A stretch of 64,000 bases of DNA from Histomonas meleagridis (taxonomy: Eukaryota; Parabasalia; Tritrichomonadida; Dientamoebidae): positions 186,001-250,000 of the forward strand of contig WSYJ01000134.1 in NCBI GenBank assembly GCA_020186115.1, given 5' to 3'. The translations under genes were made by a program, and so were the position numbers. The first letter of the stretch is position 1, and each line of letters opens with the position of its first letter. Of this stretch, positions 1 to 64,000 are shown in pieces. The notes under the pieces are model-generated. The model did no database searches. It was given only the letters and a program-made list of their open reading frames with translations, and was not told where the DNA came from.

Positions 1-650
1 TCAAGTGCTTGATTGAAGCAAAAATGTGTATTGAAAGGAATAAGAGAAAGACTATCAATGAAAAGATAGTCAATTCCTTTGAGTAAAGGGTATGATTCTT
101 CCGGTATTTGTGAACAATCTGTTAAATATGCCATTTTCCCAATGCGAAAGCCGCATATTGGAAAATCTCCATGGAATATTGGAACTTTTACAACACTTAT
201 AGGACCTATGTGGGTAACTTTTTCTAATAAGTGTAACGCAAATTTCTCATTTTTTGATGTTGTTGTTTGACCATGGAAAAGATAATGATATGTATTTAAC
301 ATTGCGTCAAGAGTTTCTTTTTCAAGATAAACAGGTATTTCTTTTTGACGTGCAAGAAGTCGGAGATCAGAGAAACCGTGTATATGGTCTGCATGTTTAT
401 GAGTAATAAAAAGATAATCTATAGATTTTACATTGGCACGCGTTAGCTGTGTTCTCATGTCTGTTCCACAATCTATTAAAATATTAATTCCGTTCGAAAA
501 TCTTAAAAATGCTGATTGACGAGTTCTTTTATCTCTTGGATCAGTAGAATGACAACAACATGTTGGGTTTCTACAACCAGGTGAAGGAACACCATGGCTA
601 GTTCCTGATCCTAGAATTTCGATTGAGAATGTAATTTTGTTTTCGCCCAT
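1..650 (-). CDS. MBL-fold metal-dependent hydrolase (PhnP-like), 3' end cut by window edge
   Basis: The minus-strand frame reads open from ATG at 648-650 to the window edge (216 codons seen, C-terminus missing). The protein begins MGENKITFSIEILGSGTSHG, the first strand and glycine-rich turn of the metallo-beta-lactamase fold. The metal-binding signature HKHADH lies at about residues 84-89, and a later FHGDFP...YLTDCS stretch matches the second His and Asp ligands of PhnP-type phosphodiesterases. A cysteine cluster (GCRNPTCCCH) near residue 30 is also typical of this subfamily. It should bind two divalent metals and hydrolyse a phosphodiester or similar bond; the substrate cannot be told from sequence. 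It is divergent from the legumain gene. The start is the first in-frame ATG and has an AACGG-type motif just upstream. Confidence 0.85.
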   Translation of the reverse strand, partial: MGENKITFSIEILGSGTSHGVPSPGCRNPTCCCHSTDPRDKRTRQSAFLRFSNGINILIDCGTDMRTQLTRANVKSIDYLFITHKHADHIHGFSDLRLLARQKEIPVYLEKETLDAMLNTYHYLFHGQTTTSKNEKFALHLLEKVTHIGPISVVKVPIFHGDFPICGFRIGKMAYLTDCSQIPEESYPLLKGIDYLFIDSLSLIPFNTHFCFNQAL

Positions 651-717
651 TGATTTTAACGGTTTCCTAGAATTCATTCAAAATATTATGGCCTAATATG
701 ACATTTTTTAAAATTTT

Positions 718-727
718 GGGGCTCCCC
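718..727. repeat. GC palindrome GGGGCTCCCC (imperfect centre)
   Basis: A 10-bp G4/C4 inverted repeat inside very AT-rich sequence, in the divergent gap between the MBL hydrolase and legumain. Similar G4NNC4 palindromes occur at 6162, 26034 and 34108. Confidence 0.6.
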
Positions 728-795
728 TTAAGGCACAGATCTGTGGAACGATGCTTTTGTACAATTTTGGATTGATAAGTTTACACAAAATGTTG

Positions 796-803
796 TCACT
801 TTT
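796..803 (+). promoter_or_regulatory. TCACTTTT initiator-like motif of the legumain gene
   Basis: TCACTTTT lies 36 bp before the ATG at 839, followed by ACAACGGTTA at 816-825. Trichomonad promoters use an initiator of the TCAYTW type and M3/M5-type elements close to the start codon. The match is by eye. Confidence 0.5.
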
Positions 804-838
804 ATTGACAAACTGACAACGGTTATTGTAAATTTCAA

Positions 839-2086
839 ATGTTTTTCGCCTTACTTTCATTTGTTCAGTCGGCAAACTGGGCAGTCTTAATGGCCGGCTC
901 ACGCGGCTACAACAATTACCGTCATCAAGCAGATGTCTTCAATCTTTATCATATTCTTAAATCTCGCGGTTTTAATACAAAGAAAATCATTACATTAGCT
1001 TATAACGATATCGTAAATCACGAAATGAACCCACGAAAAGGAATTGTTTATAACAACGCCTCACATATCAATGTATATCCAGGATCAAAAGCAATAGATT
1101 ATCAAGAAAAGGAAGCCACAGCAGAAAACTTCCTCAGAGTTCTTAAAGGCGATAAAAAGAATGGCAGAGCATTAGAGACCACCGATAAAGATGATATCTT
1201 TATTTATTTCAATGACCATGGAGCTCCAGGTCTCTTATGTGTTCCAGCCAACAATGGCCCACTTCTTTATGCAGATCAACTTGACAAAGTTCTTAAGGAA
1301 ATGTATGAACAGAAGAAATTCCGCAGAATTTTCTTTGTTATTGAAGCATGTTATTCCGGATCTGTTGCACGAAACATTTCAGTTCCAAATGTATTCGTAC
1401 TCAGTGCTGCAGGCCCATCACAATCATCATATTCAGCAGATTGGGATGATGAAGTTGATGCATTTCTTAGCAATGAATTCACCAAACACTTTGTTAAGTT
1501 CATCTTAGAACAACCAAAGGCTAAGATTATTGATGCAGTTAATTACGTATCCCAAAATGTTCTTCGATCACATGTTACAGCATATGGCGATTTCCGTCTT
1601 ACATCTGAACCATTATCAACATTCTTATTAGATGCTAAGCCTGTTGAAATTGCAGAAACTGAAGAATCAAACTCTGATCTTGAATCAAATGGAGAATATA
1701 CAAAGAAAGCATTCATCACCTTCTTAGAAAGAAAGTACAAGCATTCCGAAGGTGACGAGAAAGAAAAGATTGGAAAGATTCTTGCCAATGAGAAGCTCAG
1801 ACGTAAGAAGTCCTCTGATACATTTAGGAGAATTGCCAACGGTTTTGACATCGACGGTTACAGCGGCTTTGACAACGATGAGAGTTATGATAATATTCTT
1901 TATGATTGCTATAGAACTGCAGTCGAAGGCTTCCGATTGTTCTGTGGTGAAGTTGATGAACATGAGCTTCCTAAGCTTCGCTACTTTGTTAAGTTCTGTA
2001 GGTCTTCTGATAAGCAAACAATATTAGAACATATTAGGGAATCTTGTCCATCTAAGCTCTGGAGCGAAGAAGAACTTTACGTCTAA
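839..2086 (+). CDS. Legumain-like cysteine peptidase (clan CD, family C13)
   Basis: A 415-residue asparaginyl-endopeptidase-type protein. Residues 1-12 are hydrophobic and can act as a short signal peptide. The C13 domain starts at NWAVLMAGSRGYNNYRHQAD, with the catalytic His in FNDHGAPG (about H127) and the catalytic Cys in IEACYSGS (about C171). The DHG and EACYSGS motifs are those of legumain and of the GPI-transamidase subunit GPI8. The C-terminal region of about 150 residues, acidic and then helical, fits a legumain prodomain, and no C-terminal membrane anchor is visible, so legumain is preferred over GPI8. It probably cleaves after Asn in lysosome-like vesicles or outside the cell. The stop codon is in a TAAA context, which serves as a polyadenylation signal in trichomonads. 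Confidence 0.92.
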   Translation: MFFALLSFVQSANWAVLMAGSRGYNNYRHQADVFNLYHILKSRGFNTKKIITLAYNDIVNHEMNPRKGIVYNNASHINVYPGSKAIDYQEKEATAENFLRVLKGDKKNGRALETTDKDDIFIYFNDHGAPGLLCVPANNGPLLYADQLDKVLKEMYEQKKFRRIFFVIEACYSGSVARNISVPNVFVLSAAGPSQSSYSADWDDEVDAFLSNEFTKHFVKFILEQPKAKIIDAVNYVSQNVLRSHVTAYGDFRLTSEPLSTFLLDAKPVEIAETEESNSDLESNGEYTKKAFITFLERKYKHSEGDEKEKIGKILANEKLRRKKSSDTFRRIANGFDIDGYSGFDNDESYDNILYDCYRTAVEGFRLFCGEVDEHELPKLRYFVKFCRSSDKQTILEHIRESCPSKLWSEEELYV

Positions 2087-2839
2087 ATTTGCTTTATTTT
2101 GCTAATTTTTATTTGATATTTATCTTTTGAAATTTTTGTATACGGAAAAAATGACAATAAAATCATAAGTACTTTAGCGCCAGACTTCTGCTATTATGGT
2201 TGGGTACACATTTTTATCAAATTTTTATTGTTTGGATCGATCCAAAACAGTCGTGACAATCGCGCAGGTTAGTTTGTGTAGCAAGTCAATTTATTTCAGT
2301 CAGTGACGAACAGATTCGGCTCAAATTTTATGGAACCGCTACAGTCACTTTTTTGAATGATTTGGGAACGATAGAAATACAGAGTAATGAATAGTTTACG
2401 CATTTATAAAATATTCAATAAATTATTGTTCGCGCATCACTTTTTTAATGTTTTTTGATCGGACTGTATTTTACCAAACCGTTTTTCTACCAAAAAGTGA
2501 AATCGTTTCCTATCGTTCTAAATTTACCCTTTAAAAATCGATTGAGAGGATTTGTAGGTTTGGTATGAGGTTGTGTAATTGATCCAATGAAATATTTGTT
2601 ATTTGATCGTTGTTTTGCCTTTCAATATCTTTACTAAATCATCATATGATCAAAATTTGCAAATATATCATATTTACCGAGATATTCATATTTTGAACAT
2701 TATATTTTGAATAGATATCTGGTCGGAGTACACCCAAAAAAATATTAAAGCATTCGAATACTCAACGTTTTATCTACAACTTATTGAACGAATTTGACTG
2801 AATATTTATTGTAAAAGTCGAAAACTTTGCTCTCCAACC
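2087..2839. other. Intergenic, about 750 bp
   Basis: No credible gene. It holds a perfect 16-bp palindrome, TTTGGATCGATCCAAA, at 2231-2246 and an orphan TCACTTTTTTGA initiator-like motif near 2345 that is about 490 bp from the next start codon. The rest is AT-rich and unremarkable. Confidence 0.5.
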
Positions 2840-3922
2840 ATGTCTCCGTTTTGGAGAAAAGCGAAGCTTGCAGTCAGATTAATTATTATTTTTATTCCCA
2901 TTTTATTTCTTACATGTATTACTTATAATACATGTTTTCATCAAGTAAAGAACATTATGAATACATTCTCCAAACTTTATGAAAATAATGTGATTCAAGT
3001 AAGAGTAAACGAAGAGAAATGGGCAGAAAAGAAAGATATTGCATACGTTTCCGCATTTTATTATTTTCCTGAAGCACGTAACCAAAGACATCCAGCCAAA
3101 TATTACGTCAAACGCTTTGCAAAGCTTCTTACAGTGATATCCGACGACGTTGACTTTTATTTTTATACCAACGAGTTAGGCTTGCAATTACTTAATTTAC
3201 AAACGGACATCCGAAATCTATACATCAATCTTACCTATAAATCACCATATGATGTCTGTGGCTTAAGGAAATTTCGTGAACAATACATAGAAATCGCCAA
3301 TAAATATAATGGCGAAATCATCATAAACGAAAACCTTGGCGCTATTTGGAACGCAAAGATATGTTTACTTGATGACGTAAGTCATTTTGCTAATAACTAT
3401 AAATACATTTTCTGGATCGATGCTGGAATACTTAAAAGATCAAATTTCACCGGCCTTACAATTCCATACCAGAAACGAATAGACAAAATCTTCACCAATC
3501 ATTCGAACCAATTATTACTCGAACTGAACGAAGTATATAATTTAAATAATAGGAACTATGAACCGATCGAACAACTTGACCCGAATTTTGCGAACATCGT
3601 ACTCGGAGGATTCTTTGGCGGTACATCAGCGACCATTCGGAAGTCGAAGGATATGTTTTTCAAGCTCCACGATCTGTATCTGTCACAAGGCAAAAACGTA
3701 ATCAGAGAAGAGAACATATTCAATGCGATGTTTATGCACTATCCAAACGATTACATGGGCTTGGACGTGCAAGCAAAGAAGTATAAATGCTTGAGATGGG
3801 ATGGTGGAATATCATTCGTATCCGACCAGAATAGATGCTTGCTGAAGAACCAGCTGTTTTTCGCTGATGTGCGAAATGGTAAATTTGAGTTCAAATCGGA
3901 AGATTTGGGCGAATGGTTGTAA
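2840..3922 (+). CDS. Type II membrane protein, HtrL/YibB-like glycosyltransferase candidate
   Basis: A 360-residue protein. A short basic N-terminus (MSPFWRKAK) is followed by a hydrophobic segment at about residues 10-30, giving type II topology as in Golgi glycosyltransferases. The luminal part contains YVSAFYYF, YIFWIDAGI (W192-D194) and GGFFGGT (about 256-262). These resemble the nucleotide-sugar and metal-binding D-x-D-like and GG motifs of the HtrL/YibB group of putative glycosyltransferases. Codon use becomes more GC-rich in the last third. The role in surface glycan synthesis is inferred, and donor and acceptor are unknown. The start ATG at 2840 is the only one that includes the anchor. 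Confidence 0.6.
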   Translation: MSPFWRKAKLAVRLIIIFIPILFLTCITYNTCFHQVKNIMNTFSKLYENNVIQVRVNEEKWAEKKDIAYVSAFYYFPEARNQRHPAKYYVKRFAKLLTVISDDVDFYFYTNELGLQLLNLQTDIRNLYINLTYKSPYDVCGLRKFREQYIEIANKYNGEIIINENLGAIWNAKICLLDDVSHFANNYKYIFWIDAGILKRSNFTGLTIPYQKRIDKIFTNHSNQLLLELNEVYNLNNRNYEPIEQLDPNFANIVLGGFFGGTSATIRKSKDMFFKLHDLYLSQGKNVIREENIFNAMFMHYPNDYMGLDVQAKKYKCLRWDGGISFVSDQNRCLLKNQLFFADVRNGKFEFKSEDLGEWL

Positions 3923-4406
3923 TATAGCACGATCAAAATGCACTGAAAAATTGAAATTAAGTGCTTTACATCACACCAGTTTTGTCTTGTCGAAACTTCT
4001 AAGTTGTTATGAATTGTAAAAAAAATTTGCTTTTTGGAGTGACTGAGCATTGGAATTGTTTATTTCATTACCAATTCAGAAAAATTTCAGTGTATTGGTA
4101 TATGATTTCTAACTTTTAAAAATGTTTTCAATATAAAAACAAGAACAGAAATAAATAATTTGTTTTGTAATCGTGTGCCCAAAGTTTGTTACGATGCATA
4201 TGCATCTTGATGATTTATATTTGTCAAAAAAAGCAAGCCTATCAAAAAAGAATAGCCATGAATTAGGTCTTTAACAATTGCTAAAATTCGAATAAATTGA
4301 TTCATAAATCATTTAGATTACCATTTTTATAATGAAAAAAAAATTGTGACATGTGATGTGATATAATATTTTCAATATAATAACCGTCTTGCCTGGCCTT
4401 TCCAAC
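3923..4406. other. Intergenic
   Basis: No gene seen. AACCGTCTTG and a pyrimidine-rich stretch just before the RPS27 start resemble the upstream sequence of RPL12 (both have a CCGT or GGCC-GCCTTT layout near the ATG), possibly shared ribosomal-protein promoter sequence. Confidence 0.4.
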
Positions 4407-4667
4407 ATGAGTACACTCGACTGTGATATCCTCCATCCATCAATCGAAAAAGAAAAGCACACATGCAAGAAGAAGACACTCATTCCAAACCCACGCTCTG
4501 AGTTTGTTTCTCTCCGTTGCCCATCTTGCATGAATGTTACAACAGCATTCTCACATTCTCACATCCCTGTTTACTGTGAAGAATGCAACACCACTCTTGC
4601 ATACCCAACAGGTGGTCGTATCAAACTCGCAGAGAACGTTGAATGCCGTTCAAAGATCTCTGCATAA
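4407..4667 (+). CDS. RPS27: 40S ribosomal protein S27 (eS27)
   Basis: An 86-residue protein of normal family length. It has the C4 zinc ribbon CPSC...CEEC (Cys pairs separated by 15 residues) followed by YPTGGRIKL, the conserved eS27 signature. The N-terminus reads DILHPSIEKEKHTCKKK, as in other eukaryotic S27 proteins. The reading frame extends upstream through a TTG, but the ATG at 4407 (MSTLDCDI) gives the expected length and is chosen. It is a component of the small ribosomal subunit. No intron. Confidence 0.96.
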   Translation: MSTLDCDILHPSIEKEKHTCKKKTLIPNPRSEFVSLRCPSCMNVTTAFSHSHIPVYCEECNTTLAYPTGGRIKLAENVECRSKISA

Positions 4668-5339
4668 TTTTCTAAAAAATTAATTAAGATAACTTTTTTC
4701 TTTTCTAACGTATGTCTTTTGATTTTAGTTGTTCTATGTTTCGAAATTCAGAAATGTTTGATTTGTAACTCCAACAAATTTAAATGAGATCTAATTTCGT
4801 ATATATACAATGTGTTTGTGTGCTTTTATTCTCCTTGATCCTATTCACTGAGGTTAAATTAAATTCATTAATTAATTGTCTGCATTCAATCAATAATTTT
4901 TGAACAAGCCTCATTGGAATTATTATTTACTATGTGGTGGATGATTTGTGAATCTTTTATTTGCTATAATTAATTAATATTCCGAAAACATAAACATACT
5001 TCATCATTCAAAAGCGGTTTGCGTTGTCAAACGATGTTCAGCAGAAAGATCTTTCGATTCAATTTTGATAGCGATTTAAACATTTCAGTTCAAATTTTGA
5101 ATTGGTTATTGTTCGGGATCGATGATAGAAAATCGCAATTATACCACTCTATATCTTATAAATCATAATGAATCTCGATTTATTTTATGTCAAATTATTT
5201 AGCTTGACTTACGATGTATTTTAATTTCCGTTCCTCTATCTAGAAAGCAGATAAATACACAGAGAAGTTCTTGTGAGTTGTTTAAATAAAACCGATGATC
5301 TTTATTCAAAACCACTTTTTACATAAGCACAATTTGGAA
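4668..5339. other. Intergenic
   Basis: About 670 bp, AT-rich, no coding potential recognised. A 45-bp in-frame extension upstream of the Ras ATG exists but is not conserved-looking. Confidence 0.4.
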
Positions 5340-5876
5340 ATGGCAAACAAGATCAAACTTCTGAGCATTGGCGGGGGTGCTGTTGGAAAGACATCACTTA
5401 CCCTTCAATGGATCAAAGAAGAGTTTTCGGAAAATTATACCCCAACTATCGAAGAAATGTTTGAAAAAACAGTAGAAATTGATGGAAAGAAATATAACAT
5501 AGAAATCACTGACACGGCAGGCCAGGACGAATTTTCAACAATGAAGTATCGTTATATTGCGCCATCTCAAGGATTTCTTTTCGTTTTTTCAATAACTGAA
5601 GAAAAATCTTTTTCTGAACTTCCTTCTCTCTACAAAGAAGTTTTGGACACTAAAGAATCATCCTCTGTTCCATGTGTTTTAGCTGGCAACAAAGCTGATT
5701 TAAGAGATGATACATCAATTCCAATTCAAAAAGGTGAACAAATGGCTCAAAAACTTCATACTAAATACTTTGAAACATCTGCAAAAGAAGCAACTAATGT
5801 TAATGAATGTTTTATTTATTTAATTAAGCAAGTTATCAACTCAAGTGGATCTGGTGGTTGCTGCTCCATCCAGTAA
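5340..5876 (+). CDS. Ras-family small GTPase, prenylated
   Basis: A 178-residue small GTPase. G1 is GGGAVGKTS (11-19), switch I contains YTPTIEEMF (the Ras-type effector loop), G3 is DTAGQ (about 58-62), G4 NKAD (about 117-120) and G5 ETSAK. The effector loop and DTAGQDEFSTM favour Ras or Rap-like over Rab. The C-terminus GGCCSIQ ends in a CaaX box (CSIQ); the final Gln favours farnesylation over geranylgeranylation. The Gln of DTAGQ and all nucleotide-binding residues are present, so it should be an active switch. An ATG 45 bp upstream (5295) is in frame, but the protein starting at 5340 (MANKIKLLSIGGG) matches Ras numbering closely. Confidence 0.92.
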   Translation: MANKIKLLSIGGGAVGKTSLTLQWIKEEFSENYTPTIEEMFEKTVEIDGKKYNIEITDTAGQDEFSTMKYRYIAPSQGFLFVFSITEEKSFSELPSLYKEVLDTKESSSVPCVLAGNKADLRDDTSIPIQKGEQMAQKLHTKYFETSAKEATNVNECFIYLIKQVINSSGSGGCCSIQ

Positions 5877-6310
5877 TATGCACAAGGCTATCTGTTAAAC
5901 CTCTCAACTCATTAATTTTTTTCCCAATCATAAATTCGCTTTTTCTATTTTTCGAGATGATAAACATCTTTTAAACGTCCTCCTTCACAAAAGTAACAAA
6001 AATTTGTGATATTTACAAAACCACTGATGCATTCAAAAAATAAATGATACAAAAGTTATTTTGTGTAAAATGTTCAAAAAGTGTGACTTTTCACTATACT
6101 TTTAACTGTTCATAAAAACAAACGTATTTTAACGTATTTTTGGCTTCTGACAGCGGTTAATGGGGATCCCCTTCAAAGCGGCAGTCTCATGTGCTTCATC
6201 ATGATGAAAGCCAATGGTTTAAACCTTCTGCTTTATCAGCATTTTAAAAAAACACATTGTTACAAAAATTGACAAAATAAAAAAAAATTAATAAGAGAAA
6301 ATCTCTTTAT
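5877..6310. other. Convergent intergenic gap with GGGGATCCCC
   Basis: Lies between the ends of the Ras and RPL9 genes. It holds the perfect palindrome GGGGATCCCC at 6162-6171 followed by a small GC-richer patch (AAAGCGGCAGTC). No gene seen. Confidence 0.5.
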
Positions 6311-6880
6311 TTATTCAACGATGTGTGTCTTTTCGGAGATATAGATACCATCGAGGAACTTACGAAGATCTTTATTGTGGATGTGTGTATGTTGATGAAT
6401 TTGTGCGCAAACCAATGATACCTTATCAATGTCATTGCCTTCGATCCAAATTTCTTCCTTTTGGTTAGGACTGTCCATGATCTTAACACCTTCTGGAGCA
6501 GTTACAGATTTCTTTTCACGTTGACCCATAAAGTGTGTGAAACTGAAGGAATCCTTGTTATCACTGATGGAATGCTTGATTGGGAAGTGTGCTGTGACAA
6601 ACCTCATCTTGTAGCGATATCCTTTTGTTACACCTGTGACCATATTCTTGATATGACCAAAAAGTGTACCAATACGTGCAACAAGCTTACGGTTTCCGAA
6701 CCAGCAGCGAGCCAACACTGTTTTTTCTTCTGCGTTGTATTCAATATCAAGTTTGAGATGTGAAAGATCGCGTGTAAGGGTTCCTCGTGGGCCTGTGACT
6801 GTAACAACACCGGATTTGATGGTGACTTGAACATCTTCTTCGATTTTGAGGTGATCTTGATGAAGAACAGGGCGTGGCAT
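6311..6880 (-). CDS. RPL9: 60S ribosomal protein L9 (uL6)
   Basis: A 189-residue protein of usual length with two uL6 beta-alpha domains. Landmarks are VTVTGPRGTLTRDLSHL, the NRKLVARIGTLFGHIKNM helix of domain 1, and NDIDKVSLVCAQIHQ...KDLRKFLDGIYISEK of domain 2. Frame-open sequence extends 27 bp upstream, but the ATG at 6878-6880 (MPRPVLHQDHL) gives a family-like N-terminus. Upstream on the same strand are TCACTTTT (6942-6935) and an ACGG motif. The stop is in a TAAATAAA context. It is part of the large-subunit stalk-base region near the sarcin-ricin loop. Confidence 0.96.
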   Translation of the reverse strand: MPRPVLHQDHLKIEEDVQVTIKSGVVTVTGPRGTLTRDLSHLKLDIEYNAEEKTVLARCWFGNRKLVARIGTLFGHIKNMVTGVTKGYRYKMRFVTAHFPIKHSISDNKDSFSFTHFMGQREKKSVTAPEGVKIMDSPNQKEEIWIEGNDIDKVSLVCAQIHQHTHIHNKDLRKFLDGIYISEKTHIVE

Positions 6881-6934
6881 AGAAGGAAAGGAAGACCAAA
6901 ACCGCAAAAACCGCGAATCGTTAATAAACGGTGG

Positions 6935-6942
6935 AAAAGTGA
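6935..6942 (-). promoter_or_regulatory. TCACTTTT initiator-like motif of RPL9
   Basis: On the minus strand TCACTTTT lies 54 bp before the RPL9 ATG, followed by a CCGTTTATTAACG stretch. Same motif and similar distance as at legumain. Confidence 0.5.
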
Positions 6943-7642
6943 CTTTATGTTAAATGGAGCAAAAAAAATAAAAAATTAAATCTAAATATTGTGAATTCAC
7001 ATGTCTCATATAACGAGAGAGGGAATACTTATGAAAATGAACTTTCAAATAAAGTTTTTACATTAAATAATTATAGGCCATTTCCATGACATAACGTTTT
7101 TATTAAATTATAAAGATTGCGTTTCTTATAAACAGATTCATGTGTTCATTTGGATTTGTACGGTACGAAAATTCCTCATTAATGCCATCACATTGGTATC
7201 AAGATTTGGATATATGTGAGCTAAGAAATTAATTCATTGATGATATTTTGACTTTGGATTTTGAAAAAATAATTGAAGTTAACCAAACTTTTGAACAAAC
7301 ACATAAATTGTTCAAATATTAAATTTCTGTCAAGTTATGTATAATTTAATTTCAGACATTTAATCAAATATCAAAACATCGTTCATTTTTGTTCGCTAAT
7401 ATGGCATTAGAAATATCGAATCATAAAAATAAGTGGAAATTTTAAGAGGATATTATAAGATAAAATTCATACAGGGATGATCATCTTTTGTGTGTTTAGT
7501 TGTTTTGGAGGTTACAAATTCATCACAAAAAATTCAAAAGTAAAAAAATTCTGAGGCAACCTGACGGTTTTGGTTTTCAATTGAATTGAATCGAATTTTT
7601 TGTTGTATTTTATATTTGATTCAAACTTCCGGCATATGCCAC
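6943..7642. other. Intergenic, divergent gap
   Basis: About 700 bp between RPL9 and the secreted repeat protein. AT-rich; no gene seen. Confidence 0.4.
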
Positions 7643-9115
7643 ATGAATGGTTTAATGTTTGTTCTATGTCTTTTCAATATCTTAGGATATTGCAAACAAA
7701 GACCGCAAATCTATGAGTTCAATCACAGTGCACTCATAAGTCTCTTGGACAAAATCCACAATCACGATTATGATGAAATTGTATATAAAGAAGTTCAACA
7801 CATAGCCAATGATGATGACGAAGAAGAAGAAGAGTATGTGTATCATTATTATCAAATTGACGATGAATATCATGAACCAGAGAAAAACTTATTTAAAATA
7901 AAAAACCCAATTAAAAGCATTACATCAAGCATATCCCATGGACTAAAATCACTTGCTTCCACTGGTATCGCTACTATTAAATCAACAGGCAAGCAAATAG
8001 CACAAGGAGCAACTGGTACAATAAAATCAGTGACCGGTGTTGCGTCAATAAAAACAATTCTCTCTAAAGTAAAGCCAGGAGTTTCCAAATTTAAACCAAT
8101 TCTCTCTAAAGTAAAGTCAGGAGTTTCCAAATTTAAACCAATTCTCTCTAAAGTAAAGTCAGGAGTTACCAAATTTAAACCAATTCTCTCTAAAGTAAAG
8201 TCAGGAGTTACCAAATTTAAACCAATTCTCTCTAAAGTAAAGTCAGGAGTTACCAAATTTAAACCAATTCTCTCTAAAGTAAAGTCAGGAGTTACCAAAG
8301 TCAAATCAGCAGCCTCGAAAGTAGGCAAAGTAGCTGGCAAAGTCGTCACAAGCGCTGCGAAAACTGCTGCCAAGACAGCCTCCAAAGCAACAAAGCAAAC
8401 GATCAAGACAGTTAAGGAAACTGCCAAAGCCTCAGCCAAGACAACCACATCTGCTGCGAAAGCTGCGGTCCGTATCACGCAAGCTTCGGTGCAGATCGCC
8501 ACCAATCCTGGCAAAGCTGGACAGATCATCAAAAATGTCAGCAAGGAAGTCACCAAAGATCTTAAGGAGGCAGCCGAAGCGTACAAGCCTGTCATCAGGG
8601 ATGTCAAAGCATATGAATTGTATCAAGCAGGAATGGCAATCTACCAAGGAATCAAAGAGAAAGATTTCATATCAACACTTGGCAGCATTGCACAAGCTGT
8701 AGGTAGCTTTGGAGGACCAATTGGAGCGATTACAGATAAAGCACAACAACTTTATCAACAAGGCGAAATGATCTATAAGGGAATTAAGAATGGCGATTAC
8801 ACACAAGTCATTAGTGGTATTACATCGATTATCTCTATTGATGAAGTTAAGGAATTAATATCGAAGAGTGAATTACTTCAACAAGGATTAGAATATTATC
8901 AAAGAGGTTATGATATGTATAAGAAAGGTAAACAAGTAACAGATGCAATTAAGACAGGACACTTCGGTAAAGCGATTGAAAGACTTGCAGAGTTAGGCTT
9001 AGACGTTCGTAATAATTCATTGTATACAAAAGCAGAAGAATTATTTGATAAGGCTTGGAAATATATTATCAAGGAGAAACATTATACAAACAAGGAAAGG
9101 AGAAACTTCAATTAG
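7643..9115 (+). CDS. Secreted lysine-rich tandem-repeat protein
   Basis: 490 residues to the first stop. From ATG 7643 (MNGLMFVLCLFNILGYC) the first 17 residues form a signal peptide; an upstream TTG extension is rejected. An acidic stretch (DDDEEEEEYVYHYY) is followed by a lysine-rich region containing five near-identical 14-residue repeats plus a divergent sixth (core ILSKVKSGVTKF; nt 8054-8305, 42-bp unit, about residues 138-221). Then come Ala/Thr/Lys-rich amphipathic helices (AAKTAAKTASKATKQ) and a C-terminal region with paired YQ-G-I/K motifs (AIYQGIKEKDF, MIYKGIKNGDY, DMYKKGKQVTD). No family is recognised; a surface-associated or cell-binding role is only a guess. The original gene seems to have continued to 9370. 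Confidence 0.75.
   Translation: MNGLMFVLCLFNILGYCKQRPQIYEFNHSALISLLDKIHNHDYDEIVYKEVQHIANDDDEEEEEYVYHYYQIDDEYHEPEKNLFKIKNPIKSITSSISHGLKSLASTGIATIKSTGKQIAQGATGTIKSVTGVASIKTILSKVKPGVSKFKPILSKVKSGVSKFKPILSKVKSGVTKFKPILSKVKSGVTKFKPILSKVKSGVTKFKPILSKVKSGVTKVKSAASKVGKVAGKVVTSAAKTAAKTASKATKQTIKTVKETAKASAKTTTSAAKAAVRITQASVQIATNPGKAGQIIKNVSKEVTKDLKEAAEAYKPVIRDVKAYELYQAGMAIYQGIKEKDFISTLGSIAQAVGSFGGPIGAITDKAQQLYQQGEMIYKGIKNGDYTQVISGITSIISIDEVKELISKSELLQQGLEYYQRGYDMYKKGKQVTDAIKTGHFGKAIERLAELGLDVRNNSLYTKAEELFDKAWKYIIKEKHYTNKERRNFN
8054..8305 (+). repeat. 42-bp in-frame tandem repeat, about 6 units
   Basis: Units start at 8054, 8096, 8138, 8180, 8222 and 8264. Each encodes x-I-L-S-K-V-K-S-G-V-[TS]-K-[FV]-K. 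Units 2-5 are almost identical at DNA level, indicating recent expansion. Confidence 0.95.
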
Positions 9116-9370
9116 GTAAGCTGCTTATGAAGCAATTAAGAAAGGTAAAGTTAACAGTGCACAGGAAGTACAGTCGGAGAACAAATAGCGCAGACAGTGA
9201 CTGAGGGATACCTGAAGCTTGAAGACGCACAGGCGAAAGCTGACGCACAAATAGAGAAAAACGCTGAGGAAGTGCAGGGAAAGGCAACGAAATTGGTGAC
9301 GTCAATCGACGAACTGAAGGAAATCATCGCAAAGGCGGAGGCGGACGCTGTGAAAGTGACAGCAGAATAA
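9116..9370 (+). pseudogene. Frameshifted 3' continuation of the secreted repeat protein
   Basis: After the TAG at 9113-9115 the next reading frame continues the same style of sequence (AAYEAIKKGKVNSAQE, from 9120). From about 9164 the original frame resumes with VGEQIAQTVTEGYLKLEDAQ and stays open to a TAA at 9368-9370. So two compensating indels, near 9105-9119 and near 9160-9168, explain the break. The tail is Ala/Lys/Glu-rich and helical, with GC-richer codons than the surrounding DNA. It is either a recent disabling change or a sequencing or assembly error. Confidence 0.7.
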
Positions 9371-10484
9371 GTAAATCAGTAAATTTGTAATGTGTAATTA
9401 TGTTTGTTGTATTGTGCACAACGATTAGATGTTAAAAAGAGCGGCACATTGCGTTTAAGAAGGGATTTTTACAAAGATATTACGTGTTTTAAACAATATA
9501 AAAACATTTCGTTTATTTAACTTTTAATGATTAGGTTTTTGATAATGAGTAATTAATTACACGAACTGTTCTTTTTATGTGAAATTTACGTATGATCGTT
9601 TTCCATTTCTCCAACTTCATTTGTGCTTCTTTATCTTTAATATCCATTGGCGTGCAGAAAATTATACATTCTATCACTTCTTGAAACGTGCAAATAAAAA
9701 CAACTTTTGAAAATGATAAAAGCTTTTATCGCTGAAGGATTGACATTCATCTTCAAAAGAGAGCAAGTGTTGGTTTCCCTGATTCTTGTTCACACACAAC
9801 ACGAATTATCATCACCGTACGATATGTTAACCATATATCATTCCCAGTTATCTCTTACATTAAGGGATCATTATTACGAGAACGTATGTTGTAGACGTGT
9901 ACAGCGCATAATGGTAGGTATATAATGGAGTCGATTTTGCATACTTATTGAACAAACATGTTTGAATGCTTTTGAGTTAATTTAACATTTTCGAAACCAC
10001 CGTTGTTACTTTTGTAATTTGGTTCATTGTAATTATATTTTAACCAATTTCAAACAATTTTGTTTTAAATCATGAAAAATGTGTTAAATTAAATTAACTT
10101 CCTCAAAAAACTTTTCTTAATTAATTAAAACGTGTAAATCGATAACATTAGTTATATGTAATATGATAAGGGAACATTTTGGTGAGATATTTATTAATAA
10201 AATATCAATAATCATAAAAAATAAATTTAATTATTATGAATGACAATAATAATAAACTCAAAATAATGTTATCATGAATACAATTTTATAAAATTTTCAT
10301 GATAAAAATGATTAAAATCTAAACTTGATGGATGACATAGTTTTGCAAGCTTCATAAATCAAAAATTATATAATTTCATAATCAAACAATAACATTTCTT
10401 GAAACAATTAATTTTCAAAGAAGGCTGATAATATTATTATAATTACATAACAAAAACATAAAAGAACAAACGTTTATATAAAAA
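9371..10484. other. Intergenic, about 1.1 kb
   Basis: No convincing gene. A 72-residue frame at 9707-9925 is rejected. 10345-10460 is related to 11650-11850 (see the repeat entries). Confidence 0.45.
10345..10460. repeat. Flanking direct repeat, copy 1 (3' of the membrane pseudogene)
   Basis: Starts with AAGCTTCATAAATCAAAAAT and ends with AAGAAGGCTGATAATATTATTATAATTACATAA-type sequence. A diverged copy in the same orientation lies at 11650-11850, upstream of the gene. Confidence 0.7.
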
Positions 10485-11580
10485 TTATTCACTGTAACAA
10501 TGTGTCAAACTCACAATTTGGAAGAATTCGTCACTTTCAGGTGGAATATATTCCACTGATGCATTGATCTCAATGTCAAACTTATTTATCACTGGGCGAT
10601 ATATTGGAATCGTAATCAATCGATATATGTATCCGAGTCCTGCCCAAAACGCCATCATCGCTTTGCCAACTGCCGGACTCAACTTACCTTCCAATTTCTT
10701 TCGTCCAACAATACGAAGATCCGAATTATATGAATCTGTCTTGAATCCGCTGATGTCTGTCCACGTTATTTTTATTCCATTTTGATCTTTCTCCGGCAAA
10801 AACACGCGATATCTTTCTCGAAATGCGTTCACATATTCATCGACTCCTTCTGGATATGTCACGTTTAAATTGATTTGTGTCCATGCATAGTCACCAAGTT
10901 CTGGTATGTTATATGTTGTTGTGGCATTTGTTGCATTAATACGGAATGTTGGTGGATTACAATAGTAATAAGTTGTGCCCCCTTCGTTGTTTATAGAAAC
11001 ACCCGTAAAACCAATTTCAAGATATGGAAGCTCATTAATTGTTTCATTAATATCGCTTTCATATGATGAATATGACACTTGGTGACTGATTGCTTTATCA
11101 ACAGTTGTATCATTACGAATATATATTGGGCTCATGACACCAAAAAACAAAAAGGCACACACAAAAAAAAATGGAAATGATAACAAATATTCCACCGAAT
11201 TTAAATTCTATATATAAATCAAGTGGAAATGAGACCAAAAAAATTATTAAGCAACAATAATAGGTCCAATATAATGCAAGAGGTGTGGTTGCAACTTCCA
11301 AGAAATCAAGTTGGGGATTTTGTTTTTTGGCTTCAAGATATTCACTGCGTGGAATAAAAAAAGAACAAAAGAAAAGTATTGTGAAGAAAACTATTAAGGC
11401 ACCACATACCACAAAACCTATTATATCGCACTTTGTGAGTTCAGGCCATTCAAATTCCTCTTTTGGAGTTGGTTCTGAAGGATTAGAAGGTGGAGTATTT
11501 GCATCATCAGAATAGCCTTGTTTATGTTCAACATCTTCTTTGTAAAAATCTTTCATTTCGAAGTCGAATTTTTCATTCAT
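10485..11580 (-). pseudogene. Two-part multi-pass membrane protein, frameshifted at a poly-T run
   Basis: Two overlapping frames (11580 down to 11113, and 11195 down to 10485) form one protein homologous to the gene at 43161-44180. The first part has a Pro/Glu-rich cytoplasmic N-terminus (MNEKFDFEMKDF) and three to four hydrophobic segments. The second continues from the last membrane segment into an extracellular-looking domain with N-glycosylation sites (NATNATT, NVTYPEG), then a short hydrophobic stretch (GKAMMAFWAGLGYIYRL) and the C-terminus. The frames switch in the overlap, most simply at the nine-base homopolymer 11163-11171. The ATG at 11578-11580 is preferred over an upstream TTG. 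No named family is recognised. It may be intact if the homopolymer length is wrong in the assembly. Confidence 0.75.
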
Positions 11581-11649
11581 TATCCAAAAAATTTTGTGTT
11601 CCGTCACTTTTTTCAATTTACCGTTCGATTAATTGAAATTGGCCCTTTT

Positions 11650-11850
11650 TTGTAAGCTTCATAAATCAAAAATAATGTGGTAAGAGAAAAAGTGGAGAAA
11701 GTGAAGTCAGTCGCTTTTCCTCTTGCAACACATAAATCAATAATATAATTTCAAAATCAAATATCATTTCATGAAACAATTAATTTCGTAAAATAAAGCT
11801 CCGAAGAAGGTTTATAACATTATTATAATTACATAATAAAAAACAAATAC
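11650..11850. repeat. Flanking direct repeat, copy 2 (5' of the membrane pseudogene)
   Basis: Matches 10345-10460, with an extra insert of about 60 bp (AGAGAAAAAGTGGAGAAAG region) near its start. Copy 1 is the 3' flank of the gene, so this may be the 3' flank of a lost neighbouring copy. Confidence 0.65.
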
Positions 11851-12316
11851 AAGGACCTTGAAAACCAGATATTACTGAAACCATTTTTCAACATGAATTC
11901 TCGAATGTCCGGTAAGAATTCAGCATTCCAAATCTTCATTTAGAACCAAAAGAGTACTTACTACCAAGATTCTAAATCCCGTTTAATCTCTCTCAGTTTC
12001 ATGCAATACTAAGTAAATTTCCAATTTATTAATGAATTTTTTAATGAGATAATTTCTGTGGATGAATTTGCATTGATTCAAGTTTACGAATAGAACTGAT
12101 TTTTTGTCACACTTGAATGAAATTTAATAAATCTCAATGTTAGAGGGCATTCCGGGCTCTCTCAGCATCCTGGGTCCCCTTCGGGTTCCCGGCATTATAT
12201 ACCCATAATAAATCATTTTGAGTTATCTCAAAAAAAAATAAATTAGTCAAAATTTCGATGACCGTTAAAACATATTAACGGTCAATAACCGTTTTGGCCA
12301 GCCTTTTTAAAATCGA
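11851..12316. other. Intergenic upstream of RPL12
   Basis: Contains a 17-mer (TCAGCATTCCAAATCTT, 11920-11936) that recurs at 33503-33519, the GC-rich structured element at about 12140-12207, and AACGG/CCGTT motifs at 12265-12295 just before RPL12. Confidence 0.5.
12140..12207 (-). other. GC-rich structured element, type 1
   Basis: On the minus strand it starts GGGTATATAATGC then CGGGAACCCGAAGGGGACCC and ends with GAGCCCGGAATGCCC. It can pair CCGGG with CCCGG around inner CCC/GGG hairpins. It is a sharp GC island in AT-rich DNA and shares the box GGTATATAATGC (12203-12192), then CGGGA and CCCGAA, with the element at 63219-63292. It could be a small structured RNA or a transposon end; no known RNA class is recognised. 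Confidence 0.5.
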
Positions 12317-12796
12317 ATGTCACAAGAAGTTGTTATTCGCGTTCGTGTTTGGGGCGGTGAATCAGGTGTTACAGCAAAACTTGCGCCGCGTTTAGGTCCA
12401 CTTGGTGTTAACTCTGGTCAAGTTGGTCAACAAGTTGCCAAAGCTACAGAAGAATATAAAGGATATCGTTGCACAGTACAAATCACAATTGTGGATCGTC
12501 AAGCAACAATTTCAGTTGTTCCATCCACATCTACACTTATCATTCATGCACTTCAAGAACCACATCGTGATCGTAAGAAGACAAAGAATGTTAAACACAC
12601 TGGCAGCCTTACACTTGACAACGTCATTGATATTGCTCGTCAAATGAGACATAAGTCAATGTCAAAGACACTCGCAGGAACAGTCAAAGAAGTTCTTGGT
12701 ACATGTCAAGCAATGGGAGCACAATGCGAAGGACAAAACGCAAAAGTCATCCAAAAGAAGATCTCTTCGGGCGAAATCTCAATTCCAAATGAGTAA
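12317..12796 (+). CDS. RPL12: 60S ribosomal protein L12 (uL11)
   Basis: A 159-residue protein of normal length. The N-terminal domain has KLAPRLGPLGVNSGQVGQQV, the uL11 loop that contacts the GTPase-associated rRNA. The C-terminal rRNA-binding domain has KHTGSLTLDNVIDIARQM and LGTCQAMGAQCEG. The ATG at 12317 is the first in the frame. AACGG/CCGTT and a pyrimidine stretch precede it, as at RPS27. It forms the base of the P-stalk. Confidence 0.97.
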   Translation: MSQEVVIRVRVWGGESGVTAKLAPRLGPLGVNSGQVGQQVAKATEEYKGYRCTVQITIVDRQATISVVPSTSTLIIHALQEPHRDRKKTKNVKHTGSLTLDNVIDIARQMRHKSMSKTLAGTVKEVLGTCQAMGAQCEGQNAKVIQKKISSGEISIPNE

Positions 12797-13759
12797 ATCA
12801 GAATCATAATTTTTCTTACATCACATTTCACAGTAAAGCTTAAATGCATTTTTATATTCTTTTCTCTTGTTGCCAAATTTTTGTTTGTAATATGAAAATT
12901 TTGTCGATTCGTGTAAATTGTATAAAAAGTGGCGAAATAATGGCGGTTATTATAAAGAGTTATGCACAAGCGATTTTCATGACCTTGTAAATAATTAGTA
13001 AAGAGTCAAATAAAAAGTTCATATAATGTAAATAAATGGTACATCATGTGCACTGTTTAATATGAATTTTTTAAGAATTGTTTAATAATTAAATGATCTC
13101 GAATAATTGATTATTTATTAAAAAATATATTTAATTCATCCCATTCTTATATATTTTAGCTAACATTCATTATAGATTTTTGAATTAGACGAAATTCTTG
13201 AAAATGATTTGATCAATATAAAATACTAAAATTTATGAATTTGTCAAATTGAAAAATAAAAATATTTCAAAATATAAACTGATGATATTAAATGTTTTAA
13301 TTGAATAAAAAAATCTAATAAATGAAAATCATCATTTTAAGAATAAAAAATTGAGTTTTTTTTTTGATCCCCCCTCGAAAAATCGGTTTTAATTTAACAA
13401 TAGATTGAACTTGTTTAAAAATAAAACATATCTCATAACCCTTGGAATAAATTTTTTCAAATTGAACCAAAAGCATTCAAAAGTATCCCAATCGCCTGAA
13501 TGAAGATTGAATATTATCCGACAATTTAAGTGAGGAAAAAATAAAATTTTAATTAAGATATTTTGTTCTGATTAGCTTGTTCGATGGTCGAAACTTAAGT
13601 TTCCTATTTAAATATAAAATGGTTTTGGCATTTGTGCCCTTTTATACAGTTTTTGATGTAACAAATTACAGATGTTTATACTCATATCATAATACCACAA
13701 TTTAATGGTTAATAAAAGTACTAATTGGAATATTGTTCCTAACTTCAGATGCAGCAAGA
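12797..13759. other. Intergenic, about 960 bp
   Basis: Very AT-rich with long A/T runs and a small C-run (GATCCCCCCTCG at about 13366). No gene seen. Confidence 0.45.
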
Positions 13760-14670
13760 TATAGATCTTTTGCATTGTTAATTTTTTTGGTTTAATAGCC
13801 TGGATTTAAGGATCGCCCAACATATCAATCACATTGAGATCTGATTAAGAGGATGGCCATTTTAAGTCATCTGCAAGTAAGGTAGCCCTTCCATCCAAAA
13901 AGAGTTTTGTAGACTTTGCTTTGTCCTGCTGGAATATGTAAATTAAATTTCCATCAATTTCCACTGATTTATATTTAAAATCCTTGCAGATACAGGCCCA
14001 AACCATAATTTTAATGAAATACTTAATTTAAACTCTCTCTTTAATAATACTGCTCATCAAAATCGAGTAAAGGATGAACACGAACCTTCTTTCTAGAGGG
14101 TTCAAGAGAAATAATCGATTCATCAAGATCAACTCAAGTTAATATATGGTAAAAGGTTAGCGGGATCTTCTGAGCAAAACTGACTCGATATTGTTTTTGC
14201 TTATCTGATAGTTTTTCTTATGGTTGCTGATATTTTGTCTCGAAACCAAGAGAATTGGCATTTCTATTAACAGTAGATTCAGACATTTTTATATCATATT
14301 GTTGACTGAGATATGATATTTCTATATTTGTAATATGAGAGCTTTTAATATTCATAGGAACGAAGTGAAATCTGAATTGAGATAATGTATCACTATTTGA
14401 ATTAGGTTTATCCCAGTTTTTCATTATTTGTAGAATCCTTGATACTGTTGACTTTGAAACATTTGATATATTTGCATTTTCCGGTGTTGTTAAACCAGCA
14501 CCAGCATTGCATGCTACTTGTAATTGTTTTTGCTGATCAATTTTATTATAATTTCGCATTAAAATAAAGGCGCCAAAATTTTGTTTCATCTCATCGAACT
14601 TTCTATTAAGAATTGAACGTAGTTCAGAGAATAAAATAATTTTCAATGTTTTGTTCGTTATTTCTTTCAT
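13760..14670 (-). pseudogene. Decayed Tc1-like (IS630/Tc1-mariner superfamily) transposase
   Basis: The 5' part (14670 down to 14218, ATG at 14668-14670) is open for 150 codons and holds a paired HTH: NISNVSKSTVSRILQIMKNW, then YLSQQYDIKMSESTVNRNAN. Downstream the frame is broken, but catalytic-domain pieces remain. KIMVWACICKDF and IFQQDKAKST lie near 14000-13925, and LKWPSS-stop-SDLNVID (from WPxxSPDLNPIE) near 13850-13810. Stops and frameshifts show an old inactive copy. No inverted terminal repeats were found by eye. Confidence 0.75.
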
Positions 14671-14913
14671 ATTTGCTGTCCCAGCGGTTTTGAGTCTAAC
14701 TTTATATATTTTTATAGTATATTTTTTATAAAATCAGTTTGGATCATTATAAAAAAGTCATGTTTTGTTTATGAAAATTATTCTTACATGATTTTTCGCC
14801 TTAAATATAATTTTAAAAGCTCATTTCTATTATATAATTCCATTTATTATTGACTATAATTCATCCAAATAAAAATTGGAGATTTGAAATCAAATTTATG
14901 CAAAGATTTTGTG

Positions 14914-16690
14914 TTATTTTTTTATAATTTTGATTGCCACCAATAATCTAACTATTTCTGTGTGGCCATATTGTGATGTTTTATTAATTGCTGTTTGAAA
15001 TATTTTGATCAAAAAGTAATTTAACTGTTTCTGTGTGATGATTCTCAGTTGCTATCATAAGTGCTGTCCGAAGTAATTTAAATAATTTCCAAATATTATT
15101 TTGAAATATCAAATTATAAAAATAAATATTAATTAAAACAAATAAATACCTTTAGCATTAATATCAATTCCTTCTTGTTCAAGAAGTAATATAACTATCT
15201 CTATATAACCATTTTCAGATGCAAATATAAGTGTTGTCCGAAGTAATTTAAATAATTTCTAAATATTATTTTGAAATTCTAAATTATTAAAATAAATTAT
15301 AAATAAAACAAATAAATATCTTTAGCATTAATATCAATTCCTTTTTGTTCAAGAAGTAATTTAACTATTTCTGTATGACCATTTAAAGATGCCCAAATAA
15401 GTGCTGTTCTAAATAATTTAAATAATTTCCAAGTATAAAATGTGTATTTCAAAACAATGGAATCAACTTCATTTTTAGTGTTGATATCATTTATTTTTTG
15501 TTCTAAAATATATTTAACAAGTTCAATGTTTCCCGACTTTACTGAGTAAACTAAAATATCTTTCGGAATTTGACATAATGCTCGAAAATGTTTGATAAGA
15601 ATTATATTTCCTTCATTTGCTGCTTCATTTATCATATCATCATTTATTTTCATACCTTCTTGAAGCAAATAAGAAAAAATTTCATAATTACCAGATAAAA
15701 TACATTTTTTACCTAATTGTTTTAATGTTTTAATTTCAGCGATTTTATTTTCATAAAGATAACTGAAAATTTCATATCGATGATATCCAAATGCAATTTC
15801 ATATGCAATTTCAAAAGATGAATGATTTTGTTCACATAAATGATTAATTTCTTCATTTCCACCTGCAATTGCATATTTACCTGTGATTTCTACTTTTGCA
15901 CTGTTCATAAGTAAATATTTAAAACATTTAACAGATCCAAAAAATGCTGCATAATCAATTAATGTAACATTTTCTTGATTAATAAATGAACATCTTTCAT
16001 AAAGTGATGGCATAATATATTGATTAAAATCAAAATTTGTTTGTGATGATATTTGAAATCATTTTGTGATGATATTTCTTGAAGTTTTTCGATTTCATCT
16101 TTTCGAATTATTTGCGCAATTGCATTTGGATTGTTTCCTTCTCTAATTAATTTTTTGTGAATCTCAAAATTATTCTTCGATAGTCCTTCATAATTCTCGA
16201 AGATATCGATAATCTCTTTAGTTAAATAATATTTTTTTTCTATCATCTTCTTTCATATAATATACAAAATATGGAGTACAAATATTAGGAAAAATATTCG
16301 GATTACACAAATTATGCTCAATCATATCGTTGATTATATGTTTTGCTTCTTTTGATACAAGGGATGAAATATACTCAATAAAAATTTTTATAATTTGTGA
16401 ACTTTCATTCATTTCTGCTTCTTTTGATTGAATTCAAACTCCAAATATTATAAATAGATATAAAATTTATTACCTCGAAAAATAAATGTTGAATAAACAA
16501 TATGGCAAATGAAAAAATTTATCATACAAGGCTTAAATGTATCAAATAATTGTATTGTCTGATGAACAGATGAGTCGAGATTTTCTTCCTTTAAATGAAA
16601 AACAATTTGTTGGAGAGAATTCAATGATTCTATGAATGGTGACTGATTGGTGATGACAGATTCACTGCTGCAAGCGACACATTCATTCAT
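14914..16690 (-). pseudogene. Ankyrin locus A: broken DUF3447-type head plus 170-bp ankyrin modules
   Basis: Starts at ATG 16688-16690. The head is spread over several frames: 16690-16448, 16412-16218, 16246-15959, then 16013-15297. At least four frameshifts are visible; one coincides with an imperfect short tandem duplication of TTTGTGATGATATTT at about 16040-16075. The last frame has typical head sequence (LIDYAAFFGSVKCFKYLLMN, GKYAIAGGNEEI) and runs through an in-frame 63-nt spacer into the first repeated module (TALIWASLNGHTEIVKLLL, start 15407). Modules follow at 15237 and 15067 (170-bp steps), then a fused terminal module (SQYGHTEIVRLLV) ends in TAA at 14914-14916. The head is clearly decayed. 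The modules follow the same plan as in loci B and D. Confidence 0.8.
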
Positions 16691-17190
16691 TAATTTTGAG
16701 TATTCAAAAAGTCGTGAATTAACGTTTTACTTTCTTATTAAACGTTCGAAATTGTAATTTTCAATTTTTGCAAAAATAATTTCATAATCATCAAAAAAAC
16801 GCCCAATGTAACACATATAACGCGACGGCACACTCATAAGTTATCTTTTGATATACATTTTCATCAATTTTATACATTTCTAATCATAATTTAGGAATGT
16901 TAAACAATTTAATTTAACAAGCATGCAGAAAAGGGCACAAAAAGTTCATGTTGAAAATGCTTAAGATACAAGTTTAATGAAAGATATCCAATGTTCAATT
17001 TGAATTGCCGACCGTTTAATTTCATCAAAAAAGGAAAGAACGATACACCGATGTTTCCAGAATTTTGGCCGGTTTTGAAAAAGTTATCGGGTTTCGTTAT
17101 CGAACTGACACCATTCAAAATTGAATGATATAACCGAAGTGAAGCGAAGTTCACTTTTTGACAATGTTCGTTTGATTCCATAAACGAAAG
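16691..17190. other. Intergenic with initiator-like motif
   Basis: TCACTTTTTGA at 17151-17161 lies 32 bp before the next ATG. A 104-residue minus-strand frame overlaps this promoter and is rejected as chance. Confidence 0.45.
17151..17158 (+). promoter_or_regulatory. TCACTTTT initiator-like motif
   Basis: Located 32 bp upstream of ATG 17191, same orientation as the gene. Confidence 0.5.
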
Positions 17191-19626
17191 ATGTTTATCC
17201 AAGGGTTCGACCTTGAAAGCCAAACTTCAAATATCGAGACAACACATAATGGCGAGAAAAATTTCCAAGAAATGGTTGTCGGAGCAAATGGACATTACAT
17301 GAATCAATATTATCAAATTACATCGAAATCTAAAATTCAAGGAGTCAAAATCCCAAATCCAAGGCGTTTTGCATCGTATGAAAAATACAAAATTGGATTC
17401 AATAATTATGTAAATTCTTCTGACAAATTATACAAATTTTCAATTCTTCCAATTCCTGTATCTGAATTCATGCACAAGCCTCCAATGCCACCACTATCAA
17501 TCAAAATCCCAGATTACAAAGCACGTGTCGATGTACCGCCAGATAATCTTTTGTATTTATCTGACATTTGTATTTCAGGCGCATGTTTTGTACCAAATGC
17601 TTCTCTCCCAGCGAAACTTGGAAATCGTTTCGAAGTACCCATCAGTACTATGATTGTTTCGACTCCACAATGGAATTCGCAAGTGATCACACATCCACCG
17701 ATTCCTGAATGTTATGACACGTTCGAAGACTTTCAAAAAGCGTATCTATCATGGTATGAACTTTCTAAATCAGCGGCATTACTTCCATCGCATCCAGACT
17801 CGATGAAGGAATTCATTCAACTCCAACCGCAGAAGGAATTTCCCAAACCGCCCGAACCAGACACAGCTTCTGAAACTATATCAGTTCGGTCGTCACGCAA
17901 AAAGCGCCGCATACCAAGAGGACATCATCGTATGACGATGCCTGTTCGTGCTACGTTGAATCCTAAGTACATATTCCAGATCGATTCCAAGAGCAAACTT
18001 CTTCTCCAAAATGTATTCAATTTAAGTCTATTACAATATCCACGCATCAAAACGCATCTCCGGTTCAACAAGAAGGTGACGTTTGATTTCCTTACTCAAA
18101 CTCCGACAGATGAGATACAAAATATATGTGATTATGGATGTGAAACTCCAGTCAATAACTTCGATGTTATCATGAGCGTCAAACAAACGTTTCGTATTCA
18201 AGATCCAACAGAAGTTCATATTGATCCATGTAGTTCAGATTTCCTTCAATACTTAGAGAAAGTTATCATTTCTAAGTCGCCGGCACTTAACTATCAATGT
18301 CTTCTTATTATCGAATCGATTTTTAAGAATAACTCTGATACGTTTATATCGTATTTATATGAAGATCTTCAAATGTTCTATTATATTACATCTGTTGTTG
18401 CAGTATATTCATTAACACCATTTGCAGTTGCTAAGCCATCAGATTTTAGTAATTCGAAACATTCACAGATATTAAATGAATTCCAAAAAGTTCTTCTTCA
18501 TCATCATTACATGACAATTATTGCTAAGACATTTATAACATGTGTTCAAATATCATCGAAAATCGGAGTTTGCCTTGCATCTACGCAAGGAGATTTATGG
18601 GATTATTTAAAGAACTTCGATAAGAACATACCATTAATGTTCTTAGAATCGAATACAAATGACTTTTCTGCATCATTATTTAGGTTATTATTAATTGTCC
18701 CATGTCCTTATACGAAACAAATTCTTTCGCAATATAATCAAGATATGTTTCGTTATCTTAATACACTTTCTTCTAAGTCACCAACACATTTTAATGCGTT
18801 AGTGTATATAATATATAATTCAAAATCAATGAACTTTTGGTTTCTTGAACAATTTACTTTCTTTGCTCAAGAACCAAAGTTTAAGGATTTCAATTCACAT
18901 TTCATTGCATTTGTGAAAACTCTTTTGAAGTATTTTAAGGCTGAACGACTTGAGTTTTGTGGTTGGTTATCACCATTTTATACATTTTTACTTGAGAATA
19001 ATTATATTTCATTGTTACCACATATCGCACGATTCGTTAAAATGTATCATATAAATTTGCCTGAAGTAGAAAAACATATAAATCAAATGTTAATAAGTTC
19101 CGCTAATGAAATTTCATCAAATAGAATTAGTTCACATATATTAGTTTCATTTGCGGCTTTACTTGAATATAAAACTTCATTAAAAGTTCTTCCAAATTTG
19201 GCAACTTTGATTTCTCCATTATCAAAGTATTTAATTGTAAATAATGAAGAACTTGCTAAAGCTTCTTGGAAAGTTTATAGAAGTTTCGCGACTGCATATC
19301 CAAAGAAGTTTTACGAATTCGCTAAGGCAGAACGTGCTAATGGTAAAATGATGGAAGTGTTTAAGAAATTTGACCCAAATACATTTTATGAGTTCTCCAA
19401 ATTAGTTGATAAGATTTCAAGAAAAGGTGGAGAAGAAGCTTTGGGTCAAGCAAAACAGAGAAGAAAATCATTCGGATTTATAAATGTTGTGCCAAATAGA
19501 ATATTAAAAGAACTGGCAAAAGGTTTAAAGAAGGCAAACGTGCAATACACTCAACTAATAAGCTGCATGAATAGAAAGAACCAGCCAAAGGCTCAACAAG
19601 CTATAGATATGCTGTTTGTTAAGTAA
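17191..19626 (+). CDS. Large helical-repeat protein, function unknown
   Basis: 811 residues from ATG 17191. The first 250 residues are of low predicted order, with Pro-rich stretches (MHKPPMPPLSIKIPDYK) and a basic cluster (SRKKRRIPRGHHRM, about 232-245) that could be a nuclear signal. Residues of about 270-770 are almost entirely alpha-helical, with regular Leu/Phe spacing typical of HEAT/ARM-like arrays. The C-terminus is basic. No catalytic motif or membrane segment is seen, and no family could be named. Codon use is GC-richer in the 5' third than in the middle. Two inverted repeats follow the stop codon. Confidence 0.75.
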   Translation: MFIQGFDLESQTSNIETTHNGEKNFQEMVVGANGHYMNQYYQITSKSKIQGVKIPNPRRFASYEKYKIGFNNYVNSSDKLYKFSILPIPVSEFMHKPPMPPLSIKIPDYKARVDVPPDNLLYLSDICISGACFVPNASLPAKLGNRFEVPISTMIVSTPQWNSQVITHPPIPECYDTFEDFQKAYLSWYELSKSAALLPSHPDSMKEFIQLQPQKEFPKPPEPDTASETISVRSSRKKRRIPRGHHRMTMPVRATLNPKYIFQIDSKSKLLLQNVFNLSLLQYPRIKTHLRFNKKVTFDFLTQTPTDEIQNICDYGCETPVNNFDVIMSVKQTFRIQDPTEVHIDPCSSDFLQYLEKVIISKSPALNYQCLLIIESIFKNNSDTFISYLYEDLQMFYYITSVVAVYSLTPFAVAKPSDFSNSKHSQILNEFQKVLLHHHYMTIIAKTFITCVQISSKIGVCLASTQGDLWDYLKNFDKNIPLMFLESNTNDFSASLFRLLLIVPCPYTKQILSQYNQDMFRYLNTLSSKSPTHFNALVYIIYNSKSMNFWFLEQFTFFAQEPKFKDFNSHFIAFVKTLLKYFKAERLEFCGWLSPFYTFLLENNYISLLPHIARFVKMYHINLPEVEKHINQMLISSANEISSNRISSHILVSFAALLEYKTSLKVLPNLATLISPLSKYLIVNNEELAKASWKVYRSFATAYPKKFYEFAKAERANGKMMEVFKKFDPNTFYEFSKLVDKISRKGGEEALGQAKQRRKSFGFINVVPNRILKELAKGLKKANVQYTQLISCMNRKNQPKAQQAIDMLFVK

Positions 19627-19632
19627 TCAAGC

Positions 19633-19674
19633 CATCAAATTTGATGCGGGGGTTATAAAGGGGTAAAATACCCC
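19633..19674. terminator. Two hairpin-forming inverted repeats just after a stop codon
   Basis: CATCAAATTTGATG (19633-19646, perfect palindrome) and GGGGTA-AAA-TACCCC (19660-19674) lie 7 and 34 bp after the stop at 19624-19626. They could form RNA stem-loops in the 3' UTR. A role in termination or processing is inferred. Confidence 0.4.
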
Positions 19675-20220
19675 ATTAAGAGCGGTTTTATCGGCTTTGT
19701 TAATTTATTAACTAAATATTAGATTTCACGATTAATCATTTTTAACCTAAGAAATGAAAAGAGTAACTTCAAACAAACAATTTTTAATTTCAGGAAAATT
19801 CTAAATAATCAGCAAAATTAATAATTTTTGAGTTATTTATCCATTTAATTTCACATATGTTTATGTTATCAGATGAATAGTGTATAGATTTTTTGTTTTT
19901 CAAACGTAATCATAAAAAGCATTATTTTCCATTCAGAAAAAAAAATAATTTTTCATATGTGTAAAAGCAGGGAAAGTAAAGGGCATGAATTCAGTAGAAA
20001 AATGAGAAATATGTTCATAAAATTTTATCATGGTTTGACTTAGGAGAAGCCGGAAGAAATTATCATACGTTAAGTCACTTCACTTGCGTTTAGCCTTCAG
20101 CAGAAAAATGCATTCAAAAAATATCGTTTTCCTCCTCAAAAAGCTCGGTTGTTGTATCAAAAGTTCTATCGTCTGCCTCCAGAAATACAAAAACGTTAAT
20201 AGCAAAAAGCAGACAATAAA
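19675..20220. other. Intergenic upstream of CK1
   Basis: AT-rich; AGTCACTTCACTTG near 20071-20084 is a possible initiator-type site. No gene seen. Confidence 0.4.
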
Positions 20221-21315
20221 ATGGATCTTCGCGTTGGCACCAAGTATCGACTTAAAAAGCGCATTGGTGCTGGGAGCTTTGGCGAGATTTATGCAGGTGA
20301 AAATGTTCTAACGCATGAAGATGTTGCAATAAAAATTGAATCAGTTCATACTCGCCCACCTCAGCTTTTTGTAGAATCTAAAATATATAAAACACTTTCT
20401 GGTAGTGTTGGCATTCCATCCATATCGTGGTTTGGTGTTGAAGGTGATTATAATGTTCTTGTAATGGAATTACTCGGCAAATCTCTTGAAGAATTATTTG
20501 TTTTATGTCAACGTCATTTTTCTCTTAAAACAGTTCTTATGCTTGCAGATCAAATGATTTCAAGAATTGAATACATCCATAACAAAGGTTATATACATCG
20601 AGATATTAAACCCGACAACTTTACCATTGGCCTTCACTCCAAAAGTAACGAAGTTCATATCATTGATTTTGGTCTTTCCAAGAGATATCTTGATCCCAAA
20701 ACTCATCAACATATCCAATTTCGAGAAGGTAAGACACTTACAGGTACTGTACGGTATTCTTCCATCAACACACACCTTGGAATTGAGCAAAGTCGTCGTG
20801 ACGACATTGAATCGATTGGATATGTATTAATATATTTTCTTAAAGGGTCACTTCCATGGATGGGAATCAAAGCGGACAATCGCAAACAGAAGCACGAACT
20901 CATTTCTGAGAAGAAAATCGGTACATCTATTGAAATGTTATGCCGCGGATTACCAAATGAGTTTTCGATTTTCATAAACGAAGTCCGAAAACTCGATTTC
21001 ACGGATAGGCCGAACTATTCTATGTACCGCCAAATGTTCCGCGACTTGTTCATTCGCGAAGGATTTGTTTTTGATTATCAATATGATTGGTGCGTTACTC
21101 CGCAACAAAATATTCAGCAAAAACAAATCGAAGAAAAAGTTATAACTGAGCAAAAACCTGTGAAAAGGGATAACAATAATGTGAGCAATAATGTGCAGCA
21201 AGCGCAAATTAGAAATAGAATACCGGTGAGAGCTGTGGTGCAAAGAAATAGAACAGTGATTCCAAGCTGGATGAATCAGCCACAAATTAGAAAAGTGGTA
21301 ACGAACAGAAGATAA
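20221..21315 (+). CDS. Casein kinase 1 family protein kinase
   Basis: 364 residues. The kinase domain starts at once: [11 protein letters not shown] glycine loop, AIKIE (lysine), HRDIKPDN catalytic loop (H126-N133), IDFGLSKRY (DFG), then [20 protein letters not shown]. The last replaces the APE motif with the SIN and THLG signature specific to CK1. [22 protein letters not shown] is also diagnostic. All catalytic residues are present, so it should be an active Ser/Thr kinase. The C-terminal tail (about 300-364) is Gln/Asn/Arg-rich with no recognised domain. CK1 is expanded in trichomonads; the specific role is unknown. The ATG sits exactly at the usual CK1 start ([16 protein letters not shown]). 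Confidence 0.95.
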
Positions 21316-21698
21316 TAAATGTATTGTTATGTGTTTGAATTTTTGTTTGTTATGTTTCACACATTGTATTTCGAGCATTTTTTTATGTATACATAAAAGA
21401 AATAATTTTTTTTTCTGATGGCGCTCATTTCAAATTAGAAAAATGAATTCAAATTTGAGTAATACGAAAGTCATGCTTGGTAATATTTAAAGATATTTGA
21501 TTGTTTCTAAAAAAAATTTAGAGAAACACATGAGTACGTCAATATAATTTATATACAAATGTTAGTTTCAAAATGACGATAGTTTTTTTTCTGTGTAAAA
21601 CAGTTTTGAATGATCATTCAATTTGTCTATCGTCTGTCCAATAAGTTGATTTGAAAAAAATGGTTCAATTATTTAAACAAAATATTTACAAACACAAA
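21316..21698. other. Convergent intergenic gap
   Basis: Between the ends of CK1 and the possible nucleoporin. Nothing recognised. Confidence 0.4.
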
Positions 21699-22751
21699 TT
21701 ATGGTGACGGTATGATTCGATTCCTTCGCACAACAACTTTCTTAGGCGTGAAAGTTGGCACTTTTCCGCTTACTTGAACTGGTGCTGGGGCAAATGTTTG
21801 CATTGCAAACACGTTGTCATTCGACTTCTGAGGGGTTCCTATGATTGATGAACCTTGCGCAAGGATGCCACTGAATCCACTTCCAAACGCATTTGCTTTT
21901 GGAGGCGGCTTTCGAAATTTTTCTTTGTCTCGGTCACGTTTTTCGAAATCGCTCTTTCGTTGGATCTGAAAGTTTTTATAGTTTCTATATATCTGTTGAA
22001 TTAAGCTGGGTTTACTGGGTTCCATTGGGTCGCTCGTATCAATGTAATGAATTCGTGAGAAAATGTTGGATTTGATTTCAAGAGTGATTGATTGTAATTG
22101 AGCTAATTTCCCACTACAGCGAATAATTGCTTTGTGTTGTGCTTCAATAACAAGAGTTAATGAATTGGGATTACTGTTGGATTTAGATGCATTGTTTTCT
22201 GTAATTGTTGTTATGGATTGTTTTATTGCTGATGATTGTTTACAAAGTTTTTCGCATTGCTTTTGCAAACATAAATTTGGAGAAGCAGTATTACGTTGCA
22301 AGTCATCTAAACTATTTTTCGAACTTTCAATAAATCCATTTCCATAGTCTATATCTGATGTTAATCGTACGAGGGAATGTAATATCATAAATTCCAGCTC
22401 ACGAGTCATTTCTGTTAGTTTATGCGAAAATTCTTCAGTTCCATTGATTTCTGGGGGATTTAAATATTGCTGTGATAATTCAATTGTTTTATAAAAATAA
22501 ATTTGCGCTTCTGGTGGAACATCTTTTAGCTTAGTGTTTTCATCAAATCCGCGTTCTGTTATTGGGTCTTTCTTTCCAAAACTGGAGGAAAACCCATTTG
22601 AACCCAGCATTAATTTAAACGGCCTCCTTTCACCAATGGCGCTAAAATCTGATTGCTTTAATCTTGGAAAGAAGAATTTAAGATTGCATGCTAATTTGTT
22701 ATAACTTTTTTCAGTGTAATTAAAAAAACCATGAAAATCCTTTTTAATCAT
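21699..22751 (-). CDS. Coiled-coil protein, possible FG nucleoporin (Nup58/Nup54-like)
   Basis: 350 residues from ATG 22749-22751. The middle (about 75-240) is helical with heptad-like spacing (ELSQQYLNPPEING, KSSLDDLQRN, EAQHKAIIRCSGKLAQLQS). FG dipeptides occur near both ends (GSNGFSSSFGKKD; NAFGSGFSGILAQG). A central coiled coil flanked by short FG segments is the layout of Nup62-complex members, and NAFGSGFSG looks like a residual FG repeat. This is structural analogy, not recognised identity. A second ATG at residue 48 (MLGSNGFSSSFG) could be the true start because the first 47 residues look unlike the rest. Confidence 0.55.
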   Translation of the reverse strand: MIKKDFHGFFNYTEKSYNKLACNLKFFFPRLKQSDFSAIGERRPFKLMLGSNGFSSSFGKKDPITERGFDENTKLKDVPPEAQIYFYKTIELSQQYLNPPEINGTEEFSHKLTEMTRELEFMILHSLVRLTSDIDYGNGFIESSKNSLDDLQRNTASPNLCLQKQCEKLCKQSSAIKQSITTITENNASKSNSNPNSLTLVIEAQHKAIIRCSGKLAQLQSITLEIKSNIFSRIHYIDTSDPMEPSKPSLIQQIYRNYKNFQIQRKSDFEKRDRDKEKFRKPPPKANAFGSGFSGILAQGSSIIGTPQKSNDNVFAMQTFAPAPVQVSGKVPTFTPKKVVVRRNRIIPSP

Positions 22752-23050
22752 TAAGCCAATTTAATTTATCTTAACATTTATCACAATATACTTCATATTG
22801 GAAAGGAGAGTAATTGAAACTATTCATAAAGATAAGGTTTATCATTCTGTTCTGGGGTGGAAATTCGAGAGAAAAATTAATTCTTATTCAAAAGGAAAAG
22901 CAGCACCCAAGCACACATACTAGAAAAAATCACTCAGTTCAAAAAACGTAAAGTAAAATAAATCAAAATTATATATAAATTTTTACTAAAAAATATCAAA
23001 AATCCGTTGATGTATTTATTTTATGAGATATAATTTGTAATTTTTATTTA
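22752..23050. other. Intergenic, about 300 bp
   Basis: AT-rich; nothing recognised. Confidence 0.4.
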
Positions 23051-24963
23051 TTAAATATTTACAATAAATTGTTCTTCTTTAAAATCTTTTGCAAATGGGT
23101 CTTCTTCAATATGTAGAATTGGTTTGCTTACTGCTAATGTTGCGTTAATTTTATTTTCGTTTGTATCTTCACTGTTAACTTCATCATTTGAAATAATCTT
23201 CTTTTTATGGTGAATATGAATAATTAAAACAATTAACAATACAATAATAATAACAACAATAACAAACAAAACGCAAACAATGATAATTATTGTTATTATT
23301 TTATTATCATTCGAACCATTTTCATTTACTTGAAAAATCATAAAGAAATCAGAATAATAACTAATATATGTTGAATAATATATTATTACATATTCATAGT
23401 CAATAAAATCTGTGGTTATATATGTAATTATTGATGAAATAAATGAAATGGAATATGTTTTAGATATTAATGAAATATTAACAATTGTTTTTGTATACGA
23501 CAATAAATAATCTAAAACAAATGAATGAGAAATAGTTACATCTTTTCCAAATGACTTTATAAATGTATTTGATTTTGTATATGTGTTGGGGTTAGTATAT
23601 GTATTAGAATTAGTATATGTATTAGAGTTAGTATATGTATTAGAGTTAGTATATGTGTTCGATTGGGAAAACGTTAATGATGAAATTGGTAAACAGTCGT
23701 TAAATGTTTCCTTTGTGATATCAAAATCACCAAATGTTTGATTTTTATATGATTCTGTTACCATAACTTCTATATCATATGATTGAGTAAAAGCGCCTTG
23801 CATAAATACTGGCTCTATTTCTCCTAAAAAGTATATACATTTAAGAGAAGAACACCCATCAAATGCATAAGCTTCAATAATTTGAACATTTTTTCCGATG
23901 AATAGTGTGGACAATTTTGTACACCCGCGGAACATATTAGTACCAATTGATGTAACTTCATTCGATATCGAAAATGAAATCAAATTTCCACAATCACTAA
24001 ATGCATATTTTCCAATACTTAAAACATTTTCACAATTTTTAATATATTCCAAGTTTTTTGCTTCATGAAAAGCAAATTCTCCAATAATAGTAACAAATGA
24101 TGGAATTTCATGAAATATATTTCGCCTTCTTTATTGGGTGGATAATGAAGAATTGTTGTGAAATTTTTATTATACATAATGCCATCATTATTTAGATTAC
24201 TGAAATTTAAGTTATTTTTTGATACATTATAAAAACTAATATTATAACATAAGAAAAAAGCATCTACTCCAATACTTGTAACTGATGCTGGAATTGTGAA
24301 ATTTTTCAGTTTTTCACATGCATAAAATGCACTACTTCCAATTGTTTGTACATTTGCACCAATATTGACTAATTCTAAATTAGAGCAATAATAAAATGCA
24401 GAATCTCCAATTTTAGTAACTTAATTACCTATATCAATTGAAACTAATGAAAATCTTGAAAAATCATAATTTTGGATTTCAGTAATACCATTTTCAATTA
24501 TAATATGTATTTTCATTTCTTTATATAAATCTCTTGTTTCATATTCATCAGAATTTGTGATTATAAGTGTCGATGTTGATTGATTAAAATATTCAAACGT
24601 GGAATTAAAAAACAAAATAAACTGATAAGAATGAGAAAAACTCTTATTTATTAAAGAGTTTTCTTTTGTTTTTATTCCTTTTGGCGTTAAAAATTTGAAA
24701 ACAAAAAAGAATGAAATTAAAAAAATAATTTCTAAAAGATAACTCGAAAAAATATATAAGATAGAATTTTGAGAAACACCATATTTTTGTAGTATTGGTC
24801 TAACATTATTATGTAATAAAATATCTAAATCAGAAACATTATTTGAAATTGATTTAATTTTGATATTATTTTTATTACATACAAAAAAATTTAATCGCAA
24901 TGTATGATTTATAATCAGAACTTCATGAGAAACCATTCCAATTTGAAGATATATGAAAAACAT
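23051..24963 (-). pseudogene. BspA-like leucine-rich repeat surface protein, broken
   Basis: The first frame (ATG 24961-24963 to stop at 24421) reaches the LRR region at NGITEIQNYDFSRFSLVSIDI. The TAA at 24421-24423 falls inside an LRR and is followed in the same frame by VTKIGDSAFYYCSNLELVNI and further repeats. A frameshift near 24115 then moves the reading to the frame that ends at 23051 (YAFSDCGNLISFSISNEVTSIG). The last part has LRR_5/TpLRR repeats, a Ser/Thr/Asn/Tyr stalk with six-residue TYTNSN repeats (18-bp tandem unit, about 23570-23660), a membrane segment (IITIIIIVCVLFVIVVIIIV) and a cytoplasmic tail. Intact relatives are type I surface proteins implicated in adhesion. At least one nonsense change and one frameshift make this copy a pseudogene unless misassembled. 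Confidence 0.82.
23570..23662 (-). repeat. 18-bp in-frame tandem repeat (TYTNSN)
   Basis: Four to five 18-bp units encoding Asn-Thr-Tyr-Thr-Asn-Ser in the extracellular stalk just before the membrane-proximal domain of the BspA-like gene. Confidence 0.85.
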
Positions 24964-25076
24964 CACCAAAATTATTTTCCGCCCTTTGAAAAGAACGTTA
25001 AAAATTAGACAACTGTGAAAAACGGTTCGTAGCTCTTTTAAATTTTGGGTTTTTTTTAGTTCCAGAGTAACAGAAG

Positions 25077-25727
25077 ATGGAACTAGAAAAAATTCTCAAA
25101 AACAAACATAAAGCATTGATTCAAGACACTTTAAGAGCAGCCCTATCAAAAACTAATGATGGAAATTTAATTATTCATCCATTTGTTCTCTTAGTTCAAA
25201 CGTTACAAAGAGAAATCGAATTTATTGAACCCTTTCTTGTACCTGAAATGAAAAAAATTACGGCACCTGTTGAAAGCACTTATGCATCTGCAAAAAGTGT
25301 TTTATCAGAGGCTCAAACCAAGATATATGGTGACTCAGAAGTTGATCCAAGTTCAAGTCAAATGGGATCTCTTATTGAATATCACATAAATTTATTGAAA
25401 TTATTTCGTGCTCTTTTTACTCGCCAAATCGAAAAAGATAAACAAATTCCAGCAGCAACGCAAGTTCTTCAAAGGCAGGTATCACGCTCTTATGAAGCAA
25501 TTAAGCAAATTGCAGATGTACTTTCAGCAGATGTGCCAACTGAAACTAACTCTAGAGCAAGAACACAAAACTCCAAAGTAAGAAATCCATCACGGAAGGC
25601 TAAAAGCGAAATGCGTGAGTCAGATTCGCCCATTGAAATTCAAACAAGAATATCTCCATTCATTACAGAATCACAACAAAAATCGTTTGTTGACATTAAC
25701 GGAGTTACGTTCCCTCGCTATGTTTAA
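25077..25727 (+). CDS. Small helical protein, function unknown
   Basis: 216 residues from ATG 25077 (MELEKILKNKHKALIQDTLR). Residues 1-150 are predicted helical and probably coiled-coil. Residues of about 153-185 are basic and Ser/Arg-rich, probably disordered. The C-terminus ends FVDINGVTFPRYV. There is no signal peptide or membrane segment. No family is recognised. The codon pattern and clean frame support a real gene. Confidence 0.65.
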   Translation: MELEKILKNKHKALIQDTLRAALSKTNDGNLIIHPFVLLVQTLQREIEFIEPFLVPEMKKITAPVESTYASAKSVLSEAQTKIYGDSEVDPSSSQMGSLIEYHINLLKLFRALFTRQIEKDKQIPAATQVLQRQVSRSYEAIKQIADVLSADVPTETNSRARTQNSKVRNPSRKAKSEMRESDSPIEIQTRISPFITESQQKSFVDINGVTFPRYV

Positions 25728-26098
25728 TATTTTCATTTTTTTTTATAATAAAAAGAAGTTATCATAAATCGATTTTATAACCATTTGCAGCTTAGCTTTT
25801 TCACTCAAAGCACAAAGATTTTTACCTGCAAATGCCATTAATTTTTTTATGAAATACAGTTTTTATTACTAATTTAATCTTATTTTATTGCACCTAAAAA
25901 AATTAAATCTAAGTTTGATACAGTTGATTTAAATAAGAAAGATGAAATGGAATAAAGTTTCATTAGCCAATGATATAATCACAACGACAAAACTTTAATT
26001 TTCGGTTTAAAAACTTCAGTCACTTTTTGATTTGGGGCGCCCCAAATTACATCAAAATCACATCAAATAAACACAAAAATTTGTTCAAATGCTCTTGT
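25728..26098. other. Convergent gap with long GC palindrome
   Basis: Holds an orphan TCACTTTTTGA motif (26019-26029) directly followed by the 18-bp perfect palindrome ATTTGGGGCGCCCCAAAT (26030-26047). No gene seen. Confidence 0.6.
26030..26047. repeat. 18-bp perfect palindrome ATTTGGGGCGCCCCAAAT
   Basis: The largest of the G4NNC4 palindromes, 52 bp beyond the end of the SCAR/WAVE gene and abutting an initiator-like TCACTTTTTGA motif. Confidence 0.9.
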
Positions 26099-27529
26099 TT
26101 ACCAAGTTGTGGTAGACTCAGTCTCAGATTCATCAGTATCAGTAGAGTCAGAGCATGCAACTGCATCACGAATCTTAGCAGCTTGTTGTAAGATTTCTTG
26201 TACGGTCAAAGTGTTCGGATCTCTTTCCTCAATTCTTGCCTTTGGAGGAGGTAACGGCTTAGATTTATCTACTTGCTTCAACACGAATTTACCAGACTTG
26301 ATCAAATCGAGGTGAGAAGCACCAGAAGCGCCAGAATCAGATACCTTATTAAGTGTGACAGCTGAAGGATCTGATATTCCTGTCTTAAACTTAAGACCGC
26401 CTGCAGTACCAGATGATGAAGGAGGTGGTGGGGGTGGAGGTGGTGGAGGTGGAGGAGGCGGTGGTGGAGGTGGTGGGGGTGGAGCACCAGCATCGGGTGC
26501 AGAAGGAGCAGCAGGAGCAGAAGGTGCAGCTGAAGACTTAGATGCTTTCTTATCCTTTGATTTCTTATCGGCTTTCTTATCCTTGGATTTCTTACTTGAC
26601 TTGGATGGTGAAGCTTCAACAGCGTTTCCTGATGCAACAGGTGCGAAAGTTGGTGGTTGAACAACTTTTGCACGTGACTTTGGTGCCATTGGTTTGGTTG
26701 ATGTTGGTGATGGTCTATATGCTGTCTTAAGTGGTGTAGAACCATGTGCAAGTGAGACAGGAATATCACCATGTGATGCTTGACCACGTGGAGGTGGCAT
26801 ACAAAGCGATGTTGGTGCTGGTGGAGGTGCAGAGATAGCAGAAATGATAGATTCATTGTTTGTATTATCATTTTCTTCACTTTGCTTTCTCTTTAATTCT
26901 TGTTGAACTTTCTTCTCTTCCTTTTCTCGTGCTTTGGCTTCTTTACGAGCTCTCTTCTTCTCTTCACGTTCCTTTTGGAATTGCTCAAGAAGTTCTTGAA
27001 CGTATTGACGCTTGAAGAAATCTGGATCTGAGAAGAATCTATTGAAATCAACAGGTTGTGCTGGTGTATCAATCTTAAGGTCTTGAACAATCCTTGCTTC
27101 GAGGTTGTTGAACTGTGAAAGATCTGGTGGTGGTAATGCAGTATCAATAACAGCCTTAACAATTGTACTTGGTTCAAGTTGGAATGATGAGTTATCTTCT
27201 TGGTTAACAGGTGAAGTTGGAGGTGGTTCATCGCCTTGGCCCCATGTTTGAGCGAATTGTTTCATATGATTTATTGCGGATGGAAGATTGGATTTAAGCT
27301 CATTAACACGAGCAGAGAGTTTGTTGAACCTTTCCATGGTGTTGTTGGTCATTATAACCAAATCCTTGAACATGTCAATAGTATATGATGTAAGACATTC
27401 GGCTTGTTTCAAGAATCCAACCATTCTTATGCCACTAAGGCCATTAAGGCAATCATTTGGGTCGATTTGATTGAGCCCTTCGAGCCCATCATTGTCATCT
27501 AGTTTGATGATAGATCTTGCAGGGAACAT
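26099..27529 (-). CDS. SCAR/WAVE-family Arp2/3 activator
   Basis: 476 residues. The N-terminal SCAR homology domain (about 1-215) includes LNGLSGIRMVGFLKQAECLT, a helical NNTMERFNKLSARVNELKS segment, DTALPPPDLSQF, and a final FFSDPDFFKRQYVQELLEQF before a long basic charged helix (KEREEKKRARKEAK), in the same order as in WAVE proteins. A Pro-rich region with more than 20 consecutive prolines (about 348-372; nt 26421-26484) could bind profilin. The C-terminal VCA has a WH2-like HLDLIKSGKFVLKQV, a connector helix (VQEILQQAAKIRDAV) and an acidic tail ending in Trp (DTDESETESTTTW). It should bind actin and Arp2/3 to drive branched actin assembly during adhesion. TCACTTTT lies upstream at 27617-27610. 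Confidence 0.88.
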   Translation of the reverse strand: MFPARSIIKLDDNDGLEGLNQIDPNDCLNGLSGIRMVGFLKQAECLTSYTIDMFKDLVIMTNNTMERFNKLSARVNELKSNLPSAINHMKQFAQTWGQGDEPPPTSPVNQEDNSSFQLEPSTIVKAVIDTALPPPDLSQFNNLEARIVQDLKIDTPAQPVDFNRFFSDPDFFKRQYVQELLEQFQKEREEKKRARKEAKAREKEEKKVQQELKRKQSEENDNTNNESIISAISAPPPAPTSLCMPPPRGQASHGDIPVSLAHGSTPLKTAYRPSPTSTKPMAPKSRAKVVQPPTFAPVASGNAVEASPSKSSKKSKDKKADKKSKDKKASKSSAAPSAPAAPSAPDAGAPPPPPPPPPPPPPPPPPPPPPSSSGTAGGLKFKTGISDPSAVTLNKVSDSGASGASHLDLIKSGKFVLKQVDKSKPLPPPKARIEERDPNTLTVQEILQQAAKIRDAVACSDSTDTDESETESTTTW

Positions 27530-27899
27530 TTGACAATTTTATATCAAAAAGCAGAAATCTGCACGAATTTGAATGAAATAAAATTGTCTGCGTTTTGAAT
27601 ATAGAACCGAAAAGTGACTTCGATTTTGAAAGGAGACCATTCTCAATTTTGTTAACTAAACGATAAACGCCGATACAAAATTAACGGATGTCCTATTTCT
27701 GTATATTGTCCGAATACTTTTTAAAGTTAAATATTTTGCTTTAATTTTTACTCACTTTTATTCAGAAAATTTATCTGATTTTGATGTAAGTTACAGGATG
27801 TTGTTCGAATCACAATAGCGAAATTGGCTGACTTTAATTGAAACACTTTTGAGAAAAAAATTTATTGAAAAAGATCATAATGAAAGATTAGTAAATTTT
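27530..27899. other. Gap upstream of SCAR/WAVE with initiator-like motif
   Basis: AACGG-like and TCACTTTT motifs upstream of SCAR/WAVE. Nothing coding. Confidence 0.45.
27610..27617 (-). promoter_or_regulatory. TCACTTTT initiator-like motif of SCAR/WAVE
   Basis: Minus-strand TCACTTTT 80 bp before the ATG at 27529. AACGG-like sequence (TTAACGG) lies further upstream near 27680. Confidence 0.45.
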
Positions 27900-27965
27900 T
27901 CACATTCTAAAAGTAATTTCTTTGATTTCATTGTGATCTTTACTATTTGCATACATGGGTGCTGT
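27900..27965 (-). pseudogene. Terminal ankyrin module of locus B, beyond the mariner insertion
   Basis: Encodes TAPMYANSKDHNEIKEITFRM then TGA. It is aligned with the module start (T-A-P/L) and with the truncated last modules of loci A and D, which also stop shortly after the second helix. The conserved spacer sequence AATAATTTCCAAAT lies immediately to its right on the plus strand, then the mariner end. Confidence 0.7.
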
Positions 27966-27987
27966 TGCAAATAATTTCCAAATTATA

Positions 27988-29276
27988 GGGGAAACGGAAA
28001 TGTTTTATCTTAAATATAATAGAATCGAAATAAAAGATTTTAATTATTTTCTTTTAGGTTTACTTATTGTAGTAGTTACCTTTGTTCTTTATCACCCATT
28101 AACATCTTTCAATCCATTCTTCGAAAACTTTTGCTAAAGTATCCTTTGAAATTTCACTCGAAATTTCAGTTATTTTATCGTGCAATTTTGTAAAATCATC
28201 AAATTTTTCTATATCTAGTTGATTTTTTAAAAAACCAAATAAAAAGAAATATGAAGGAGCAAAATCTGGTAAATATGGCGGTCGTGGAGCTATTTTAGAA
28301 TCATTGTCTCCCAAAAATTTAGTTGAAGCATTCGACATATGGGGAGATGCATTATCGAAATGTAAATAATATGGGTCTTCATGGAGCTTTTTTCTTCGTG
28401 GAAATACAATTTGCTTCAGAGGTTTAATTATATTATTAATTAATTATGTTGATTTAAAAAATTATTCATAATTATTTATAGAATCAACTATAAAGAATCG
28501 ATCAATATTCCAAAAGATAATTACCATATATTTTATCGTGTCAATTTTTGTATCGATAATTTCAGGTAAATTATTTTCTGATAGTGACCACATATGCTCA
28601 TGATCATATGATAAAAATAACCGAGATTTATCCCCAGTTATGATTCTATGGAAACCTTCTCTCTTGCTAACTTCTAAGATATCAAGGAGCTCAGTTGTAT
28701 TTCGCACTTTTTCTTCTCCTCTTTCACACGTCAGTTCATATGGAACCACTTATAAATTATATTAATGGAAGCCTAATTTATTGAGGTGATCATTTATGGT
28801 GGATCGTGGTATAGACAAGGCTTCGTTTATTGTATATGTTGAATGAAATGGTTCCATTTCGAGTGCAGCCAAAATTTTTGAATAAATGAAATCAAGAACA
28901 GGTCTGTCTGGACTTTGAATATTTGTTATTCCAGATCTCCCTAATCTAAATTGATGCACCCAATATTTTATGGTATTAATATTGAGTGCATCTTGGTGAT
29001 AAACATCATCTAACTCTTGTTTAATTTGGCTGAGTTTAAAGCCTTTTCTTTTCAGAAAAAATATGACTGCTCTTTGTTCGACTTCCATAGAAATGAAAAA
29101 CGTTTAAAAAGAATGACAATATGTAAGTTTATTTTTGACATTTTCTTGATATATAAAATATTTCTGATCTCAAAAATTATATCATTATTATTACAATCTC
29201 TTGTATTTTTATATATATAATAATTATTAAAAAAAATAAAAGGATCATATTTAGGATAAAACATTTTTGTCTACCC
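27988..29276 (-). mobile_element. Mariner-family transposon, about 1.29 kb, with TA target duplication
   Basis: Ends are imperfect inverted repeats of about 33 bp, matching at 27 of 33 positions. The right end, read inward on the minus strand, is GGGTAGACAAAAATG followed by TTTTATCCTAAATATGAT. The left end on the plus strand is GGGGAAACGGAAATG followed by TTTTATCTTAAATATAAT. Both are flanked by TA (27986-27987 and 29277-29278), the mariner target. It sits inside an ankyrin spacer of locus B, splitting off the terminal module at 27900-27965. Confidence 0.9.
28099..29088 (-). pseudogene. Mariner transposase, broken into three frames
   Basis: Frame pieces are 29088-28762, 28749-28462 and 28338-28099. 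The first has the N-terminal HTH pair (FLKRKGFKLSQIKQELDDV; LSIPRSTINDHLNKLGFH). The second has the first catalytic Asp in IITGDKSRLFLSYD. Between the second and third pieces lies YFHFDNASPHMSNAS with the second Asp, and the third has PPYLPDFAPSYFFLFGFLK with the third Asp of the D,D34D triad. The aspartates remain but frameshifts inactivate the gene. It is of the same general type as the mariner families known in trichomonads. Confidence 0.88.
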
Positions 29277-31259
29277 TATATTTTGAATTTCCAAATCATT
29301 AAAATAAATTTCGAATAAAACAAATAAATATCTTTAGCGTTAATATCAATTCCTTCTTGTTCGAGAAGTAATTTAACTATTTCTGTATGGCCATTTTCAG
29401 ATGCTATCATTAGTGCTGTATTAAATAATTTAAATAATTTCCAAATATTATTTTGAAATATCAAATTATTAAAATAAATATTAAATAAAACAAATAAATA
29501 GTTTTAGCGTTAATATCAATTCCTTCTTGTTCAAGAAGCAATTTAACTATTTCTGTATAACCTTCATCAGATGCTCTAATAAGTGCTGTTCTAAATAATT
29601 TAAATAATTTCCAAATATTATTTTGAATTTCCAAATTATTAAAACAAATGTTAAATAAAACAAATAAATAGTTTTAGCGTTAATATCAATTCCTTCTTGT
29701 TCAAGAAGTAATTTAACAATTTCTGTATGGCCATTCTCAGATGCTATCATAAGTGCTGTATTAAATAATTTAAATAATTTCCAAATATTATTTTGGAATA
29801 GAAATTTTGAATAAAATAAATAAATATCTTTAGCGTTAATATCAATTCCATCTTGTTCAAGAAGTAATTTAACTATTTCTGTATAACCATTTCTAGATGC
29901 ATGTATAAGTGCTGTCCAAAATATTATAAATAATTTCCAAATATTATTTTGAAATATGAAATTATTAAAATAAATAATATTTTTAGCATTAATATCAATT
30001 CCTTCTTGTTCGAGAAGTAATTTAACTATTTCTGTATAACCATTTGCAGATGCTTCCATAAGTGCTGTCCATAATATTTTAAATAATTTCCAAATATTAT
30101 TTTGAAATATAAAATTATTAAAACAAATATTAAATAAAACAAATAAATAGTTTTAGCATTGATGTCAATTCCTACTTGTTCGAGAAGTAATTTAACTATT
30201 TCTGTATGACCATTTTCAGATGCAAAAATAAGTGCTGTCCATAATATTTTAAATAATTTCCAAATATTATTTTGAAATAAGAAATTATTATAACAAATAT
30301 TAAATAAAACAAGTAAATAGTTTTAGCATTGATGTCAATTCCTACTTGTTCAAGAAGTAATTTAACAATTTCTGTATGACCATTTGAAGATGCTCTCATA
30401 AGTGCTGTTTTAAATAATTTAAATAATTTCCAAATATTATTTTGAAATATAAAATTATTAAAATTAATATCAAATAAAACAAATAAATATTTTTAGCATT
30501 AACTTCAATTCCTTCTTGTTCAAGAAGTAATTTAACTATTTCTGTATGACCATTTGAAGATGCCAATATAAGTGCTGTATTAAATAATTTAAATAATTTC
30601 CAAATATTATTTTGAAATATAAAATTATTAAAAATTAATATCAAATAAAACAAATAAATATTTTTAGCATTAACTTCAATTCCTTCTTGTTCAAGAAGTA
30701 ATTTAACTATTTCTGTATGACCATTTGAAGATGCCAATATAAGTGCTGTATTAAATAATTTAAATAATTTCCAAATATTATTTTGAAATATAAAATTATT
30801 AAAATTAATATCAAATAAAACAAATAAATATTTTTAGCATTAACATCAATTCCTACTTGTTCAAAAAGTAATTTAACAATTTCTGTATGACCATTTGAAG
30901 ATGCCAATATAAGTGCTGTATTAAATAATTTAAATAATTTCCAAACATTTTTTTGGAATATTAAATTATTAAAATAAATTTCGAATAAAACAAATAAATA
31001 TCTTTAGTGTTAATATCAATTCCTTCTTGTTCGAGAAGTAATTTAACTATTTCTGTATGACCTTTTTCGGATGCCAATATAAGTTCTGTTTTAAATATTT
31101 TAAATAATTTCCAAATATTATTTTGAAATATCAAATTATTAAAATTAATATCAAATAAAACAAATAAATATTTTTAGCATTAACTTCAATTCCTTCTTGT
31201 TCAAGAAGTAATTTAACTATTTCTGTATGGCCATTTTCAGATGCTATCATAAGTGCTGT
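29277..31259 (-). repeat. Ankyrin locus B array: 12 modules of 90 nt separated by mostly 80-nt spacers
   Basis: Module starts (first base of the Thr codon, minus strand) are 31259, 31089, 30919, 30749, 30578, 30408, 30238, 30068, 29915, 29759, 29589 and 29419. Steps are 170, 170, 170, 171, 170, 170, 170, 153, 156, 170, 170. Every module is open and reads T-A-L-x-x-A-S-x-N-G-x-T-E-I-V-K-L-L-x-E-Q then x-G-I-x-[IV]-N-[AT]-K-[DNT]. Spacers are T-rich, and most leave the next module in another frame; the 63- and 66-nt spacers keep the frame. The modules are very similar to each other, so the array has expanded or been homogenised recently. Translation through the spacers would give hydrophobic sequence (IYLFYLILILIILYFKIIFG). 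Confidence 0.85.
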
Positions 31260-31300
31260 ATTAAATAATTTAAATAATTTCCAAATATTATTTTGAAATA

Positions 31301-32461
31301 TTATATTATTAATATCAATATTATATAAAATTTAGAAATATCTTTAGCATTAACATAAAATCCTTTTTGATTTAGAATGTATGTAACAAGTTCAATGTTT
31401 CCTGAAAATGAAGCAAAAACTAAAATATTTTCTGGAAGTTGATTATTTTTAAGGAAATATTTTACAAGAAAAATATTTCCGATTTTTGCTGCTTCATTAA
31501 TAATATTTTCATTAATTTTCATTCCTTCATTTTCTAAATATGCAAAAATTTCATAATTAAAATATGAAACACATATTACTCCTAATTCTTCTAATTTTTT
31601 AATTTTTTCTAATTTGTTTTCATAAATATACTTAAAGACATCATTTCGATGAAACTTGATTGCAGCTTCACATGCATTATCAAATGTTGAATGATTTTGT
31701 TCACATAAATGAATAATTTCTTCATTTCCACCTGCAACTGCATATTTACCTGCATTTTTTACTTTTGCGCCATTCATAAGTAAATATTTAAAACATTTAA
31801 CTGAAGAAAAAAATGCTGCATAATCAATTAATGTAATCCGAAATTGATTAATGAATGAACATCTTTCATAAATTGATTTTCGAATTATTTGATTAAAATC
31901 AAAATTTGTTTGTGTTGATATTTCTTGAAGTTTTTCTACTTCATCATTTAGAATTATTTTTGCGATTTCATTTGGATTGTGTCCTTCTTTAATTAATTGC
32001 TTATGGAGTACAAGATCATCTTCATCTGATATATCTTCATTAATATGAGCAAAAAATGGTTCGCGTATATTTTGGATGAATTTTGTTTCAAGCAAATTAT
32101 ACTCAATCATGTAATTAAGAAAATAAAATGACTCTTGTGTTTTTTTCTTAAGAAGAAATTGAGAAAATGTATTTATTATTTTTGTGTTGATTTTATTATT
32201 TTCTTCATATTTTTCAATCTCTTGTAATAATCTCAAATATATATCAAAATTATTACTATCAATTAGAAGAGATGTATATATCATTCGGGTTAGAATGATG
32301 TCATAAGACATTGGATATTTTTTACAAAACTTGCTGATAATAAAATTTGATGATTGAGCAAAATTATCTTTATTCAAACCAAAGATTATGTTTTCGAAAG
32401 TTGTAAATGTTTCCCATTCGTTTTGAAATTTCTGGTTTGTTGTTGTTTGCTTTTGGTGCAT
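31301..32461 (-). CDS. Ankyrin protein head (DUF3447-type), locus B
   Basis: 386 codons from ATG 32459-32461 (MHQKQTTTNQKF). The N-terminal helical half (WETFTTFENIIFGLNKDNF, LHKQLIKEGHNPNEIAKIIL) precedes the DUF3447-type ankyrin-like region: CSFINQFRITLIDYAAF, SVKCFKYLLMNGAKV, GKYAVAGGNEEIIHLCEQ. The last module reads SGNIELVTYILNQKGFYVNAKD and ends at 31340. The frame then runs into a spacer and stops. From that last Asp to the next module (31259) is exactly 80 nt, so the frame end at 31301 probably does not mark the protein end if the array is joined. The family is large in trichomonads; targets are unknown. No signal peptide. Confidence 0.8.
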   Translation of the reverse strand: MHQKQTTTNQKFQNEWETFTTFENIIFGLNKDNFAQSSNFIISKFCKKYPMSYDIILTRMIYTSLLIDSNNFDIYLRLLQEIEKYEENNKINTKIINTFSQFLLKKKTQESFYFLNYMIEYNLLETKFIQNIREPFFAHINEDISDEDDLVLHKQLIKEGHNPNEIAKIILNDEVEKLQEISTQTNFDFNQIIRKSIYERCSFINQFRITLIDYAAFFSSVKCFKYLLMNGAKVKNAGKYAVAGGNEEIIHLCEQNHSTFDNACEAAIKFHRNDVFKYIYENKLEKIKKLEELGVICVSYFNYEIFAYLENEGMKINENIINEAAKIGNIFLVKYFLKNNQLPENILVFASFSGNIELVTYILNQKGFYVNAKDISKFYIILILII

Positions 32462-34171
32462 TTTAGAAAAATAATCTACTTTCGATTTGAATAGTTTATA
32501 TTCTAACGAATAAACTACTCAATATTGGCATGTGAATATTCACCTGAACCTCTCAGGAATTTTTATTTTCATTATTTTCGTTCCTTTTCAAATTACTAAA
32601 TCAAATTCCAATAAAATTATACGTAATTTTTATTTTATTTAATTAAAATTCATAAATAATCTTTTCTTTACAAGCATGTATATCGAATATAACTTTTATT
32701 TATTATTTAAATAATATGATAATTTAAAAAAACAACACAAGTAAGTGACATTATATGACACAATCTTAAAAAACGATATCTTGCTATAAAGTGTTTTAAT
32801 ACAAATGAATTCATTCCAGAAAAATTAAAAAAGAATTGTAAATCAGATAATATTTTGCATTACATAAAGGCATTTTTTTGAACACCAGTTTTGTCCTTAT
32901 GTTATTTGAGTATAATAAATAGTGGTAAACATGATCGAACTTTAATTTTAAACAATTCAACCAAGTCGAGTTTGGGCTGTTTGAATACGTATCGTTATTT
33001 TATCATTGCAATTTTTGTGTTTAAACATCAGTTTGAATGTTTCATTCATCTTTCAATGAGAAGGATCTAGATAAATTTAAATGCCCAAAACTCGATGATG
33101 TTTTCCTTTCAAATTTATGACAACAATTTTTCCAATCAAATTTAAATTATTTGAATGAAAATAGATGACATTTTTTATTGATTTGTTTGTTTATTTTGTG
33201 ATTGGGCTTTTTTGACTGGTGTTGATTGATTCAATATCTGTTACCTTATATCATTCAATTCTTTTTCCTTTTAGGTGTTTGATGGTAAATACGAAGTTTC
33301 TCACGCTGTAATTTTTCTATTTCTTTATGCCTATGAGATGTTGTTTTTGTAAATTAATTTAGGAATAAAAATATCCAAAAAAACAATATACGAAGACATC
33401 ACTAAAAAGATGCGATCTGTGGTTTGAATTATACGTTTGTTCATATCCTTAAGTTAATAAATATTTTATTGTGGAATATTTCGCTACAAGCATAAAAAAA
33501 AATCAGCATTCCAAATCTTTACCCAGGCTAGCTCATGCATAATAGACAAATCTTTATTCACATGATAATTGAAACTTAATCAGAATCAAAAAAATTCGCC
33601 AAAATATTTTGTTTTCACAGAGAATCACAAAATATTTTGTATCATCACACATTTTATGCAAAAGATATTGAACGTTCGTGTTTTTATAATAAAAATAATA
33701 TTTTTTAACTTTTTCAGATTTGAAAAACATTTTCATTATTGGAATAAAATCAACCACAGTACATACATTTTGAAACGAATGTATGTCAGCAAAAAATTCA
33801 TCAGTTTAATGAGTTATTCGCTTTGTAAGTTTGCTCGTTTTGGCCTTTTAAATGCGGTTTTTTCTATTTCGAATTTTTGCGAATAGCACTTAGGTATTTT
33901 CTTTCCGAGGCTCTATTGTACAAAAAGCATTACATTCTCAGCAGAAATAAAATTTTTGCTTATTTAATCAATTTGTATTTATTTTTGCAATAATTTGATT
34001 TCACAATTTCGATTTGTTATTTTTCATTAAATTGTATTTCAACGATGATTTCATATTTGTTAACCAGGGTTAGAGTGGTTTATAATATCAATGTTGTAGC
34101 ACATGATGGGGCGCCCCGTTACGATTAACGATACATCGCTCATCGTTTTGTGACGGTTAATAATAGTTAAA
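32462..34171. other. Long gene-poor gap, 1.7 kb
   Basis: AT-rich with no convincing gene; a 105-residue frame at 33569-33886 has no gene-like features. It contains the 17-mer shared with 11920-11936 (at 33503-33519), a GGGGCGCCCC palindrome at 34108-34117 and GTGACGGTTAAT just before the transporter start. Confidence 0.5.
34108..34117. repeat. GC palindrome GGGGCGCCCC
   Basis: Perfect 10-bp palindrome 55 bp before the transporter ATG, the same core as at 26034-26043. Confidence 0.9.
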
Positions 34172-35401
34172 ATGGGAAAAATTCTCAACAAAGCACTCCT
34201 TTATGCAATGATCCTTATGCTCGGAGACATAACATTTGGTTATGTTCTAGTATATCCTTCTCCAGCAATTCCATCAATGCAAGAAACAATGTCAAGTATA
34301 AGTGAACTTGAATACACAATTTATCGTTCAGGTCCAGCATTATCAGCTGTTTTTGGACCATATATAACACTTCTTCTTTTGAAATATACAGGTAGAAAGC
34401 CAACAACATTTATTGTTTCAGTTGCAGGAACAATTTTCTGGCTCATGCTTATAGTCACATACGAACAGATTTTTTGGTATGGCATTATTGTTAGGTTATT
34501 TTTAGGTTTAGTTATGGGTGGTTTTTCACAAATTATTCCAATGTACATTGTTGAATTAGCGCCACCAGAAGCCACAGGATTTTACGGTTCTCTTGGTCAA
34601 TTAGCTATTGCCAGTGGAATTGTAATTTTATATTTAGTTGGTACATATCTTGATTGGCAAAATACAGCTATTGTTGGTGCTTGCATAACAGGCTTACTTT
34701 CTTTTCTTATTTGGCTTGTTCCAGAGTCACCTGCAGTTGCTGAAGCACATTCTTCCATCACACCCACTGAATCAATATTTCAACGTCGTTTTGCAAAGCC
34801 TTTAATTATATGTGTTCTATTAATGTTTTTCCAACAGTTTAGTGGTGTCAATGGTATTTTAACAAATCTTACAACTCTTTTCAACAATGCCGGAATTGAA
34901 ATAGAGTCTGGTATTGCCTCAACCATATCATCACTTGCACAAGTTATATCAGTTTTTTGCGGTGGTTTTGTTATTGAGTTTCTTGGTCGTAAGTTTGCTT
35001 GGGTTGTTTCTCTTATCGGAATTTCGGTTTCTTTGGCACTTTTCTGCTTATCCATAAAAGTGACACTTCCAAGTTGGCTTCCAATTTTAATTGTTTTCTT
35101 GTTTTTACTCTTCTTCGGACTTGGTGCCGGACCACTTCCATGGTTCTTTGTTAACGAACTCATCGAAACCTCAGCAAGAGCACAAGCAAGTTCAATTGTC
35201 GCAAGTTCAAATTGGATTTGCGCATTTTTGGTAATTGCCATTTTCCCAAGTATGCAATCTGCACTTGGAGATTTCTGGTGTTTCATGATATTCATGATAA
35301 TTTCTGTAGTAGGTGCAGTGTTCGGATTATTGTTTTTGCAACAAAAAGTCGACAAATCGCAAGAACAACTAATTAACACACAGTTGATGTCAAACAACTG
35401 A
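34172..35401 (+). CDS. MFS sugar transporter-like protein
   Basis: 409 residues, almost entirely hydrophobic helices (about 12). Sugar-porter signatures are present: GRKP after helix 2 (about 72), PESPA at the end of helix 6 (about 184), QQFSGVNGI in helix 7 (about 221), and LGRK between helices 8 and 9. The helix-10 segment FGLGAGPLPWFFVNEL matches G-x-G-P-x-P-W of hexose transporters. It is shorter than typical (450-500), with short termini. It is probably a plasma membrane glucose or hexose transporter, with facilitated or H+-coupled mode undetermined. GTGACGGTTAATAATAG precedes the ATG and may be a promoter. Confidence 0.9.
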   Translation: MGKILNKALLYAMILMLGDITFGYVLVYPSPAIPSMQETMSSISELEYTIYRSGPALSAVFGPYITLLLLKYTGRKPTTFIVSVAGTIFWLMLIVTYEQIFWYGIIVRLFLGLVMGGFSQIIPMYIVELAPPEATGFYGSLGQLAIASGIVILYLVGTYLDWQNTAIVGACITGLLSFLIWLVPESPAVAEAHSSITPTESIFQRRFAKPLIICVLLMFFQQFSGVNGILTNLTTLFNNAGIEIESGIASTISSLAQVISVFCGGFVIEFLGRKFAWVVSLIGISVSLALFCLSIKVTLPSWLPILIVFLFLLFFGLGAGPLPWFFVNELIETSARAQASSIVASSNWICAFLVIAIFPSMQSALGDFWCFMIFMIISVVGAVFGLLFLQQKVDKSQEQLINTQLMSNN

Positions 35402-36052
35402 AAGATTAGCAACTGATGCTGATTTATTTCTAAACACTAGCTTAATATATTGTAAATTTTAATTGTTTTCGTTGGATTCGGTCTTTACAGAAAGAAATTA
35501 TTTTGTCTTTTTCCAAGAACAAAAGCAGTTCACCAAAAAAATTTAATTTTTTTTTTGTAAAAATTTATACGAAATTTAAAAAACATTTGTATGATTCAAA
35601 ACATCAAATGTTATATTTTTATTGAGATTTCTTATGATATATTTTAATATCTAGAGAATTAATATCAATGTTTTGTTCAAGAAGAATTTGAACTATTTCT
35701 ATAGCTGTTATAAGTGGTGCTTTAATTATTAGTTATAAATTCCAAATTTATTTAATTTATATATATATATATAAATTATATGTTTTAATTAAGGATTTAT
35801 AATGACAATATCAATTCCTTCTTGCTCAAGAAACAATTTAACTATTATTGATTGATTTTTTTCATGCCATTAAAATTACCAAATAAAATAATTTCCAAAT
35901 ATTATTTTGAAACTCCAAATTAACACATTAAACGATTACAAAATAAAAGAAGTAAACATGTTTAATATCAATACCTTCTTAAGCAAAATATCAGATACCG
36001 TTACGTAACCACAAAATTATACGAAGCAATTTATTTTTTCATTTATATTTTC
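35402..36052. other. Intergenic with ankyrin fossils
   Basis: The left part is plain AT-rich DNA; 35640-36000 is degraded ankyrin array (next entry). Confidence 0.6.
35640..36000 (-). pseudogene. Degraded ankyrin modules, two to three copies
   Basis: Minus-strand remnants of the ANK array: GAGAATTAATATCAATG and AATATCAATTCCTTCTTG correspond to the G-I-D-I-N end of modules, and CCAAATATTATTTTGAAACT to a spacer. Modules are shortened, interrupted by a TA-repeat, and contain stops. This is what true decay looks like here, in contrast to loci B and D. Confidence 0.75.
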
Positions 36053-37003
36053 TTACTTATTTTTATTTCTCATTTTAATTCTTTCTTCATTATGTTTCCT
36101 TTCCATTTCTTCTCTTTCCAATTTATGTAATTCCAACAATTCCATATATTCCAAGTCATTTAAAGGTTCATCAAAATCAACTTTTTCTTGTCCAAATTCT
36201 TTTATTAACGAATGGTTTAAAAGTTGTTCTGCCGAAGGGCGATCATTGGCAGGCAACAAACACAAAGTTATAAAGTCAGCGATGACTGGGTCATTCACCT
36301 TAGACAAAGAAAAAGGTAATTGCCCAGACATAAGCTTATTTATTATAGACTTTATATTCTCACATTCACAATAAGGCTCTTCTCCAGTAACAATATCTAA
36401 AATGCACATGCCTAAAGACCAAATATCGGATTTAGTAGTTTTTTCATTAGTTAGATCTTCTGGTGCTGTATATTTTATGTTTCCAACCAAACGATTTTGA
36501 TTAGAATAGAAAAGTATATCTGAAGTAAAATCAATTTTCACAATTTTTTTAAGAGGATCAAATTTAATATCACGACATTCTAAGGTCCCATGAATAATTG
36601 ATGGATTGTGAGTATGAATATAATTAAGGCATTCAAGTATTTGCTTACATATATTGGAAACTAAAGATCTTGTTGGTGAATGAACAAAATCCATGATATA
36701 AGTGTGTGTGAGTTCTTTAACTAAAATTAATGATTTTCGATTTTTAAGTGTCAAGATATCAAAAATCCGTAAAATATTCGGAATAGAAAGTTCTGTTAAA
36801 AATTTAATCTTTTCATATATGTTATTAAAATTGATTTCGTCGGAGAATCGGTCAAAAAAGAATTCTCTTATTTCAACTTCAACATTATTTTCTTTATCAT
36901 ATGCTGAATATATAGGCCCAGTAACAGGACAGGAAATTCGTTCAATTCGTTTATATTTACTTTTTAGATATTTAGGTAAATAGAAGCTTTGTGTCACACT
37001 CAT
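36053..37003 (-). CDS. WNK/NRBP-like pseudokinase
   Basis: 316 residues with a kinase fold but lost catalytic motifs. The glycine loop is absent (ISCPVTGPIYSAYD). The catalytic loop reads IIHGTLECRDIKF (H138, no Asp in the HRD position, no Asn), and DFG is replaced by DFTS (about 158-161). The C-lobe is WNK-like: KYTAPEDLTNEKTTKSDIWSLGMCILDIVTGEEPY then NDRPSAEQLLNHSLI. HG-x-L replacing HRD is typical of NRBP-type pseudokinases related to WNK. It should be inactive and may serve as a scaffold. A charged helical tail (about 270-316) follows. TCACTTTT lies upstream in the opposite orientation at 37014-37021. Confidence 0.8.
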   Translation of the reverse strand: MSVTQSFYLPKYLKSKYKRIERISCPVTGPIYSAYDKENNVEVEIREFFFDRFSDEINFNNIYEKIKFLTELSIPNILRIFDILTLKNRKSLILVKELTHTYIMDFVHSPTRSLVSNICKQILECLNYIHTHNPSIIHGTLECRDIKFDPLKKIVKIDFTSDILFYSNQNRLVGNIKYTAPEDLTNEKTTKSDIWSLGMCILDIVTGEEPYCECENIKSIINKLMSGQLPFSLSKVNDPVIADFITLCLLPANDRPSAEQLLNHSLIKEFGQEKVDFDEPLNDLEYMELLELHKLEREEMERKHNEERIKMRNKNK

Positions 37004-37471
37004 CCTTTTAGTGTCACTTTTATGAATTTAATAGCATTAAAATCTTTCAAAACAGGAAAATATTCTAATTTGAAGGAATTCATCAATAAAAATCAAATGT
37101 GTTTTTAAAGCCATATAATTTATTATTTATAATAACTTTTATTTAAACGAATACATATGCGCAAATTGTGGAATGCTTCATCACTTTCAATTCCTTTTTA
37201 AAAAACATAACAAATCTTCTTGATTTTCCCAGTTTATTATACTTCTTATATTTGATCAATTTATCATTATTCCATAGTATTTCAAATATTTCTATATATC
37301 CTTTTCTTCTGGCAATCACTTATAAAATTTCAAAGTTTTAGATGGAAGAAAGCGAATGAAAGGAAGATGTACATGCCGATAGCAAATTTTGATCGGCTCG
37401 CTTACAAAAAGTTTCATTGTGCCTTGATGTGACGATAGCTTTAAACAAACCAATTCCCTTTTCCTCACTAA
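37004..37471. other. Divergent gap with ankyrin fragment
   Basis: Between the pseudokinase and the CENP-C-like gene. Holds an ankyrin fossil at about 37200-37335. Confidence 0.5.
37200..37335 (-). pseudogene. Single ankyrin module fragment
   Basis: Minus strand encodes IARRKGYIEIFEILWNNDKL, aligned with the module core (x-A-S-x-N-G-x-x-E-I-V-K-L-L), with no head and no neighbours. Confidence 0.5.
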
Positions 37472-38710
37472 ATGAGAAGTGAGAACGAATTTTCGAATTC
37501 TTATGAAGAAGAAAATGATTCTGACAGCTACTCATTCGAAACGCGAAAGATTGATGCTGATGGTTTTGATGATATCGATTATTTTTGGAATATGGAGATA
37601 GCAAAGAAAACGCAAGGCTCCCCATTATCAAGCAAAGTACTTGCATCACTTAGCTTCAAAAAAAAAGGAATCCAAGAAAAAACAAAAACAAAGAAAATGA
37701 TAAAGGAACTACCTAAACCAGATTTCTTACCTACAGACCAGCCTTGGGGAGATAGCTTTAAGCAAGAAAAGACAGCTCACCCACTAAAAGAAGAAATTTA
37801 TCAATGCGAACATTTTCCAGATCAAAACGCAAAAGAAAAAGAAGACAGCCTCACTTCAGAAAGTGATCTTCTTGAGGGTTTAGATACATCAAACTCCCCT
37901 GAATATATGTCAAAATCAAAATCATCAAGGAAAATAAAAAGGACAAAGCCAACAACAGAAGCAGAACACCACAGCTCAAGTGCAACCAAAGGAAAAAATG
38001 AAGAAAGCAATTCTGATTACATGTCAAAAAGCGCATTTCGCTTAACAGAAAATACAAAAGTAACCAAAAGAACAAAAACTACAGCGCCAAAACCATCAAA
38101 ACCAGAGCCTTTAATTCGATCAGAAGTAAATACAAAAATCGAATTACAATCAAAACCTCCAAACGAAACAACCACAGAAACAAAGCCAAATCAACGAACA
38201 AAGTGTAAGACAAAAGTTTCACCAAAATCAAATTCATCAGATAACACCATTCAAAAAGACGTTACAAGAAATGACGACCAAAACGATGACAATGATCTCC
38301 CAATTGCACTCAGACGTAAAAAACGTATTCATCTTAAACCACTTCGTTATTGGCTTGGCGAGAAGCTCGTTTACAAACCGGATGATTCAGGACTTTACTC
38401 GATTGAAAAAGTGGTGAAGGTCAAAACCGAAACCGCCAAAGCCACAACCGCTGTAAAAGTGCCCAAAACAAAAAAGAAGATAACAATACCTATAAATGAG
38501 TCATATGAACTGCCTACTGAAGATTTCCCACGTGAGATAATGCATATTAAGGGCATTGGAGTTATAAAGTATAATAAGAGGAATATAAAAATTGCATCAT
38601 CAAATGTCAAGAAACATCCATCGTTCACAATTCCGGCGAATCGGTCGTGCACCATCCGGAACACAAGTGAAAACTCTTCTTTTCGGGTACTTATTTCATG
38701 TTTGAGCTGA
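37472..38710 (+). CDS. CENP-C/Mif2-like centromere protein
   Basis: 412 residues. The N-terminal two thirds are disordered and charged (acidic SYEEENDSDSYSFE start, then many Lys/Thr/Ser/Pro). At about 280-301 is RRKKRIHLKPLRYWLGEKLV, matching the CENP-C motif that binds the centromeric nucleosome (R-R-S-x-R-x-x-x-x-P-L-x-Y-W). The C-terminus (about 342-412) contains GIGVIKYNKRNIKIASSNVK and SFTIPANRSCTIRNTSENSSF, consistent with the cupin dimerisation domain of Mif2/CENP-C. The order motif then cupin is diagnostic. It should link CenH3 nucleosomes to the kinetochore. The start is ATG 37472 and no signal peptide is present. Confidence 0.85.
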   Translation: MRSENEFSNSYEEENDSDSYSFETRKIDADGFDDIDYFWNMEIAKKTQGSPLSSKVLASLSFKKKGIQEKTKTKKMIKELPKPDFLPTDQPWGDSFKQEKTAHPLKEEIYQCEHFPDQNAKEKEDSLTSESDLLEGLDTSNSPEYMSKSKSSRKIKRTKPTTEAEHHSSSATKGKNEESNSDYMSKSAFRLTENTKVTKRTKTTAPKPSKPEPLIRSEVNTKIELQSKPPNETTTETKPNQRTKCKTKVSPKSNSSDNTIQKDVTRNDDQNDDNDLPIALRRKKRIHLKPLRYWLGEKLVYKPDDSGLYSIEKVVKVKTETAKATTAVKVPKTKKKITIPINESYELPTEDFPREIMHIKGIGVIKYNKRNIKIASSNVKKHPSFTIPANRSCTIRNTSENSSFRVLISCLS

Positions 38711-39040
38711 AAATTGAAATTTGCATAATATATTTTCATATAATATAATTGTTATTAATAAATGTTTATGTTTTTTAATTTTATAATCGAAAAATTTTAA
38801 TAATTCTTAATCATATTGATCTCAACTAATTCTGATTTTTATGATTTCTTCTGAATAATTATGTTCTTGAGGATACAGCAAATAGTTTAATAGACTAAAA
38901 ACTTGAGTTATTCCTTAAACACGAAGAAATTCATCAAAAAATCTTTGCAATGATCACTTTTCAAAAAGTTCTTAACTTTCATTTGGACAGTTATTTGAAC
39001 ACAAATTTCAGATGGCGGTTTCGGTTGAACATATCGCTTC
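38711..39040. other. Intergenic with initiator-like motif
   Basis: TCACTTTT at 38954-38961, otherwise AT-rich. Confidence 0.4.
38954..38961 (+). promoter_or_regulatory. TCACTTTT initiator-like motif of the BspA-like gene
   Basis: Located 79 bp upstream of ATG 39041, same orientation. Confidence 0.4.
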
Positions 39041-41347
39041 ATGGTTTCAGGATTTCTTCTTTCTGTAGCGATATTTTATTGTAATGCTCTTTGCGATGAA
39101 ACACTAGAGATTATAAATAATAGTTACATTTCCAATGGTGAATATGAATCAAAAAAAGATACTGTAAAATATTTAATTATTGGAACCGGCGTCAAAACAA
39201 TAGGATCAAAAGCATTTTACAACTGGCCTAATTTAACTAAAGTTACAATTGGTGATTCAGTTGTTATGATTGAAGATCATGCATTTGCTTATTGTTATAA
39301 GCTAGAAATAGTAACATTTTCTGAAGGCAAAAGTTTAGAGCAAATCAAAGATTGTTGTTTTTATTACTGCAGATCTCTCACTGAATTTATTGTTCCTGAA
39401 AATGTCACACAGATTTATCTAAGCTCTTTTTCACAATGCTTTAGACTGAAAAACTTTGTTTTTAATCAAGCAGTTGAATCCATTGGGAGTGAATTTTTTG
39501 ATTCCTGTATATCATTAGTATCGGTAACGATTAATTGTAATTTAACCACAATTCCATTGAAAGCATTTTCTAACTGTTCATCGCTTACCGAAATAACTCT
39601 TCCAAACACCATTATAACCATCAAAGAAACTTCATTTCTTGATTGCATCTCCTTAAAATCAGTTAAACTCGGCGACAATGTCAATTCAATTGGAAAGAAA
39701 TCGTTTTGTAACTGCATAAGTTTAGTTCATATCAATTTTCCATCTTCGATTACCACAATTGAAGAATATTCATTTTATAATTGTATTTCATTAGAAGTTG
39801 TCAACATTGAAACAGATCATAAAGTAACAATTGGCACTTATTCATTTTCTTATTGCGAAAGTTTAATCACAGTTAAACTCAGTGATACATGTTCATTAAG
39901 TGAAAGTTTATTTTATAGGTGTACAAACTTAACTTCAATCACGATTCCGAATGTACAAAATATACCAAAAGAGACATTTCAATATTGTAAATCATTAACA
40001 ACAGTTTCTATCCCCGATACAGTTCACCAAATTAATGAATATGCATTTTCATATTGTAAATCATTAGCTAATGTAACATTTTCGGAATGTCTTGAAGTAA
40101 TATCGAGGTATTCATTTGAATATTGTGATTTCCATGAAATTACTTTACCTGATTCACTTATCACGATTCAACGTTATGGCTTTAATTTCTGTTCGTTTAA
40201 ATCTTTAATTATGAACAACTGTAACATCAGTAACATCGATGAATATTCATTTTATAATTGTGATGTAACCAATTTAACAATTGGGAAATGTTATGATTCT
40301 ATTAAAATAATTATTAAACAACTGAAATATTTGAGAAATGTCAAAATAATAAATGTGGATAAAATTGATGGGAATCAATTTAAATCAAATGATTACATAA
40401 GATCAATTGATATCCAATCAGTTACAAACATTTGTTATCAGGCATTTTATTATTGCATGTACTTAACAACAGTTAAATTTGGTAACAATATAACATTCAT
40501 TGGATCTTATGCATTTTATAAAACAAATATTAGTGAATTATATATACCACAATCAAATATAAATAATTTGACATTAGATGAAAATTCATTTTATGATTGT
40601 GATAACTTAAGAACAATATATTTACCAACAGTTATTACTATTAATAAATACGCATTTACTTATTGTGATAAATTAAATGATGTTTATCTTGGTGATAATT
40701 TAACATTCATTGGTCAAAATGCGTTTGGTGATTGTTTATCTCTTAAATCAATTACTATTCCTGATTCTGTTGAACATATCGGGAAATATTTGTTTATTAC
40801 TTGTACAGCGTTAGAAAATGTACAAATTAATGATAATAGCAAATTAACGGAATTGCCCAATTCGACATTTGATGGGTGCAAACGTTTATATACAATATCT
40901 ATACCAAAAAGTGTCACAAGCATCGGCTATTCAGCATTCGAAAAATGTTCGTCGTTAATTCGTGTGGAAATTGGTGAAAATGTTAAATATATTTATGACA
41001 TGGCATTTTATGACTGCATTTCATTGCATTGTATATATTATTATGGAACAAACGAGCCATACATTGATAGAAACGCGTTCGTAAACATTAAGACATCGAA
41101 AGTGTACGTGTCAACATATTACTTTGACTCAAAATTCGGTAAATTTGACGTAGAAACAAACGAAAGAGAATGTGTCGGATACATGCCATCGGATAACGCA
41201 GCAACAGTGGCGATAGTGACGGCATCGGTAATTTGCGTAATGTTTGTTGTAGTGTTGGCGATAGTGTTGTGCGATAGGAATATGAGGAACAGAATTTCAA
41301 ACGCGGCGAGTGACCGGGCGCTGTATGATAGTGTGTGTAAAAAGTGA
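39041..41347 (+). CDS. BspA-like leucine-rich repeat surface protein (type I membrane)
   Basis: 768 residues from ATG 39041. MVSGFLLSVAIFYCNALC is a signal peptide. It is followed by more than 20 TpLRR/LRR_5 repeats of about 23 residues (IG-x-x-A-F-x-x-C-x-x-L-x-x-V-x-[IF]-x-x), with Phe/Tyr/Cys consensus positions (SFYNCISLEVVNIETDH). A membrane-proximal region (about 670-715) precedes one transmembrane helix (IVTASVICVMFVVVLAIVL, about 721-743). The short basic cytoplasmic tail is CDRNMRNRISNAASDRAL. It is intact, unlike the copy at 23-25 kb. Such proteins form a very large trichomonad surface family implicated in host or microbe binding; the ligand is unknown. Codons are GC-richer in the last 150 residues. 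Confidence 0.95.
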   Translation: MVSGFLLSVAIFYCNALCDETLEIINNSYISNGEYESKKDTVKYLIIGTGVKTIGSKAFYNWPNLTKVTIGDSVVMIEDHAFAYCYKLEIVTFSEGKSLEQIKDCCFYYCRSLTEFIVPENVTQIYLSSFSQCFRLKNFVFNQAVESIGSEFFDSCISLVSVTINCNLTTIPLKAFSNCSSLTEITLPNTIITIKETSFLDCISLKSVKLGDNVNSIGKKSFCNCISLVHINFPSSITTIEEYSFYNCISLEVVNIETDHKVTIGTYSFSYCESLITVKLSDTCSLSESLFYRCTNLTSITIPNVQNIPKETFQYCKSLTTVSIPDTVHQINEYAFSYCKSLANVTFSECLEVISRYSFEYCDFHEITLPDSLITIQRYGFNFCSFKSLIMNNCNISNIDEYSFYNCDVTNLTIGKCYDSIKIIIKQLKYLRNVKIINVDKIDGNQFKSNDYIRSIDIQSVTNICYQAFYYCMYLTTVKFGNNITFIGSYAFYKTNISELYIPQSNINNLTLDENSFYDCDNLRTIYLPTVITINKYAFTYCDKLNDVYLGDNLTFIGQNAFGDCLSLKSITIPDSVEHIGKYLFITCTALENVQINDNSKLTELPNSTFDGCKRLYTISIPKSVTSIGYSAFEKCSSLIRVEIGENVKYIYDMAFYDCISLHCIYYYGTNEPYIDRNAFVNIKTSKVYVSTYYFDSKFGKFDVETNERECVGYMPSDNAATVAIVTASVICVMFVVVLAIVLCDRNMRNRISNAASDRALYDSVCKK

Positions 41348-41796
41348 TACATTTGGTAACTTTGCGTTTTTTGCTGTGTTACATCGAAATATGGTCGTAA
41401 ATTGCTGCTTGGAAATGAAAAATATATAAAATATTTCGAAATTTGAAATTATTTAATTCAGCAATTATTATATGTGCATTTGAAAAGGATCATACAGAAA
41501 TAGAGCAATTACTCATTAAACAAGAAGGTATTTGTTCTAATAATTTTATATTTCAAAACAATACATGGAAACTATTTCAAACAGCATTTATTTAGCATCT
41601 GAAAATGGTAAAACCGAAACTTTATAATTCAAAATAATATATAAAAACAATTCTAATTAATTTGGACTGCTTATTTATGTTAGAAATCATTCGAATCACA
41701 ATTTAAATTCTGATATTTTTTCCATAAATTCATAATGAGTCCAGAAGGGCGCAAGCGATCGCGTTCATCCACATTAAATTTCATATAATATTATGT
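41348..41796. other. Intergenic with ankyrin fossil
   Basis: See the ankyrin fragment at 41440-41640; otherwise AT-rich. Confidence 0.5.
41440..41640 (+). pseudogene. Ankyrin array fragment, about 1.5 modules
   Basis: Plus-strand spacer-like TTTGAAATTATTTAATTCAG is followed by AIIICAFEKDHTEIEQLLIK, then a shortened spacer with ACATGGAAACTATTTC, then a broken second module. No head gene is attached; it is a dispersed fragment. Confidence 0.7.
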
Positions 41797-42642
41797 TTAT
41801 TCACCAATTTCATATTCATCAAACGCACTCCTTCTTCCAATGCTATCGAAAGAGCTTTGACTAATTTTAGCAAACCCATTCTTTTTGCTTTTGGGAGAAA
41901 ATTTCTGTGCAACGGCAACGACTGCCGAGCTCTCGTTCTCCTCAGAGAACGCATTATTGATGATGTCCACGGCATTTAATGATTTGGAGACATCGCATTC
42001 AGCTTTTGCAATTTCATTATCTGCTATCAGCTTACTTTGGAGAAGATTAAGCTCGGCTTCATACTGCGAAATAAGCTCATCAAAGGCGCACTGATGTCTT
42101 ACTAGAAGTTGTTGGAATTGACCTTTAAATTCTTGATCACATTCTTCAATTTGTGGTGGTTTCACTTTCTTTTTAAGTTGAAATGCTTTGTCACGCATCT
42201 CAATGGCTTCTTTGAACTGATGGGATCGGGCAAGAAGTTTAGATGATGTTAAAAGAGTATCAATTGATTTTTGGATTTTTTGTTTTTCGATTTTGCGGGT
42301 TTCACGCCATCGCCTTTCCACTTCTTTGAGTTCTGCCATTTGTGTTTCAGCCATTTGATCGATTTTCTTTTCAAGCCTTTCCTTTGCCTTTTGACATTCT
42401 TGTTCATATTTTTCCTCATTTTGTTTTACTTTTTCTTGATATTCATTGTAAAATCTGTTGTTAGTTTCATCAAATTTGAGTTGGTAATTATCAATTGTTT
42501 GAGATAAAGTTGATTGCTGTTCTTTCTTTTTTTCAAAAATTTCCATTGCTTTTTCGAAATCAAGGTTTTCAATTGCTTTTAATTCATCCTCAGTTTCTTC
42601 ATTTTCCATTACACCATCAGAAGAATTTGTGCTAATGGACAT
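41797..42642 (-). CDS. Coiled-coil protein, trichomonad family (paralog of 58066-58929)
   Basis: 281 residues from ATG 42640-42642. Long charged coiled coil (about 40-215) with KIDQMAETQMAELKEVERRW and FKEAIEMRDKAFQLKKK, then a Ser-rich, probably disordered tail. It shares layout and short motifs (a small-residue helix, then F/Y-x-E/K-A-x-E/x-x-x-D) with the gene at 58066-58929. No enzyme domain, signal peptide or membrane segment. A cytoskeletal role is a guess. TCACTTTT lies 11 bp upstream in the opposite orientation (42653-42660). Confidence 0.75.
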   Translation of the reverse strand: MSISTNSSDGVMENEETEDELKAIENLDFEKAMEIFEKKKEQQSTLSQTIDNYQLKFDETNNRFYNEYQEKVKQNEEKYEQECQKAKERLEKKIDQMAETQMAELKEVERRWRETRKIEKQKIQKSIDTLLTSSKLLARSHQFKEAIEMRDKAFQLKKKVKPPQIEECDQEFKGQFQQLLVRHQCAFDELISQYEAELNLLQSKLIADNEIAKAECDVSKSLNAVDIINNAFSEENESSAVVAVAQKFSPKSKKNGFAKISQSSFDSIGRRSAFDEYEIGE

Positions 42643-43160
42643 CCCTTATTTGTCACTTTTATTGATTAATCTTATTTGAATGCATTTTGATGGGTAACGG
42701 ATATTTTCTATGGCTTACTTTTTACAAATGATCACTTTTGTATGTCTGAATAATCCTGTACGTTAACATGTATGTTGAGAAAATTTTTTACACAAAAATC
42801 ATATATTGCATTATTAGTTATTATTATGGGTTGCATTGAAACGCATCTAATAGCCTACAGATTTTAGTTCTTATTTTGAAATTTAGGATCATAATCTAAA
42901 GATCAATCATCTAAATTAATAAAATTGTTTTTATATTTCTTGAAATTAAAACTTAAGAATTAATTCTTCTTCGAAAAGTTGTGTTTGAATAAAGATTTCT
43001 TAATACAAGATCTCTTCTGAAATGATGAAGAAATATGAAAAAAAAATAAATTTCATTAATTTTTTTTCCCATGAAATCACAAAATAATTCGAATAATTTC
43101 ACAAAATTTATTTAGATTTATAATATGTTTTTATGTATACAGAACATTATTATATATTTG
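42643..43160. other. Intergenic
   Basis: About 520 bp, AT-rich; no gene seen. Confidence 0.4.
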
Positions 43161-44180
43161 TTATACTTCATCATGTACTTCTTTCGAGTTGAAGCATTTC
43201 AACGATTTTCCGAAATTATTCCAAAACTCTGGATCTAAACTCGGTTCATAAAAGCTCAAATTAACTTTCCTTACTTCGATGTTATGCAAGGGGACAGAAG
43301 CCACAGTATATACGTAGCCAACTCCTGAAAAAAGTGTTGTCATCAAATTGCCAATTTTCCGAGACAATTTAGAGCTCGGTTCTTTTTCAACAATTGTTGG
43401 TGTGAAGTAACTATTTAATTCGTTTCGGATAACGATATTCCATTGGATTTCATTGTCGTCATAACTTTTCGGAATTGTATCTGTAAATTTGCTTTCGAGA
43501 TTGGAAAAGTATTCTCTTGCGCTTGTCGACCAGTTTGCATCAACTGTGACATTTGCAATAAAAACATCATCATCTGTTATACTCAAATTTGATATATCTT
43601 CAGAATAATTTGAACTAAATGTATACCTGTTAATTGTGCATGTGCTTCCGCCATAGCTTCCATAAAAAGAAAATAACATTGACGGGTTTTCTGTTGTCAT
43701 GTTTCCGATTAATGAAAGATATGTGGAATATAACATATGAGAATTGAGACCAAACTGCACAATAGACGTTTTGCGAATTAAACTTAAATATGTAATCTCA
43801 AGAATAAAAGAAATAAAAAATGACACCAAAATAATGATCAATTTTTTGTTTGTACAATTTTTATATAGTGCTAAAGCTTCAACACCAAAAGCAAAAGAAA
43901 AGAAAAATCCTGTAATATAATGGAGAAAATCGTATCCAATTGATAAGGTATCGAGGAAATTTGAATTTGGGTGGTCTGAAATTGACTTCTTATACTGTGC
44001 ATATGGGATAACATGAGATAAAATTGTATAAAAAAATATAATAAGTGAAATTATTGCAAATATTATTGCACTTACCAATTCCCACTTATATATGTGTTTT
44101 GATTTGTAATCGTTTGGTAAATTCATTTCGTTTGAAGTATCCATTTCTAATGAGATTTGCGTGGTTAGATTTTGCTTCAT
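43161..44180 (-). CDS. Multi-pass membrane protein, paralog of the 10.5-11.6 kb pseudogene
   Basis: 339 residues from ATG 44178-44180 (MKQNLTTQISLEM); upstream in-frame sequence begins only at GTG. A short N-terminus precedes four hydrophobic segments (about 30-50, 82-102, 110-130 and one after). An extracellular-looking domain follows with several N-glycosylation motifs (NYSEDISNLS, NVTVDANWS) and Cys/Gly-rich GSYGGSTCTI. The C-terminal part has another hydrophobic stretch (LFSGVGYVYTVASVPLH), which aligns with the FWAGLGYIYRLITIPIY of the other copy. Layout and several positions are conserved between the two, so they are a family. Function unknown; possibly surface or vacuolar. Confidence 0.75.
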   Translation of the reverse strand: MKQNLTTQISLEMDTSNEMNLPNDYKSKHIYKWELVSAIIFAIISLIIFFYTILSHVIPYAQYKKSISDHPNSNFLDTLSIGYDFLHYITGFFFSFAFGVEALALYKNCTNKKLIIILVSFFISFILEITYLSLIRKTSIVQFGLNSHMLYSTYLSLIGNMTTENPSMLFSFYGSYGGSTCTINRYTFSSNYSEDISNLSITDDDVFIANVTVDANWSTSAREYFSNLESKFTDTIPKSYDDNEIQWNIVIRNELNSYFTPTIVEKEPSSKLSRKIGNLMTTLFSGVGYVYTVASVPLHNIEVRKVNLSFYEPSLDPEFWNNFGKSLKCFNSKEVHDEV

Positions 44181-44800
44181 TGGCAAAAATAGGTAGGTCG
44201 TTAAAAACGTTTGTGAAAAGTTTAATTTTTGCCATTTAGTGAATCTTCGCACAATTTTGTTTTATATTTGGCTAAAATTTAACATTTGTACTATGTTAAC
44301 AAATGATTTAATATAAGTATAATCTTAAAATTCTAATAATAACTATAATATTTTGAATTACAAACAATCGCATTATGATAATAAATTCTACTTCAATATA
44401 AATCTTGAATTCAAGATTTTCATTATAAATGATTTTGTTTTTGTCTAACTAATAGTTAAAGATTGTGTAATTGACAATGTTATGTTAAAATAGATAAAAT
44501 GTCAATTGACATCAGAGATATTATATCACTTTTTAATGATGAAATTATTAAATTTGCTTGACTACTCCTTCTAAATAAATATAATTCGTTGAATACAATT
44601 AGATTTAGTAAATGACTAATGAATGGGTTGGAAGTGGATTGAACATTCCTTTTTTGCTTGATTTCGTAATTTTTGATTTTGAAATGTTCACGTGAAAATG
44701 CGAAATTCAATTTTCATAACTGAAATATCAAATTTGATTTCCTGTTATCAATAGTTTAGTTGAAAATCATTATTTTTTATTATTGATTCTATAATAATAA
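44181..44800. other. Intergenic
   Basis: About 620 bp; a 76-codon frame starting at a non-ATG codon (44480-44710) has no recognisable features. Nothing else seen. Confidence 0.4.
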
Positions 44801-46021
44801 TCATTCTTCTATAAAAGTTTCTGTTGCGTTTCTTTTGATTTCAGCTTCCTCGAAGCTCCACACTTTTACAGATGTATCCTCAGAGCTTGATATGATCATC
44901 AAATCTCCGTCCGAACCATCCACAGCTCTTACATCTATAGCTGTGATCACATTTCTGTGGCCGGACATTTCTTTTAATAAATGTCCATTTCTTGCATCCC
45001 AAACTCTTATCGACCCATCAGTACAACCTGTTACAATGTATGGTCTCTTTGGGTGCCATTTTAATGTCGTAACACCGCCCGGATGTTGTAATGCGTGACG
45101 AAGCTGAAAGTCGATGGGATTCCAAACGGTCGCCGCGCATCCCATTGATGCGGTCGCAACCCATTTGTTGTCTGGAGAGAAAGCGATGCACTCGATTGAG
45201 TTCTTTCCATTGTCCATGTTACCGAGAATCTTACCGCCATCGAAACGACAGATTTTGACAATGCCAGATATATCGCCAGTAGCAATTAAGGCTCCATTAG
45301 GACTAAGACAGCCACTAATTATTGGCTCATGATGGAATTGAAGACCCTTGGTTTGAGAAGTGGGACAGCCAGAACCAACTGACCATATCTTTAAAACTTG
45401 ATCTTCACCAGCTGACCATATTTCTTTGCCATCAGGACTGAAACCACCGCATGTAACTGAGCCATTGTGTTGACTGAAAACATTTGTGCAATTTCCAGTT
45501 TTGAGATTCCACATCCAGATTAAACCAGAACTAACACCAGCTATAAGAGTTGGGGCTGTTGGGCAAAATGAAATCCATTCGATAGATTCATCTTCACCGG
45601 GGCCTACGAGTTTTTTGTATTTTTGGCCATTTAATGCATTCCATAAAATTATTACTCCTTTAAGATCACCTGTTGCAACAACTCCTCCATTATGTGAAAA
45701 CTTGATAACGTTAATACTATCTTCATGGCCCAAAAGCTCAAATGTTGAAATATCTCCTCCTGTATATAAATGATAAAGAACTGCTTTATCATCACCTCCA
45801 CCAGATGCAAAAGCTACTCCTCCAGTGTACTTTTGTAATTTTGGTAAAGGCTGAGTGCGAAAAGCAACACAATAAGCAGCATCTTGATGGAAAAATGTTA
45901 TTGCAGAATCATCTGGCATTTCTTCTTCTTCTGGATTACCATCAATTACAACATCACAATTCTCGTTTTCTTGATAAATTTCTTCGTTGTTTTCGTTGGG
46001 AGTTTGTGCTGAATCGGCCAT
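44801..46021 (-). CDS. WD40 protein AAMP/SQT1-like (ribosomal protein uL16 chaperone)
   Basis: 406 residues from ATG 46019-46021. An acidic N-terminus (ENNEEIYQENENCDVVIDGN) precedes about seven WD repeats. The first reads FHQDAAYCVAFR...FASGGGDDKAVLYHL, and the next contain LLGHEDSINVIKFSHNG and ISFCPTAPTLIAGVSSGLIWMWNL. The last repeats include WHPKRPYIVTGCTDGSIRVWD and a closing SSSEDTSVKVWSFEE. The acidic N-terminus, the order of repeats and GGGDDKA with SIEWI match the AAMP/SQT1 family, which chaperones newly made ribosomal protein uL16 (Rpl10). Other WD40 roles are possible, so the name is tentative. Confidence 0.82.
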   Translation of the reverse strand: MADSAQTPNENNEEIYQENENCDVVIDGNPEEEEMPDDSAITFFHQDAAYCVAFRTQPLPKLQKYTGGVAFASGGGDDKAVLYHLYTGGDISTFELLGHEDSINVIKFSHNGGVVATGDLKGVIILWNALNGQKYKKLVGPGEDESIEWISFCPTAPTLIAGVSSGLIWMWNLKTGNCTNVFSQHNGSVTCGGFSPDGKEIWSAGEDQVLKIWSVGSGCPTSQTKGLQFHHEPIISGCLSPNGALIATGDISGIVKICRFDGGKILGNMDNGKNSIECIAFSPDNKWVATASMGCAATVWNPIDFQLRHALQHPGGVTTLKWHPKRPYIVTGCTDGSIRVWDARNGHLLKEMSGHRNVITAIDVRAVDGSDGDLMIISSSEDTSVKVWSFEEAEIKRNATETFIEE

Positions 46022-46181
46022 TTCTGCAAAATTTATTGGTCATCAAATTCAATAGAAATAATGACGAATGAAATATTGAGTAAAATATTTTGGCAAAAAA
46101 TTTTTTTATCAATTATAGCACAAAACGATAAAAAACAACTGAATTTTGCTATCGAAGAAGAGCAAATCCATTGAAGCTTCA

Positions 46182-47520
46182 ATGGAAGAAAAGGAAAAAA
46201 ATACAAATGAATGGGAAACTTTAAAAAGAATTGAACAAATAGTATTTAACTTAAGTATTGAAAATATTAATGATTTCGTATCTTCGGTTAATAATATATT
46301 TGATGATAAATATTTATACTCTTTTAATCTAATTATTAGTCAAATGATATATTTATCATTTGCGGCCGGAACGAGTAATTTTGATATATATTTAAATTTC
46401 ATGAAGGAAATTGAAAAAATTGAAAAATCTCAAAATAAAATTTTTGATATATTTGTACAGACAATAAAAAAATAAGAATACTCATGAATCATATTATTTA
46501 CTAGAAAAAATGTTTGAAAAAAACATAATTGATTTGAAAGTAGTAAAAAATTTTAAAGTTCCATATTTTTTTCATTATGCTTCAGATGATGAAATCAAAG
46601 AAATTATTCAACAAGAAGATATGTATCAGAATATCAAAAATATTGAAAAACTTAAAATGAATGATTGGGAACTTCATAAACAATTAATTAAAGAAGGAAT
46701 TAATCCTAATGACTTGGCAAAAGTAATTCGAAACGATGATTTAGAAAAGCTTCAAGAAATATCATCACAAAATAATTTTGATTTTAACCAAACTATTGAT
46801 CCATCAATTTATGAAAGATATTCATTTGTTAATGAACGTAGTGTTTCATTAATTGATTATGCAGCATATTTTGGATCGATTAAATGTTTTAAATATTTAC
46901 ATTTAAATAATGCTTTTATAAACAACACAGGTAAATATGCAATTGCAGGTGGAAATCTTGAAATCATTCATTTGTGCGAACAAAATCGTTCATTATTCGA
47001 AGAATCATATGAAATAGCAATAAGATATCATCGAAATGATATCTTTAAATATCTTTATGAAAATGAAATCATTAAACTTAATAATTTAGAAGAATATGGA
47101 AAGAAATGTGTTTTATATCATAATTATGAAATTTTATCATACTTGCAAAATCAAGGTTTGGAAATTAATGCTTCGATTTTAGATGAAATCGCAAGAATTG
47201 GAAATATATTTCTTCTTAAATATTTTCTTCAAGAAAATCAAATTCCTAAAAATTATTTGTTTTTGTCTGCTAAAGCAGGAAATGTTGATATTATTAAAAA
47301 TATTTTTGAACAAGAAGGAATTGATGTTAATGCTCAAGATGATTGTTTGTCTTATAAAATACTTATTTAAATAATTTTGGGTTTTGTATAAATGTTTGGA
47401 AATTGTTTACTTTATTTCGCACTGCAGATAAGCATGCATCGCGCTGGAGGAGAGGAGGATACTGGATTAAAAATCTAATACTTGAAAAAATGGATGAGCA
47501 AAGAAAACCCCAATGAATTG
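46182..47520 (+). pseudogene. Ankyrin locus C: DUF3447-type head with one frameshift, truncated array
   Basis: ATG 46182 (MEEKEKNTNEWETLKRIEQIVF) opens a head that breaks at an A7 run near 46466-46473. The next frame continues the same protein (NTHESYYLLEKMFEKNIIDL) to 47370. The head contains LHKQLIKEGINPNDLAKVIR, LIDYAAYFGSIKCFKYLHLN and GKYAIAGGNLEIIHLCEQ. It ends INA-like in GIDVNAQD followed by a spacer of exactly 80 nt (47343-47422) and a new module start (TADKHASRWRR...). That module is replaced after a few codons by unrelated GC-rich sequence (47425-47465). It is a broken gene, with the frameshift possibly an assembly error. Confidence 0.8.
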
Positions 47521-47589
47521 TATTATCCTCAAAGAAAATATGAACACTTCTTACTTTTAACAATTTGAATAAATGTTGAATAAGTATAT

Positions 47590-47665
47590 TTCTTTGGAAT
47601 TAATTTAATTTTTGTTCAAGAAGTAATTTTACTATTTCATCATTATATTCATTTTTTATAAAAAT
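47590..47665 (-). pseudogene. Lone ankyrin module fragment
   Basis: Minus strand reads EYNDEIVKLLLEQKLN then stop, the second half of a module, without a neighbouring array. Confidence 0.55.
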
Positions 47666-47751
47666 TCTGAAGATTTATGTGATATTTCACAATTAAATCG
47701 AATCTGAAATATCATAAAAACTAGAAAATTCCACATATAATTTATATTTAT

Positions 47752-50700
47752 TTAATCAAACTTATCAAAAGATGGTCTTTCTGTTAACAAATTTGCTCTA
47801 TTTAATGCAGTCATTATTGAATAATCTCTATATAAAACATCAAAATTAGCAAACGGACAAATAAATTCAAATGGAATTTTGTGTATTTTTTGGATGCTTG
47901 ATAGGACAATTCCATTTCCATTTATATTAGCACCCATGACTTCACTCAAAGGGTCGAACGTTTTATTCAATTCCTCAATAAACTTTTGAAATTCAGAATT
48001 TTTCAATGCTTCTTGAGAAAAAGTTTCTTCAGAATTATTTTCAATACTGATTTTAACGTTCTTCGTATTATCGTTTAACGGTGTAATTATTTGTTTAAAT
48101 ATTTTATATTTTGTAGTAACTTCATCGATATTAATTTCTAGAGGGATATTTTGAAACACTGAGTTATTTAATGATATTACTGTAACATTTATATTAGTTT
48201 TATCAAAACGATCGAAAATAATAATAAAACAAATTTTATTACTAGCAACGAATTGTTTAATTTCATCAAATGAATGATTTAAATAAAACAATTTTATACT
48301 ATTTGGAATAGTTTCGAAATATTTTTTTGATTTAATAAACATTTCAGATATTTCGGGATGAAAGAATTCATTTTTAATTCTTTCTTTTTCTTTATGAAAT
48401 AATAATTCACGTGAAACTTTTTTATTACTTAAAATATTAATTCGATTTTTATAAGCAATTGAACTTTGTAATAAAAGAAATTGATAAATTGCTCCATTAA
48501 AATCGGAATCAATTAAAATCGAAAATAATTCATTTGATACATCTGAAATTGTTTCATAATTTTGAGTTTCTAATAACATTGTTACACCTTTAATCAAATA
48601 ACGAACGGAATTTTGCAGACTTACTGAATCAGTTGATATTAAATGAAGACATTTACCCAAATAAATAATCATTTTCATGTAAATTTTTTGCGGAATATTT
48701 TCGATGTTTTGCACAGTATTAAAATGAAGTATTGCTGCCGTTGGCGAAATGTTTTGAAGTGGTTCTTGCGTTTCATCAATTAATTCATTAAATAACGTTT
48801 CGTTTGATTTGAAAAGTGAAATATCAAGTTTTTTGTTTCGTAATTGTTTAATCGAATCCGAATATTTAATGACAAATGAACCAAATAAATTTATCGATTC
48901 AACAAATTGGCATAAAAATGGAAACGATGTAACATCTGTTTGTTTTAGATAATTATTTGACGTGCTTTCGATTAAATTAAGAAGAAATTCGCCAATTTCT
49001 TTATACTCGATAATCGATTTAGGAAAATTAGAAGATGTTAAAAATTTCCAATAAAATGATATGATCAGTTTTATGGATGGATAAAATTCAATTGAGATTT
49101 TATTTTTAAATTCTTTTTCATATAATTCAATTGATGAATCAGATGAAAGATATTTTAAGGAATCAATATATAAATTAAATATTTTTATTCTTTCATAAAT
49201 ACTTAGGTTTTCGTGAATACAATTTTGTTTAAAATTAATTAATAATGATTCAATGAAACCGTCCGCCTTTTCAATGGAAAATGCCGTTCTAAACCATTCA
49301 ATCCAAAATTCAAGCGAATTGTTTTCACAGCATTTCGAGGATTCAATAAGATAATCAATTGAATTTTGAATTTCATATGATCGTGATTTTATAACCGCTA
49401 AAAATAGAATTAATTTTGATCGTGCTTTTTTGTCTTGAATTTTTTCGCATTGTGTTGAATAATTTATTAAATATAAAGAAGTTTTATATTCACCGAGTTG
49501 AATTAATAATTTGGATTGCTTTAAAAGTAATTTTGGGAGTTTAATAACATCCAAATTCTTTTCGAAATTTTGTTTTTCTAATTCAGTTAATTCGAAAGAA
49601 TTCGAATAATTAAAAGGAGAAATTATATTAATCGAATCCATAAAAAGTTTAAATTTCATATAAATATATTGTTCAAATCGATCATTTTTTAATATATGTT
49701 TAGAATATAAAAAAACATGATACCATAAATTCATTGTATAAAATTGTTGGCCCAATAATTGGAATATATCAATAATTTTTAAAAGGATTTTAACTAATTT
49801 ATATGTTTTATGTATTGGATATATTTTATGTTTTTCCAATTGTTGAATATGTTGTATCCAATCATTAATTGTTTCAGGTTGTTTCGAGAAATCATCAATT
49901 TTTATAACTGTTTGAGTTCTATGCAATGATTTCTTTTCGCGTGAACTTTGTTTTGTTTTACTTGAAAGAATACTTTCTTCATCTTCATTCGAAGAAATGT
50001 TTAATGAAGCTGTTAATTTCCATAAGAAATCGGAAAGATTTTTTATTTCATTTATAGTTTCATTTAATAAATTTATTTCATTAATTGTCTTTAATTTAAA
50101 TAAATTAATTTCAAATAAATTTACAATCATTTTTTCATCATTTTCTTCTTTTATTATATTAATAATATTTTCAATTATTTGATTTATTTCATTATAATTA
50201 TAATTATTATTACGTAACCAAAACGCATATTTTAATAACGATTCATAACGTTCAGTATGATCTTTGTTTTGTAAAACTTCAAATGATTTTAATAACGCCG
50301 TTTTTTGTATATTTTTATCTTTTGCTAAATCAGCTATAAATGACCAAAGTTTTGATTGGTATTTAGAATCACCTAATTGTTTAATTCTTAACATTTCATC
50401 AATTAATGGTTGCTCAGATTTATCACATAAAGTATTTGCAGTAATGATTAAATTTAATTCCCATATATGACAATGAACATTTTTATTTAAAGTAGAAATT
50501 GCTAAATTTAATATTTTTTTACTATTTACCCAATCCTTTTGTTCGATTAATGACAACAAATAATATCTAAATAATCTCACACGTAAAATATCATCGATTA
50601 TAACTTTTTTTGATAAATTAATTGCCTCAATTAAAAGGGATGAAAACATTGAATATTTTAAGTTTCCTTCATTAGATATAACATAAATAAAATATTTTAA

Positions 50701-53355
50701 TGATTCTTTTGCATTATTTATTGATTCAGATTTATAAAAATTTGAAGTTGCATGTAAAAAATCATTTGCTGAATCTAATCTTAATCTATTTTGACAAGAA
50801 AGTTCTTGTATTTCAGGTTGAATTAATTTATAATAATCAAAACCACGATAAAAATAAGCTAAGCCAATATAATATAATTCATCTTTTCTTTTAGGGTTTT
50901 GTATAAGTTCAATAATTTTTGTTGATGAATCAAGTGTAATTTGATGTAAATCTAATTTACATGCACATTCTGCTAACAATGAAAATAAAATCGGCTTTTG
51001 TATATTAAGAATTTGATTATATATCGAAATTAAAGCATCTGATTTATGTTGTATTTTTTCATTTGTTATAATCGTTGATAATGAAATTAATATATTTATT
51101 TCGGGATCATTAAAATTCGGTGGAAATTGATTTCGTTTTCCATATATTTCAATGATTCGATCTACTAATGCCTTTTTTTCATATATCGATTCGATGATAG
51201 GAAATGATTTTACTATAATGTCTTCAGCTGATTTAAGAATTTTTTGTTTTGTTGGATCAATCGAAGTTAAATTTTTCTTATTTTTTGATCCTGTTGGAAT
51301 CATTTGTTGTTGTTGTTGGGGTTGTTGAGTTTCATTACATTGTGAAAGTATAATTTGTACATAAAAATTAACAAATTGGCCAATTAAATTTTTACATAAT
51401 TTAAAGTCACTTTCAAATAAAAATGAAATGCAATCATTTATAAAATCGGAATATTCAATACAATTTAAAGGATTTTGTTTATAAAAATATGAATTCCAAA
51501 TCTCAGAAATTGAATTATAAGCAAAACGATGTTTCTTTAAATTTTTAGAATTTTGTATCGAAAAATTTACAAATGAAATTGCGTCTTGAACATTATTAAC
51601 ATTAATACATGAACGAATTCCATAAATTGTTGAGTCACATTGTAACTCAACTACAACATCATAAATAATTGGATCGAAGTTAAAGGATAAAAACTTTTTA
51701 CATCCATCAATTGTTAATTTATCAAAACCAACTTTAGATGCATTTTTAATTACTTCAAAATAAACATGAGCAAAATAAGAAGCATCAATTGGATCATAAC
51801 CTAAAACATCATTCGATGGAATCGAATTCAATAAGTCGATTGAATTTTGTAACGATACTGAATTGATTTTCTTTTGGGTTGAAATTTTTGAATAAGCTTC
51901 ATCAATTTTAGTTTTTCTTTGACCATATATATCAACGATAACATCCATCATATTATAATAAGGAACTAAAAACCTATCAAAAGGATGTATTAATTTTGTA
52001 GGATGATTAACAACTAAATAATCTAATGTTAAAGCTTTTTTAAGGTTTTCAAGTGATTTTGTATTATCCTTTTCTAATTCGAATATTTTTGCAAGTATAA
52101 AATACATTTCGGATCTTAATAAATTTGTTTGTGAATTCACTTTACTTAAAATTTCGAGTGCTCCAATTATATATTTTTTAATTTGTTGAGGATTATTTAA
52201 TACATATAAACAATGTGACCATAGTAATAATGCTGAATCTTGTACAGTTACTAAATCGCCTTTGTACATTGCTAATGACATTGCATGTAAACAAGAATTT
52301 ATTATTTCAATTCTTTCCTTTGTTTCAATATTTTTCTTTAACGAAAGTTCGGCATTTATTAATATCGAATAAATCCTTGCTATTGGCGATTTTGCAACTA
52401 AAACTTTCGAATAACAATTCTCTGCAAGTTGTTGATTGTTAAATTGGACTGCAAGTCTTCCAATTTCACCAATTATTATTTCTGCTTCATTTATATCTTC
52501 AGACGAATCTTTTTTCGTTGTATCTAAAAAAGTAGTACATATTTTAAACGCCTCTAAAAGATCTTTTGGCGCGTTATTTGAGCGTGATGATTGATATATA
52601 ATTATTGCTTTTTGTAATTGTTCATTTAAATCAAGTTTTGATTTTAATAATGAACTTGTTGATTTGCGTGAGAAATGAACATAGATATGAAGGAGCGAAT
52701 AACGTAGTGATACATAACTTGTTGGAATTAATGTAAATAATTTTTGAATTTGTTTTGCTGATTCTTCAGATTTACCAGAATCATCTAAAATACATCCATG
52801 AAGTATGGAAAGTGAAATGTAAAGTCGTAACGTTGAATCAAATTTATTCGTAAGATGTGTTTCAAGTAATTGTATTGCAATGGATGTAATAGGAGATAAA
52901 TGATGACGTTGTTCTTTGATAAAAAAAGGAAAAGCTATTTGATAAAGAATAAAAGATGCACGAAGAGAAAGTGGATTATATAGAGAATTTGATTGAATTA
53001 ATTTCATTGCTCGATATAAAAAATCAATGGATTTTAAAATGCACTCAGTTGCTGGAACACCTCTTTGTGACTTTGATCGATGATAACAAATAAGAGATTG
53101 ACAAATTAAAGCTCTTATTTGAAATTGATTTATTGGTTCTTGGAGTCGATTATACATTAATACCATATTTTCTGCTTTATCGATAATATGTTTTTGAATT
53201 GGTTGTGGTAATTCAAAAAATCGTTCTGCTAATAATATATAAAGATCAGATCCATAAGAATTTCCATTTGAACTTAATTTATTATATGTATTAAGTAAAG
53301 TTTGTTCATTGAGTTTAGTACTTTCTGTCAATAAAAACCTTATAGATTGTTCCAT
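47752..53355 (-). CDS. CFAP46/TTC40-like axonemal central-pair protein
   Basis: 1867 residues from ATG 53353-53355 (MEQSIRFLLTEST); an upstream TTG extension is rejected. Helical TPR-like repeats occur throughout. The N-terminal third matches the CFAP46 pattern: INQFQIRALICQSLICY, RASFILYQIAFPFFIKEQRH then HLSPITSIAIQLLETHL, in the same order as in animal and algal proteins. CFAP46 is part of the C1d projection of the ciliary central pair, which fits a flagellate. It is shorter than animal CFAP46 (about 2700), and the C-terminal end (PFEFICPFANFDVLYRDY) is abrupt. A short Gln-rich tract lies mid-protein (CNETQQPQQQQQ). The gene is divergent from a coiled-coil gene across 68 bp, with TCACTTTT at 53394-53387. 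Confidence 0.78.
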   Translation of the reverse strand: MEQSIRFLLTESTKLNEQTLLNTYNKLSSNGNSYGSDLYILLAERFFELPQPIQKHIIDKAENMVLMYNRLQEPINQFQIRALICQSLICYHRSKSQRGVPATECILKSIDFLYRAMKLIQSNSLYNPLSLRASFILYQIAFPFFIKEQRHHLSPITSIAIQLLETHLTNKFDSTLRLYISLSILHGCILDDSGKSEESAKQIQKLFTLIPTSYVSLRYSLLHIYVHFSRKSTSSLLKSKLDLNEQLQKAIIIYQSSRSNNAPKDLLEAFKICTTFLDTTKKDSSEDINEAEIIIGEIGRLAVQFNNQQLAENCYSKVLVAKSPIARIYSILINAELSLKKNIETKERIEIINSCLHAMSLAMYKGDLVTVQDSALLLWSHCLYVLNNPQQIKKYIIGALEILSKVNSQTNLLRSEMYFILAKIFELEKDNTKSLENLKKALTLDYLVVNHPTKLIHPFDRFLVPYYNMMDVIVDIYGQRKTKIDEAYSKISTQKKINSVSLQNSIDLLNSIPSNDVLGYDPIDASYFAHVYFEVIKNASKVGFDKLTIDGCKKFLSFNFDPIIYDVVVELQCDSTIYGIRSCINVNNVQDAISFVNFSIQNSKNLKKHRFAYNSISEIWNSYFYKQNPLNCIEYSDFINDCISFLFESDFKLCKNLIGQFVNFYVQIILSQCNETQQPQQQQQMIPTGSKNKKNLTSIDPTKQKILKSAEDIIVKSFPIIESIYEKKALVDRIIEIYGKRNQFPPNFNDPEINILISLSTIITNEKIQHKSDALISIYNQILNIQKPILFSLLAECACKLDLHQITLDSSTKIIELIQNPKRKDELYYIGLAYFYRGFDYYKLIQPEIQELSCQNRLRLDSANDFLHATSNFYKSESINNAKESLKYFIYVISNEGNLKYSMFSSLLIEAINLSKKVIIDDILRVRLFRYYLLSLIEQKDWVNSKKILNLAISTLNKNVHCHIWELNLIITANTLCDKSEQPLIDEMLRIKQLGDSKYQSKLWSFIADLAKDKNIQKTALLKSFEVLQNKDHTERYESLLKYAFWLRNNNYNYNEINQIIENIINIIKEENDEKMIVNLFEINLFKLKTINEINLLNETINEIKNLSDFLWKLTASLNISSNEDEESILSSKTKQSSREKKSLHRTQTVIKIDDFSKQPETINDWIQHIQQLEKHKIYPIHKTYKLVKILLKIIDIFQLLGQQFYTMNLWYHVFLYSKHILKNDRFEQYIYMKFKLFMDSINIISPFNYSNSFELTELEKQNFEKNLDVIKLPKLLLKQSKLLIQLGEYKTSLYLINYSTQCEKIQDKKARSKLILFLAVIKSRSYEIQNSIDYLIESSKCCENNSLEFWIEWFRTAFSIEKADGFIESLLINFKQNCIHENLSIYERIKIFNLYIDSLKYLSSDSSIELYEKEFKNKISIEFYPSIKLIISFYWKFLTSSNFPKSIIEYKEIGEFLLNLIESTSNNYLKQTDVTSFPFLCQFVESINLFGSFVIKYSDSIKQLRNKKLDISLFKSNETLFNELIDETQEPLQNISPTAAILHFNTVQNIENIPQKIYMKMIIYLGKCLHLISTDSVSLQNSVRYLIKGVTMLLETQNYETISDVSNELFSILIDSDFNGAIYQFLLLQSSIAYKNRINILSNKKVSRELLFHKEKERIKNEFFHPEISEMFIKSKKYFETIPNSIKLFYLNHSFDEIKQFVASNKICFIIIFDRFDKTNINVTVISLNNSVFQNIPLEINIDEVTTKYKIFKQIITPLNDNTKNVKISIENNSEETFSQEALKNSEFQKFIEELNKTFDPLSEVMGANINGNGIVLSSIQKIHKIPFEFICPFANFDVLYRDYSIMTALNRANLLTERPSFDKFD

Positions 53356-53386
53356 AACAGAAAGTATTAAATTTCTTGTAACGTAT

Positions 53387-53394
53387 AAAAGTGA
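53387..53394 (-). promoter_or_regulatory. TCACTTTT initiator-like motif of the CFAP46-like gene
   Basis: Lies 32 bp before the ATG in the 68-bp divergent gap, so the two genes must share a very compact promoter region. Confidence 0.5.
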
Positions 53395-53423
53395 CAACCT
53401 GTTACGAACGTTTAAAATTAGAA

Positions 53424-54749
53424 ATGAATGAACAAGAAGAAATTAATCATCTCATTCATCAAAATAGAAAATTAAAAGCAAAAATCATTGAACAAGCCTA
53501 TGAATATAAAGAAGAAAAAGCAAGATTAAAAGCAATTAATAAATCGCTTAGGGAAGAATATGAAAGATTGCAAATTAGAAACCAAGAAACCATTGAAGAA
53601 CTTACATCTAGAATAGCAGCACTTGAAAGTGAACTTAATAGAACACAATACGAAACAAATTACATAACTTCAAGTGGAAGTTTTAACTACAATAGAAAAA
53701 TTTCTTTTGCTGAACTAGAAGCAGAAGGTGCAAGGCTAGCAGAAGAGACAAACAGAATTATTCGTATGTGTTCAACTCCAAATACATCATATGATTTTTA
53801 TACCACAACTCCTACAAAACCAAGAATTCACCGAACTCATGCACCATCAATTCCCTCTTATCCACAATCTGCCAAAAAGATTTCAAAGCATCGGAAAAAG
53901 AAGAGATTAAATGATCATTTCATTGAACCAAATAATGAAAAAATCAAAACACAACCACCAAAACTCCAATCAGATCTCAGCAGCACATCAAAATATAGCA
54001 CATCTAGTATCCCTATATCTCCTAGGAAACATGATTCTTCGGTCTTACATGAAAAAAGGGATGCTCAAACACCCACAAAACATCGAAAGCTAAAAACGCA
54101 GCCCAAAGAGGAAAATTATAAGGTAGAAGAAACAAAGAAACAAATTAAATCCGACCCAGAAAAAATCGACATGAAACCAATTCAAAAAGAAATAACCGAA
54201 TTGAAAAAACCGATTCAAAAATGTGAAAAACCAGAAAAACCTATTCAAAAAAATGAGAAACCGGAAAAACCGATTCAAAAAGAGCAGCCTTCCCAGAAAC
54301 AAGAACTCAAAGACAGCACAGTTAAGAGCGTTGTGAGTTTCGAGACTTCTTCACAAAATGATCCATTTGACCCATTGAAAATATCATTCGAAGAAAACAG
54401 CACTATAGAAAAAGAAAAATCTGATATCCCAACTCGAAGCAATCCACCTCCGGCAGAAACAGTTCAAGCTCAAAGCAGTGGATGGGGCTCAGAGTTTGAT
54501 GGTGGAAGCATCGATATGAATCTTGATTTTCAAGAAAGCATCATTGGTGAACCTAAAAAAGCGGATGAAAAGCTTGAAGAACGGGCTAAGCCCAAAGAGG
54601 AAGATAAAAAGATTGAGGTTTCTGATCACGAAAATGATAAAAAAGAAACTCCGAATTTTACTTTCAATGATGAAGAACATAGTTCATTTGAAATTAACCC
54701 GGACGATATTGTTTTCGATTTTGGAGATGGCGTTGATCCATTTGAATAA
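53424..54749 (+). CDS. Coiled-coil protein with Pro/Glu/Lys-rich tail
   Basis: 441 residues from ATG 53424 (MNEQEEINHLIHQNRKLKAK); the GTG 33 bp upstream is not used. Residues 1-80 form a strong coiled coil (KARLKAINKSLREEYERLQI, ELTSRIAALESELNRTQ). The middle is basic and disordered (SAKKISKHRKKKRL). A degenerate repeat KPIQKxEKPEKPIQK occupies about 250-300, and the acidic C-terminus reads NPDDIVFDFGDGVDPFE. No known family. It could link cytoskeletal structures; pairing with CFAP46 in a divergent arrangement may be chance. Confidence 0.72.
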   Translation: MNEQEEINHLIHQNRKLKAKIIEQAYEYKEEKARLKAINKSLREEYERLQIRNQETIEELTSRIAALESELNRTQYETNYITSSGSFNYNRKISFAELEAEGARLAEETNRIIRMCSTPNTSYDFYTTTPTKPRIHRTHAPSIPSYPQSAKKISKHRKKKRLNDHFIEPNNEKIKTQPPKLQSDLSSTSKYSTSSIPISPRKHDSSVLHEKRDAQTPTKHRKLKTQPKEENYKVEETKKQIKSDPEKIDMKPIQKEITELKKPIQKCEKPEKPIQKNEKPEKPIQKEQPSQKQELKDSTVKSVVSFETSSQNDPFDPLKISFEENSTIEKEKSDIPTRSNPPPAETVQAQSSGWGSEFDGGSIDMNLDFQESIIGEPKKADEKLEERAKPKEEDKKIEVSDHENDKKETPNFTFNDEEHSSFEINPDDIVFDFGDGVDPFE

Positions 54750-54841
54750 AGCAAGAATTAATTTTTGTGTAAAAACAGAAAACATTTTGAGTGGTGTGTT
54801 CATTGAAAAAGTACTGCAACGTCTTTTCATTTTTTTGGAAA

Positions 54842-56104
54842 ATGGGACAAAACCAAAGTCAGGCTCCAGTCCAAAATAAAAAGCCTTCTTCGAAACAAAC
54901 GAAGGAAAGCACACCACGGAAAGATCCAGAAATGCGTTTAAGTGCAGAATATATCAAAAGTCTTCAAAATCTTGAACAACGAATTTTTGAATTAAATGAA
55001 GAAAATGTTGAACAAATTGCGGATGGTGTCATGGAATTATTTAGTGATAAGTTCCCATGTACATCCAATCTTATTGTTTGTAAATTAATATTTTCATCTT
55101 TTGTTACTCAAAAACTTGATTTTAATCTTTATTTCAGATTAATAAAAACAATTGATTCAAAAGAACAAGACATAATAAAAACGAATTATAAATTACTTGA
55201 TATATTTACATGGTATTTACTTCATTCTGAGACACAAGAATCTTATTATTTACTTGAAATGTTAATTGAACAACGATTACTTGATCCAAAATTTGTTAAG
55301 AATAAAAAGTCATTACATTTTGCACATTATAAAACGAGAGAAGAAATTAATATCTTAAAAGATAATGCACCATTTCATGAACAATTCTTTTCTGTTTATG
55401 ACGATCTTTCACATGATAATTGGAAAATGCATTTACAATTTATTCATGAAGGAACTAATCCATTAGAAATTGCTAAAATTATTCGTAAAGATGACGTCGC
55501 AAAACTCAAAGAAATGGCCGAATTTAACTTCGATCAAAATCAAATAATTGAACCTTCACTTTATGAAAGATGTTCTTTTATTAATAAAACATATGAAAAA
55601 ATAACATTAATGGATTACGCCGCATTTTTCGGCGCAATCGAATGTTTTAAATTTTTAATGGAATGTGATTGTAACTTAGAAAACTCAGCAAAATATGCTG
55701 TAGCTGGTGGACATCATGAAATTGTTCGACTTTGTGAAAAAGGTCATGCAACATTTAAAGATACTTATGAGACAGCAATTGAATTTCATCAAAATAATAT
55801 TTTTCATTATTTATATCAAAATCAAATTATTAAAGTTGGCGATTTAACTCAATTAGGAAAGAAATGTATTCAAAGCGGAAATTATACAATTTTGGAGTTT
55901 TTAATTCAAGAAGGAATGAAAGTTGATGATTCAATAATTGTTGAATTAATAAAAGCTGGAAATTTGTTCTTACTTGATCAAGGTCTTAGTTCAAAGCATT
56001 TCCCTAAAAATGCTATAGTTTTAGCAACAAAATCAGGAAATATTGAACTTGTTAAATATCTTATTGGGAAATATAGTTTTGATATCAATGAAACAGATAT
56101 TTAA
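54842..56104 (+). CDS. Ankyrin protein head (DUF3447-type), locus D, N-myristoylation motif
   Basis: 420 codons to the first stop. The frame runs upstream to a GTG, but ATG 54842 gives MGQNQSQAPVQ, a good N-myristoylation sequence (Gly2, Ser6). Helical N-terminal region (LQNLEQRIFELNEENVEQIA), then DUF3447-type repeats: CSFINKTYEKITLMDYAAFF, GAIECFKFLMECDCNLENSA, KYAVAGGHHEIVRLCEKGHA. The last head module reads SGNIELVKYLIGKYSFDINETD (ends 56098), then I and a stop. From the Asp the next module lies 81 nt away (56180), so this may be exon 1 of a longer gene running to 57949. Membrane attachment by myristate is inferred. Confidence 0.8.
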   Translation: MGQNQSQAPVQNKKPSSKQTKESTPRKDPEMRLSAEYIKSLQNLEQRIFELNEENVEQIADGVMELFSDKFPCTSNLIVCKLIFSSFVTQKLDFNLYFRLIKTIDSKEQDIIKTNYKLLDIFTWYLLHSETQESYYLLEMLIEQRLLDPKFVKNKKSLHFAHYKTREEINILKDNAPFHEQFFSVYDDLSHDNWKMHLQFIHEGTNPLEIAKIIRKDDVAKLKEMAEFNFDQNQIIEPSLYERCSFINKTYEKITLMDYAAFFGAIECFKFLMECDCNLENSAKYAVAGGHHEIVRLCEKGHATFKDTYETAIEFHQNNIFHYLYQNQIIKVGDLTQLGKKCIQSGNYTILEFLIQEGMKVDDSIIVELIKAGNLFLLDQGLSSKHFPKNAIVLATKSGNIELVKYLIGKYSFDINETDI

Positions 56105-57949
56105 TTTTTTTGATTTTATGTTTATTGATTTGTTTTAGTGTTTAAATATATTTTTTGGAATTTATTTAAATATTTTAAAACTGCACTTATTTATGCATCT
56201 GAAAATGATCTTTTCGAAATTGTCGAATTACTTTTAGAACAAAAAGAAATCAACATTAATGCAAAAAGTATTTCTATGGTTTTATTTAATGTTTATTTAA
56301 ACTTTTTTATGTTTTAATGAATTATTTGGAATTTATTTCTATTTAATGAATCATCAATTTATTTTGCAAGTGCAAATGGAAATATTGAAAACGTCGAAAT
56401 GTTACTTAAACAAAATGGTATTGACGTAAGTCAAAGTACTGTTTACTTTTTTTATCTAATATTCATTAAAATAATTTAATGTTTTAACGTAATTTTTGGT
56501 ATTTATTTAATTTGTTTTGGTCACCACTTATGAGGGCATCTGAAAATGGACATTATGATGCAGTTAAATTACTTCTTAAACAAGGTGATGTTGACTATAA
56601 TGCTATAAATATTTTTTTGTTCTATTTAATATTTATTTTAATATTTTAAAGTTCAAATTTTATATTTGGTATTTCTTTAAGTTATTTGAATCTGCACTTT
56701 TACTTGCATGTAAATTTGGATATAAAAAAATTGTTAAATTACTTCTTTCACAAAATGAAATTTATGTAAATCCACAAGATATTAATTTAGTATAATTGCT
56801 GTTTATCACAGTTTCATGATATTTCATTTTAGTATATGGAAATTATTTAAAAAATATATGACACCGCTTATGTATGCATCTCAATCAGGTTTCAAAAAGA
56901 TCGCCAATAAACTTCTTAAAAGAAAAGATATTGATATAAATGAATCAAATGTCTTTCTTTTTTATTTAAAGATTATTTTAATCACTTTATGTTTTAAACA
57001 AATATTTGGTATTTGTCACAATTTTTTGAAACAGCATTAATGTTAGCAGCATCATTTAATAGCGTTGAAATTGCTGGATCACTTCTTGAAAAAGATAACA
57101 TCGATTTCAATGCTAAAGATATTTTTTAAATAATTTTGATGTTCATATTTTTAAGTTGAAATTTCATAAATTCATTTGAAAATTATTTTTAATGTTTAGA
57201 ACAGCTCTTATTTGTGCAGCTCAATATGGGCATGCTGAGATTTTTAAACTACTTCTTCAACAAAATGGAATTGATATTAATGTTCAAAATATTATAAAAT
57301 TATATTTAAAATTTGATTTAAAGATTTCATGTTTTAAAATTCATTTTGGTAATTATATAAATTATTTTATACACCACTTATTTTAGCAGCTGCTGATAAT
57401 TATATTGATGTCATGGAATTACTTCTTCCGCAACATGGAATTGAAATAAATACTCAAAATGTTTAATATATTTATAAGAAATATGTTTTCTTAATTTTGG
57501 ATTTAATAATTTTATTTGGAACTTATTTTATATTTTTGAAACAGCTATAATATGTGCAACTAGAAATAATCGCGTTGATGCTGTTAGATTACTTCTTGAA
57601 CAAGAAGATATTGATTTTAATTCTAATGATATAATTTTAAGTTATTTAATGATGATTTTAATTATTTAGAATTTTTTGATTGAGTTTGGAATTTAATATA
57701 ATGTCATAATACCTCAATTTTAATTGCTGCTAAAAATAATTGTGAAGAAATAGTTAAATTACTTGTCCAGAAAAAAGGACTTGATATCACTGTGAAAAAT
57801 GTTCAAACATTTCATTCGACGTTTTTTATACTCATTTGAAATATATTAAGAAAATTTGGTGTTAATTTAAGAGTTTTAAAGTAGCAATGTCTTATGCAGT
57901 TGCAAATGAAAATGAAGAAATCATTGATTTACTCAAGGGAGTTGATTAA
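56105..57949 (+). repeat. Ankyrin locus D array: 11 divergent 90-nt modules with 80-nt spacers
   Basis: Modules start at 56180, 56351, 56521, 56691, 56861, 57031, 57201, 57371, 57541, 57711 and 57881. From 56351 on, every step is exactly 170 bp. Each module is open and ankyrin-like, for example TALIYASENDLFEIVELLLE (56180), SPLMRASENGHYDAVKLLLK (56521), TALICAAQYGHAEIFKLLLQ (57201) and TAIICATRNNRVDAVRLLLE (57541). The last ends SYAVANENEEIIDLLKGVD-stop at 57947-57949. Spacers are T-rich with stops, and they share T-GG at spacer positions 57-59, 22-24 nt before the next module (TGA in one). Sequences differ strongly between modules. Either an interrupted gene is rejoined by RNA-level or translational means, or this is a cassette store. 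Confidence 0.85.
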
Positions 57950-58065
57950 ATAGCTAAAAGAAGAAGTTAAAATTCTCTCAATAAAAATTCAATCAAAAAT
58001 TTTTTCACATTCTCATGAAAAGTAAATAGAAAAAACACATATTCTTTAAATATATACAAAGTACA

Positions 58066-58929
58066 TTATCTTCTATGATTTGTAACAGAGGATTTTGATT
58101 GATATTTCTTCACATTTGCTATTATATCGTTTAGAAGTGGAAGCACTGGAAAAGGACATTGATATTTTGAACAATTGTCTTTCATTATTTCACTGAATAA
58201 TGAATATGCTTCTTTAGCAGATTTTCTTCCACCAACTTTATTAATATTTATTACTGCATTATGAAATATTGCAATTAATCTTACATCTCTGTTATTGTTG
58301 TTTTGTATATGTTTTTCATCAGTTACTTCTTTTGCTCTTTCCTTTTCAGCACGAAAAGATTCTGACATTTGCAAAAGTTCTAATCGTTGCTGATCAATTA
58401 ATTTACTTCTTGATTCAATAAAGTTTTCTTCAATTTTATTTAATCGCTCCTCGACATTCTTTTGAGCGATTGTTCTTGATAAATCTTTTAATTCCAATGC
58501 CTTTTCATAGTTACCTAAAATTGCTTCTTTTTTAGCTGATTCAAGAATTTTAAGTTGTTGAGGAACTCCTCTTTTATTTTGCTTCATTTTATTTTCTGTA
58601 TATTCCTCTTCAAGTGCAGAGAGAGATTCAAGATGCTTTTTTTGAATCAATTGGAATTTTTTATGGTATTTTAATTTGATATCTTGCAAATTTTGTTGAT
58701 AATATTTTTCTATTTCTTTTGTATTTTCAATGTGATTCTGAAGGTGTTTTTCAAGCTCGTCTTCAAAGGCATCATAAATACGACTAATTTCTTCTCTTTT
58801 TTCAAATAAATGAATTTCTTGAATTCTTTTGTCAATTCTTTTAACTTCATCAAAATTAAATCTGTCTAGTTCTTTTTTCCTTTTTGTTCTAAGTTGAGCA
58901 ATTTCTTCATTCTGTTCTCTTGATTTCAT
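58066..58929 (-). CDS. Coiled-coil protein, trichomonad family (paralog of 41797-42642)
   Basis: 287 residues from ATG 58927-58929. Coiled coil over about 1-215 (EKREEISRIYDAFEDELEKH, LESLSALEEEYTENKMK) with NYEKALELKDLSRTIAQKN, aligned with the FKEAIEMRDKAFQ region of the 42-kb gene. The C-terminus is a different, Cys-containing segment (KDNCSKYQCPFPVLPLLNDI). No domain of known function. Cytoplasmic, with no signal or membrane segment. Confidence 0.72.
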   Translation of the reverse strand: MKSREQNEEIAQLRTKRKKELDRFNFDEVKRIDKRIQEIHLFEKREEISRIYDAFEDELEKHLQNHIENTKEIEKYYQQNLQDIKLKYHKKFQLIQKKHLESLSALEEEYTENKMKQNKRGVPQQLKILESAKKEAILGNYEKALELKDLSRTIAQKNVEERLNKIEENFIESRSKLIDQQRLELLQMSESFRAEKERAKEVTDEKHIQNNNNRDVRLIAIFHNAVININKVGGRKSAKEAYSLFSEIMKDNCSKYQCPFPVLPLLNDIIANVKKYQSKSSVTNHRR

Positions 58930-59249
58930 TTTGTTTGTAAATATCTGTATATCTTAACGTACAGATGGCCGTTTATTAATTTTGTTTTTTGTTTTTGTTC
59001 TTAACAAGCCAGACAATATCAACTTCTTCAGTAAAACTAATATCAACATGGGTGCATTTGATTAAAGTATCATATAATGCACATTTTTAGTTCAAGTAAT
59101 AAATATTATCAATTTATTTCGAACTCAATCATTTTAACAATAAAGAAACCACCCAATGTTCTATCACAACCAAAAAATACTTATCTTTTTTCCCAAAAAA
59201 CAAACATAAAACAAAAACAATATATTTATTAAAGATCTTTAAAATAATT
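58930..59249. other. Intergenic
   Basis: About 320 bp; nothing recognised. Confidence 0.4.
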
Positions 59250-60428
59250 CTAAATCGCAAAATAATAGAAAAAAGCTCTCAAGCCGCTTTCATATTTATC
59301 GCCCACAACAGTTCTAAAGTTTGGGTTATAATTATAATTTAAATGATCCACAACCATTGACACTAATCCCGCTTGAGAAGAAGTGAATCTAAATATGTAA
59401 TCCACTTCATCAGTGACGTAATAAGCTCTCATCAATGACCTCATTGCAGCCATCAATGAAAATGTTGATCGATAAGTTCCGATCATTTTATCGCACATCA
59501 TAACACAACACATATCGCATATAGCATCAGATTTTTTCCCATCTGCGACTTTGGTCACATCAGATAAAAACATTCTATTCGAATATTTTTGCTGAAAAAG
59601 TGAAATGAAATCTGATTTCGTAGTGGTCAAAAAAATATATGGTTTATCATTAAGAATATAATCATCTAAAAATGGAAACAAAACATTAACAAGCTGCTTC
59701 CCATCGCTAATGAAGGATGTAGTCGCATAATGATATCGAATGTGAATTCCAAAAACTTTAACGGTTTTTGGCACTTTTTTAAACTGTTTCTTGACATATT
59801 CGAGAACCCAATCAGCAAAATACATAATACGATTCTGAAGGAAGTAAATAAAATGAACACCAAAATGGGTGCGAACAAATTCATTGAAATATGGATCTGT
59901 TAAGAGAAAATGTGGATATATGTAAGCTTGTTTTAAAGGCTTTTTAAGAGTCTTAAGCATGGTAAAATTGGTCTTAGGCCAATTCTCAAGAGTGTATATG
60001 TTTTTGGACTTGCGCTTATAATTTTTTGGAATTTGATGAACTTGAAATGACTCTGAAAATAGTAACCCTTCATTTGTAAGGTTGACTCTGCAAAAAATGG
60101 AACGATTAAGTGCAACAGCAACAATGGCACCGGTTGTTGCATGCAATAGGACATTGCCTAATCCACAAAACATTGAAATATCGACTATCCTATCATCCAT
60201 AAATGGAATGTCCTTAACTGTTTGTTCCCATAAACGGACTGTGTCATATGCATTTAATAGCTGAGAGCAACTAATTTCGCTTTTTGGTGAGTTGCATGTA
60301 TGATAATTTCTTTTCCATGTTGGCAAATGAAAATATTCTGTAGCTTCTTCGATTTTTGTACTTGTAGTTTTGAATGAGATATTTGGATGCGGAATAAAAA
60401 AAGAAGCAAAAAAAGGAATAAGTTGCAA
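59250..60428 (-). CDS. Fucosyltransferase-like glycosyltransferase, N-terminus uncertain
   Basis: Up to 392 residues. GLGNVLLHATTGAIVAVALN (about 88-107) resembles the first donor-site motif of alpha-1,2/1,6-fucosyltransferases and O-fucosyltransferases. FGIHIRYHYATTSF (about 225-238) matches the H-x-R motif, and MIGTYRSTFSLMAAMRSLMR (about 320-339) the S-x-F-S motif. It probably uses GDP-fucose in the Golgi lumen. The frame has no ATG before about residue 76; it opens at TTG 60426-60428 after an upstream stop. A second frame (60254-60460) carries a hydrophobic stretch (NLFLFLLLFLF) that could be the missing type II anchor, so a frameshift at the T7 run near 60405-60415 is likely. Confidence 0.65.
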   Translation of the reverse strand: MQLIPFFASFFIPHPNISFKTTSTKIEEATEYFHLPTWKRNYHTCNSPKSEISCSQLLNAYDTVRLWEQTVKDIPFMDDRIVDISMFCGLGNVLLHATTGAIVAVALNRSIFCRVNLTNEGLLFSESFQVHQIPKNYKRKSKNIYTLENWPKTNFTMLKTLKKPLKQAYIYPHFLLTDPYFNEFVRTHFGVHFIYFLQNRIMYFADWVLEYVKKQFKKVPKTVKVFGIHIRYHYATTSFISDGKQLVNVLFPFLDDYILNDKPYIFLTTTKSDFISLFQQKYSNRMFLSDVTKVADGKKSDAICDMCCVMMCDKMIGTYRSTFSLMAAMRSLMRAYYVTDEVDYIFRFTSSQAGLVSMVVDHLNYNYNPNFRTVVGDKYESGLRAFFYYFAI

Positions 60429-60559
60429 CTTATCAAGTGAACGTTTATTTGGCCGATCAATTTCGAAAGAAATAAAAAATTTTTATTAAAAACGATAGTA
60501 AATTCACATATGTAAAGTATTTAATATTGTTGTCTGTTGTGGATATCCCTTAAGAAAGT

Positions 60560-61156
60560 TTATGGAGAAGTTTTTAATATTTTTGTTTCTAAATAATTTA
60601 AAACAATGTCAGGACATATTTTTTTCAATAATGTCGAATGAACATCAGATGTGTTGGAAGAATCTTTTAACTTTACAGTATAGACCCAGCCTTTAGGAGT
60701 TTTTTGAGATTTGATGATTTTTTCAATATTATCACCTGGCTTCTTTATTGGTTTAGGAGGAGTTAGCTTGAATAATGTACTGGATCTTAAAGGAGCTCTC
60801 TGTGAAGGTGTTGGTGCTAGCGCTGGCTCTTGCGGAGGCATTTTTGGTGGCAATACATTTTGTTTTTCTTTCTTTTTTTTTAAATATTCTTTAACTAATT
60901 CTGGACAATTTAAATTTTTTTCATCTTCCCAAGTATTTTCTGAATCAGGATACCCTTTCCACTTTAATAAAAATTGTCTCCGCCTATGAACAATTCGATC
61001 ATTAACAATAGCTTCGACTTCATATTCTTCTGCTGATTCTTCTTCATAATTATCATAATTTTCGCTTTCACTGCTACTAGAAATGCTTTTATCGCTATCA
61101 TCATTATCTTCCTTTCCTGAATTTTCCAAAGATGAAAGAAAAGAGAGAAACTCCAT
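60560..61156 (-). CDS. HP1-like chromodomain protein
   Basis: 198 residues from ATG 61154-61156. An acidic Ser-rich N-terminus (KSISSSSESENYDNYEEES) precedes a chromodomain at about 44-92: EYEVEAIVNDRIVHRRRQFL, then LKWKGYPDSENTWEDEKNLN. This has the aromatic cage positions (Tyr, Trp, Trp) and the E-x-N-T-W-E signature. A Pro-rich linker (LPPKMPPQEPALAPTPSQ) leads to a C-terminal segment (GDNIEKIIKSQKTPKGWVYTV then HSTLLKKICPDIVLNYLE) that matches a chromoshadow domain. It should bind methylated H3 and dimerise through the shadow domain, acting in silencing. Confidence 0.9.
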   Translation of the reverse strand: MEFLSFLSSLENSGKEDNDDSDKSISSSSESENYDNYEEESAEEYEVEAIVNDRIVHRRRQFLLKWKGYPDSENTWEDEKNLNCPELVKEYLKKKKEKQNVLPPKMPPQEPALAPTPSQRAPLRSSTLFKLTPPKPIKKPGDNIEKIIKSQKTPKGWVYTVKLKDSSNTSDVHSTLLKKICPDIVLNYLETKILKTSP

Positions 61157-61980
61157 TTACTAAACGGCTTTCTAAGTAAACTATACAAATCCACAGGTAC
61201 CTAAAAAATTTTTTAGCATGCATCACCAATATCACATGTGCTAATTAATTTTATGTCATCATATGTAATCAGATCAAAATGACAAATCGAAAAATCAAGA
61301 TTAAGGTAAAATTATATTTTTGAAGTTAATTAAGATAATCAATTTCCTACGAGTTACATATAAATTTTTATAACTGGCTGCATCCCATTACTGTTGTATT
61401 TACCATGACCAGCATATTAGATAAGTTATTTAATGTTTCTATATAATTTTTCTTTTTAATAAATTGAATTTCATGCCAATTATACTATACTGCGTTTTTT
61501 GTTATCTAGAGGTATTCACCTATAAATGTATATTACTCAAGCTAATAGCGATTAACTAGAAAATTTTTATTTGGTCGTCAAAAAATGTTGAGCTTAAGTA
61601 CTGAAAAATCGGCCATCGTAATTTGAAAAGTTGTCAGGTGCCGAACGTTCGATATTTTCATTTCAAGAGGGCTAAACTGAAAGATTGCTTCAAACATCAT
61701 TAAGCAAGTTTATACAATAAATCATGCAAATGTATAAAAGGCTTTATCAAGAATTTTGTTTTCACTAATTTGGTGATTTTGATTTTAATTATGCATAAAA
61801 AAAAAAAAAGAAACTATATCAAAAGAATCACAGTAATGTTCAATTACAAATTAATCGGAATAAAAACGATTTTTATCATTTTTTTAGCTTGAACAACACA
61901 GACTAAGAACATTTTGTTTGTCAAGTAAAGTATTTAATATTGAAAATTTGTCATTATTGTTGACAAAAAGTGGCATTCTC
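61157..61980. other. Intergenic, about 820 bp
   Basis: AT-rich with one A12 run near 61798-61811. An AGTCTGTG-type patch on the complement precedes the next gene; nothing recognised. Confidence 0.4.
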
Positions 61981-62724
61981 ATGATCCATGATGAAGAAGA
62001 ACCAATAAACAAAAAAGCAGAAAATTATACGATTGTAGAACTAAACTACTCCCTTTGCATAGGCAATGACTTTATCCTTTACGATAGCTTTTTTTGTGAT
62101 GGATCTTGCTTTGTGAAGGAATATTTGACAGTATCATCTGACAACGAAAATTTTCAACGGGAGTATAGTATTTTTACAGAGTGTCATTCTAAATACATTC
62201 CAAGATCTTTAATGCCGCCTATTGTAGAGAATGGAAAATTATATCTTGTTTTTGAAAGAACATCAGATAATATTAGTTGCATAAGCCTACAGTCTTTGAT
62301 TCAGAATTGCTCCTGTTTAAGTTCACAAGAAGCATCAAATATAATTTCACAGATTTTTGATGTCATTCGACTACTTGACAGATTCAACATCCACTTTACC
62401 AAGTTCAGCTTAGATGACATAGCTTACAATCAAACAGGGCAATACATATTAATATTCAATTTTTTAAATACAATTGAATCTAATGATCCAGAAATTAAAA
62501 CCAAGGAGCTTAGGTCATTAGCTGAGTTCATTAAGAAGATCATTCCTTGGGTCGAAGACAATTGCCTTTTTCTAACATCAAATGAAAAGGCTATTATTGA
62601 TTTGTATCATTCTTTGATCGAAAACCCTGAGAAGGTTCTCGAAGAGGAGATGGACCTCAAACTGCAGCGGTACGAGTCACTCTCTGATATATTGGATCAA
62701 CTTTCCGTTGATGCGCTCTCATAA
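61981..62724 (+). CDS. Kinase-like protein lacking catalytic motifs (tentative)
   Basis: 247 residues from ATG 61981 (MIHDEEEPINKKAENYTIVE); the TTG 63 bp upstream is rejected. Spacing of hydrophobic blocks resembles a degenerate protein-kinase fold: SCFVKEYLTVSSDNENFQRE (N-lobe lysine strand and alpha-C), GKLYLVFERT (hinge), SSQEASNIISQIFDVIRLLD (alpha-E), FSLDDIAYNQTGQYILIFNF (catalytic-loop and DFG region without the acidic residues). No catalytic Asp is recognisable, so if real it is a pseudokinase. The similarity is weak. Confidence 0.5.
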   Translation: MIHDEEEPINKKAENYTIVELNYSLCIGNDFILYDSFFCDGSCFVKEYLTVSSDNENFQREYSIFTECHSKYIPRSLMPPIVENGKLYLVFERTSDNISCISLQSLIQNCSCLSSQEASNIISQIFDVIRLLDRFNIHFTKFSLDDIAYNQTGQYILIFNFLNTIESNDPEIKTKELRSLAEFIKKIIPWVEDNCLFLTSNEKAIIDLYHSLIENPEKVLEEEMDLKLQRYESLSDILDQLSVDALS

Positions 62725-64000
62725 ATATTTGTTGTTCTTATTTGCTTTTTTATTATTTTCAGCAGATGAAATTAATTAACTGTTTCCCTCTAATGAATGG
62801 AACAATTTTTTTGGATTAAAATCAATTTTTTTTGTGTGCATGAAGAAGGCATCCAATGCCTTGAAAAACCTTTAGACAGGACATCCTCTAAAAACAACAA
62901 TCATCACAACACCTAATGTACCCACAAAAACATATTTCTTATAAAAAAATTCACAAGATAATTTATATAAAATCAGCTAGATTCAATTTTTAATTTATGT
63001 AGATAAAAATATTAAAAAAATTATGTCTTCTGAAATTTTAGAACGATTAATTAGAGTTATTGCTCACCAATCTGGTTTTTGTTCTAGTATTCACTAGAAT
63101 GTTGTCATTCAATTTTTTGTTATCGTTTCTATACTTTACGTAGTATTTGTATACTTCACTCAGAATGTCAAATAGGTAAAAACGACGGTTATTTGTCACT
63201 TTAGAGTCAATAGTTTTAGGTAGGTATATATACCCCGGCCCGGCTCCCTTTTGGGTTTTCGGGATCAATCCCGATCGCATTATATACCTACCGTTATAAG
63301 ATCTCAATTTTTTTACAGAGATAGATCTCAGAGTAAAAAAAAAAAAAAACATTCGAAATTCGATATTACTTAGGACATTTTCGGATGCCTATCTTTTATG
63401 GAATCGAATAATAATATATTATTTTATTTTATATACTTAGTATATGAATGTTCGATAGGACTATTTTCTGAAGATATTAACAGTATTCTTGATAGAATTG
63501 GCGTTCAAATACGTTTATCTTTCTGCATTTTTGACAAAATGAAAATATCTTTTATTTGACATCATTATCACCATATTTATATTAGATATATTGAACATTT
63601 TTATATACGAAAATAAATTTGTTTAACAAGATTTATCGAGTAATAATTGAAAATAAATTCTGAATAAAAATTTTACAATTCACAATATATGTTTTACACA
63701 TATCGTCATTGAAATAACAATTATCAACGAAACAGCACGAATTTGATAGAAAAATATTAATTAGCCTCTATATAATTTTCACATCATGTTGGCCATTTTC
63801 CTTTCAAGATGCCCAATCGTTTTATATCATTAATCATAAAATTCAAGATTTAAAAAATCGAATTTTTTTACAGTCAAGCATCTTTTATATTCTATGTTGT
63901 AAAATGTCGTATTTATACATTATTTTGAAATATGTATACCCAGATATATACCTCGTGTCAAAGATTTAGAGGCTTTAACAAAAACAATTATAAATGGTGA
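62725..64000. other. Gene-poor right end of window
   Basis: No gene recognised in 1.28 kb. Contains the structured GC-rich element at 63219-63292 and a long A run at about 63337-63349. A 101-residue minus-strand frame over that element is rejected. Confidence 0.5.
63219..63292 (-). other. 74-nt GC-rich element with 12-bp terminal inverted repeats
   Basis: Ends GGTAGGTATATA (63219-63230) and TATATACCTACC (63281-63292) are perfect inverted repeats. Inside are hairpins CGGGAT-CA-ATCCCG (63260-63273) and CCC-TTTT-GGG (63246-63255). On the minus strand it begins GGTAGGTATATAATGCGAT and shares GGTATATAATGC, CGGGA and CCCGAA, in that order, with the element at 12140-12207. The size and outer stem resemble a tRNA-like cloverleaf, but no T-loop (TTCGA) or normal 7-nt anticodon loop is present, so it is not called a tRNA. 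Candidates are a small structured RNA, a palindromic mini-transposon, or a regulatory hairpin. Confidence 0.6.

Follow-up and report, generated by a model that had tools for sequence, protein, structure and literature searches.

In vertebrate ankyrin genes, each repeat is encoded by its own exon and the genes have grown by exon duplication, their introns being long, variable and of the GT-AG type. Short non-coding inserts between the codons of one protein are known from mitochondrial byps and from phage T4 gene 60, where bypassing relies on matched take-off and landing codons. The Trichomonas type A and B introns are short and T-rich, some of them lying within ankyrin genes; their ends are GT-AG, they begin with a GTATGT-like sequence, their branch site is fused to the 3' site, and a gene holds two of them at most (available part of PMC12316389). 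As for the nonconventional introns of euglenids and diplonemids, their ends are noncanonical and variable but pair with each other, and their removal is poorly understood (available parts of PMC6221363 and PMC12621601). Tunicate noncanonical introns, e.g. those of Fritillaria, are found genome-wide in animal genes (available part of PMC13326754). For a virulent Histomonas meleagridis, 573 introns, at most one per gene, were reported from genes called with AUGUSTUS trained on the transcriptome, and the word 'ankyrin' is absent from the main text (PMC8529796). A literature search, covering mainly papers outside subscription, returned no published report of introns in ankyrin arrays or of noncanonical introns in parabasalids; in Histomonas proteome papers, a single ankyrin-domain protein is named in one, the word being otherwise absent.

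The window analysed here is a stretch of 64,000 nt from H. meleagridis, a poultry parasite, located on contig C71 of the genome searched (43.28 Mb, 121 contigs). It carries ankyrin modules separated by spacers, a plan shared with the vertebrate one-exon-per-repeat genes, but the spacers are short, near-constant in length and not GT-AG. Like the Trichomonas introns they are short, T-rich and parabasalid, whereas they bear none of the type A/B marks and are many per gene. Their noncanonical, variable ends recall those of euglenids and diplonemids; in contrast to the latter, the two ends pair below the level of shuffled sequence and the 3' block is conserved. Unlike the tunicate introns, they were seen in one ankyrin family. 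An earlier note on this DNA had proposed an unrecognised excision or bypass process, or cassettes preserved by recombination. Of these branches, excision is the best supported, in the form of RNA splicing: judging from the coding contrast between modules and spacers, the spacers are probably introns removed from the pre-mRNA, the modules being thereby joined into a continuous ankyrin protein.

Organisation of the array

Array A, at 56099-57949 of the window on the forward strand, consists, after a DUF3447/ankyrin head, of ten full ankyrin modules and a shorter C-terminal cap module (Table 1). The ten modules are each 93 nt long and of the form x-T-A-L...D. The earlier note had counted eleven modules, the last cut short, with starts 170 bp apart nine times in a row and fixed spacers of 80 nt. 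Ten are indeed full, whereas the last (KVAMSYAVANENEEIIDLLKGVD) is a shorter module with its own stop at 57947-57949; the nine 170-bp steps hold and are preceded by one of 171 bp; and the spacers, taken between the D codon and the Thr/Ser codon, are 80 nt long in nine of 11 cases but 81 nt before modules 1 and 2, hence two of the 11 lengths are multiples of three. Both spacer stops it had cited (56102-56104 and 57464-57466) are TAA, and the head ORF, in register, terminates as ...N-E-T-D-I-stop with the stop at 56104. The first spacer codon, said to be always Ile or Val, is so in 11/11 spacers of array A but in 108/121 units of the wider sample.

Table 1. Ankyrin loci of the window. Spacers are measured from the D codon to the x codon, the first codon after the spacer.
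Feature	Position	Strand	Remarks
Head exon, DUF3447 + ankyrin	54791..56098	+	ORF and Pfam; ends in D codon; left edge is the first GTG of the open frame, start putative
Spacer 1	56099..56176	+	78 nt
Module 1	56177..56269	+	31 codons (x codon to D-position codon)
Spacer 2	56270..56347	+	78 nt
Module 2	56348..56440	+	
Spacer 3	56441..56517	+	77 nt
Module 3	56518..56610	+	
Spacer 4	56611..56687	+	77 nt
Module 4	56688..56780	+	
Spacer 5	56781..56857	+	77 nt
Module 5	56858..56950	+	
Spacer 6	56951..57027	+	77 nt
Module 6	57028..57120	+	
Spacer 7	57121..57197	+	77 nt; sole array A copy with A as second G of TTTGG
Module 7	57198..57290	+	
Spacer 8	57291..57367	+	77 nt
Module 8	57368..57460	+	
Spacer 9	57461..57537	+	77 nt
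Module 9	57538..57630	+	
Spacer 10	57631..57707	+	77 nt
Module 10	57708..57800	+	
Spacer 11	57801..57877	+	77 nt
C-terminal cap module	57878..57949	+	23 codons + stop TAA
Second gene	29279..32461	-	Head (about 31340-32461) and near-identical modules; spacers 60, 63, 77, 78 nt; no cap module found
Third gene	14950..16013	-	Head and short, decayed array

The head of array A gave matches over cut-off to PF11929 (DUF3447) and PF12796 (Ank_2), as did the heads of the two other window genes, so that all three belong to DUF3447-headed ankyrin proteins. In the second window array (29279-31369, reverse strand), both modules and spacers are homogenised, and the 60- and 63-nt spacers are open in frame; being homogenised and without a cap, this array suggests either recent expansion or decay.

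Spacer lengths and signals

Spacer lengths were counted in the 124 pairs that passed a filter among the 190 consecutive pairs of 25 arrays, and amount to 37, 60 (6), 63 (2), 70, 76, 77 (103), 78 (2), 80 (5) and 97 (3) nt. Anchor-based location, which gives 37 nt in 23 of 95 spacers, mostly through the anchor matching inside spacers, was not used for lengths. From 37 to 97 nt, all three residues modulo 3 are represented, with more than one residue within the same array in 11 of the 25 arrays. A variant array (L055:200-1400, forward strand) has spacers made of repeated 20-nt units, where lengths of 37, 77 and 97 nt stand beside nearly identical modules. In general, the spacers have an internal period of 20 nt (self-match of 0.537 at lag 20 and 0.503 at lag 13, vs. 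0.425 by composition).

TTTGG, ending 18 nt before the next exon, is the one sharp signal of the spacers. In 94 of 121 units, exactly 18 nt separate its end from the x codon; this holds for 16 of the 23 units with a spacer length other than 77 nt, and the exact string is absent in 18/121. Since its position is fixed despite the varied spacer length, length changes happen upstream of it. In the right-aligned spacers of array A, its two Gs are kept in 11/11 and 10/11 copies, G making up 9% of the spacer. Concerning the other end, the first two spacer bases are AT in 103, AA in 6, GT in 6 and others in 6 of the 121 units, i.e. noncanonical and variable.

An RNA structure bringing the spacer ends together was considered and discarded, the ends pairing less than in shuffled sequence: 2.15 expected pairs vs. 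3.48 in shuffles, with a mean MFE z of -0.32 (40 of 102 units sampled). Eight single spacers folded weakly, with z from -2.10 to 0.20.

Limits of the coding segments

For the neutral expectation, array A was simulated at its observed divergence with two base compositions, 600 runs each. Its ten modules have no stop, against a neutral mean of 10.4 or 12.0 and a minimum of 3, which bears out the earlier statement that such open modules are unlikely without selection. Stops were also counted in the window and L039-L061, in segments anchored on the 23-nt spacer block alone with at most two mismatches. This gave 187 places, 176 of them distinct, of which the 127 beginning like xTAL were kept and 49 dropped, a filter that ignores the x codon. 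In these 127 segments, the x codon has 0 stops vs. 14.2 expected from independent columns and module codons 0-20 have 2 vs. about 70, while the remaining 19 module stops all lie in codons 21-30, the stretch in which cap modules terminate. Coding constraint sets in abruptly past the spacer. Within the spacer, the three frames have 113, 522 and 62 stops for 135, 495 and 91.7 expected, respectively. The shortfall in the third frame is genuine but incomplete; no stop interrupts this frame in the consensus spacer, and related copies lack independence.

Nearer the boundaries, the second codon after D has 5 stops vs. 7.8 expected and the spacer codon two before the x codon has 6 vs. 7.5, near the neutral rate; both counts come from a set found by a stop-free module search, which biases stop counts inside modules, a bias of which the 127-segment set is free. 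From these counts, the exons would end within about five nucleotides on either side. Of the roughly 9 nt of coding sequence previously proposed at the spacer end, the codon right before the Thr/Ser codon is coding, but the one two further upstream is near-neutral.

Located without any frame requirement in 124 of 182 anchored segments, the modules measure 93 nt in 119 cases, 90 in two, and 87, 84 and 119 in one each: a multiple of three in 123/124. A join leaving 6 nt of the spacer (D-I-F-x-T-A-L, 33 residues) is stop-free in 121/121 units, a weak result, as ATT and TTT seldom turn to stops, whereas for a 9-nt leftover (34 residues) the best split fails in 4/121. Two natural spacer-free junctions keep 9 nt, in L059 (N-N-R-G-K-C-A-L) and in P0006 (N-V-M-F-E-S-A-L). 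The repeat may therefore be of 33 or 34 residues: the 33 put forward in the earlier note fits every unit without a stop, yet both natural junctions are one residue longer.

Should the mRNA keep its spacers, the ribosome would have to bypass them or shift frame. The openness of the consensus spacer in the downstream frame (53 of 94 spacers, with 98 of 215 units kept under a badly indexed score) agrees with this, but divergent spacers have stops in that same frame, and one fixed shift cannot serve lengths of differing residue modulo 3 within one array. Matched take-off and landing codons are not general either: among 25 offset combinations, one reached 68/121 units (consensus AAA), the next 15 and the rest at most 9. 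The bypass branch of the earlier note is thus not upheld, and ribosomal bypassing or shifting appears very improbable. A fixed frameshift or read-through was rejected as such, since spacer lengths differ modulo 3 within arrays, yet some 60- and 63-nt copies are readable through.

Selection on modules and spacers

In array A, modules and spacers diverge from their consensus at 27.5 and 28.0% of the sites, respectively, and pairs are near saturation (dS 0.64, dN 0.60, spacer 0.63; for core codons, dN 0.46 and dS 0.62). In the 70 nearest pairs of sampled units with at least 80% identity, surface and core codons, chosen beforehand by ankyrin numbering, were compared. Surface codons have a pN/pS of 1.63 (1.13-2.86) and change at 2.7 times the spacer rate; core codons have a pN/pS of 0.78 (0.58-1.15) and change at 0.73 times that rate; for all module codons, pN/pS is 1.08 (0.91-1.31). 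With the surface faster and the core slower than the spacers, a plain dN/dS over the whole module would show nothing. The modules behave as protein, and the spacers do not.

Array ends and spacer-free relatives

Alternatively, only the head might be translated, the array being an untranslated satellite-like tail, or a cassette store, kept alike by duplication and gene conversion. Many arrays are homogenised, modules and spacers alike, as would be expected from such a tail, and their ends are mixed. Among the 25 arrays of at least four modules, read by hand, 12 close with a cap module that has a stop of its own 21-29 codons after the module start, where helix 2 ends; two run off the edge of the sampled stretch; and 11, the second window array included, lack a clear cap, finishing in a full module, in a broken end or in a long open tail. 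Caps speak against an untranslated tail, and the cap-less or broken-looking ends for it. The cap stop reads TAAA in four of 12, too few for a poly(A) argument. In L046:3000-4100 (forward strand), the array continues past its last module for at least 80 open codons, a tail that contains a small internal repeat.

Spacer-free ankyrin genes do exist in the genome, as contiguous frames that are up to 1,578 residues long and match the module consensus at up to 56% identity. A contiguous row at 65% belongs to the mosaic gene of L059 (593-890), which has one spacer-free junction among spaced junctions. The exact consensus-module junction pattern has 31 matches in the genome, with 24 nt between the fixed parts in 30 and 18 nt in one; all are read as falling inside spacers, and none leaves less than 18 nt between a module end and the next module. 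Nor was a clean spacer-free junction of this module type found among the protein-search matches listed. A cassette store would thus have no visible recipient of the consensus type, which, with the 12 arrays having their own cap, counts against the recombination branch of the earlier note.

On the other side, no spliced Histomonas product is recognisable among the best 120 of 4,837 protein-collection matches (at most 61% identity), and all eleven related head proteins (P0001-P0011, from ENA contigs) have their stop no more than about 40 residues from the same D position, some possibly being contig-end cuts; five stop directly after the residue following D, and P0006 after one extra module. P0001 shares just 48-55% identity with each of the 101 matches listed in the Histomonas genome and is therefore from another species. 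P0001 and P0009 may have a spacer too: back-translating their tails by hand, rather than reading the sequence, leads after about 83 nt to an x-T-[SP]-L in another frame. Stops missing from modules and present in spacers, together with surface codons faster and core codons slower than spacers, remain at odds with an untranslated array, which we regard as unlikely.

Comparison with ordinary introns

GT-AG introns of the ordinary kind, if their boundaries differ from the assumed ones, would be compatible with the encoded spliceosome: Prp8 is present (PF10596 match in an open frame of 2,333 residues), as are two U2 snRNA genes, at C40:1173955-1174137 and C120:2033147-2033329, while a U12 snRNA search gave 0 matches, control genomes likewise giving none. 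However, scanning from -12 to +24 nt around the module ends yields a GT-AG join that keeps the frame and is free of stops in just one of the 11 units of array A and 13 of 124 sampled units, which makes such introns highly improbable, still more so than ribosomal bypassing. With AT/GT donors and AC/AG acceptors, some in-frame option exists in 122/124 units and in 9/11 of array A. A join between the initial AT of the spacer and the AC in the Thr codon was rejected, for that offset alone, as it is out of frame and would remove a proven coding codon.

Neither known intron pattern is enriched in the genome: the trichomonad 3' motif ACTAACACACAG, absent from spacer ends by inspection, has 3 matches vs. 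2 in the control, and GTATGT..CTAAC..CAG has 15 vs. 17. A few matches look like real introns all the same; two related stretches, GTATGT...TCTAACACAG, at C83:141372-141422 and C68:295682-295732, are candidate ordinary trichomonad introns.

At the DNA level, spacers could be cut out in some cells or stages, like the internal eliminated sequences of ciliates, or could be an assembly artefact. Their short length, AT-richness and length steps near 20 nt are in keeping with this, but the assembly of cultured cells retains the spacers, and we know of no nuclear dualism in parabasalids. Against an artefact, heads of related proteins on independent ENA contigs break off at the same place, and the assembly was built from ONT and Illumina reads (available part of PMC8529796). 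Of all the readings, a DNA-level origin is the least probable. Because the translational, DNA-level and silent-array alternatives fit worse, removal is placed, by inference, in RNA.

Distribution in the genome

Searched as a pattern of 35 places with at most three mismatches, the 3' end of the spacer plus the Thr codon after it has 6,212 genome-wide matches (3,162 + 3,050) vs. 2 (0 + 2) for the reversed control. The spacer pattern gave 0 matches in viral_contigs and 0 in genome_contigs. In the genome, the exact 24-nt spacer end has 19 occurrences in which the next codon but one does not have C as its second base. Given the 6,212 vs. 2 matches and just 19 ends without a Thr/Ser-type codon, the spacer belongs to the ankyrin module and spreads with it; a mobile element was rejected on the same 19 occurrences. 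In 264 kb of sampled DNA, most stretches of which were picked for containing the motif, 117 of the 173 gaps below 400 bp are exactly 170 bp. By the 6,212 matches, the pattern noticed in array A is genome-wide.

Proposed mechanism and significance

In the splicing reading, each locus would be one gene: the head exon, of the DUF3447/ankyrin type, would be followed by exons of one module each, and the stop would lie in a final cap exon. The spacers, T-rich and about 77 nt long, would be taken out of the pre-mRNA as introns, and the modules would join as an ankyrin solenoid of 33- or 34-residue repeats. Removal may be carried out by the spliceosome, since Prp8 and U2 snRNA are encoded, or by another activity, guided by the spacer 3' block, which is the best lead on how the ends are chosen. 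Arrays would grow by duplication of exon and intron as one 170-bp unit, whence the fixed 170-bp spacing. The chances are about even that these spacers form a new class of parabasalid nuclear introns that number in the thousands, vary little in length, all sit at the same site in a single ankyrin family, lack GT-AG ends, canonical branch site and end pairing, and are recognised via the TTTGG block, which ends 18 nt before the next exon.

If the spacers are introns, their number would be about ten times that of the annotated introns (6,212 matches vs. 573), and the largest Histomonas ankyrin genes are likely annotated as short heads. Parabasalids would then be added to the small number of groups in which non-GT-AG introns abound (Euglenozoa, tunicates and, reportedly, the dinoflagellate Amoebophrya). 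The uniform exon + intron unit would make end recognition directly testable, and the parasite would possess a large, diversifying ankyrin repertoire.

Other features of the window

The window gave 0 matches in the Rfam search and 0 tRNAs with ARAGORN. A BspA-type leucine-rich repeat protein (PF13306) is encoded at 39041-41347 on the forward strand, and a tandem array with a 42-bp unit in 5.9 copies lies at 8051-8299.
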